From a virus: a stretch of DNA of 34,611 nucleotides. Positions 1 through 34,611 of the stretch are shown here, in pieces. The DNA lies in IMG/VR virus record IMGVR_UViG_3300046371_000190, positions 1 to 34,611 of that record; one strand, given 5' to 3'. The position numbers and the translations under genes were made by a program. Under the pieces are notes generated by a model that worked only from the letters and a program-made list of their open reading frames with translations, was not told the origin of the DNA and made no database searches. Numbering within the stretch: the first letter of the stretch is position 1; each line of letters opens with the position of its first letter.

Positions 1-2
1 TC

Positions 3-212
3 ACGACGACCGTGGCGCTGTCGCGCACGCGCTACACTATGGTGACGCCGGTCGTGTGGAAGCGGGCCATGAACCTGCCAAAGGATAAAGACGCGGCGCG
101 TAGGATGGCGCAGCAGTGGTTCCCCGACAGGGCGAGCGAGCTGAAGCGTAAGAAGGATGAACACAGAGCAGAGGCGCTGCTGATAGCGCTGTATGGAAGG
201 GGAAAGGCGTGA
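3..212 (+). CDS. RuvC-like Holliday junction resolvase, C-terminal part (5' end outside window)
   Basis: The frame is open from the first bases of the window, so the gene begins upstream. The visible ~69 residues contain P-x-x-W-K, then K-D-x-x-x-A-R, a W-F-P-D step, and the closing motif KKDEHRAEALLIALYG. This is the usual C-terminal signature of phage RuvC-type resolvases, in which an acidic residue just before the AEAL segment completes the metal site. Such enzymes cut four-way junctions during recombination or before packaging. It overlaps the next gene's GTG start by four bases, so the two are translationally coupled in a recombination operon. The N-terminal catalytic Asp cannot be checked here. 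Confidence 0.72.
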   Translation, partial: TTTVALSRTRYTMVTPVVWKRAMNLPKDKDAARRMAQQWFPDRASELKRKKDEHRAEALLIALYGRGKA

Positions 213-1009
213 CCATATCGACAACCATGTCCAACGAGGAATACCACCTGAGCGACGCGCTCAGCGCCTCTGGGGCTAAGACAATCGCCATGAAGTCGCT
301 GGCGCATTACAAGTATGCCGAGCGCAAGGAAAGCACGGCATTCGACGTCGGCACGGCCACGCACACGCTGGTGTTTGAGCCGCAGCACGCAAGCACCGTC
401 TGGTGCGGGCCGGAGACGCGGCGCGGCAAAGACTGGACGCAGCACAAGGCAGAGGCCGACGCCAATGGCGCGCTGCTGCTGACGGAAGGCGATTACAAGA
501 TCGCCGTGGACGCGGCAAACGCGGTGCGCAGCAACAAGGAGGTCGCCAAGCTGCTATCCGGCGATCTGGTCTGCGAGGCCAGCATATTTGCGAAGGACAC
601 GCAAACAGGCGTGGACATGCGCTGCCGTCCAGACGGGTGGCGTCGTGACATAGGGGCGCTGATCGACTTGAAGACGACCATAGCGCCCGACCCCGAAGGC
701 TTTGCCAAGCAGGTTGCCAACTTCGGGTATCATATTCAGGAAAGCTTCTACCGCAGGACGATGGGCCTGATCGGGGAGGAGATCGACAGGTTTATCTTCA
801 TCAGCGTGGGCAAGGAAGCGCCTTACCCCGTTGGTGTGTACGAGCTTGACTGGCGCACGCTCAACGAGGGCGACGCGGCAGTTCAACACGCGCTGGAGCA
901 GTATGCGATAGCGCGTAATACGGGCGTCTGGGACTACGGGTATGGGGAGCTGCAAACGCTTCAAATACCGCGCTGGGCGTTCCAATTCACCGCGTCACAC
1001 GGCGCATAA
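209..1009 (+). CDS. RecE/exonuclease VIII-type PD-(D/E)XK nuclease
   Basis: 266 residues from a GTG overlapping the upstream TGA, with a purine-rich ribosome site (GGAAGGGG) before it; an ATG at 227 is the alternative start. Family marks are an N-terminal Y-H-x-S-D-A-L-S-x-S segment, GTATHTLVFEP near residues 48-58, then D142 in R-P-D-G-W, D153-x-K155 in I-D-L-K-T-T and a downstream Q-x-x-x-Y near 177-181. This is the order of the putative exodeoxyribonuclease 8 (PDDEXK_14) family. It would resect duplex ends to leave 3' single strands for annealing. The SSB-like gene follows 28 bp later. No RecT/Erf-type annealase is visible in the window, so the partner is missing or lies elsewhere. Confidence 0.82.
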   Translation: MTISTTMSNEEYHLSDALSASGAKTIAMKSLAHYKYAERKESTAFDVGTATHTLVFEPQHASTVWCGPETRRGKDWTQHKAEADANGALLLTEGDYKIAVDAANAVRSNKEVAKLLSGDLVCEASIFAKDTQTGVDMRCRPDGWRRDIGALIDLKTTIAPDPEGFAKQVANFGYHIQESFYRRTMGLIGEEIDRFIFISVGKEAPYPVGVYELDWRTLNEGDAAVQHALEQYAIARNTGVWDYGYGELQTLQIPRWAFQFTASHGA

Positions 1010-1037
1010 CACAGGCACACAACGTCAGGAGACAAAC

Positions 1038-1625
1038 ATGCCAATATCATTCGGAGAATCATCAGACGCGAGCGGCGCGTATATACGGGTCAACCTTCCG
1101 CAGAACCGCTGGACGGTAAACAAGGGCGGCGACCCCGAAGCCATCGACATGGCCAAGGGTATCGCCATCGACATTGCCAACGTGAAGTTCGGGTGGCTCA
1201 AGATCGCCGTTGGAACGCGCGACTGGCAGGAGTGGCCATCGCCATCGCAGGCAACGCAAAAGCCGACCGAGACGGACGCGGAGGGCAAGCCAGCGTATAA
1301 GCAGGGCTTCGACGTGGACTGCTGGATGTCGGACGGCACCAAGGCGCAATTCAGCAACAACTCATACGGCACGGGGCAGTTCATCGCCAAGCTGTACAAC
1401 CAAGCGGAAAACGCGCCAGAGTTTGCGCAGGGCATGGTGCCGGTCGTCAGCGTCACGACGTCCACGCCTGTCGTAGTCGGCAAGGGCACGTCATACGATC
1501 TGGGCTTCGCCATATCCAAGTGGATTGCGAAACCCGCAGACAGCACACCGCCTAAGCCGGAGCCGGTGCCAACCGCAGCGGCCCCAGTTTCTAGCGTTGT
1601 AGACGCAGACGACTTCGGCTTCTAA
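1038..1625 (+). CDS. Probable single-stranded DNA-binding protein
   Basis: 195 residues starting at an ATG with AGGAGA eight bases upstream; this start is preferred over the longer frame open from 942. The N-terminal two thirds reads like a beta-rich binding domain with many aromatics (W-x-V-N-K-G, F-G-W-L-K, D-C-W-M). A Pro/Ala-rich linker (about 165-183) follows, then the acidic, aromatic-ended tail VVDADDFGF. A disordered linker with an acidic aromatic tip is the known architecture of SSB and T7 gp2.5 proteins, where the tip docks partners. The position between the exonuclease and primase-helicase fits. The fold itself is inferred, not recognised by direct homology. Confidence 0.6.
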   Translation: MPISFGESSDASGAYIRVNLPQNRWTVNKGGDPEAIDMAKGIAIDIANVKFGWLKIAVGTRDWQEWPSPSQATQKPTETDAEGKPAYKQGFDVDCWMSDGTKAQFSNNSYGTGQFIAKLYNQAENAPEFAQGMVPVVSVTTSTPVVVGKGTSYDLGFAISKWIAKPADSTPPKPEPVPTAAAPVSSVVDADDFGF

Positions 1626-1636
1626 GATAACAAGCT

Positions 1637-1660
1637 CCACGCCTGCTCCGGCGGGCGTGG
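1637..1660 (+). terminator. Hairpin after SSB-like gene (possible attenuator)
   Basis: CCACGCC (1637-1643) pairs with GGCGTGG (1654-1660) around a 10-nt loop, 11 bases after the SSB-like stop. What follows is TTATAAC rather than a clean T-run, so it is a weak intrinsic terminator, an attenuator or an mRNA-stability hairpin. The next gene starts at 1691. Confidence 0.4.
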
Positions 1661-1690
1661 TTATAACAAAAGTTAAAACGGGGAAGCGGG

Positions 1691-3892
1691 ATGAGCGTAA
1701 ACTATTTTGCAAAGGTACGGGAAAGCGTCGTAACCGAGATCGGCATGGCTCCGCAGGGGCGTCGCAACGAGGCGCTGAACCTAGCGGCATACGCGCTGGG
1801 TCGGCACGCGCACATGGACGCCGCCAACATAGACAGCAGCGTCATAGACTTACACACGGCTGCCAAGGCAATCGGGCTGCAGGAACACGAGATCAAGGCA
1901 ACCATTGGCAGCGGGTTCAAGCGCGGCAGCGAAAACCCGAAGCAGCTCGAAAACGATGACGCGGTGCCGTTTCAGCCGAGCGAGATGGATCGCCTGATCG
2001 TGCGCTTGGCCAGCAAGGATCTGCTGATCCGCGACGAGGAAACGCGCGCCGAGAAAATCGCAAAGGCGCAGGCCGCGTGGGAGCGCAGCGTGCCAATATC
2101 ACGCGAGAACAAGGACGCCGTCAGACCGGCGCTGCTGTACCTGAACAACCGTGGAATGCGCGCAGGCGTGGCAGAGGGCGTCGCGCGCTTCAGCCCCAGC
2201 CTATACGACGGGCCAGCGATACTGTTTCCCGCGACCAACGCCGAGGGCGACGTCTGCGGCGTGCAGGCGGTGCTGCTGACGCCGGACGGGAAGAAGCGCG
2301 AGCATAATAACATCAACAAGTATTCACGCGGATCACTGGTGGGCAATGCCATGCGGATCGGCGATCAGCACGAGGGCGGCGCGATCATACTGGTCGAGGG
2401 GCCAGAGGACGCGCTGAGCGTGCGCCAAGCGATCATGGGTCATGTGGAGGCGACAATCGTCTGCACGTTTGGCAAGTCGGGCATGAAGACGTTTAACGCG
2501 CCAAGAGCCAGCGACGTCACGATCTGCGCAGACCCTGACCTCGACGTGGAGGCGGTGTCGGACGTGCTGCGCGGCGACGGCAGCACCGACGTCCACGTCG
2601 TGCGCTTCGACGCGCTGGGCGTGGAAAACGTAAAGGATGCCAACGACTACCTGCAAGAAGCGGGCGCGGAGAAGCTGCGCGAGGCGCTGGCGCTGGCGAA
2701 GCCGGTCGAGGAAGTAAAGCAGGAGCGCATCGCAGGCGAGCGCCAGTGGCCAACCGCATACGAGCCAATAGACCCCGCAACAATACCGGCGCGGCGGTGG
2801 ATCTACGGGCAGCATTACGTGCGAGGCCATGTCAGCGTGCTTGCCTCGGCGGGCGGCGTCGGGAAGACGTCGCTGCAGATTGTGGAGGCTCTGTGCATCG
2901 GAACGGGCAAGCCGCTGCTGGGCGAGGCCATACACGAGCCGTGCAAGGTGTGGATTATCAACCTCGAAGACCCGCTGGAAGAGATGCAAAGACGCCTCGC
3001 GGCGGCGATGCTGCACTACGGCGTCACCGCCGAGGAAATACGGGGGCGCTTGTTCCTCGACGCCGGCAGGAGCTTGAACATGGTCTTCGCCAACCAAGGG
3101 CGCGACGGGATCGAGGTCAACGACGAGATGCTCGACTATATGGCGGCCAAGATCAAGGAGAACGACATCGGCATGGTGATGATCGACCCGTGGGTTGGCG
3201 CGAACCAGATCAACGAGAACGACAACGTGGCCATGAATGCAGCCGTCGGTGCCGTGCGTAGCGTTTGCGACGAGACAGACTGCGCCGTGGCGCTGGTGCA
3301 TCACATCCGCAAGGGCAACGGCGACGAGGCAACCATAGACAGCGTCAGGGGCGCGGGGTCGCTGATCGGGGCGGCGCGTGCGGCGCGGGTCATCAACAAG
3401 ATCAGCGCGGAAGACGCGCAGAAGCTCGGCGTGTCAGAAGCGGAGAGCCTCGGCATATTCCGCGTGGACGACGGCAAGGCAAACTTGGCACCGCCAGCCG
3501 CGAAGGCGGTCTACCGGCGCATGGTGGGCGTGCAGCTGCCAAACATGGAATATGTCGGCGTGGCCACGGAATATGCGATGCCGGATCTCTTCGACGGCGT
3601 GTCGGCGCGCGACGCGATGAAGGTGCAGCGCGCGGTGGGCGACGCGGAAGCGCAGGGCGAGCCGCTTCGCGCAAACGTGCAGGCAAAGACGTGGGTCGGC
3701 GTCACGGTGGCAGACGTGCTGGGGCTAGACTTGGAGAAGCGACACGAGAAGGCGAAGGCCAAGGCAATCGTGGCCAAGTGGATCGAGAACGGCGTGCTGC
3801 GCAAGACGTCTGCGCCGAGCAAGCGTGACGGCAGGGAGGTGCCGTGCGTTGTGGTGGGTGACTGGATAACGGGAGAGGAGGCTGGGATATGA
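1691..3892 (+). CDS. Primase-helicase: Toprim domain plus RepA-like RecA-fold ATPase
   Basis: 733 residues; ribosome site GGGAAGCGGG precedes the ATG. N-terminal region (about 1-140) is helical with no clear match. A Toprim-type segment follows, with the acidic E236 in ILVEGPEDAL and the later CADPDLD motif. The C-terminal half is a RepA/AAA_25-type ATPase: Walker A ASAGGVGKTS with K392, INLEDP just after, Walker B-like MVMIDPW with D499, and LVHHIRKG as a sensor-like motif. The last ~90 residues look like a winged-helix tail. Such fusions make primers and unwind DNA for phages without their own polymerase, consistent with none being visible. No N-terminal zinc-binding cysteine set is visible, so primase activity is less certain than helicase activity. 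The stop overlaps a repeat-rich non-coding stretch. Confidence 0.85.
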   Translation: MSVNYFAKVRESVVTEIGMAPQGRRNEALNLAAYALGRHAHMDAANIDSSVIDLHTAAKAIGLQEHEIKATIGSGFKRGSENPKQLENDDAVPFQPSEMDRLIVRLASKDLLIRDEETRAEKIAKAQAAWERSVPISRENKDAVRPALLYLNNRGMRAGVAEGVARFSPSLYDGPAILFPATNAEGDVCGVQAVLLTPDGKKREHNNINKYSRGSLVGNAMRIGDQHEGGAIILVEGPEDALSVRQAIMGHVEATIVCTFGKSGMKTFNAPRASDVTICADPDLDVEAVSDVLRGDGSTDVHVVRFDALGVENVKDANDYLQEAGAEKLREALALAKPVEEVKQERIAGERQWPTAYEPIDPATIPARRWIYGQHYVRGHVSVLASAGGVGKTSLQIVEALCIGTGKPLLGEAIHEPCKVWIINLEDPLEEMQRRLAAAMLHYGVTAEEIRGRLFLDAGRSLNMVFANQGRDGIEVNDEMLDYMAAKIKENDIGMVMIDPWVGANQINENDNVAMNAAVGAVRSVCDETDCAVALVHHIRKGNGDEATIDSVRGAGSLIGAARAARVINKISAEDAQKLGVSEAESLGIFRVDDGKANLAPPAAKAVYRRMVGVQLPNMEYVGVATEYAMPDLFDGVSARDAMKVQRAVGDAEAQGEPLRANVQAKTWVGVTVADVLGLDLEKRHEKAKAKAIVAKWIENGVLRKTSAPSKRDGREVPCVVVGDWITGEEAGI

Positions 3893-3925
3893 TGGCCAGC
3901 GAGATGGGTGGCGTTGGGGGCGTTT

Positions 3926-4069
3926 CCGCACGTTCCGCACTTACCGCACTTACGGTGCGGCGTGGTGCCGAGGGTGCGGTAAATACGGCAAGAAATCTTC
4001 CGCCGCACCACTTGCATATATATATGCAAGGTGCGGAGAGAAGTGCGGGCGTATTTATTGAAGGTGCGG
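3926..4069. repeat. CCGCAC/GTGCGG repeat cluster with AT-core palindrome (candidate origin or operator array)
   Basis: Nine copies of one hexamer in 144 bp: CCGCAC at 3926, 3935, 3944 and 4003, and its complement GTGCGG at 3955, 3974, 4031, 4043 and 4064. The first three are spaced exactly 9 bp. 3944-3960 is a dyad. A perfect 20-bp palindrome with a TATATATA core occupies 4011-4030 and is itself bracketed by CCGCAC (4003) and GTGCGG (4031). Direct and inverted hexamers around an AT core, next to the primase-helicase gene, resemble an iteron-type replication origin. A multi-site operator for the downstream genes is the alternative. The overlapping short reading frame (3889-4113) shows no protein-like features. 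Confidence 0.6.
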
Positions 4070-4105
4070 AGATTGTTTTATTGGGGATGCGTAGGGGGCA
4101 TGTTC

Positions 4106-4693
4106 ATGGTTAAGCAGAAAGGGCGTCGCCCTACGGCAAAGCAGATAGCGTCGAAGGGGAAGTTTACGGTTGGCGAAAAGACGGAGCCTATACCGGCGGC
4201 AGTCTGGGGTCAGCTGGAACCGCTCGATCGGGTGGCGCGGGAAATGACGGAGCGGTGGGGTGATACGCTGCCGTCGCTGGTCACGCCGGATCTGGCAGGC
4301 AAGTTCGAGGCAGCCTACGAGGCGCTGAAGGAGGCCATCGTCGAGCGTGACGTCGTCAGGACGAACAAGATCGCCACGCAGCTCATGGCGGGGTGGAAGC
4401 GCATGGAAGCGGAAGCGGAGGGCGCGGGGCATAAGCCGCTGTCGCCGCACGCTTGGTGCGTGGAGCTGGATGGCGGGCAGATCGTGTGCTTCGCGCGGCA
4501 GGGATGCGCTGAGCTGCGCAAGCGGTATCCGCAGTGGGTGGTCTACTCGTTCGAGGATGCCGCGTGCGTGCTGAAGCAGCACTTCAGCGAGGCGTTTCTG
4601 CAGAAGGCGTTTGAGGCGTTCCCTAACGCGAAGGTGACGCGTGTGGTGGATGGACATGGAAACGATAACATAGAGGATGATATACCATGGTGA
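4106..4693 (+). CDS. Unknown protein with SSB-like acidic C-terminal tip
   Basis: 195 residues from the ATG at 4106, which has AGGGGG at 4093-4098 at good spacing; the ATG at 4100 is too close to that site and the frame open from 4031 runs into the repeat array. The N-terminus is basic (VKQKGRRPTAKQIASKGKF), the middle is helical with charged residues (about 45-115), and residues 125-180 carry several Cys, Trp and Tyr. The protein ends NIEDDIPW, very close to the bacterial SSB tip D-D-D-I-P-F. I do not recognise the family. The tail and the position after the primase-helicase suggest a replisome partner, or a mimic competing for SSB-binding host proteins. The stop overlaps the next start. Confidence 0.65.
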   Translation: MVKQKGRRPTAKQIASKGKFTVGEKTEPIPAAVWGQLEPLDRVAREMTERWGDTLPSLVTPDLAGKFEAAYEALKEAIVERDVVRTNKIATQLMAGWKRMEAEAEGAGHKPLSPHAWCVELDGGQIVCFARQGCAELRKRYPQWVVYSFEDAACVLKQHFSEAFLQKAFEAFPNAKVTRVVDGHGNDNIEDDIPW

Positions 4694-4956
4694 CGAGGGA
4701 AGATATTTTACGCACGGCGGGTGACTTGATCACGGGCGACAGGCAGCGGACGTATGGCTCCGCAAAGGCGTCGCACGCGACCATTGCTGGCATGTGGTCG
4801 GCGTATCTCGGCGTGGACGTGACCGAGGTGGACGTGGCAGCGATGATGGTGTTGCTGAAGGTGTCGCGGTCGCGCTCAAGCGATCATTCGGACAACTGGG
4901 TGGACGTGTGCGGTTACGCTGCGATAGCGGGCGAATTGGAGGCGTCAGGTGGGTAG
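4687..4956 (+). CDS. DUF6378 domain protein
   Basis: 89 residues, starting inside the previous gene (7-bp overlap). The pattern I-L-x-x-A-x-x-L-I-T-G-D-R-Q-x-T-Y-G, then W-S-A-Y-L-G, M-M-V-L-L-K-V-S-R and D-N-W-V-D-V-C-G-Y-A-A is that of the DUF6378 phage family, found widely in temperate and lytic phages. The role is not established; the helical fold and acidic spacing have suggested MazG-like nucleotide pyrophosphatases, which would suit a replication operon, but that is inference. It is the last recognisable gene before the 430-bp control region. Confidence 0.82.
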   Translation: MVTREDILRTAGDLITGDRQRTYGSAKASHATIAGMWSAYLGVDVTEVDVAAMMVLLKVSRSRSSDHSDNWVDVCGYAAIAGELEASGG

Positions 4957-4975
4957 GGTAGCCTGCGAGGCGTTT

Positions 4976-5053
4976 GGGCGTCTCACAGCGGCTCTGAGGG
5001 GGCGTGAGGGCGTGTTTAGCCTCTGCGGCAGACACGCCGACGCTCAGACGCCC
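4976..5053 (+). other. Nested inverted repeats (structured RNA or terminator-like element)
   Basis: GGGCGTCT (4976-4983) pairs with AGACGCCC (5046-5053), and AGCG (4987-4990) with CGCT (5041-5044), separated only by small mismatches. Inside, GGCGTGT (5009-5015) pairs with ACACGCC (5032-5038), and GCC/GGC at 5019-5028 may form the apex. The element begins about 20 bases after the DUF6378 stop. No T-run follows, so it is not a standard intrinsic terminator. It could be a 3' stabiliser, a Rho-related end, a small RNA or part of a packaging site. Confidence 0.45.
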
Positions 5054-5072
5054 GCGCGCGAATACATCAGCC

Positions 5073-5110
5073 TGACCAACTGGTCAACATTGGTGCGGTA
5101 TAATGATACC
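5073..5110 (+). promoter_or_regulatory. Operator-like dyads over a perfect -10 box (candidate regulated promoter)
   Basis: TGACC-N4-GGTCA lies at 5073-5086. A perfect TATAAT lies at 5099-5104, inside a second dyad GGTAT-N4-ATACC (5097-5110). There is no convincing -35 at normal spacing (a CTGACC at 5072 is 21 bp away), which would fit an activator-dependent or repressed promoter. A transcript from here would run through the hairpins at 5232-5313 toward the terminase genes. Confidence 0.4.
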
Positions 5111-5183
5111 ACTCTGCAATGCGGCAATATCGCCAACGATACAACCATAGATAGGTGTAAAACGCTAACATGCTGATATTGCT

Positions 5184-5206
5184 ACATAATAAATTTAACA
5201 TAATAA
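5184..5206. repeat. AT-rich direct repeat ACATAATAA x2
   Basis: The 9-mer occurs at 5184-5192 and 5198-5206, 14 bp apart, in the most AT-rich part of the intergenic region. Its place between two dyads and ahead of the terminase genes could suit a DNA-unwinding, bending or protein-binding element. Confidence 0.35.
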
Positions 5207-5231
5207 CGATTATGCGATTCCAGCTGCAGAT

Positions 5232-5249
5232 CCTGACCATGCGGTCAGG
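5232..5249. promoter_or_regulatory. Second TGACC-N4-GGTCA dyad (operator or terminase-binding site)
   Basis: CCTGACC (5232-5238) and GGTCAGG (5243-5249) flank four bases. The core TGACC-N4-GGTCA has the same architecture as the dyad at 5073-5086, with centres 161 bp apart. A further TTGACC half-site begins at 5251. Matching sites in one intergenic region suggest a single dimeric binder, either a regulator or the small terminase. Confidence 0.5.
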
Positions 5250-5254
5250 TTTGA

Positions 5255-5313
5255 CCCCCCCCACTTCGCGCTTCGACGGGGGCATGTGTGTATAGAAAAG
5301 CGCACACACCCCC
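5255..5313 (+). other. Alternative G/C hairpins upstream of the late promoter
   Basis: GGGGG at 5278-5282 can pair with the C-run at 5258-5262, or with CCCCC at 5309-5313. The second option is extended by TGTGTG (5285-5290) with CACACA (5303-5308), leaving a 2-nt bulge. The two folds exclude each other. CCCCCGCA repeats follow at 5309-5324. No T-run follows. Attenuation of read-through from the left, or a packaging element, are possible. Confidence 0.35.
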
Positions 5314-5336
5314 GCACCCCCGCACCCCCTACGCGC

Positions 5337-5365
5337 TTGCCATACCCATGGCCCCGCGCTAAAAT
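5337..5365 (+). promoter_or_regulatory. Sigma70-type promoter for the terminase/late operon
   Basis: TTGCCA (5337-5342), a 17-bp spacer, then TAAAAT (5360-5365). The predicted start near 5372 leaves a short leader holding AAGGAG at 5377-5382 just before the ATG at 5390. This is the best-formed promoter in the window, and its position at the head of the morphogenesis genes suggests the principal late promoter read by host RNA polymerase. Confidence 0.6.
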
Positions 5366-5389
5366 TTCCCGCGTACAAGGAGAAACGCA

Positions 5390-5881
5390 ATGGCAGGCAA
5401 GGCGTTACGCAAACGCATATTGACGGAGGTCGCCTCCAACGGCGGCGCAGATTGGCTCTTTGACCAGATCGCGTCCGGCATCACCGTCGCCGAGTTGGCA
5501 CGCCAATACGGCTGCACGCGCAGCTATGTTAGCAGGAGCCTGAACAGCGTGCCTGAGTATGCGGCCGCGCTGAGCAAGGCTCGCGGCGAGGCAGCGGATG
5601 CGCTGGTGGAGCAGGGCTTGGAGATGGTTGACGGGTTGAGCGGCGCCAGCAGCCCGACGGAGATCGCCGCCACGCGCGAGAAGGTACAGTGGCGCAAGTT
5701 CATGGCTGGCTCGATGAATCAGGATCGCTACGGCACGCGCCCGCAGAGCAACGTCACGCTTTCCATTGGCGATCTGCACTTGGACGCGCTGCGCAAGTTT
5801 AGCGCCGACATGAAGCGCGTGAACAGCGACGCCGAAGCCGCCACGATTGACGCTGAATATGTGGAGGTGTCGGATGAGTGA
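5390..5881 (+). CDS. Terminase small subunit
   Basis: 163 residues behind a strong AAGGAG site. Residues about 30-55 form a helix-turn-helix (G-I-T-V-A-E-L-A-R-Q-Y-G-C-T-R-S-Y-V-S-R), followed by long charged helices, including M-A-G-S-M-N-Q-D-R-Y-G. A DNA-binding N-terminal domain followed by an oligomerisation helix, directly ahead of a large terminase, is typical of small terminases. It would recognise the packaging site, perhaps in the intergenic region just upstream. Its last bases overlap the large-subunit start by eight. Confidence 0.85.
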   Translation: MAGKALRKRILTEVASNGGADWLFDQIASGITVAELARQYGCTRSYVSRSLNSVPEYAAALSKARGEAADALVEQGLEMVDGLSGASSPTEIAATREKVQWRKFMAGSMNQDRYGTRPQSNVTLSIGDLHLDALRKFSADMKRVNSDAEAATIDAEYVEVSDE

Positions 5882-7274
5882 AGCCAACCCGTTTGACGAC
5901 TTCGTTGTCGAGTATTACGACGACCCCGTGCGCTTTGTGCGCGAGGTGCTTGGCGCCGACCCGCTGCCATATCAGGCCGAGTTTCTGGCTGCCATTGCGT
6001 CGGGCGAGCGCAAGATCAGCGTGCGCTCTGGGCATGGCACCGGCAAGTCCACGTCTGCCTCTTGGGCGATGCTGTGGTTCCTGTTTCTGCGTTTCCCGAA
6101 TAAGGTTGTCGTCACCGCGCCGACATCTGGCCAGCTCTTTGACGCGTTGTTCGCGGAGATGAAGCGGTGGATCAACGAGCTGCCGCCTAATCTGAAGGAC
6201 ATGGTCACGGTGAAGTCTGACCGCGTTGAGCTTACCGCTGCCGCGTCCGAGGCGTTCATATCGGCCCGCACGTCTCGCGCCGAAACGCCGGAGGCGCTTG
6301 CCGGAGTGCATAGCGAGCATGTGCTGCTGGTCATCGACGAGGCGTCAGGTGTGCCGGAGAAGGTGTTTGAGGCCGCCGCTGGCAGCATGTCTGGCCACAG
6401 CGCCACCACGGTGCTGCTGAGCAACCCCACGCGATCCTCTGGCACGTTTTACGAGAGCCAGACGCGTCTCGCCGGCAGCTGGTGGACGCGCCGCTGGTCA
6501 TGCGTTGACAGCCCGCTTGTCAGCGACGAGTTCGTTGACGAGATGCGCGCGCGCTACGGGGAGGAGAGCAACGCGTTTCGCATCCGCGTGCTTGGCGAGT
6601 TTCCGCTGGCAGACGATGACACGATCGTGCCGTACCACTTGGCCGAGGCCGCGATGCGGCGCGACATCGAGGTTGCGCCGAATACGCGCGCCGTGTGGGC
6701 GATTGATCCGGCGCGCTTTGGCACCGACCGCACCGCGTTCTGCAAGCGCGAGGGCAGCGTGATTACGGAGATCAAGTCGTGGCGCGGCCTCGATCTGATG
6801 CAGACCGTTGGCCGCGTGATGGCTGAATACGATGCGCTGCCCCCGTCGCAGCAGCCCAGCGAGATCCTTGTCGACAGTATTGGCATAGGGTCGGGCGTCG
6901 TGGATCGGATGCATGAGCTTGGCGCCCCCGTGCGCGGCGTGAACGTCGCCGAGGCTCCCTCGATGAAGGAGACGTATAACAACTTGCGCACGGAGCTGTG
7001 GTTCAAGTGCAAGGCGTGGCTGGAGGATCGCAGCTGCAAGCTGCCGAGCGACGACGAGCTGCTGGCTGACCTGACCGGCATCCGCTACGCGTTCACGTCC
7101 TCTGGGAAGATGGCTGCCGAGAGCAAGGACGCCATGCGCAAGCGTGGCCTGCGCTCGCCTGACCTTGCCGACGCCGTGTGTCTGACGATGGCGTCAGACG
7201 CGGCAACGGCCCTGAGCGGGCCGATGTCACGTTGGCGTGGCGCGCTCAAGCGCAACCTGCAGGGGATTGCTTAG
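5874..7274 (+). CDS. Terminase large subunit (packaging ATPase and nuclease)
   Basis: 466 residues from the ATG at 5874, which follows GGAGGTG; the longer frame from 5847 lacks such a site. ATPase: Walker A S-G-H-G-T-G-K-S (K58), T-A-P-T-S-G-Q, Walker B L-L-V-I-D-E-A-S-G (D155/E156), and the coupling-type S-N-P-T at 183-186. Nuclease: D278 in A-I-D-P-A-R, D334 in I-L-V-D-S-I-G-I-G, and D430/D433 in S-P-D-L-A-D-A-V. It drives genome translocation through the portal and cuts packaged DNA. The order and length match complete tailed-phage terminases. The stop is shared in a four-base overlap with the convergent reverse-strand gene. Confidence 0.93.
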   Translation: MSEANPFDDFVVEYYDDPVRFVREVLGADPLPYQAEFLAAIASGERKISVRSGHGTGKSTSASWAMLWFLFLRFPNKVVVTAPTSGQLFDALFAEMKRWINELPPNLKDMVTVKSDRVELTAAASEAFISARTSRAETPEALAGVHSEHVLLVIDEASGVPEKVFEAAAGSMSGHSATTVLLSNPTRSSGTFYESQTRLAGSWWTRRWSCVDSPLVSDEFVDEMRARYGEESNAFRIRVLGEFPLADDDTIVPYHLAEAAMRRDIEVAPNTRAVWAIDPARFGTDRTAFCKREGSVITEIKSWRGLDLMQTVGRVMAEYDALPPSQQPSEILVDSIGIGSGVVDRMHELGAPVRGVNVAEAPSMKETYNNLRTELWFKCKAWLEDRSCKLPSDDELLADLTGIRYAFTSSGKMAAESKDAMRKRGLRSPDLADAVCLTMASDAATALSGPMSRWRGALKRNLQGIA

Positions 7275-7996
7275 GGCTTGTGCGCCTCGATGGCCTGCAG
7301 GCTGTCGAGGACGTCGTACCATGAGTAGTGGCACGAATACTCGACCACGCCCGCATCGACGTATTTGTCGGCGCCGTCGATCCAATACATGTACTGACGG
7401 CCCCCGTCGATATACGTGTCGTATTGGCTTTCGATGGTGAAGCCGAGCTTGGCGGCCAGACGCTTTGCCTTGGCGCGGTCGCTGTCGGCAGGCTGCGCTG
7501 CGCGCTTTGGCTTGGCCGCTGCCATGGGCTTGGTGATCGCGCCCATCGACTGCAGCTCGAACACTTCGGCGACGCGTGCGCGGCGCTTGACGCGCTTGTC
7601 GCGGATCGAAGTGGGATCGCCGAGGATGCCACACACGATGCGGCGGCCCTGCACAAGCTGCCAGTGCCAGCCCGCTACGACCAGAAACACGCGGTCGGCG
7701 GTGCGCTGCTTGACGGTGTGCTTGAGCCACGCCGCCAGCGTCGGGCCTTTGCTGCGGCTCAGCGCGAGGCCGAAGCTTTCGCGCGTGCTGTCGACGCCGC
7801 ACATTTCGAGGGAGCGCTTGACTTCCCATGTGCTGGTGCCGGTGACTGACTTGCGCCCGCTGACGTGACGGATCAGGCGCGCAGCCTCGCCAGTGGTCAT
7901 GCCTGTGATGGCGCTGATGACGGCGGGGCCGCAGTAGCGGTTTTTGTCTGCTTTGGTTTCGCCGTGGTTGATTGATTTGATTTTTAGTTTGGTCAT
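7271..7996 (-). CDS. Reverse-strand protein resembling a papain/C39-type cysteine peptidase
   Basis: 241 residues from the ATG at 7996, which has GGGAGGG upstream; a longer frame to 8056 runs across the promoter. The N-terminal half has the layout of a papain-like fold: N-R-Y-C22-G-P-A-V-I-S-A-I-T-G, an exposed V-S-G-R-K region, then V-A-G-W-H111-W-Q-L-V and a following D127. A Cys-His-Asp order with CGPA is typical of C39-like peptidases, but the family is only inferred. The C-terminal ~60 residues are a separate Tyr/Trp-rich module after a basic Lys/Ala linker. The gene is transcribed against all its neighbours from its own promoter, like a moron. It might process a virion or host protein, or have lost catalysis. 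Confidence 0.6.
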   Translation of the reverse strand: MTKLKIKSINHGETKADKNRYCGPAVISAITGMTTGEAARLIRHVSGRKSVTGTSTWEVKRSLEMCGVDSTRESFGLALSRSKGPTLAAWLKHTVKQRTADRVFLVVAGWHWQLVQGRRIVCGILGDPTSIRDKRVKRRARVAEVFELQSMGAITKPMAAAKPKRAAQPADSDRAKAKRLAAKLGFTIESQYDTYIDGGRQYMYWIDGADKYVDAGVVEYSCHYSWYDVLDSLQAIEAHKP

Positions 7997-8036
7997 ATTG
8001 CCCTCCCGAGCGTTGCGGAGCCGCAGCCCCTGTTGA

Positions 8037-8065
8037 TTTATACCTGACGTTAACATTTTGTTAAC
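8037..8065 (-). promoter_or_regulatory. Promoter of the reverse-strand gene, with GTTAACA dyad operator
   Basis: On the reverse strand TTAACA (8064-8059), a 16-bp spacer and TATAAA (8042-8037). The perfect inverted repeat GTTAACA-TTT-TGTTAAC (8049-8065) covers the -35 and spacer, as a repressor site would. The predicted leader is about 35 nt. Confidence 0.6.
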
Positions 8066-8198
8066 ATAGGTACAACCCCCTAAATGCAGCTATTTGCATT
8101 TTTCCGAAAAAAGTTTACCCTACCCCCACATGGACAAGCGCTCCTGCTCGCGCTATCTATACCTCAAGCGAGTTTCCTCCCTGTCTCGCGCAACTTGG

Positions 8199-8240
8199 CC
8201 CCGCCGCGTTCCTCCCATTGCGCGCGCGGGGTTTCTTTTT
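8199..8240 (+). terminator. Rho-independent terminator, forward strand
   Basis: CCCCGC (8199-8204) with neighbouring CGCG pairs with CGCG and GCGGGG (8221-8231), followed by the T-rich tract TTTCTTTTT (8232-8240). It would stop forward transcription between the terminase block and the small basic gene cluster. The remaining sequence of 8066-8198 has no gene that I can support. Confidence 0.65.
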
Positions 8241-8284
8241 GGCGTTTTAATGTTATTATGCTGGAAGATATAACGGAGGTTACG

Positions 8285-8398
8285 ATGCCAAAAGTTGGAT
8301 CGAAGCACTACGCGTACACGCCCAAAGGTATGGCGAAAGCCAAGGCCGCCGCCAAGAAGTCTGGCAAGAAGGTGTCATACGCGAAGAAAAAGAAGTGA
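8285..8398 (+). CDS. Very basic 37-residue protein
   Basis: Starts at an ATG behind GGAGG (8276-8280), which excludes the longer frame from 8084 that crosses the terminator. The product begins M-P-K-V-G-S-K-H-Y-A-Y-T and is then mostly Lys and Ala, ending K-K-K-K. Small Lys-rich proteins of this type recur beside head genes in podophages and may be packaged with DNA; that role is inference. The stop overlaps the next ATG (TGATG). Confidence 0.7.
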   Translation: MPKVGSKHYAYTPKGMAKAKAAAKKSGKKVSYAKKKK

Positions 8399-8583
8399 TG
8401 TGGACGGCGCTGCTCCTGCTTTGCAGCGTCGAGGGTAATTGCTTTTCGTTTGGCAGCCCTGTGATGCAGAGCGAGAGCCAATGCATACAGTCCATACCGA
8501 GCGGGCTGGAATACGCGCGGCAGATGTTTCCTGCGTACCGCGCAACCGATTATCAATGCGTCCAGTGGGGCGAAGGAGCTTAG
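8398..8583 (+). CDS. Small hypothetical protein with hydrophobic N-terminus
   Basis: 61 residues, coupled to the preceding stop. It opens with a short hydrophobic run (W-T-A-L-L-L-L-C) that could be a weak signal or membrane anchor, and has four cysteines spread along the chain with no clear metal-binding spacing. It ends immediately before the next ATG. I do not recognise it. Confidence 0.5.
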   Translation: MWTALLLLCSVEGNCFSFGSPVMQSESQCIQSIPSGLEYARQMFPAYRATDYQCVQWGEGA

Positions 8584-8730
8584 ATGGCTAAGGGTTTATA
8601 CGCAAACATCCACGCAAAGCGTAAGCGCATTGCTGCTGGGTCTGGCGAGAAGATGCGCAAGGCGGGCAGCAAGGGCGCGCCCACCGCGAAGGCGTTTAAG
8701 AAGGCCGCGAAGACCGCGAAGAAGAAATAG
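8584..8730 (+). CDS. Conserved small basic phage protein (GLYANIHAKRKR type)
   Basis: 48 residues, M-A-K-G-L-Y-A-N-I-H-A-K-R-K-R-I, then G-S-G-E-K-M-R-K-A-G-S-K-G-A-P-T-A-K-A-F and a Lys-rich end. I recognise this small family from many podophages of marine and soil bacteria. Its function is unknown; its basic character and place among head-region genes fit a DNA- or RNA-binding virion component. It starts directly after the previous stop and ends one base before the next ATG. Confidence 0.75.
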   Translation: MAKGLYANIHAKRKRIAAGSGEKMRKAGSKGAPTAKAFKKAAKTAKKK

Positions 8731-8731
8731 C

Positions 8732-9007
8732 ATGGCGCGCACCAAGTCAGAGAAGATCGCAGCAGCGAAGAAGCGCCACGGGTTTACGGCGGTGAATAAG
8801 CCGCGACGCGGTGGACCGAAGAAGTTTGAAGTGCTGGCGGTTGAGGGCGACACGGTGAAGAAGGTTAACTTTGGCGACCCCGCCATGTCCATCAAGAAGG
8901 ATCAGCCGAAACGCAAGTCGTCCTACTGCGCACGCTCCGGCGGCATCAAGGGCAAGTCGAGCAAGCTGAGCGCCAACTACTGGTCGCGCAAAGCGTGGGA
9001 TTGCTGA
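8732..9007 (+). CDS. DUF6321-like small basic protein
   Basis: 91 residues. The core K-K-R-H-G-F-T-A-V-N-K-P-R-R, V-E-G-D-T-V-K-K-V-N-F-G, R-K-S-S-Y-C-A-R-S-G-G-I and S-A-N-Y-W-S-R-K-A-W matches the DUF6321 pattern found in small phage proteins next to head genes. The two conserved Cys (one near the middle, one C-terminal) could be structural. Function unknown. It is the third strongly basic gene in this cluster. Confidence 0.72.
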   Translation: MARTKSEKIAAAKKRHGFTAVNKPRRGGPKKFEVLAVEGDTVKKVNFGDPAMSIKKDQPKRKSSYCARSGGIKGKSSKLSANYWSRKAWDC

Positions 9008-9008
9008 T

Positions 9009-11354
9009 ATGGAGCAGCTTTTTAACTTCTTCAGCAACGGCCAGCAGCGCCGCACCGCGCTTGACGAGCTGTTCGCTGGCTTAGAGCGTTACGTTCCACC
9101 AAACCTACGCCCAGCAGTAGAGACGGTCGCCGAGATGAACCCCGTGCAGGGCCAGATGAACGCGATGACAGCAAGCGGCGTTGTCTTCGATCCCGACCAG
9201 ACTGCGGAGGCGCGCAGGCGCGCTGCGCTTGATATGGGCGTCGAGATGGCGCTTGCACTGACGCCTGCCGCCTTGGCTGCACGCGGGTACCTGACGCCCA
9301 TCCAAGGCGTTATGGAGGGGCTGCTTGGCGGCTCGCCCGCGCAGCAGCAGATCGCAGAGGACGCTGGCAAGCTTGCAGCAGACGCGTCCGGCTTGGCGCG
9401 CTCAGCGATCCAGCTTGATTCCGACATGCTCGGCGAGATATTTCAGCCAGCCGGTGAGGCGCGCTCTGCTGGCGCTGCCGCTACTACGCCAGCCGGTGAG
9501 GTTACGCCATATGCAGATGTGGAAGTGATTGACCCGCGCGATCTTATTGGCGCTAAAATCTCGCCAACGCCTGCGGATCTAACGCGCGCTGGCACATTTT
9601 ATGAGGGCATTGACGCGGCAGGAACAACGCGCAGAACGCCGTTGCAAGGCGGCCCGTTGTTCCCGTTGCAAAAGCAATATTCAGATGCGGAGATTGCTTG
9701 GCTTGTTGATAGCGCAAGTAAAGGATCAACAAAACTTGGCAAAGATAGCGATTTTGTTGCTGTCACTGCAATGTCGCCGCAAGCCCATCAGTCAAATGCG
9801 TCAATTGCTGATGCATATATGGGAACGCTTGAAGCGTATATTCAATCAGGTCGATTGCCAGATGAAAATGTTAAGCAATTAAATGATGTGGTGTCAAATT
9901 TTGGGAAAACTACAGTTGACCCAGAGTTGCAAAAGTTGAGCGGTTTTGTTGGGTTTGATAGCCCATTTTTCAATGAATTTATGCGGAATGCAACATTTCC
10001 GCAGCGGGAAGCCATTTCAAAACTTATGACTTCTCCAAAGGCTATGGCAATTGGTGGCCCTAATTTTCAAAAGGTTTTAGACGCAACAATTCAGCCAGAG
10101 TTTGCCGGAAGTAATCTTGGCGATGCGTTGTTGCTTCTTGAGCTTGATAAAGGTCGTGGCTTGTTAAACTTGGAGTCAGAGGGGCTGCCGACGCATATGT
10201 CTTACGACACTGGGCTTGGAGGTCGTGTTGTAGGGCGTTTTGAAAACCCAGTATCACGCGGCTTATTGTTCCCAAGTTTTGAAGCAGAATATTCATCGCG
10301 GCCAACAATGCTTGATAAATCAGGTAATGTTGACGAAGCGCGCATGGCCTACTCATTTGGGCGCGCTCTGCCATCGGAAAAAGTCACGCCAGAAGGCGCG
10401 AGAAATCTTTTTGAAGCAACGCAATATTACAGCATTGAGCAGCCGCAGCAGGCTCAATTGATTGATCAGGCTTTACGCGGAAACTGGAAAACATCTAGCA
10501 TCCCAAAAACTAAAGGCGGTATTTCTCCTACAGATTTCGAGCGCGCGTTGCTACGCAACCCGTCTCTGCCATCCCTAGAGCCATACACAGCAAAAGATGT
10601 GACTGCCGGTAAAAAGGCTGGCGACTTTGAGGTGTTTCAGCTTGGTGATGCAGATTTGTATTTTGGTTTAAAGAAAAACCCAGATTACACATGGATGAAC
10701 GACGGGAAGCCGATACCTGAGCTTGGCGATAACGAGATTGATCTTGTTGGCGTGATTAGCAACGAGATAGGGGCCAAGGGTGTGGCGTCACCCGCCGTTA
10801 TGGGGAAAGCTATTGAGCAAGGCGCGTCTGTGCTGAACGCATTTGCGGTGCCAAGTAAACGCTTCCCAGAAGGTTTCTTGCCAAACGTTTATGGCGGCTA
10901 TGGATTTAAAGAGCTAAAACGTATACCATTTAGCAAAGAATATTACATTGAAGAGCGCGGCCAAGCCGCGTATGACGATCTTCTGCGTCAGTGGCGATCT
11001 GAAGGCTGGGATGAGGGCCAAGGGTTTCCTGACGTTGTTTTGATGAAATGGAGCGGAACAGATGAACAAAGAGCAAACGCAAGTCAGCGCGTTTTTGAGC
11101 AGGGTTTTGAAGGTTTTGGGGCCGGAAAAGACGTCGGCTCTATCAGATCGGCAGGACAGAATGTTGAGCCAAGCGTACAGACGGCTTCTGGATCGCAAGC
11201 CAGCGGCTCAAATATCGGAAGCGGAAATACGGGGCCAATACGACCTAGTGGTGGAACATCTAAGCCCAGCCGCATACGAAGTGCTGCCACAGAGGTAAGG
11301 CAACTTACCCCAGAGCAGCGCAGAAACCTTGGATTGCTAATGATGGAATATTGA
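9009..11354 (+). CDS. 781-residue cargo-like virion protein with GNAT-like region
   Basis: Residues 1-130 resemble an N-terminal module shared by several podophage virion proteins (R-x-A-V-E-T-V-A-E-M-N-P-V-Q-G, M-T-A-S-G-V-V-F-D-P). Residues about 300-480 resemble a domain of polyvalent cargo proteins (G-R-F-E-N-P-V-S-R-G-L-L-F-P). Residues about 535-690 look like an acetyltransferase-type fold: L-V-G-V-I-S-N-E-I-G-A-K-G-V-A-S-P-A-V-M-G-K, then V-Y-G-G-Y-G-F-K-E-L-K-R. The C-terminus is a low-complexity Ser/Gly tail. From about 9.7 kb the codons become AT-rich, unlike the GC-rich 5' part and the downstream adaptor gene, suggesting an acquired effector part on a resident N-terminus. Enzyme activity and packaging into the virion are inferred. 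Confidence 0.55.
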   Translation: MEQLFNFFSNGQQRRTALDELFAGLERYVPPNLRPAVETVAEMNPVQGQMNAMTASGVVFDPDQTAEARRRAALDMGVEMALALTPAALAARGYLTPIQGVMEGLLGGSPAQQQIAEDAGKLAADASGLARSAIQLDSDMLGEIFQPAGEARSAGAAATTPAGEVTPYADVEVIDPRDLIGAKISPTPADLTRAGTFYEGIDAAGTTRRTPLQGGPLFPLQKQYSDAEIAWLVDSASKGSTKLGKDSDFVAVTAMSPQAHQSNASIADAYMGTLEAYIQSGRLPDENVKQLNDVVSNFGKTTVDPELQKLSGFVGFDSPFFNEFMRNATFPQREAISKLMTSPKAMAIGGPNFQKVLDATIQPEFAGSNLGDALLLLELDKGRGLLNLESEGLPTHMSYDTGLGGRVVGRFENPVSRGLLFPSFEAEYSSRPTMLDKSGNVDEARMAYSFGRALPSEKVTPEGARNLFEATQYYSIEQPQQAQLIDQALRGNWKTSSIPKTKGGISPTDFERALLRNPSLPSLEPYTAKDVTAGKKAGDFEVFQLGDADLYFGLKKNPDYTWMNDGKPIPELGDNEIDLVGVISNEIGAKGVASPAVMGKAIEQGASVLNAFAVPSKRFPEGFLPNVYGGYGFKELKRIPFSKEYYIEERGQAAYDDLLRQWRSEGWDEGQGFPDVVLMKWSGTDEQRANASQRVFEQGFEGFGAGKDVGSIRSAGQNVEPSVQTASGSQASGSNIGSGNTGPIRPSGGTSKPSRIRSAATEVRQLTPEQRRNLGLLMMEY

Positions 11355-11355
11355 T

Positions 11356-11976
11356 ATGCCCATAACAACATACGCAGAGCTGCAATCCAGCATAGGCGAC
11401 TTTCTTGACCGCGATGATCTGACGAGCGTCATCCCGACGTTTATTTCGCTGGCCGAGGCAGACATGAACCGCCAGATACGCCACTGGCGTCAGGAGAAGC
11501 GCGCCACGGCCAACATTGACACGCAGTATAGCGCCGTGCCTGCCGACTTCTACGAGGTTATACGGATGTATATTACCTCGGGCAACACGCAGCCGCTTGA
11601 GCTGCTGAGCCAATTTCAGCTGCTGGAGCGCAAGCAGCGCACGGCCAACGCCACTAACGAGCCGCGCTACTACGCGATTACGGCTGGCGAGATCGAGGTG
11701 TTCCCCGTTCCCGATGGCACATATTCAACGGAGCTGTATTACTACGCCAAGATCGACGCGTTGTCCGATAGCAACACGTCCAACTGGCTGCTGGAATACT
11801 TCCCCGACGCCTACCTATACAGCTCGCTGGTGCATTCTGCGCCGTATCTGAAAGACGACGCGCGCATTGCCGTTTGGGCGTCTTTGCAGGCGAACGCGAT
11901 TGGTGGTATAAATGCAGACAATGATAAAGCGAAATTTGGCGGGTCTGGTCGCCGCATGAAGATAAAGGCGTATTGA
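11356..11976 (+). CDS. Head-tail adaptor (connector) protein
   Basis: 206 residues, one base after the previous stop. The pattern T-Y-A-E-L-Q-S-S-I-G-D-F-L-D-R-D-D-L, F-I-S-L-A-E-A-D-M-N-R-Q-I-R, V-P-A-D-F-Y-E-V and Y-Y-Y-A-K-I-D-A-L, followed by W-L-L-E-Y-F-P-D-A-Y-L-Y-S-S-L, is that of the SU10/P22 gp4-type adaptor family. These proteins dock onto the portal ring and form the upper part of the short tail. It sits far from the portal gene (13 kb), which is not unusual in this phage type. Confidence 0.82.
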   Translation: MPITTYAELQSSIGDFLDRDDLTSVIPTFISLAEADMNRQIRHWRQEKRATANIDTQYSAVPADFYEVIRMYITSGNTQPLELLSQFQLLERKQRTANATNEPRYYAITAGEIEVFPVPDGTYSTELYYYAKIDALSDSNTSNWLLEYFPDAYLYSSLVHSAPYLKDDARIAVWASLQANAIGGINADNDKAKFGGSGRRMKIKAY

Positions 11977-11977
11977 G

Positions 11978-12358
11978 ATGAGCTTCACCAACACCTTCGA
12001 GACAACCGTCCTGACATGGGCGTTCACCACTAACAGCGCGACACGCCCGACCGAGTGGCACACCGCGCTTTACACTGTTGCACCATCTGACACCGGCGGC
12101 GGCACAGAGGTATCCGGCGGGGGCTACGCGCGGCAGGCTACGGCGTTCACCGTGTCAGGCAACACGGCCACAAATAGCGCCGCCGAGGAGTGGCCCGTCG
12201 CCACGGCAGGGTATGGCACCGTTGTTGCTGTGGGGATCTTCGACGCGTCATCTGGCGGCAATCTGCTGGCCTACGCCAACCTGACCGCCAACAAGACGAT
12301 TGACACGGGCGACGTGTTCCGTATTCCTGCGGGCGATCTCGACATCACGCTAGACTAA
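11978..12358 (+). CDS. Gp80-like phage tail protein
   Basis: 126 residues. It starts S-F-T-N-T-F-E-T-T-V-L-T-W-A-F-T and contains W-H-T-A-L-Y-T-V-A-P-S-D-T-G-G-G-T-E-V, the signature of a small beta-rich family annotated as putative tail-fibre protein Gp80. It is almost wholly beta-type with a Gly/Thr-rich middle. The stop overlaps the ATG of the repeat protein, so the two are probably made in a fixed ratio for the same tail structure. Confidence 0.72.
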   Translation: MSFTNTFETTVLTWAFTTNSATRPTEWHTALYTVAPSDTGGGTEVSGGGYARQATAFTVSGNTATNSAAEEWPVATAGYGTVVAVGIFDASSGGNLLAYANLTANKTIDTGDVFRIPAGDLDITLD

Positions 12359-13074
12359 TGACGTATCGCAGCGGCTACGGGCGAAGCACCTACGGCAGCT
12401 ACAACTACGGCTTGGACGGCGCTATCATTGGCGCCGCCTCCATTGTTGCCGTCACGTCTGCCACCGCCGCCGCGTCTGTACGTGTTCGCGGCGCTGCGTC
12501 GATCATCGAGACGGTTACAACCACCGCGTCTGCTGCTGATCGCGTTCGAGAGGGCAGCGCCACCATTGCCGCCGCCGCAACTGTTGCCGCGTCTGCCACG
12601 CGCGTCAGGGAGGCGTCTGCCACGATTGCAGCGTCTGCCAGCGTTACGGCTTCGGCTGAGCGTGTGCATATTGGCTCCGCTTCCGTATCCGCTGCCGCAT
12701 CCGTTGCCGCGTCTGGTCTCAGGGTTCGTGATGGCGCTGCTCTGGTTGCTGTGCAGGCATCCACAGCGGCAAGCGCCGTTGCGGTATATCAGGACAGCGC
12801 CACCGCCGCCTGCGTAGCAACTGTCAGCGCCACATGCAACCGCGTGCAGAGCGACAGCGCGACCATCGTGTGCGCGGCGTCTGTGGTCGCAAATGGTCGC
12901 AAGAAGTGGGAGCCTGAGCCTGACACGCCTGAGACGTGGACGCCTGTTGCGGAAAACAGCAAAACGTGGCAAGATGCAGGCAGCACGCCAGAAAGCTGGG
13001 CGGCTGTATCCCCCACATCGACGGATTGGACACCGGCATCAGCTTCAAGCGAAACTTGGGCCGATGCGGCATAG
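12358..13074 (+). CDS. Repeat protein: eight 20-residue repeats plus Trp-rich tail (virion/tail)
   Basis: 238 residues. After a Tyr/Gly-rich start (S-G-Y-G-R-S-T-Y-G-S-Y-N-Y-G) come eight tandem repeats of exactly 20 residues, consensus R-V-R-x-G-S-A-T-I-A-A-x-A-T-V-A-A-S-A-x, followed by a Trp-rich section with W at roughly 9-11 residue spacing (E-T-W-T-P, K-T-W-Q-D, E-S-W-A-A, T-D-W-T-P, E-T-W-A-D). Alternating small and beta residues suggest a solenoid or fibrous stalk. I do not recognise the family. The place between the Gp80-like protein and the S74 fibre implies a tail or fibre-linker role. Confidence 0.65.
   Translation: MTYRSGYGRSTYGSYNYGLDGAIIGAASIVAVTSATAAASVRVRGAASIIETVTTTASAADRVREGSATIAAAATVAASATRVREASATIAASASVTASAERVHIGSASVSAAASVAASGLRVRDGAALVAVQASTAASAVAVYQDSATAACVATVSATCNRVQSDSATIVCAASVVANGRKKWEPEPDTPETWTPVAENSKTWQDAGSTPESWAAVSPTSTDWTPASASSETWADAA
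12421..12900 (+). repeat. Eight in-frame 60-bp coding repeats
   Basis: Units begin at 12421, 12481, 12541, 12601, 12661, 12721, 12781 and 12841. All keep 60-bp phase, though codons have diverged, so the protein period is under selection. The unit boundary is the Arg-Val codon pair in most copies. Unit 1 and unit 7 are the most divergent. Confidence 0.8.
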
Positions 13075-13083
13075 GAGAATGAC

Positions 13084-15423
13084 ATGGCAGATACGACAAC
13101 AACGGCATATGGCTTAACGAAGCCAGAGGTAGGCGCGTCAGAGGATACGTGGGGAACGAAGATCAACACAGATTTCGATAGCCTCGACACGATCATCAAC
13201 GCGATCGGCGGTAAAACCGCTGCCGGAACACTGTCGTATGCAGATAGCGCGAAGCTGGTGACGACGTCGGGCGGGGTGACAGTCACCGGCTTAACGACAA
13301 CGACTGATCTAACAGCCACAGGCACGACAACCTTAGCTGGCGCAAGTACATCAGCGGATATTACGTTTGGCGACAACGACAAAGCCATTTTTGGAAATTC
13401 GTCAGATTTACAGATTTATCATGATGGGTCTAATAGTTTTATTAAGGATTCTGGCACTGGTAACTTACTTATACAGAGTGACGCAAATACTGGCTTTCAA
13501 AATGCCTCTGGAACTGAGTGGAAAGTAGAGGCTCTTACAGATGGAGCCGTAAATATTTACTACAATGGTTCTCAGAAATTCGCCACCACCAGCACAGGTG
13601 TAGACATCACTGGGGTTTTGTCCAGCGATGGGCTGACTGTTCAAGCGACAGGCGCAAACTATCCTTTAATTGAACACAGCAGTGGTAACAGAATACAGCT
13701 TCAACCAAGCTACAACTATTATAACTCTTTCCAACATACATTTAAGAATTTAGATGGTTCTGCAAATACGCTTACAGTAGGTCAAACAGGCGACATCAGC
13801 TTTTACGAGGACACAGGCTCCACGCCAAAGTTATTCTGGGATGCGAGTACTGAACGTCTTGGTATTGGTACAGCAAGCCCGAATACTACTTTAGATATTA
13901 CAACAGCATCAAATACTAATGGCTTTCTTTTAAATGTTATAGGTACAGCCCCTAACTATATGTTTGATGTCCGTGATGATGGTGCTTCTAAGTTTCGCAT
14001 CGATGCTAGCGGTAACTTGCTGGTGGGTAAGACCACTATAGCAACAGGTACAGCAGGTATTGCCTTACGATCTAATGGAGAGGTCAGAGGTACTGCTAAT
14101 GGCGATTATGCTGCTAGGTTTTCTAGGCTTTCATCGGAGGGTGCTATTGTCGGCTTTGAGAAAGATGGCGCTGCGGTGGGGAGTATTGCCTGTAATGGTG
14201 GTGCAATATCAATCGGCTCTGATGATGTAGGTGTGTATTTTGATGCATCATCAGACAGAATACTTCCTGTGAATGTGTCCACAAATAGTGTGCGTAATGA
14301 TGCTATTGATATTGGACAAGGCGCACACCGCTTTCGTGACCTCCACCTGTCAGGCTCTATCGAAATAGAAAACGGCACAGGCAATGTAGGCGTTGGTAAA
14401 CAGGCGTTAAACTCTAATACTAACAACAACAACACAGCGTTTGGGTATCGTGCTGCATATACTAACAGCTCTGGTTCAGCCAATACTGCCCTTGGAATGC
14501 AAGCACTCTATACTAACAGTTCTGGAGCTAACAACACCTCGGTTGGTATAAACTCTATGTATTTCAATGTTAGTGGCAGTAATAATACTGCAATAGGTAG
14601 GGATGCACTTCAATCAAACACCGCCAGCAACAACACTGCCATTGGGTATGAGGCGGGGTACACTAATAGTACGGGCGAGCGAAATGCTTATCTTGGGCGT
14701 CTTGCTGGATACTACAGCACAGGAACTTCCAACACTTTTGTAGGTGATGGTGCTGGTAATCAAATGCAATCTGGCAATAGAAACACCATCATCGGACGCT
14801 ACAACGGCAACGAAAACGGCCTAGACATCCGCACCTCAAGCAACAACATCGTGCTGTCGGATGGTGATGGTAATCCTAGAGGGTACTTTAATAGCCTTGG
14901 AAATTTTTATGTAAATAACCTTGATGGCAGTCTTACTGGATCAACTGGTGCAATACTGTACGCAAACGGTGGTGCAAATTACATTTGTAATCTTACAAGC
15001 ACTAATCAAATTCACACCTACAATAATAACAACACAACAGGCGCTGTTTACAAAATTGAGTTTCGCCAAAATAACGTTGCTGTTGGTCATATTGCAGCGG
15101 GTAGTTCCTCAACATCATACAACACTTCTTCAGATCACCGCCTGAAAGAAAACATAGTTGAACTGTCAGGTGCAACAGACCGCCTAAAGCAGCTAGAGCC
15201 AAAACGGTTCAACTTCATTGCAGATGCAGACACAACAGTGGACGGCTTCCTAGCACACGAAGTTCAAACAGTCGTACCAGAAGCTATCACAGGCACACAC
15301 AACGAAGTCGATGCAGATGGCAACCCTGTCTACCAAGGCATTGACCAAAGCAAGCTAGTGCCACTCTTGGTCGCTACAATCAAAGAACTAGAGGCACGGA
15401 TCACTGCCCTAGAAAACGCATAA
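13084..15423 (+). CDS. Tail fibre with C-terminal S74 intramolecular chaperone
   Basis: 779 residues behind AGGAG. The N-terminus ([16 protein letters not shown]-x-K-I-N) is the common podophage fibre-attachment segment. The shaft contains [13 protein letters not shown] and other short fibre repeats. Residues about 435-580 hold six or seven repeats of the N-N-T-A-x-G-x-x-A-x-Y-T-N-S type, like the heads of trimeric adhesins. The C-terminal ~97 residues are a peptidase S74 domain, with the S683-D-H-R-L-K688 dyad, cleaved off after trimer assembly. The DNA of the shaft is markedly AT-richer than its neighbours, as expected from exchange of host-range modules. Confidence 0.87.
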
Positions 15424-15441
15424 TCGGAAAAGGAAAAAGCT

Positions 15442-15765
15442 ATGGCTATCACTTACACTTGGTCTATCTCCAACATGGAGCATGAAATATCAGACGGTGC
15501 TGTAATCACTGCACACTGGTATTGCTTAGGCACTGACGCAGATGGAAACTCTGCACGTTCTTATGGAACAACATCATACACACCAGACCCATCAGCAGCA
15601 GGGTTTATTCCTTACGCTGACTTGACTGAAACAATAGTATTGGGCTGGGTACACGGATCGGTGGATAAGGATGCCACTGAAGCTGCTATTGCTGCTAAGA
15701 TTGATGCAATAGCTAATCCAACCACTGCTGCGGGAATGCCTTGGGTATCTGAAGAAGCAGCATAA
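15442..15765 (+). CDS. Small fibre-associated protein (DUF7936-like)
   Basis: 107 residues behind AAAAGGAAAAAG. It has a beta-rich start (I-T-Y-T-W-S-I-S-N-M-E), H-W-Y-C-L-G-T-D-A-D-G and an Ala-rich helical end. The pattern recalls a small family found after fibre genes in cyanophages and other marine phages. It could be a fibre accessory or chaperone; the role is inferred from position only. Codon use is AT-rich like the fibre shaft, suggesting it travels with it. Confidence 0.6.
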   Translation: MAITYTWSISNMEHEISDGAVITAHWYCLGTDADGNSARSYGTTSYTPDPSAAGFIPYADLTETIVLGWVHGSVDKDATEAAIAAKIDAIANPTTAAGMPWVSEEAA

Positions 15766-15782
15766 CCTGAAAGGAGATCAAC

Positions 15783-15989
15783 GTGACTGAAGACAAAAAG
15801 GTCATTACGATTGACGATGTAGAATACACTGAAGATCAACTGAGCGACACTGCAAAGATGTGCATAAATCACATCAATTCGCTAGACCAGAAGATCGGAT
15901 CTGCGCAGTTTAACTTGGTGCAGCTTCAGATGGGCAGGCAGGGCTTCATGGCCGAGCTGAAAGCCGCCCTTGAGCCTGACGCGGAATAG
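15783..15989 (+). CDS. DUF6447-like small helical protein
   Basis: 68 residues from a GTG with a strong AAGGAGATCA site. The pattern I-T-I-D-D-V-E-Y-T-E-D-Q-L-S-D-x-A-K, then I-N-H-I-N-S-L-D-Q-K-I-G-S-A-Q-F-N-L-V-Q-L-Q matches the DUF6447 family of marine phages. It is an acidic, mainly helical protein with coiled-coil character. It closes the fibre cassette just before a terminator. Function is unknown. Confidence 0.7.
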   Translation: MTEDKKVITIDDVEYTEDQLSDTAKMCINHINSLDQKIGSAQFNLVQLQMGRQGFMAELKAALEPDAE

Positions 15990-16014
15990 ACGCGCAGCAT
16001 AACGAAAACGCTAG

Positions 16015-16037
16015 GGGCAGCAAAACGCTGCCCTTTT
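16015..16037 (+). terminator. Rho-independent terminator at the end of the fibre cassette
   Basis: GGGCAGC (16015-16021), a 5-nt AAAAC loop, GCTGCCC (16027-16033), then TTTT (16034-16037). Compact stem plus T-run is the standard form. It lies about 25 bases after the DUF6447-like stop and overlaps the -35 of the next promoter by two bases. Confidence 0.82.
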
Positions 16038-16064
16038 GCGCATCAAATGGTCATGTGTTACACT
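16036..16064 (+). promoter_or_regulatory. Sigma70-type promoter of the second morphogenesis operon
   Basis: TTGCGC (16036-16041), 17-bp spacer, TACACT (16059-16064), predicted start near 16071 and ATG at 16096. Directly follows a terminator, so the downstream genes can be regulated apart from the fibre cassette. Confidence 0.55.
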
Positions 16065-16095
16065 GCGGCAAGCGCGCAACACCAACGAGGCAACG

Positions 16096-17577
16096 ATGGC
16101 CCTGATTAGATTAGACGTACCCGCTGGGGTTTACCGCAACGGCACCGACTTGCAGAGCATGGGTCGCTGGCGCGATGCCAGCCTGATACGTTGGATCGAC
16201 GGCACGATGCAGCCGGTCAAGGGTTGGCGTAAGAGATCTGACACGGCAACCGCTGCGATCACGCGCGGCATGACAACGTGGATCGACAACAGCAGCGACC
16301 GCTGGATTGCTGCCGGCACATATAACAAGCTTTACGTCTACAACAGCGCGGGCAACCAATTTGACATCACGCCGAGCGGCCTGACCGCTGGTCGCGAAGA
16401 CGCCATAGCGTTTACTGGATACGGCGGCGGCTTATTTGGCAGCTACGCATACGGCGTTGCGCGGCCAGACACTGTACGCATCCAGCCAGCGACTGCTTGG
16501 GCGTTGCAGCCGTGGGGCGAATACTTGCTGGCCAATAACGAAGACGACGGCAAGGTTTACGAATGGCAGCTTAACACCGGCACGATTGCTGCGCAGGTCG
16601 CCAACGCGCCAGTTAATAACCGCAGCATTGTTGTCACGGCAGAGCGCTTTTTGATGTGCCTCGGCGCAGGCGGCAATCCACGCCTTGTTCAGTGGTCTGA
16701 CCGCGAAGACAACACGACTTGGACGCCTGCCGCGACAAACGAGGCTGGCGATCTTGAGCTGCAGACGAGCGGGCAGATTATGGCTGGCGTGAATGTTCGC
16801 GGGCAGACGCTTATCCTGACAACGACAGACGCGCATGTGGCCAACTATATCGGACCGCCATATGTGTACGGCATTGAGCGCGTTGGCGCAGCCTGCGGGC
16901 TTGCGGCTAATCTTGCATATGCCAAGGTTGACGCTGGGTGCTTCTGGATGGGCGTGCATGCGTTTTACGCCTACACCGGCGGCGGCGTGCAGGAGATCCA
17001 GAGTGACGTGTCTGACTACGTGTTTAACGACATCAACCGCGCGCAAATCAGCAAGGCGTTTGCCATGTCAAATGGCGACTTTGGCGAGATATGGTGGTTC
17101 TACCCGTCCAGCTCATCAAACGAAAACAACAGATACGCCGTGTATAATTACGTTGAGAATACGTGGTCTATTGGCGAGCTGGCGCGCACGGCAGGATCTG
17201 ACTCCGGCACATTCAGGCAGCCGATGATGTTTGATCCGTCAGACAAGAAGATATACGAGCATGAGATCGGCTTCGAGTATGGCGGTTTGACGCCGTTCGC
17301 GGAAACCGGCCCGATTATGCTTGGCACCGGCGATAACGTGATTAGCGTGACGGAGATGATCCCAGACGAAAAAACGCAAGGCGATGTCAGCGCTACGTTT
17401 AAGACGCGTTTCTATCCAAACGGCACCGAGAGATCATACGGGCCGTTTAGCATGGCCAACCCAACCAGCATGCGCTTCACTGGCCGTCAGGTGCGGATGC
17501 GCGTTGACGGGGCAAGGCTTGCCGACTGGCGCGTTGGCATAAACCGACTGGACACTGTTGCGGGTGGACGTAGATGA
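16096..17577 (+). CDS. P22 gp10-like tail/packaged-DNA stabilisation protein
   Basis: 493 residues from the ATG at 16096 behind GAGG; the frame open from 16036 covers the promoter. The N-terminus V-P-A-G-V-Y-R-N-G-T-D-L-Q-S-M-G-R-W-R-D, G-W-R-K-R, blade-like W-x-x-x-S-D-R-W-I-A-A-G-T, and C-terminal T-F-K-T-R-F-Y-P-N-G-T-E-R-x-Y-G-P-F with R-Q-V-R-M-R-V are diagnostic of the family. The protein probably forms a beta-propeller tail hub that plugs the channel and keeps DNA in the head. Its stop overlaps the next start by four bases. Confidence 0.82.
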   Translation: MALIRLDVPAGVYRNGTDLQSMGRWRDASLIRWIDGTMQPVKGWRKRSDTATAAITRGMTTWIDNSSDRWIAAGTYNKLYVYNSAGNQFDITPSGLTAGREDAIAFTGYGGGLFGSYAYGVARPDTVRIQPATAWALQPWGEYLLANNEDDGKVYEWQLNTGTIAAQVANAPVNNRSIVVTAERFLMCLGAGGNPRLVQWSDREDNTTWTPAATNEAGDLELQTSGQIMAGVNVRGQTLILTTTDAHVANYIGPPYVYGIERVGAACGLAANLAYAKVDAGCFWMGVHAFYAYTGGGVQEIQSDVSDYVFNDINRAQISKAFAMSNGDFGEIWWFYPSSSSNENNRYAVYNYVENTWSIGELARTAGSDSGTFRQPMMFDPSDKKIYEHEIGFEYGGLTPFAETGPIMLGTGDNVISVTEMIPDEKTQGDVSATFKTRFYPNGTERSYGPFSMANPTSMRFTGRQVRMRVDGARLADWRVGINRLDTVAGGRR

Positions 17578-18236
17578 CGCAGCAGTACCGCGCACCAGAG
17601 CCGCAGGGCGATGACTGGAAGTCATGGGCGCGGCGCATGATGCTCTATCTTGGTCAGACGCGATCACCGCTTGTGCAGCAGACGGGCGGCGAAAGCGCAG
17701 CAGAAGATGGCGTGCTGATGTGGGATCGCACAAACTTGTATCCTGTTGTCAGCAAAAACGGCGAGTGGCGGCAAGTTGTGCTGGAAGATGGCCACGCTGA
17801 TTTCATCCTGACGTCAGACGTCACGCCTGTTGCCGCCAACACGGCGTACAAGCTCACATATGACGCGCCCACAGGCAATGACGGCATCACGCAAGGCACG
17901 CCAGCGTCGCGCATCGTGTTCGAGGAGGCGGGCCAATATGTTGTATCGTTCTCGGCGCAAATATCATCAACGTCAGCCAGCACTGTTCACTTCTATTTCT
18001 GGCCAAGCGTCAACGGCACAAACGTGGCAGACAGCGGCATGACCACTGCGCTGCACCAGAATAACGCCACGCTGATCACGTCGCGCACGCAGATATTCAC
18101 TGTTGCGGCGAATGACTACTTGGAAGTGAATTACATGATCGACAGCACAAGCGGCTTTCTGAATTACACCGCAGCGTCTTCGCCGGTGCCAGCGATACCC
18201 GCGTCAACCTTAGCAATTACGAGGCTTCATGGATAA
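17574..18236 (+). CDS. Virion/tail protein with C1q-like jelly-roll C-terminus
   Basis: 220 residues. The first ~80 residues are a helical start with Trp (D-D-W-K-S-W-A-R-R-M-M-L-Y) and a short beta section. Residues about 85-215 are a run of beta strands with A-G-Q-Y-V-V-S-F-S-A-Q-I-S-S and H-F-Y-F-W-P-S-V-N-G-T-N-V-A-D-S, like the C1q/TNF-type jelly rolls on phage tails. It may form a tip or collar protein binding a surface sugar. Recognition is structural and by pattern, not by a known family name. Confidence 0.6.
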   Translation: MTQQYRAPEPQGDDWKSWARRMMLYLGQTRSPLVQQTGGESAAEDGVLMWDRTNLYPVVSKNGEWRQVVLEDGHADFILTSDVTPVAANTAYKLTYDAPTGNDGITQGTPASRIVFEEAGQYVVSFSAQISSTSASTVHFYFWPSVNGTNVADSGMTTALHQNNATLITSRTQIFTVAANDYLEVNYMIDSTSGFLNYTAASSPVPAIPASTLAITRLHG

Positions 18237-18591
18237 AGAGCTGGAGAGATGCCGTGACTGGATTGAGGCTGCCTTGGAGTATTCCGGCGGCACGCATGAC
18301 TTCATCGACGTGGCCGAAGGTATATACAAGGGAACGATGCAGCTCTGGCCCACGCCGAGGGGGTGCATAGTGACCGAAATAGTGGTATATCCGAGAAAGA
18401 AAGTTTTAAACGTGTTTCTTGGCGGCGGCGAGTTGGATCAGATTTTAGAAATGCATGAAGATGTGATAGCATGGGCAAAAGCGCAAGGATGCTCTGCGTT
18501 GACCATGACGGGCCGGTTTGGCTGGAAGAAACCACTGAAGGCGCATGGCTGGGTGCCACTGCACGCCTCATATGTGAAGGAGTTTGAATAA
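18229..18591 (+). CDS. Conserved 120-residue protein, weakly GNAT-like
   Basis: Starts inside the preceding gene. It has an acidic helix (D-W-I-E-A-A-L-E-Y-S-G-G-T-H-D-F), then Q-L-W-P-T-P-R-G-C-I-V-T-E-I-V-V-Y-P-R-K-K-V-L-N-V-F-L and a later C-S-A-L-T-M-T-G-R-x-G-W-x-K-P-L-x-x-H-G-W-V-P. The two beta strands followed by a Gly-rich turn resemble half of an acetyltransferase fold, as in T7 gp13-type proteins needed for internal-core assembly. The match is weak, so the role is only suggested. The stop overlaps the next ATG, coupling it to the ejection-protein genes. Confidence 0.5.
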   Translation: MDKELERCRDWIEAALEYSGGTHDFIDVAEGIYKGTMQLWPTPRGCIVTEIVVYPRKKVLNVFLGGGELDQILEMHEDVIAWAKAQGCSALTMTGRFGWKKPLKAHGWVPLHASYVKEFE

Positions 18592-20093
18592 TGGCAGGCG
18601 GCAAAGGCGGGTCAACAACGTCATCAGTTACGATCCCAGAATACATTGAAGAGGCTGCGCGCCGTAACTTGGCAAAGGCCGAAGGCATTAGCCAGATTGG
18701 ATACGTTCCATATTACGGGCCAGATGTTGCCGCGTTTACGCCGTTCCAGCAGGCGGGCTTCCAGCAGACCGCTGACGTTGCATCCGCGTTTGGCTTGGGG
18801 CCGCAGATGTCTCAGGCAGACGTCATGGGCGGCATGGCCCCGCCAACGCAATATGCGGGCGGCGTGTCTGGCTACAGCGCCGCGCCAATGTACGAGCAAT
18901 CTGTTGCCGAGCTTGCGGCGAGACGACCAGCGCAGAAAGAGTTTATCGACAGCTTCTTCATTGATCCCGTGACCGGCCAAGTCGGATCACGCGTCCAGCA
19001 GCCTGTTGACTATGGCCAATATATGACAGGTGCGCAGGAGCGTGAGCGTCAGCGCGAAAACGAGCTGGCGATTGCGCAGGCTCAAGCAATGGCGGGGCCG
19101 CAAAACGTATCTTACGAGATGACTAGCTTTGCCGCTAACCCAAATTTGGCCGTCCAGCCTAATGACCAGATATTCAATATCGCGCCGCCAGAGGTTCAGA
19201 TTGCGCAGCAAATCGTGGCAACCGACCCAACTAACCCACAATACGATGAAGCCTTCCAAACTGTTTACGATTATCAGGCCGCGCAAGCAGCGCAAGACCC
19301 GACAGGCCAATCAACTGGCTACGGGATAACGCCGGAGATGGTTGACGCAGCGGGTGCTGCGGCATATTTGCCGCCATCAAATGTGCAGGCTTCCACGATG
19401 ATTACAGATCCCGCCGAAGGGATAACCGACACAAGTGAAGCGTCAACTGTCCAGCAGGTAGTGGACGACATCCAAGAAGGCGTAACTGGCATTGCGGCGA
19501 ATACATTGCTTGGCCAGATATTGCTTGATGACACTTATCAGGTTGGCGGTGTAAATAACCCGATTGAAACCCCGACCGTCACGGAGATGCAGGAGGCCGC
19601 GCCATCTGGGATGATTTATAGCACGTCAACCGGCGGTTACGAGCGGCCAGACGATGTAAGCGCAGCCCCGACGCAGTATGTCATGACGCCAAGCGGCGAC
19701 TTGGTTCCATCTGCGGCCTCAACCGCTCCACCCGCACGTCCAACATCTAGCGACAGCGGTGACAGCGGAGGCGGCGGTGGCGGCGGTGGTGGATGCGTGG
19801 TTGCGACCCACGCTGTAAACTCTGGTGCGTTTACGCCTCGCATGAAGCGCGAGGCCGTTGTTTGGTGTATGGATAAGCTGCACGGCAAGTGGTGGGGCGA
19901 GGCCATACGCAGAGGTTATCGGCATCTTGGCAGCAAGAAGATTGCGGAAGGCAAGGCCCACAACCATTATTCAGAGTTTAGGGATTACATTGACTTCGCA
20001 AGAGGCAAGAAACGCACAATCATGGGTGGCATACATTTTGCCGCCCGCACGGCCCAATTCTTTGTGGTCGGCTTAGTTAGAAGGAGCGCATAA
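18591..20093 (+). CDS. Virion/ejection protein with Gly9-Cys hinge and basic C-terminal domain
   Basis: 500 residues. The first ~390 are low-complexity, Ala/Gln/Pro-rich, with few cysteines. Nine glycines (393-401) lead to C402-V-V-A-T-H-A-V, a CFI-box-like motif, and a ~100-residue conserved basic domain (R-E-A-V-V-W-C-M-D-K-L-H-G-K-W-W-G-E-A-I-R-R-G-Y) ending in a hydrophobic segment (I-H-F-A-A-R-T-A-Q-F-F-V-V-G-L-V). Such a modular chain is typical of internal or tail-needle-like proteins ejected into the host envelope. The basic domain is conserved in roseobacter-type podophages as I remember it, with no known function. Confidence 0.6.
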   Translation: MAGGKGGSTTSSVTIPEYIEEAARRNLAKAEGISQIGYVPYYGPDVAAFTPFQQAGFQQTADVASAFGLGPQMSQADVMGGMAPPTQYAGGVSGYSAAPMYEQSVAELAARRPAQKEFIDSFFIDPVTGQVGSRVQQPVDYGQYMTGAQERERQRENELAIAQAQAMAGPQNVSYEMTSFAANPNLAVQPNDQIFNIAPPEVQIAQQIVATDPTNPQYDEAFQTVYDYQAAQAAQDPTGQSTGYGITPEMVDAAGAAAYLPPSNVQASTMITDPAEGITDTSEASTVQQVVDDIQEGVTGIAANTLLGQILLDDTYQVGGVNNPIETPTVTEMQEAAPSGMIYSTSTGGYERPDDVSAAPTQYVMTPSGDLVPSAASTAPPARPTSSDSGDSGGGGGGGGGCVVATHAVNSGAFTPRMKREAVVWCMDKLHGKWWGEAIRRGYRHLGSKKIAEGKAHNHYSEFRDYIDFARGKKRTIMGGIHFAARTAQFFVVGLVRRSA

Positions 20094-20094
20094 G

Positions 20095-21426
20095 ATGGCT
20101 GGACAAGGTGCAAAGGGCGGCGGTCAGGTCGCAATGCCAGCAGCGCAGGCGATGGGCGGCCCGCCGATGCCAAGCGCCGGAATGCGTGGCAGTTCAATTA
20201 GCAACGTGCCAGCGATACCGGTGATGGATCCATATCGCAGAAGACCCCTGCAGGGCGCAGGATCGAACGGCTATCGCGGGCCGACGCAGATGGGGCCACA
20301 GGCGGCGCTCGGCGGGCCAAGCATTGTAATGCCAAACGGCATGTCGTCCGGCGATGTAAACATGGGGGGCAATGTTGGCGTCGCTACCGGCCCGATTGAC
20401 ACGGGGCTTGGCACTCTTGGCCCGCAGCAGCCTTACAGCATGTCAGATATTTACCAAGGGCCGCCTTTGGATCAAGGGCCAAACGAGCTTACCGCCATGC
20501 TGCCTCCAAGCGGCCCGACCATGCGGCCAAATCCAAACTTGCCAAACCAAGGCTTGCCAATGCCATCTGGCGGCCTCAAGGGCGGCATATTCGGCCAGCA
20601 GCCACGCCCCATGCCGCAGCCAAGCCAAGCGCAATACGCGCCGCTCGCGCCGCAGGGCCAGTTTAACGTAAATCAGGCAGCGGCTGGCGCATTGCAGCAG
20701 GCAATGGGCGCGACGCAGCAGGGTCTGGGCTTCACGCCTATGGGCATACGCCCGACCGCCTACCGGCCATCGCAGATCGCAGGCACAAGCCTCGCGCCAT
20801 ACACCAACCCGTATGAAAGCCAAGTCGTGCAGCAGACGATGCGTGACATTGGCACCGCGCAGGAGCAGGCGCTAAATCTGCAAGGCGCGCAGGCGCAGCG
20901 TGCAGGCGCGTTCGGCGGCTCACGCCAAGGCATTGCCGAGGCAGAGACGCGGCTTGGCTACGGGCAGCAGGCGCTAGACGCCGCGTCAAGGCTGCGCCAG
21001 CAGGGCTACCAGACTGCACTTGGCCTCGCCGGTCAGGATGTTGGCGCTCAGACGGCGGCGTCGCAATTCGCGGCGCAGCAGCAGGCATCAGCTCAGGCGC
21101 AAAACTTGGCGGCGCAGCAGGCTGCAATGGGAACGCGTTTGGGTGCAGCTCAGCAGCTTGCGGGGCTTGGCCAGCAGGCATTCGGCACAGGGCAGGCGAT
21201 CCAGCAGCAGCAGATGCAGCAGGGTCTACTGCAGCAGATGTTGCAGCAGTCGCTCATCGACGCGGCCAAGGCGCAATATGCTGGCTACACCGGCGCGCCT
21301 TCAGCAGCGCTCGCAGCGCCATTGGCGGCGCTTGGGGCTACGCCAGATCAGTCAACGACAACGCAGTCAATGCAACCAGGATTGTTCAACTATCTGCAGC
21401 TTGGCGCAAGCATGTTTCCGAGGTAG
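20095..21426 (+). CDS. Ala/Gln-rich internal virion (ejection) protein
   Basis: 443 residues behind AAGGAG. The first half is Gly/Pro/Met-rich and probably disordered. Residues about 235-420 are a long helical stretch of Ala and Gln with coiled-coil character (T-A-Q-E-Q-A-L-N-L-Q-G-A-Q-A-Q-R-A-G-A-F-G-G-S-R-Q-G), including G-G-S-R-Q-G, a motif also seen in related ejection proteins. It probably helps form the ejectosome with its neighbours. No enzyme motif is seen. Confidence 0.65.
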   Translation: MAGQGAKGGGQVAMPAAQAMGGPPMPSAGMRGSSISNVPAIPVMDPYRRRPLQGAGSNGYRGPTQMGPQAALGGPSIVMPNGMSSGDVNMGGNVGVATGPIDTGLGTLGPQQPYSMSDIYQGPPLDQGPNELTAMLPPSGPTMRPNPNLPNQGLPMPSGGLKGGIFGQQPRPMPQPSQAQYAPLAPQGQFNVNQAAAGALQQAMGATQQGLGFTPMGIRPTAYRPSQIAGTSLAPYTNPYESQVVQQTMRDIGTAQEQALNLQGAQAQRAGAFGGSRQGIAEAETRLGYGQQALDAASRLRQQGYQTALGLAGQDVGAQTAASQFAAQQQASAQAQNLAAQQAAMGTRLGAAQQLAGLGQQAFGTGQAIQQQQMQQGLLQQMLQQSLIDAAKAQYAGYTGAPSAALAAPLAALGATPDQSTTTQSMQPGLFNYLQLGASMFPR

Positions 21427-21429
21427 CAG

Positions 21430-22941
21430 ATGGATTATCGCCAAGCAGCCAAAGACGCGGCACGCAAGTACGGGATAGACCCCGAAATGTTCATGCGTCT
21501 CATACAGCAGGAGAGCAGCTTTAGGCCGGACGTCGTAAGCCCGAAGGGCGCGATCGGCCTCGGCCAGCTCATGCCTGCGACGGCCAAGGAGCTTGGCGTA
21601 GACCCGACAGATCCAATGCAAAACTTGGAAGGCGCTGCAAAGTATCTAAGCCAGCAGCTCAAACGCTTTGGCAGCCCAGAGCTTGCACTGGCCGCGTATA
21701 ACGCTGGGCCAACGCGCGTGGCCAGACTTGGCAGGGTGCCAAATATTGCGGAAACGCAAAACTATGTGAAGACGATTTTAGGAGAAGGGCAAACCACGAT
21801 GGCAACTCCATTCGATAGGGCGCGCGAAGAAGAGCTGCGCATGCAGATGCTGGCCAGCGGAACGGCACCACAAGCAGCGCCACGCGCGCCACTGTCAGCG
21901 CTACGGCAGGATCGCCCGCAGGCAGCGGCAGCACCGCAGCAGCGCAGAAGCGGCTTCGGCGGCATCATGGATTACCTTGGCAAACGAAGCCCGACAACCG
22001 GCCTAAGCAGAGCGGAACAATTTGCTGCGGCGCTCGATCCGCTCATCATGCCGGAGCTGCGGGCTGGCGAGGCGATCAGGGCGCGCGGCACGCAGCGGCA
22101 GGCGACTGCAACGAAGAACAAGACGGTCGAGTATCTGCGCAGGATGGGGTACAACGATTATGCTGATGCCGTGGAGAGCGGGGCAATCGGCGCAAAGGAT
22201 ATTATGAATGCGCTGGTCAGTAAGTCGCTGGAGACGCCGAAGGATACAAGCACAGCGGGCATGAGAGAATATGCTCAAGCTGTTAAGGATGGTTTCAAGG
22301 GTACATTCCTCGACTACAAGACGGCCATCAGCAAAGCTGGCGCGACAAGTGTTAATGTGGGCGGTGATGGAACGTTCCAAGAGTATGGCCAGAAAGAGCT
22401 GGGTAGAAATTATGCCGAAATGGCTGCAGCTGGCCGCGATGCTTCAGCTAATCTTGGCAGAATTGAGTTATTAAGCGACCTGCTTGATGAAAGCGACACC
22501 GGATTAAGCGCAGGTTTCTTGTCACGCGCAAACCAATATTTTGGCGTAGACTTTAGAAGCGGCCCTGCGGCGGCAGCGGAAGCCATAATAAGCCAGCTTG
22601 TGCCAGCGCAGAGGCCAGCCGGTTCTGGCGTTATTTCGGATGCAGACTTGGCTTTGTATAAGGCGTCTTTGCCCGCCATCCAAAACCAGCCAAACGGTAA
22701 CAAGCTTATTATTGGCAGCATGGTTGCAATTACTAAGCACAACCAAAGCGTAGGACGCATCGCGTCTAGAGCGCTTACTGATCCAAACTTTAGCATTCAG
22801 CAGGCAGAAGAGGCTATCGCCGCCCTGCCAGATCCGTTTGAGAGTGTCAGGGGTCTTCTTGGCAGCGGCGCAGATATACCCACGCCGTCCATGACAGAAG
22901 AAGAAGCGCTTAAAATGCTAAACCCACCGAGCGGAGGTTAA
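21430..22941 (+). CDS. Internal virion protein with N-terminal lytic transglycosylase
   Basis: 503 residues. Residues 5-120 are an SLT-type lytic transglycosylase: M-R-L-I-Q-Q-E28-S-S-F, S-P-K-G-A-I-G-L-G-Q-L-M-P-A-T-A, and L-A-L-A-A-Y-N-A-G-P-T-R-V. E28 is the catalytic acid. It cuts peptidoglycan from the inside or during DNA entry to open a channel. The remaining ~370 residues are helical and unlike the SLT domain, as in ejection proteins with a fused muralytic domain. Followed by the third ejection gene with a 1-base gap. Confidence 0.83.
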   Translation: MDYRQAAKDAARKYGIDPEMFMRLIQQESSFRPDVVSPKGAIGLGQLMPATAKELGVDPTDPMQNLEGAAKYLSQQLKRFGSPELALAAYNAGPTRVARLGRVPNIAETQNYVKTILGEGQTTMATPFDRAREEELRMQMLASGTAPQAAPRAPLSALRQDRPQAAAAPQQRRSGFGGIMDYLGKRSPTTGLSRAEQFAAALDPLIMPELRAGEAIRARGTQRQATATKNKTVEYLRRMGYNDYADAVESGAIGAKDIMNALVSKSLETPKDTSTAGMREYAQAVKDGFKGTFLDYKTAISKAGATSVNVGGDGTFQEYGQKELGRNYAEMAAAGRDASANLGRIELLSDLLDESDTGLSAGFLSRANQYFGVDFRSGPAAAAEAIISQLVPAQRPAGSGVISDADLALYKASLPAIQNQPNGNKLIIGSMVAITKHNQSVGRIASRALTDPNFSIQQAEEAIAALPDPFESVRGLLGSGADIPTPSMTEEEALKMLNPPSGG

Positions 22942-22942
22942 C

Positions 22943-24904
22943 ATGGCTGATATGACATACGCCGAAGCCTCTAATGTTCAAGCGGCGATCGCCGCATTGG
23001 AAAAGCTTGAGGCCGCCGGAACGATAAGCGAAGACGGCCAGAAGGCGCTGGACGCTGCACGTAAAAAACGCAAGCCAGCAAGGCAGGCTGAAATTGAAAC
23101 CATCGCCACATATCGCGGCGCGCAGAAAGGCGTCAGCTTAGGTTTGGCTGACGAGATCGCTGGCGCATACCAAGCGGCAAACGAGTTAATCCGCAAGCGC
23201 GACATTGAAGGCGCAAAGGCAGCATATGCAAAATATCGTGACCTTGTACGCCAGCGCGACGAGGCGGCGCAGCTTCTGGCCCCAGAGCAGTTTGCTAAAG
23301 GCGAAGTCGCAGGCGGCGTTGCGGGTGCAGTGTTGCCTGTTGGCACGTCTATGCGTTTGGCTAGAGGATTAGGAACGGCAGGGAAGGTTGCAACTGGCGC
23401 AGGCACAGGTGCAGCGACAGCGACGCTCCCAGAGTTCGCTGGCGGCGAAGGTGGCTTCGGGCCACGCATGGCAGAGGTTTCGCCGTTTACTGCAGCAGCA
23501 GGAGCAACGATTGGCGCTGCTGCGCCAGTGGCGGGTCGCGTGGCTGGCGCAACAACCAGAGGCATTCAAAACATAGTACGCGGCGGCGAAGAGGGATTCA
23601 GCGGGGCTGCGCTGCGCAGAGCTGGCCGTGCGCTGCAGAGGCCACAGGTGGCTGGCCAAGATATTCAAGCGTATTTACGCTCACTTGGCCCAGAGGGAAC
23701 AGTCGCAGACATTGCAGGATCTCCGCGCAGCATGGCGCAGGGGTTGGCCACCATGCAGGGCGAGGGCGCAGACGTCTTACGCAGGCAGCTTGAGCAGCGC
23801 GCAGGCGGTGCAGGAGAGCGCGTAGAACAAGTTATGTCTGAGCGTATCGGCCCCGCGATTGCAGCGTCTGAAGAGCGCGCAGCGCAGGCCATGCGCAAGT
23901 CTTCTGAGCTTGGGCCAATGTATGATGCTGCTATGCAGAGCGGCGCAGAGTTCGACGTCAGCGCGTTGCGTTCTGGCTTGGTTCTGATGGCAGACGACGC
24001 TGCAGCCAACGTCAGAAGCGGCCTAAACGCCGTTCTGCGTGATCTGGGCAAGGAGGGGCCAGTTTCGGCGTCTAAGCTCCACAACGCCCGCAGCGCCTTG
24101 GGTGACGCGATTACGTCTGCCAGAATAGCTGGGCAGAACAACAAAGTCAGACAGTTGATGCCCATATTAGATGATATGGACAGGCGTCTTGACGAAATAC
24201 CAAACTACGCCACAGCGCGCGCCGGATACGCCGAAAGCTCACAGATTGAGCGTGCGGTGGACAATGGGCGCACTGTGTTTGCCGGCGGCCCGACATCCGC
24301 GCTTTCGCCAGAAGACTTGAAGGCGATGCTCGATAAAATGAAACCGCTTGAGCGTGACGCATATGTGAAAGGCGCGAGAGAATACATTGCCGCCCTTATG
24401 GGCACATCAAGAAGCGATGCGGCATCCGCGTGGCAGCAATTTGACAAGTCTTGGAACCGCGAGAAATTGCAGCTTCTGCTTGGCAAGCCGGACGCGGATG
24501 CGGTCACGCAGAGGCTGTTTGCCGAAAAAGAGTTTTCCGGCACGCGCGGCGATGTTTTGGCCGGATCGCAAACTGCTTTCCGAGAAGAGGCCGCAGAAAG
24601 TTTGGCCGACATCAGAGAACCAGACAGCATGCGCAAACCGTCACCCATCGCGCGCGCCTATCAAGGGATGTTCGCCGACCCAGTAAACCGTATGATCGAC
24701 GAGGTGCTTTATGGGGCCAAGCGGTCAAACCTAAATCGAGAGATTGGTGAGTTACTGTCGATGCAGGGCGTAGATCGTGACAGACTGGTGCCTGTTCTGT
24801 TACAAGAGGCCAAGCGGCTTCAAGACCCAACACGCGCGCAACAGATAACGGACGCGCTTGTGACTTTCGGCCTGACAACTTACGGCGCACAAAGCGGAGA
24901 ATAA
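22943..24904 (+). CDS. Large Ala-rich internal virion (ejection) protein
   Basis: 653 residues behind GGAGG. It begins with charged helices (A-A-L-E-K-L-E-A-A-G-T-I-S-E-D-G-Q-K-A), then residues about 110-210 hold Gly/Ala-rich hydrophobic segments (E-V-A-G-G-V-A-G-A-V-L-P-V-G-T, A-A-A-G-A-T-I-G-A-A-A-P-V) that could insert in a membrane. A long charged helical C-terminal half follows. This architecture fits a protein that leaves the capsid with DNA and forms a trans-envelope tunnel. No catalytic motif is visible. It is the last gene before the portal. Confidence 0.65.
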   Translation: MADMTYAEASNVQAAIAALEKLEAAGTISEDGQKALDAARKKRKPARQAEIETIATYRGAQKGVSLGLADEIAGAYQAANELIRKRDIEGAKAAYAKYRDLVRQRDEAAQLLAPEQFAKGEVAGGVAGAVLPVGTSMRLARGLGTAGKVATGAGTGAATATLPEFAGGEGGFGPRMAEVSPFTAAAGATIGAAAPVAGRVAGATTRGIQNIVRGGEEGFSGAALRRAGRALQRPQVAGQDIQAYLRSLGPEGTVADIAGSPRSMAQGLATMQGEGADVLRRQLEQRAGGAGERVEQVMSERIGPAIAASEERAAQAMRKSSELGPMYDAAMQSGAEFDVSALRSGLVLMADDAAANVRSGLNAVLRDLGKEGPVSASKLHNARSALGDAITSARIAGQNNKVRQLMPILDDMDRRLDEIPNYATARAGYAESSQIERAVDNGRTVFAGGPTSALSPEDLKAMLDKMKPLERDAYVKGAREYIAALMGTSRSDAASAWQQFDKSWNREKLQLLLGKPDADAVTQRLFAEKEFSGTRGDVLAGSQTAFREEAAESLADIREPDSMRKPSPIARAYQGMFADPVNRMIDEVLYGAKRSNLNREIGELLSMQGVDRDRLVPVLLQEAKRLQDPTRAQQITDALVTFGLTTYGAQSGE

Positions 24905-24905
24905 C

Positions 24906-26996
24906 ATGCAACCACAGCCAAAAGATCGCCGTGAAATCGAAAGCATCGTGCAGAACGCGATCAGCGAGGCCGTTGACTTCGTTGAAAGCGAGATCAGCGA
25001 AGACCGCATAAAGGCGCAGCGCTACTACGACGGCGAGGTTGATATTGGCCACGAAGACGGGCGCAGCAAGGTTGTGTCAACGAAGGTGCGCGATACGATC
25101 CGCTCTGTGAAGCCAAGCCTGATGCGGATCTTCATGTCCACCGCGAGGCCGGTAGAGTTTATCCCGAAGGGGCCAGAAGACGTTGCGCTGGCTGAGCAGG
25201 CCACCAGCTACATCCAGCACGAGTTTACGCGCTTGAACGGCTACCGCGTTCTAAACGACGCCTTCCAAGACGCCATGGTGAAGAAGCAGGGCATCGTGAA
25301 AGCATATTGGCACGACTACCCCGTTGCGGAAATATACACCTACACCGACTTGTCTGATGACGAATACACGTTTCTGATCCAAGAGGATAACGTGGACGTG
25401 ATCGAGCATACGATGGAAATGTCGATCGAGGTGGACGAGATGGGCATGCAGATCGAGCTTCCTGTCCATTCGGTCAAGATTAGCCGCACTGAAATGAAGG
25501 GCGAGCTGCGTATCGAAAGCATCCCGCCAGAAGAGTTTTTCGTAAACCGCGACTGCCGGTCATTTGATGACGCATATGTCGTGGCGCACCGCACAGATAT
25601 GCGCGTCGGCGATCTGGTAGAGATGGGCTTCGACTTCGAGGTCATATCCAACCTGACGCCGTTTGACGGCACAAACGACATGTCTGGCGCAGAGGTGCTT
25701 GAGCGCCAAGGCTACGAGGAAGACTTGTCAGACGAAGACGAGCTAGACCCATCCATGAAGCTTGTGGGCATCACGGAAGCCTATATGCGTATGGATGTGG
25801 ACGGAACCGGCGTGCCGGTGCTGTACAAGTTTCTTTGCGGCGGCACATCATACGAGCTGCTAGACTTCATGCCGTGTGACGAGATCCCGTTTGCCAAGTT
25901 TGAGATCGACCCAGAGCCACACAGCTGGTACGGACACAGCCTTTCTGAGCTGGTGGAAAACGATCAAGACGCCGCGACGTCTATTCTGCGCGGCATCTTA
26001 GATAACGTGGCGATGACCAACAATCCGCGCATTGGGATCGTGGACGGCGCAGTAAATATCGACGATGTGCTAAATAACGAGATCGGGTCACTTGTGCGGA
26101 TGCGCCAAGCTGGATCTGTGCAGGATCTCAGCGTGCCGTTTGTTGCCGGCCAGACGCTGTCTGCGTTGGCGTATATGGATCAGCTGACCGAGCAGAAGAC
26201 GGGCGTCACAAGCGCCTCTGTGGGGCTTAATCCTGACGCGCTACAGTCTACCACCAAAGCAGCCGTTCAGGCGTCTGTGCAGGCCGCTGCGGGCCAGACA
26301 GAGGTGATGGTGCGCAACTTGGCTGACGGCCTGCGCGACCTGTTTGGCGTCATGCTGCGCCTGATGAATAAGAATATGGACGAGCAGAAGATGATGCGGA
26401 TGAACGGGCAGTTTGTGCCAGTCGATCCGCGTGTCTGGGATACGTCGATGGACATCAGCATCAACGTCGGGCTTGGCACTGGCCGCGAAGAAGAGAAGCA
26501 GATGGCGTTACAGCAGGCGTTGCAGATGCAGCAGATGGTTTACCAGCAATATGGGCCAATGAACGGCTTGGTATCGCTGACCAATATCCGCAATACGCTG
26601 GCAGACAGTCTGGCGCTGTCAGGCGTGCGCAATGCCGACCGCTACTTCGCGCCGATTACGCCGGAAATCGAGATGCAGATGCTGCAGATGCAGCAGCAAC
26701 AGCAGGCGCAGATGGCGCAGCAGGGTCAGGCGCAAGATCCAAACGCCGCATTCCTGCAGGCTGAGCAGATCAAGGCGCAGGGCAAGATGCAGTCAGATAT
26801 GATGAAGCTGCAGCTCGACGCGCAGAAAGCGGCGGCAGATGATGATCTGAAGCGTGACCAGATGGCTCAGGATCTTATGGTAGATGCCGCTAAGATATAT
26901 GGCCAATACGGCACCGCCGTAGACGTGGCGCGCGTGAAGGCGGAGCAGGATAAAATGCGCATGATCGGCGGCATGGCTCAGGGTACGCCTCAATGA
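24906..26996 (+). CDS. Portal protein (P22-like)
   Basis: 696 residues, near the P22 portal length. N-terminal residues carry R-Y-Y-D-G-E-V-D, followed by V-S-T-K-V-R-D-T-I-R-S-V-K-P-S-L-M-R-I-F and E-F-I-P-K-G-P-E-D; the core includes D-A-M-V-K-K-Q-G-I-V-K and P-P-E-E-F-F-V-N-R-D. These are characteristic of P22/SU10-type portals. The last ~140 residues are Gln/Met-rich and probably form the barrel helix. The portal ring is the vertex for packaging, adaptor docking and ejection. It starts one base after the previous stop and overlaps the next ATG by four. Confidence 0.88.
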   Translation: MQPQPKDRREIESIVQNAISEAVDFVESEISEDRIKAQRYYDGEVDIGHEDGRSKVVSTKVRDTIRSVKPSLMRIFMSTARPVEFIPKGPEDVALAEQATSYIQHEFTRLNGYRVLNDAFQDAMVKKQGIVKAYWHDYPVAEIYTYTDLSDDEYTFLIQEDNVDVIEHTMEMSIEVDEMGMQIELPVHSVKISRTEMKGELRIESIPPEEFFVNRDCRSFDDAYVVAHRTDMRVGDLVEMGFDFEVISNLTPFDGTNDMSGAEVLERQGYEEDLSDEDELDPSMKLVGITEAYMRMDVDGTGVPVLYKFLCGGTSYELLDFMPCDEIPFAKFEIDPEPHSWYGHSLSELVENDQDAATSILRGILDNVAMTNNPRIGIVDGAVNIDDVLNNEIGSLVRMRQAGSVQDLSVPFVAGQTLSALAYMDQLTEQKTGVTSASVGLNPDALQSTTKAAVQASVQAAAGQTEVMVRNLADGLRDLFGVMLRLMNKNMDEQKMMRMNGQFVPVDPRVWDTSMDISINVGLGTGREEEKQMALQQALQMQQMVYQQYGPMNGLVSLTNIRNTLADSLALSGVRNADRYFAPITPEIEMQMLQMQQQQQAQMAQQGQAQDPNAAFLQAEQIKAQGKMQSDMMKLQLDAQKAAADDDLKRDQMAQDLMVDAAKIYGQYGTAVDVARVKAEQDKMRMIGGMAQGTPQ

Positions 26997-27235
26997 GCGC
27001 TGACATCCGCATACAAGCCGATGACGCAAAGCGGCTAAAGAATGACACGGCGTTTCAGACGTTCGTGGACGATGTTCGCGAAGAGCAAATGCGCATCTTC
27101 GCCAACAGCGCAGCCTCTGACATAGAGATGCGCGAGGAGGCGCACGCGATACTGCGTGCGTTAAACAAGATCGGTGACGCACTCGACGCTGCGATTGCAG
27201 CAGAGGTCATTTTAGATCGCAAACGAAGGAACTAG
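26993..27235 (+). CDS. Small helical protein between portal and scaffold
   Basis: 80 residues, charged and helical throughout (I-R-I-Q-A-D-D-A-K-R-L-K-N-D, R-E-E-Q-M-R-I-F-A-N-S). Overlaps the portal stop by four bases (ATGA). Small ORFs in this position occur in many SU10-type phages, without a known function. It could assist portal incorporation or scaffold nucleation, which is inference from position. Confidence 0.6.
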   Translation: MSADIRIQADDAKRLKNDTAFQTFVDDVREEQMRIFANSAASDIEMREEAHAILRALNKIGDALDAAIAAEVILDRKRRN

Positions 27236-27239
27236 CACC

Positions 27240-28223
27240 GTGGAAGCGACTAGCCTAGATAATGCCGTAGAGGCAATGTTGGCCCCAGAGCCAAGTGAAG
27301 AAAATCAAAGCGAAGCAGTGGAAGCAGCTGAAGCGCCATCTCAAGACGTTGAGAGCGAGGCAGTTGAAGATGTTGCAGAGAGCGATGATGACGTCGAGGC
27401 ATCCGGCGATGACATAGAAGACGCAGAATATGTCGAAGATGACCAAATTGATGACGACGACCTAGTAGAGGCGGCTGAAGACACCAACCTTATCCCCGTT
27501 AAAATTAACGGCAAAGAAGAGCGTTGGACACTGGATCAGTTAAAGCAATCTGCGGCGGGTCAGGGTTACATCAATCAAAAAATGCAGGAAAATGCTGCCT
27601 TGGAAAAGCAATACAAGCAGCAGGCTCAAGCATTGGCCCAACAGCAGCAACAAGTCTTGGCTATGTATCAACAAGCCCAGCAAGGTGGTCTGCAAGCCCC
27701 AACCCCACCGTCGAAAGAGCTTTTTGACCAAGATCCAATCGGATACATGGAAGCGAAGCTCACATATGACGAGGCAAAGGCCGCGCACGACCAGCAATTA
27801 ATTCAGTTGCAGGGAATGCAGCAGCAGCAAGCGCAGCAAAGTCAAGCGGCTAGACAAGCCTACCTTGCAGAGCAAGCGGAAGTGCTGAAGCAGTATATCC
27901 CTGAGATCGCAGATCCCGAAAAAGGCGAAAAGCTGAAGGCGGGTATCATGGACGCAGGCATCCACTACGGCTTCACGCCGGAGGAGATGGCTGGCGTATC
28001 CGATGCGAGATATGTGCGGGCGTTAAACGACGCGCGCAAGTATCGTCAACTGGTTGCCAACAAACAGAAGTCACAGTCAAAAGCTGATGGCGTTCGACCC
28101 GTTGTTAAGGCTGGCGCAAAGAAACGCCCAGACGGACAGGCTGCTACCCGTAAAAAAGCGCATCAGCGCTTGCAGAAGACAGGCTCAATCGATGACGCAT
28201 TGAGCTTGATGTTAAAAAGCTAA
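27240..28223 (+). CDS. Capsid scaffolding protein
   Basis: 327 residues from a GTG preceded by AAGGA. The layout is that of scaffolds: a very acidic N-terminal ~85 residues (runs of D and E), a Gln-rich coiled coil (about 110-220), and a basic C-terminus (K-K-R-P-D-G-Q-A-A-T-R-K-K-A-H-Q-R-L) with a final helix. The basic C-terminal helix usually binds the capsid protein. It lies between portal and capsid genes, as expected. It may be removed or degraded on packaging; no protease gene is evident nearby. Confidence 0.83.
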   Translation: MEATSLDNAVEAMLAPEPSEENQSEAVEAAEAPSQDVESEAVEDVAESDDDVEASGDDIEDAEYVEDDQIDDDDLVEAAEDTNLIPVKINGKEERWTLDQLKQSAAGQGYINQKMQENAALEKQYKQQAQALAQQQQQVLAMYQQAQQGGLQAPTPPSKELFDQDPIGYMEAKLTYDEAKAAHDQQLIQLQGMQQQQAQQSQAARQAYLAEQAEVLKQYIPEIADPEKGEKLKAGIMDAGIHYGFTPEEMAGVSDARYVRALNDARKYRQLVANKQKSQSKADGVRPVVKAGAKKRPDGQAATRKKAHQRLQKTGSIDDALSLMLKS

Positions 28224-28243
28224 CTCCTTGAAAGGAAACGACA

Positions 28244-29200
28244 ATGGCCCAACCGGCAAATACATTCGACACATATGATTCCGTAGGAATCCGTGAAGAT
28301 TTGGCAGATGTAATCTACAATGTAGACCCATCTGAGACACCGTTTTACAGCAAGTCTGCTAAAACAAAAGCTAAAAACACTCTGGTTGAGTGGCAAACAC
28401 AAGCGTTGCGCGCGTCAGCCGTAAACGCTCACATTGAAGGTGACGCGACATCTGCCGATGCCGTTACGCCGACTGTGCGCCTCGGAGCGAGAACCCAGAT
28501 TTTTAAGAACGCTGTGGTTATTTCCGATACCGATGAAGCAGTAGACAATGCTGGCCGCGCCAAAGAAATGGCGTATCAAACATTGCTTATCGCTAAAGAG
28601 CAGAAGCTAGACATCGAGAAGGCGTTGTTTGCCAACCAAGGAAACGTAGTAGGGTCAAACACTGCTGCGCGTAAAACTGGTGGTGTACCATCATGGTTGA
28701 TTACAAACGTAAACTTCCAGTCTGGTAACTCTGGTGCAAACCCAACCGGCGACGGCACAGACGCGCGTACAGACGACGGCACTCCAACTGCGTTTTCGCA
28801 GGCCAAGTTTGACGACGTTATGCAGTCAATCTGGGAAGAAGGCGGCAAGCCAGATACAGTGTATCTGTCAGCCTTCCAGATGAATGTTGCTTTGGGCTTT
28901 ACTGGTAACAACAACCAGCGCTCAGCGGTGCAAGCCGGTGACGAGACTGTGGTCAAGTCGCTCGCGGTATATGTGACACCGTGGGGAACCGTGCAGTTCA
29001 TGCCGTCACGCGAAAACCGCAGCCGTGACGTGTTCGTGTTGCAAGACAACATGTGGGAATGCGCAGTATTGCGTGGAACCAAGAACGTTGCCTTGGCCAA
29101 AAATGGCGACAACACTACACGTCAGGTGACAACAGAGCTGGCGCTTTGCTCGAAAAACGAGAAAGCCAACGGCGCAATTTACGACAACACCACATCGTAA
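28244..29200 (+). CDS. Major capsid protein (DUF5309/SU10-like)
   Basis: 318 residues behind AAAGGAAA. Starts with Q-P-A-N-T-F-D-T-Y-D-S-V-G-I-R-E-D-L-A-D-V-I-Y-N-V-D-P-S-E-T-P-F-Y-S, with E-W-Q-T-Q-A-L and N-A-V-V-I-S-D-T-D-E-A-V-D, matching DUF5309 capsid proteins of SU10-type phages. The central N-F-Q-S-G-N-S-G-A-N-P-T-G-D-G-T-D region looks like an exposed loop. HK97-type fold is known for this group. A strong hairpin follows the gene, consistent with high expression of a structural protein. Confidence 0.88.
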   Translation: MAQPANTFDTYDSVGIREDLADVIYNVDPSETPFYSKSAKTKAKNTLVEWQTQALRASAVNAHIEGDATSADAVTPTVRLGARTQIFKNAVVISDTDEAVDNAGRAKEMAYQTLLIAKEQKLDIEKALFANQGNVVGSNTAARKTGGVPSWLITNVNFQSGNSGANPTGDGTDARTDDGTPTAFSQAKFDDVMQSIWEEGGKPDTVYLSAFQMNVALGFTGNNNQRSAVQAGDETVVKSLAVYVTPWGTVQFMPSRENRSRDVFVLQDNMWECAVLRGTKNVALAKNGDNTTRQVTTELALCSKNEKANGAIYDNTTS

Positions 29201-29209
29201 TATACTACA

Positions 29210-29235
29210 AGAGGGGGCGGCTTCACGCCCCCTCT
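29210..29235 (+). terminator. Strong hairpin after the capsid gene
   Basis: A 10-bp perfect GC-rich stem (29210-29219 with 29226-29235) with a 6-nt loop. No T-run follows, so it is either a partial terminator, lowering downstream head-gene expression, or a stabiliser of the capsid message. Read-through would be expected for the following genes. Confidence 0.55.
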
Positions 29236-29253
29236 GCTTAACGAGGGATCGAC

Positions 29254-29445
29254 ATGAAAAAAGTTACAGTTGTAGGCCACAAGGTACACACGTCAATCGG
29301 CAAGCTGGTCAAAGGCGATAACGCCGAGCTGCCAAACGCAGAGGTTGAAACGCTGATGCGCGTTCGCCCAGACGCACTGATCGTCACTGGCGATGTTGAG
29401 CCGGCGCCTGCACCCGCACCAACGAAACGCGCCAAGAAGAAATAA
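29254..29445 (+). CDS. Small head-region protein
   Basis: 63 residues behind GAGGGAT. It has a short beta-rich start (K-K-V-T-V-V-G-H-K-V-H-T), L-P-N-A-E-V-E-T-L-M-R-V-R-P-D-A-L-I-V-T, a Pro/Ala hinge and a basic end (K-R-A-K-K-K). Small proteins of this shape next to capsid genes may decorate heads or complete the head-tail interface. I do not recognise a family. Confidence 0.55.
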   Translation: MKKVTVVGHKVHTSIGKLVKGDNAELPNAEVETLMRVRPDALIVTGDVEPAPAPAPTKRAKKK

Positions 29446-29448
29446 GAC

Positions 29449-29736
29449 ATGGCGAAGATTTCGGAAAAGATCGACTTCGAGCATGACCACATGGTCATCA
29501 AGCAGCGCCATGACGTCAGCCAGTCTCTGAGAGACGCGCAGGCAGCGAAAGACGCTGGCATAGGCATGTCAGGCGAAAACCGGCTTGTGGGCTTCGTAGA
29601 CGGCGCTGTGCTTGGCGCATGGCTCAAGGAAGCCGGTGTGGCGTGGTCTGATACAGAGGCGGCCAAGGAAGTCGTCAAGCGCAAGATGATGTCAGGCGAG
29701 TTTGCCAAGATGCGCGTCTGGGAAGGGTCTTACTGA
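29449..29736 (+). CDS. Conserved 95-residue head-region protein
   Basis: Contains F-E-H-D-H-M-V-I-K-Q-R-H-D-V-S-Q-S-L-R-D-A-Q and G-E-N-R-L-V-G-F-V-D, then a helical end with V-K-R-K-M-M-S-G-E-F-A-K-M-R-V-W. I recognise the K-Q-x-H-D-V-S-x-x-L-x-D pattern from small phage proteins near capsid genes, with no fixed function. It overlaps the next ATG by one base. Confidence 0.6.
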   Translation: MAKISEKIDFEHDHMVIKQRHDVSQSLRDAQAAKDAGIGMSGENRLVGFVDGAVLGAWLKEAGVAWSDTEAAKEVVKRKMMSGEFAKMRVWEGSY

Positions 29737-29969
29737 TGGACGCTGATCTGCTTTGGACGGCGGCATTGACTGCCGGATTGGGCCTGATCGGCTGGGTATT
29801 GAAAAGCGCTGTGGACGAGATGCAGCGCCTCAATATTCTGCTGAACAAGACCCGCGAAGAAATGGCCAAGGATTACGTCACCAAGGCAGACAGCACAGCC
29901 GTCATGGCGCAGATCGTGGCGCGCTTTGATCGAATAGAAGAGAAAATAGACCGCCTGATGGAGCGATGA
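29736..29969 (+). CDS. Membrane-anchored coiled-coil protein
   Basis: 77 residues: one N-terminal membrane segment (about 5-22, L-L-W-T-A-A-L-T-A-G-L-G-L-I-G-W-V-L), then an alpha-helical charged stalk (about 25-77) with heptad-like I/L spacing. It could be a spanin-like or holin-partner protein, or a head/tail membrane contact. No lipobox or signal peptidase site is clear. Starts at the preceding stop (TGATG). Confidence 0.55.
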   Translation: MDADLLWTAALTAGLGLIGWVLKSAVDEMQRLNILLNKTREEMAKDYVTKADSTAVMAQIVARFDRIEEKIDRLMER

Positions 29970-29972
29970 GCC

Positions 29973-30434
29973 ATGATAGACCCCGCCACGGCAATCATGG
30001 CAGCGTCCACCGCGTTCAACGCAATACGCAAGGGCTGCCAGATCGGGCGGGATCTGGAGGGCATGGCTGGCGATCTGGGGCGCTGGTCTAAGGCGATCAG
30101 CGACTTCGACTTTGCAGCGAAGCGCGTAGAAAACCCAAAATGGTATCAGAGCTTCGGCAGCGTCGAGCAGCAGGCGATGGATCTGTTTGTGCAGAAGAAG
30201 CAGCGCGAGAATATGCGCGACGAGCTGCGCAAGATGATTAGCGAAACGCTTGGCCCGTCTGCGTGGCAAGAACTGATCCGCATGGAAAACGACATCCGGC
30301 AGAAGCAGAAAGACGCAATGTATAAGCGCATCGAGCGCAAGGAAACGATCATCGCATGGGCGGCTGGCTTACTGCTGTTTCTGATTTGCGTTGGCGCGCT
30401 GTTTGGCTTTGTCTGGATCGCGGTGCGTCGCTGA
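29973..30434 (+). CDS. Conserved phage protein with C-terminal membrane segment
   Basis: 153 residues. N-terminal I-D-P-A-T-A-I-M-A-A-S-T-A-F-N-A-I-R-K-G, G-R-D-L-E-G-M-A-G-D-L-G-R-W, then a coiled-coil (about 75-120) and one strong TM helix (about 125-150) at the C-terminus. This recurring family in cyanophage- and pelagiphage-type genomes occurs ahead of lysis genes. A tail-anchored, helical role at the membrane during lysis or assembly is possible; no function is known. Its stop overlaps the next ATG (TGATG). Confidence 0.6.
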   Translation: MIDPATAIMAASTAFNAIRKGCQIGRDLEGMAGDLGRWSKAISDFDFAAKRVENPKWYQSFGSVEQQAMDLFVQKKQRENMRDELRKMISETLGPSAWQELIRMENDIRQKQKDAMYKRIERKETIIAWAAGLLLFLICVGALFGFVWIAVRR

Positions 30435-30688
30435 TGGCAGACGGCGTGTCAGGCATAGGATCGGCACCGTTTAACGTGCAGTCAGACATACACCAGCAAA
30501 CGCAATCGCGTGAGCGTATAGAGGCGCATCTGGTGGAGCAGCGGGTAACAAAGGAGCATAGGGCCAACCACACGCATCTGGAGGCGCTTAGGGAGCAGAA
30601 GTTGGATCTGGGCAAGGGTTATGATAAGTTCGGCACCAAGACCAATGCTGACAGGCCGCAAGGCACTAACATCAACATAGAGGTGTAA
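30434..30688 (+). CDS. Small hydrophilic helical protein
   Basis: 84 residues from an ATG overlapping the previous stop; the frame open from 30356 lies inside that gene. The chain is charged and Gln/His-rich (H-Q-Q-T-Q-S-R-E-R-I-E-A-H-L-V-E-Q-R-V) with no membrane segment, ending in a disordered Asn/Ile tail. I do not recognise it. It sits immediately before the holin candidates, where a lysis regulator could lie. Confidence 0.5.
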   Translation: MADGVSGIGSAPFNVQSDIHQQTQSRERIEAHLVEQRVTKEHRANHTHLEALREQKLDLGKGYDKFGTKTNADRPQGTNINIEV

Positions 30689-30689
30689 G

Positions 30690-30878
30690 ATGGAAAAGCT
30701 TTTGGAATATAAGATCATGCCGCGTCTGATGATGGCCGTGATGACGATTATGTATATACGCTGCATCGAGTGGGCGCTGACGCAGCCCGACCTTAGCACG
30801 CAGCAAAGTGCGCTTATTAGCGTTGTTGCCGGCGCCATGACTGGTGCTTTTGCCGTGTGGCTGGGATCTGAGAAATGA
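30690..30878 (+). CDS. Two-TM holin candidate
   Basis: 62 residues behind GAGGTG with two hydrophobic helices (about 9-29 and 40-58), a short charged loop and a short charged C-terminus. This is the size and topology of class II holins. It is one base after the previous stop and overlaps the start of a three-TM holin candidate by four bases. Whether one protein is a holin and the other an antiholin or pinholin cannot be seen here. Confidence 0.6.
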   Translation: MEKLLEYKIMPRLMMAVMTIMYIRCIEWALTQPDLSTQQSALISVVAGAMTGAFAVWLGSEK

Positions 30879-31219
30879 TTGGCCAGATTATAGGCGCAGT
30901 CGGCGGTCTGGCGACAAGCTACCTCGACGGCAAGACGGCAATCCAGAAAGCGAATGCTGAGATCAAGCTGAAGCAGGCAACCGGCGAGATGGATTGGGAG
31001 CAGTCGGCCATCGAGGCCAGCAAAGACAGCTGGAAAGATGAGCTGTGGACGATCGTTTTCGTGGCCATATTGTGCATGAATTTCGTGCCGTCCATGCAAG
31101 ACGTAATGGCAGAAGGTTTCGCTAATCTTGAGACAACGCCGCTCTGGGTGCAGTGGGGCATGTATGCGTCCATCGCCGCCAGCTTTGGCATCCGCACAAT
31201 GAAAGGCTTGAAGAAATGA
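30875..31219 (+). CDS. Holin candidate (3TM GTA-type)
   Basis: 114 residues with hydrophobic segments at about 3-15, 59-75 and 91-107. Middle W-K-D-E-L-W-T-I-V-F and later V-Q-W-G-M-Y-A-S-I-A-A-S-F-G-I resemble the three-TM holin family named for gene transfer agent release in alphaproteobacteria. It would let the endolysin reach the cell wall. The stop overlaps the endolysin ATG. Confidence 0.72.
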   Translation: MIGQIIGAVGGLATSYLDGKTAIQKANAEIKLKQATGEMDWEQSAIEASKDSWKDELWTIVFVAILCMNFVPSMQDVMAEGFANLETTPLWVQWGMYASIAASFGIRTMKGLKK

Positions 31220-31671
31220 CGTTTAAACTATCAGCACGCAGCCGCGATAAGCTGTCAGGCGTGGACGAGCGCATGGCGTCTGTCGTCAACAGCGCAATCC
31301 ACAGAACCAAGATCGACTTCGGCGTCATCTGCGGGCTTCGCACCATCGAGGAGCAGCGCGAGCTTGTGAAAAGCGGCGCGTCGCAGACGATGAAATCGAA
31401 GCACATAGACGGGCTGGCCGTCGATCTCATGGCCTATGTCGGCCCGCGTGGATCGTGGGAGCTGAATTTGTATGACGATATAGCCGACGCAATGGCAGAA
31501 GCTGCGCGTGAGGTGGATGTGCCAATCAGGTGGGGTGCCGCGTGGACTGTGCCAAATATAGCGCAGTGGGATGGCACGATGGAGGACGCGATGAACGACT
31601 ACATCGACACGCGTCGCGGGCAGGGCAGGCGCCCGTTTATCGACGCCCCGCATTTCGAGCTGATGGTCTAA
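31216..31671 (+). CDS. Endolysin, M15-type L-alanyl-D-glutamate peptidase
   Basis: 151 residues from the ATG at 31216; the earlier frame from 31153 is inside the holin gene. Zinc-ligand motif S-K-H63-I-D-G-L-A-V-D70 with H146 in D-A-P-H-F-E-L gives the His-Asp-His set of the M15 peptidase family (T5-type endolysins), which cut the peptide stem of peptidoglycan. No signal peptide is seen, so it needs the adjacent holin. No obvious spanin is visible. The stop forms a four-base overlap with the reverse-strand nuclease. Confidence 0.84.
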   Translation: MTFKLSARSRDKLSGVDERMASVVNSAIHRTKIDFGVICGLRTIEEQRELVKSGASQTMKSKHIDGLAVDLMAYVGPRGSWELNLYDDIADAMAEAAREVDVPIRWGAAWTVPNIAQWDGTMEDAMNDYIDTRRGQGRRPFIDAPHFELMV

Positions 31672-32048
31672 CCTAGCATCGTCTGAATGCTGTCATCCAT
31701 AGCCTGCCGCGTAAAATCGGCGGGATTTATGCGCACCGTCTTACCGCTTGGCGCGTTGCGCAGTATAAACAATCGTATATCCAGAGCCACATACGCAAAT
31801 ATTTGCGCATCGCCGTTTGCGCGCGTGAACATGTAGTGCGCCTCGCGGTAACGCTCTTGGCGTGTCTCAAGGGTCGCCTTCACTTGCATCGTCAACAGCT
31901 CACCGCTGGCCGACTTAACCCATAGGTCATCGTCCTGCATATCTACCCGATGGCAGCGTATCCCGCGCTGCTCTAGCTCGGCTGCTACGAGAAACTCGCC
32001 AGCACGACCGACGTTGATGCTGTTGGCCACGCGCGCAACATACTGCAT
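31668..32048 (-). CDS. Reverse-strand PD-(D/E)XK endonuclease-like protein
   Basis: 126 residues. Fold marks: G-R-A-G-E18-F-L-V-A-A-E-L-E-Q-R-G-I, then V-D-M-Q-D-D-D-L-W-V and L-L-T-M-Q-V-K-A-T, with Q in the place often held by E in the E-x-K motif. The order matches small PDDEXK nucleases such as PDDEXK_11 and some resolvases. The E-to-Q change may be tolerated, or may mark lost activity. The gene opposes the lysis operon. On the reverse strand TATAAA ends about 10 bases before the ATG with no ribosome site, suggesting a leaderless or very short leader transcript. Function could be defence, mobility or recombination. Confidence 0.65.
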   Translation of the reverse strand: MQYVARVANSINVGRAGEFLVAAELEQRGIRCHRVDMQDDDLWVKSASGELLTMQVKATLETRQERYREAHYMFTRANGDAQIFAYVALDIRLFILRNAPSGKTVRINPADFTRQAMDDSIQTMLG

Positions 32049-32102
32049 TTAAACGATTTTATATAGAGGCGAAAAAAAGTTTCCGTCGTGTGCATTTTTT
32101 GC

Positions 32103-32130
32103 TTGCACCGTGCTGTGTTATCTTTATGTT
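32103..32130 (+). promoter_or_regulatory. Promoter for the right-hand early genes
   Basis: TTGCAC (32103-32108), 16-bp spacer, TATGTT (32125-32130), with GTTAAC at 32128-32133 overlapping the -10. An AGGAGG-type ribosome site at 32148-32153 follows. GTTAAC also marks the promoters at 8037-8065 and 34294-34321. Confidence 0.5.
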
Positions 32131-32157
32131 AACAATATAAGCAATCAGGAGGAAAAA

Positions 32158-32316
32158 ATGAACAACTATTATGAAGAAGCTTTAGCAGATTTTTGGAGCG
32201 AAGCTAAAGACGAAGGTATTATATATTCATCTTACGAAGAGGCGGCTAAAGCTTTTGATGATATTATGTCACCTCGCGTTGTGGCTGATAATACTAATCC
32301 AGAAGATATGTTTTAA
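32158..32316 (+). CDS. AT-rich acidic 52-residue protein
   Basis: Starts at an ATG behind a strong AGGAGG. Product M-N-N-Y-Y-E-E-A-L-A-D-F-W-S-E-A-K-D-E-G, then a Glu/Ala/Asp-rich helix and V-A-D-N-T-N-P-E-D-M-F. It is acidic, helical, with AT-rich codons unlike its neighbours. Such small acidic early proteins in phages can block host enzymes or defences, but nothing in the sequence shows a target. It is divergent from the PD-(D/E)XK nuclease and has its own promoter. Confidence 0.65.
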   Translation: MNNYYEEALADFWSEAKDEGIIYSSYEEAAKAFDDIMSPRVVADNTNPEDMF

Positions 32317-32324
32317 TAACAAAC

Positions 32325-32342
32325 GGCGGGGTCAAACCCGCC
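32325..32342. other. GC-rich hairpin between early genes
   Basis: GGCGGG (32325-32330) pairs with CCCGCC (32337-32342) around GTCAAA. An A-run, not a T-run, follows on the + strand; on the - strand T-rich sequence follows. It may be a mild attenuator or an mRNA processing site. A terminator role on the + strand is unlikely. Confidence 0.35.
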
Positions 32343-32368
32343 AAAAATATGGAAATGGAGAAACCAAA

Positions 32369-32911
32369 ATGAATCTTACGCATACACATGAATTTTTAAT
32401 AACGCACATCACCGACAGCGGCACCGGCTTTGCGGTACGCACCGACAACGGCGAGAGCGTACATATTTCGCCGCGTCTGTTGCAGCAGGCGCACGCAAAC
32501 CTCGACGACATCTGCAAAGGCATCATCGTGCAGAACGCCATCGAGGAGAACCGCGAGCGCACGCCGTGGGTTGCCGCCTACGTGCAGGAACGACGCCCAG
32601 CGCGTGACGTGCTGGGCTTGGCGACTGACGCGCCAGCAGAGGCCGTACAAGCGCCCACCGAGGAGCCTAAGCAGGTCGATTGGGCTGACGTCCAGCGGAA
32701 GATCCTTTCGATGCTGCAGAGCGACGACGTCACCTACTGCGAGACGGCAGACATCGCTGACGTCGTTGGCGTGGACACGCGCAAGCTTTCGCAGCACCTC
32801 GAAAACATGCACGCACGCGGCGAGATATGCAAAGCGCATGTAAACCAGCGAGCAGGCCAGCAGCGCGCAACCTTGGTGCTGTGGAGCATCAACGCGGATG
32901 TGTACAAATGA
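32369..32911 (+). CDS. Unknown protein, OB-like N-terminus and winged-helix-like C-terminus
   Basis: 180 residues behind GGAG; the frame open from 32255 is not preferred because it crosses the hairpin. Residues 5-70 are beta-rich with H-E-F-L-I-T-H-I-T-D-S-G-T-G-F-A-V-R-T-D-N-G and V-H-I-S, like a small OB or S1-type barrel. Residues about 110-175 show helices then V-G-V-D-T-R-K-L-S-Q-H-L-E-N-M-H-A-R-G-E-I as in a winged helix. A Pro/Ala linker joins them. The architecture suggests nucleic acid binding or early regulation, by inference only. The stop overlaps the next ATG. Confidence 0.55.
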   Translation: MNLTHTHEFLITHITDSGTGFAVRTDNGESVHISPRLLQQAHANLDDICKGIIVQNAIEENRERTPWVAAYVQERRPARDVLGLATDAPAEAVQAPTEEPKQVDWADVQRKILSMLQSDDVTYCETADIADVVGVDTRKLSQHLENMHARGEICKAHVNQRAGQQRATLVLWSINADVYK

Positions 32912-33057
32912 TCTGCGCAACCTGCGACGGAACCGGCTTTATCGAGTTGCCGCGTTTCGTCAACACGCCGGACAGCGACGCGTGGACAACGGTGCGCTGC
33001 CCAGAATGCCAAGACGAAGACGACTTCGATTGGCGCAATGATGAGGAGGAAGAGTGA
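32908..33057 (+). CDS. Zinc-ribbon-like 49-residue peptide
   Basis: Starts by overlapping the preceding stop. It has C-A-T-C-D-G-T-G-F near the start and R-C-P-E-C-Q further on, two CXXC knuckles as in DnaJ-type and other zinc ribbons, then an acidic tail (D-E-D-D-F-D-W-R-N-D-E-E-E-E). An acidic zinc ribbon may bind a partner rather than nucleic acid. Unknown function. Confidence 0.6.
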   Translation: MICATCDGTGFIELPRFVNTPDSDAWTTVRCPECQDEDDFDWRNDEEEE

Positions 33058-33149
33058 TGACCAAGTGGACGCAAGACATCATCATCGCCGCAGCGATTGC
33101 TGCGTCGGTGCTGGGCTGGATCACCGCTGTCAGCATGGGGTGGATGTGA
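33057..33149 (+). CDS. 30-residue single-TM peptide
   Basis: M-T-K-W-T-Q-D then a hydrophobic run (I-I-I-A-A-A-I-A-A-S-V-L-G-W-I-T-A-V) and a short tail. It overlaps the preceding stop by one base and the next start by one base, so it is kept in a tightly coupled cassette. Very short, so its reality depends on the coupling. A membrane peptide with a regulatory or exclusion role is possible. Confidence 0.5.
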   Translation: MTKWTQDIIIAAAIAASVLGWITAVSMGWM

Positions 33150-33541
33150 TGAAGGTTTGCTCAAAGTGTTTGCAAAAAAAAAGCAGCGACTTTTTCGCAA
33201 TTGACAGGACAAAGCCTGACGGGATGACCAGCCAGTGCAAGGAATGCCGCGCCGTGTCTAAGCGCAAGTCTTATTTCAAGTCGGAATATGGCATTGGCAT
33301 CGAGTGGATTGACATCACCTACAAGCAGCAAAATGGATGCTGTAAGGTGTGCGGCGAGAAATGCGAAAAGGCATCCCTTAAAGTTGACCATGTGCATGGC
33401 ACGAACCCGCCGATCCTGCGGGGCTTGCTGTGCAATGGCTGCAACTTGGATCTTGGCCGCGTTGAGGCAAACATCGCCAAATATGAAACCCTGATCGTAG
33501 AGGCAAAGCTTTCTGCGCATTACAGAGGAGAGGCGATATGA
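33149..33541 (+). CDS. Endonuclease VII-like HNH nuclease
   Basis: 130 residues from the ATG at 33149; the frame from 33038 is not preferred. It begins V-C-S-K-C-L-Q-K-K (a first zinc knuckle with C-K-E-C further along), then V-C-G-E-K-C, V-D-H-V-H-G-T-N-P-P-I-L-R-G-L-L-C-N-G-C-N-L-D-L-G. The D-H...N order and the cysteines match the endonuclease VII family (T4 gp49-like). It cleaves branched DNA before packaging. A RuvC-like protein is also present at the left edge, so there may be two junction nucleases. Confidence 0.82.
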   Translation: MKVCSKCLQKKSSDFFAIDRTKPDGMTSQCKECRAVSKRKSYFKSEYGIGIEWIDITYKQQNGCCKVCGEKCEKASLKVDHVHGTNPPILRGLLCNGCNLDLGRVEANIAKYETLIVEAKLSAHYRGEAI

Positions 33542-33738
33542 CACTCGCTGAACCCGTCTTCATGGCTTTCGCCGTCTTTTCATCCGTAGACGAGTGCAAA
33601 GCGTTTGCGAAATATTACGACTTAGCGCGGATCTTTGAACCGCAATGCGTTGAGATGGGCGGCGAGGCAGACTACCGCCGCCCGTGGCCCGACGTCAGAC
33701 CACAGCCACGGCCAACACAGGAGAATGAAAATGGCTAA
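33538..33738 (+). CDS. Small hypothetical protein
   Basis: 66 residues in the early cassette, overlapping the preceding stop by four bases and the next start by eight. It has a hydrophobic first half (F-M-A-F-A-V-F-S-S-V-D-E), a short helix and a Pro/Arg-rich end. I do not recognise it. Its place suggests an early role. Confidence 0.5.
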   Translation: MTLAEPVFMAFAVFSSVDECKAFAKYYDLARIFEPQCVEMGGEADYRRPWPDVRPQPRPTQENENG

Positions 33739-33961
33739 ATGGGATCTATCAAAACTGGAAAACAGCGCCAGCGTGGGCGCGTATATCGACGAGGACAGCA
33801 GCACGCCGACGCAGCCAACGCCGCTGATGCTGGTCATGTCGATCAGGCGCAAGGCAGACATCATGCGTATGGACGCGGGGCGTGGCCCTGAGCGCCTGAC
33901 GATCAAGCAGCGCGCCGAAGAAATCATGGCGCTTTGCGAGATGCTGGAGAAGCGGCTGTGA
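33731..33961 (+). CDS. Small hypothetical protein (early cassette)
   Basis: 76 residues from the ATG at 33731 behind AGGAG. It has an acidic start (K-W-D-L-S-K-L-E-N-S-A-S-V-G-A-Y-I-D-E-D) and a helical second half (L-M-L-V-M-S-I-R-R-K-A-D-I-M-R-M-D). Helical and charged with no recognisable family. It overlaps the next gene's GTG by four bases. Confidence 0.5.
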   Translation: MAKWDLSKLENSASVGAYIDEDSSTPTQPTPLMLVMSIRRKADIMRMDAGRGPERLTIKQRAEEIMALCEMLEKRL

Positions 33962-34290
33962 CGGAACATATGACACCGCTGGAGCGTTGGAAGGAGCTGG
34001 CGATCATCGAGAACGCGCGCATGAAGCGCAGGCTGATTGGCCGCGATGACATGCACGCGTATGCCCACAAGCCGTGGCCGCTGGAGAAGCTACGCAAGGA
34101 GATCAAGCGCTGCCTGAGCAGGCATGACGAGCTGTCTGTGGGCGACCTGTGCAGCATGATCGAGCAAGACGCCGTGCATATCGACATTGGCCTGAAGACC
34201 ATGCGGGAGCGGCGAACAATCGTGAAGACGTCGTTCATTGAGGGCCAGCAGCTGTACCGGCTGCGCACGCAGGAAGAGTTCGCGTTCTAG
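33958..34290 (+). CDS. Winged-helix-like early protein
   Basis: 110 residues from a GTG with GGAGAAGCG upstream; ATG 33970 is the alternative start. Helical N-terminus (L-E-R-W-K-E-L-A-I-I-E-N-A-R-M-K-R-R-L-I-G) then E-L-S-V-G-D-L-C-S-M-I-E-Q-D and R-R-T-I-V-K-T-S-F-I-E-G-Q-Q-L-Y-R-L, like a winged-helix domain. Could be an early regulator, though no residues prove DNA contact. It is followed by its own downstream promoter region. Confidence 0.5.
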   Translation: MTEHMTPLERWKELAIIENARMKRRLIGRDDMHAYAHKPWPLEKLRKEIKRCLSRHDELSVGDLCSMIEQDAVHIDIGLKTMRERRTIVKTSFIEGQQLYRLRTQEEFAF

Positions 34291-34293
34291 CCC

Positions 34294-34321
34294 TTGCACA
34301 ATGTTAACGCGGCGTTATAGT
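34294..34321 (+). promoter_or_regulatory. Promoter of the ribbon-helix-helix gene
   Basis: TTGCAC (34294-34299), 16-bp spacer, TATAGT (34316-34321). GTTAAC lies at 34303-34308. The gene follows with GGAGG at 34335-34339 and the ATG at 34345. Same -35 as the promoter at 32103. Confidence 0.55.
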
Positions 34322-34344
34322 GACACGAACCAACGGAGGTAATT

Positions 34345-34506
34345 ATGAACACTGAGATGAAACAGCTTGGCTCGCGGATCGACGCCAAGGTATTCGAGGC
34401 GCTGCGTGACTTGTCCAAGGAGAAGCGCATCAGCATGGCGTCGCTGACGCAGATGGCCATCCTGCGCCTGCTGGACGAGCATGGTGTGGACGTGCAGCGT
34501 GGATGA
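34345..34506 (+). CDS. Ribbon-helix-helix DNA-binding protein
   Basis: 53 residues behind GGAGG. The order Q-L-G-S-R-I-D-A-K-V-F-E-A-L-R-D-L-S-K-E-K-R-I-S-M-A-S-L-T-Q-M-A-I-L-R-L-L is the ribbon-helix-helix shape of CopG/Arc-type regulators: a short beta strand, then two helices with a turn. Such small dimers bind short dyads and could control the nearby promoter or the operators at 5.07-5.25 kb or 8.05 kb; this is inference. The last bases overlap the next frame. Confidence 0.7.
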   Translation: MNTEMKQLGSRIDAKVFEALRDLSKEKRISMASLTQMAILRLLDEHGVDVQRG

Positions 34507-34611
34507 TGATTTCACACTGACGCCGGAGCAGCATGCTGAGATGTCAGCGGTTGCCAGCAACACGATGTCCGAGGCAAACGCGCTGATGCGTGACATGCTG
34601 GCGATCACCGA
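34499..34611 (+). CDS. Partial ORF at the right edge (3' end outside window)
   Basis: A frame opening at GTG 34499 overlaps the ribbon-helix-helix stop and stays open to the window edge: D-D-D-F-T-L-T-P-E-Q-H-A-E-M-S-A-V, then an Ala/Met-rich helical sequence. Helical, charged and incomplete. The two ATGs within the overlap reach a stop at once, which makes the GTG the likely start. No family is visible. Confidence 0.45.
   Translation, partial: MDDDFTLTPEQHAEMSAVASNTMSEANALMRDMLAIT

Follow-up and report, generated by a model that had tools for sequence, protein, structure and literature searches.

We found that a compact array of CCGCAC/GTGCGG hexamers beside a phage primase-helicase gene changes its letters, across related phages, in step with individual residues of that enzyme. 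Because the C-terminal domain of the primase-helicase co-varies residue by residue with the repeat, the enzyme very probably binds the array physically, and by analogy with known replicons we consider it likely that the array is the phage's replication origin. With comparable confidence, we propose that the primase-helicase is the initiator of this origin, and that the two form a self-contained system resembling phage P4 alpha and its ori, with a RecA-type helicase replacing the SF3 one. We also favour, with somewhat less confidence, the view that the pair embodies a natural two-position protein-DNA recognition code, in which initiator residues 664 and 713 would read two bases of a hexameric iteron, and which, within a single phage clade, has been switched about 7 and 15 times, either through a small number of changes or through joint swapping of domain and array, yielding mutually distinct replicons.

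A repeat array beside a primase-helicase gene

We analysed a stretch of 34,611 nucleotides of viral DNA, hereafter the window. Contigs of relatives bridge its end (34611) to its start (1) across about 410 bp absent from it, so the window represents nearly the whole genome, about 35 kb. Its structural genes include an SU10-type portal, a scaffold and a major head protein, and its head and connector genes come closest to those of Octadecabacter Antarctic DB virus 2 (62% and 57.5% identity), a match that suggests roseobacter-like hosts; the phage is uncultured and probably marine. Consistent with the preliminary description, which had seen no polymerase, Pfam and PHROGs returned no convincing DNA polymerase in the ORFs scanned (small ORFs only in part), and one PHROG matched by the primase-helicase itself carries the name DNA polymerase/primase. 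A DNA search of phage records with the array region gave no match, and none of the phage records in the collection carries most of the primase-helicase. Rhizobium phage RHph_X2_26, which reaches 37.6% identity over the helicase region, was set aside, as its C-terminal sequence differs and no such array was found in it.

All nine hexamer copies were recovered where the preliminary description had placed them (3926-4069), three of them at the 9-bp spacing it reported, as was the proximity to the primase-helicase: the array occupies the roughly 210 bp that separate the end of that gene (3892) from a downstream gene starting at 4100 or 4106 (Table 1). The leading direct repeats number two to four among close relatives, and the degenerate GTGCCG represents a tenth site that reads GTGCGG in relatives such as locus L058. 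Within these 144 bp lie 9 of the 32 copies of the motif in the window (Poisson P about 5e-14, with the array included in the background and the motif picked after the fact, i.e., after viewing the sequence). A density equal to that of the array was reached in the window only by CAGCAG, in a different stretch, and no second cluster of more than two CCGCAC/GTGCGG copies occurs elsewhere in the window (about 410 bp of genome lies outside it). The perfect palindrome previously described at the centre (CTTGCATATATATATGCAAG, 4011-4030) is likewise confirmed, and is the sole perfect 20-bp palindrome of the window (runner-up 14 bp; about 0.04 expected from base composition). A 74-aa ORF across the array (3889-4113) has no family match in Pfam or PHROGs.

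Table 1 Features of the array and its flanking genes, in window coordinates
Feature	Position	Strand	Basis or remark
Primase-helicase, 733 aa: DUF7146 and Toprim_3 primase region, AAA_25 RecA-type helicase, C-terminal winged helix	1691..3892	+	Pfam, PHROGs
C-terminal winged-helix domain, residues 623-733, putative array-binding domain	3557..3889	+	AF2, PDB fold matches, co-variation
Codon 664 (Gln), predicted to specify repeat base 6: Q with CCNCAC, R with CCNCAG	3680..3682	+	Co-variation
Codon 713 (Asp, wing), predicted to specify repeat base 3: D with G; A/H/T with A; Q with T	3827..3829	+	Co-variation
CCGCAC direct repeats, three copies (3926, 3935, 3944)	3926..3949	+	Exactly 9 bp spacing
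GTGCGG repeats (3955, 3974) and degenerate GTGCCG (3965-3970)	3955..3979	-
Outer inverted arms TAAATACG (3980-3987) and CGTATTTA (4050-4057), flanking the central element	3980..4057	.	Inverted pair
Central inverted repeat: CCGCAC (4003), 20-bp palindrome (4011-4030), GTGCGG (4031)	4003..4036	.
Outer GTGCGG repeats (4043, 4064)	4043..4069	-
Downstream gene, start 4100 or 4106	4106..4693	+	No Pfam match; kept in relatives, directly 3' of array

The primase-helicase combines a Toprim_3 match (PF13362, E 6.2e-10) with an AAA_25 helicase region (PF13481, E 8.6e-38), and has no match to an SF3 helicase family in Pfam. AF2 modelled the full-length protein at pLDDT 72.9 and residues 623-733 at 82.9, the latter as a winged helix of three predicted helices (639-654, 669-677, 684-700) and a beta-hairpin wing (strands 703-709 and 716-722); residue 713 lies in this wing and residue 664 directly ahead of the second helix. 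Among the PDB matches listed were winged-helix chains, such as those of RecQ/BLM and of DNA-motif-bound FtsK gamma, a similarity at the level of fold only (VIA-align Z up to 7.5, Foldseek E above 0.01), and a PDB sequence search with a profile of the C-terminal domain gave no match.

Further downstream lie a DUF6378 gene and, 1.3 kb from the array, terminase genes from 5390. A second intergenic stretch (4957-5390), before the terminase small-subunit gene, carries a poly-C run and a hairpin-like stretch, TGTGTGTATAGAAAAGCGCACACAC. Contig ends accumulate roughly in this stretch or a little past it, 29 of 94 lying about 1.35-1.65 kb downstream from where the array starts, close to the beginning of the small-subunit gene; the stretch and the pile-up may mark genome ends, a packaging site or an assembly obstacle.

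Concerted change of repeats and residues among relatives

A first scan of IMG/VR yielded 80 loci of relatives, and the array was ultimately present in 161 of 161 distinct relatives with enough sequence, so that the loss from close relatives for which the preliminary description had advised looking was seen in none of them. In every relative reaching far enough the array stands directly upstream of the same downstream gene, with its layout largely kept. One or more small genes are often inserted between the primase-helicase and the array; the genes that follow the primase stop codon at this point differ among L003, L012, L041, L049, L063, L071, L081 and others, as if this junction accepted insertions and the array stayed by the downstream gene. 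One relative, L188 (contig CAKZOI010000056.1, with a primase 71% identical and a CCGCAC array), comes from an Opitutae metagenome bin and is probably a phage contig binned with a bacterium.

Between lineages, all copies of an array switch together, giving seven types (CCGCAC, CCGCAG, CCACAC, CCACAG, CCTCAC, CCTCAG and CCCCAC). Judged from sequence, such concerted change is the trace one would expect from altered specificity of a binding protein. Apparent intermediates also exist, such as the arrays of L050, L056 and L057, which retain relict sites. The central inverted repeat varies in a different manner: its symmetry is kept as its sequence changes, and a position may show as many as four pair types. 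Across 44 distinct segments (four loci with misplaced centres excluded), pairing at the inner 12 positions was 73%, compared with 44% (maximum 53%) when arms were shuffled among sequences; as the palindrome centre was defined as the best-pairing point, the former figure is somewhat inflated, and the shuffled arms are the fairer control. The palindrome looks like a conserved inverted repeat with freely changing sequence instead of the AT-rich unwinding element previously suggested, and the best 60-bp stretch of the array is 55% AT, not notably AT-rich.

Changes were mapped on a tree of 120 distinct primases whose C-terminal domain had been excluded, with residues 1-640 alone as input. On this tree, repeat base 3 changes 15 times and residue 713 changes 16 times, and 14 of these fall on shared branches (F1 of shared changes 0.90, the runner-up among 740 columns reaching 0.38), while base 6 and residue 664 each change 7 times, all on the same 7 branches (F1 1.0; next best of 740 columns 0.75). 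Random placement of changes gave at most 6 (base 3) and 5 (base 6) shared branches in 5000 trials, compared with the observed 14 and 7. The downstream gene, equally close to the array, served as a control and contained no tracking column (best F1 0.31 for base 3 and 0.40 for base 6). Overall, residue 664 predicts base 6 in 120/120 primases and residue 713 predicts base 3 in 118/120, with most combinations of residues 664 and 713 represented, namely (Q,D) with CCGCAC, (R,D) with CCGCAG, (Q,H/A/T) with CCACAC, (R,A/H) with CCACAG, (Q,Q) with CCTCAC and (R,Q) with CCTCAG. The pairs involved are chemically ordinary (Asp-C, Gln-A, Ala/Thr-T and Arg-G on the relevant strands), and the wing would read a base, probably in the major groove.

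These rules were also applied to new sequences. The rule for residue 713 was written down, from the last residues of the primase-helicase, before a first new set of 45 distinct contigs was fetched through other queries, and it was right in 34 of the 36 cases it covered, both misses belonging to one lineage (L106 and L171). Thr at 713, new in this set, accompanied A at base 3 in 9/9 cases. A rule set beforehand for base 6, based on residue 718 (P for CAC, Q/T/A for CAG), was refuted by the same contigs (11 P with CAG, 6 Q with CAC), and residue 664 was chosen from the 740 columns once it had failed. With the 713 and 664 rules fixed, a second new set of 42 further distinct contigs, 41 with an array, gave correct calls for base 3 in 41/41 and for base 6 in 41/41 (36 read automatically, and 5 LDARAK sequences by alignment), the new contigs being related to earlier ones and phylogenetically dependent on the first set.

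The lineage that breaks the base-3 rule carries CCCCAC/GTGGGR, i.e., C at base 3, together with Q713. It differs from L104 within the domain at residues 648, 652, 671, 676, 705 and 710, so a second residue probably shares in reading base 3.

Two pairs of relatives illustrate how specificity may have switched. The primases of L056 and L061 are identical except at 17 of 733 positions, of which three, H/D at 713 included, fall in the C-terminal domain, and most sites of their arrays differ at base 3, with L056 retaining a GTGCGG relict. L013 and L025 differ at 40 residues, only 3 before residue 640 and 37 in residues 640-733, and their arrays differ too, so that domain and array appear to have been exchanged together. 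Considering both pairs, few-residue change and module exchange both appear to occur.

Candidate roles of the array

An origin is the most likely role for the array, since in phage P4 alpha, SaPI Rep/Cch2 and RSF1010 replication starts with a helicase, or a partner of it, positioned on iterons. The iteron origin proposed in the preliminary description is strengthened by the residue-level co-variation of primase and repeat, and gains nothing from the GC-skew check that accompanied it: skew shows no switch at the array and is positive along nearly the whole window, with a detrended maximum near 5019 and the array on a rising slope. No DnaA box was found near the array. As a separate observation, the strongest local GC skew of the window (0.27-0.28, compared with mostly <0.15 elsewhere) occurs at 3500-5000, around the array and the downstream gene.

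An operator array, already named as the alternative in the preliminary description, is now narrowed to a form in which the primase-helicase, or a truncated product with its C-terminal domain, regulates the downstream genes (4106-4693, the DUF6378 gene and the terminase). The array does stay directly upstream of the same gene even when other genes separate it from the primase. We nevertheless consider this reading unlikely as a full account, given that the putative binding domain belongs to a replication enzyme, that the repeats and conserved inverted repeat resemble known origins, and that no sigma-70-like promoter was found at the array (although the consensus may not fit this host); the promoter and terminator scan gave one terminator-like site, on the minus strand (4132-4120). 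Since initiators often regulate as well, the operator and origin roles are not mutually exclusive.

It is considerably less probable that some other phage or host protein binds the array and that the correlation with the primase reflects linkage only. The primase does lie near the array, and the apparent joint exchange in L013 and L025 would fit such linkage, but the other flanking gene is equally linked and has no tracking column, residues 664 and 713 are exceptional among the 740 columns, and switches occur with few other domain changes (L056/L061). A terminase-recognised packaging site (cos or pac), for which the nearby terminase genes might speak, is very improbable: many contigs run through the array, contig ends gather near the start of the terminase small-subunit gene, and the repeat co-varies with the primase. 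Finally, the choice of the motif after the sequence had been seen would invite an explanation by chance or composition, which is refuted by 161 relatives that keep the array, its layout and its symmetry even as its letters switch together.

For an origin bound by the primase-helicase, we envisage the following mechanism. The winged-helix domain (residues about 640-733) would bind every hexamer of the array, with base 3 specified by wing residue 713 and base 6 by residue 664. Once several monomers occupy the array, they might assemble or load the RecA-type helicase ring, with DNA opening at or beside the central inverted repeat, whose hairpin may be the priming site for the Toprim domain, after which host polymerase would extend. 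The helicase-loading and hairpin-priming steps are put forward tentatively.

Known replicons and implications

The closest parallel is phage P4 alpha, in which one polypeptide joins a Toprim-type primase, a helicase and a winged-helix domain that binds origin repeats (as outlined in PMC4234260, citing Yeo 2002 and Ziegelin and Lanka 1995). Here, too, a Toprim-type primase shares a polypeptide with the helicase, the iterons fit the initiator's predicted specificity by co-variation, and the C-terminal domain is a winged helix, by fold only (AF2, VIA-align), the P4 domain not being among the fold matches listed. The helicase of P4 alpha is of the SF3 class, whereas the one here is AAA_25 (RecA type). 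Further differences are that a single array was found, with no second cluster like P4 crr in the window, and that the 6-bp repeat unit varies among lineages with residues 664 and 713.

In SaPI Rep and SCCmec Cch2, the helicase C-terminal domain binds short iterons directly downstream of the helicase gene, according to the portions of PMC7581432 used here, which contain no residue-base code for SaPI or SCCmec. Co-variation points to a similar pairing of C-terminal domain and array in our phages, in which inserted genes often separate the two; the helicase class differs, and the primase is separate in SaPI/SCCmec and fused here. The oriV of RSF1010 (IncQ) combines iterons with stem-loops for priming (ssiA/ssiB), served by RepC, RepA and RepB' (outlined in PMC4234260). 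Those three are separate proteins, in contrast to the one fused 733-aa protein here, and ssiA/ssiB priming would have its counterpart in the putative hairpin priming. RSF1010 RepA is a RecA-type helicase.

Two further systems show origins diversifying. In the RepA_N initiator of PLE satellites, the DNA-binding domain co-varies with the origin and is exchanged as a module, with two specificity groups (PMC8263062); that domain belongs to another family without a primase-helicase fusion, whereas here seven repeat types are resolved to single residues. In the pRN1 family, whose initiator has a C-terminal winged helix, an origin stem-loop downstream of the gene keeps its structure while its sequence changes (outlined in PMC4234260), much as the central inverted repeat here keeps its symmetry, although pRN1 has an archaeo-eukaryotic primase, an SF3 helicase and no iterons.

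It is thus already known that initiator domains co-vary with origins (PLE RepA, PMC8263062) and that helicases carry C-terminal iteron-binding domains. As far as we can tell within the open-licence literature, two features are new, an uncultured phage clade whose Toprim/RecA-type fusion initiator has iterons of its own and a specificity traced to two residues and two bases through many independent switches. Origin switching could be driven by a need to evade origin-directed nucleases, satellites or competing phages, a driver already proposed for PLE. Should our reading hold, sequence alone would have revealed the initiator and origin of a phage group that is widespread and uncultured, and origin specificity would be readable, predictable and testable letter by letter. 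The clade would offer a rare natural series in which an initiator evolves jointly with its roughly nine binding sites and stays functional, apparent intermediates included, and the cause of origin diversification among replicons would become directly testable.
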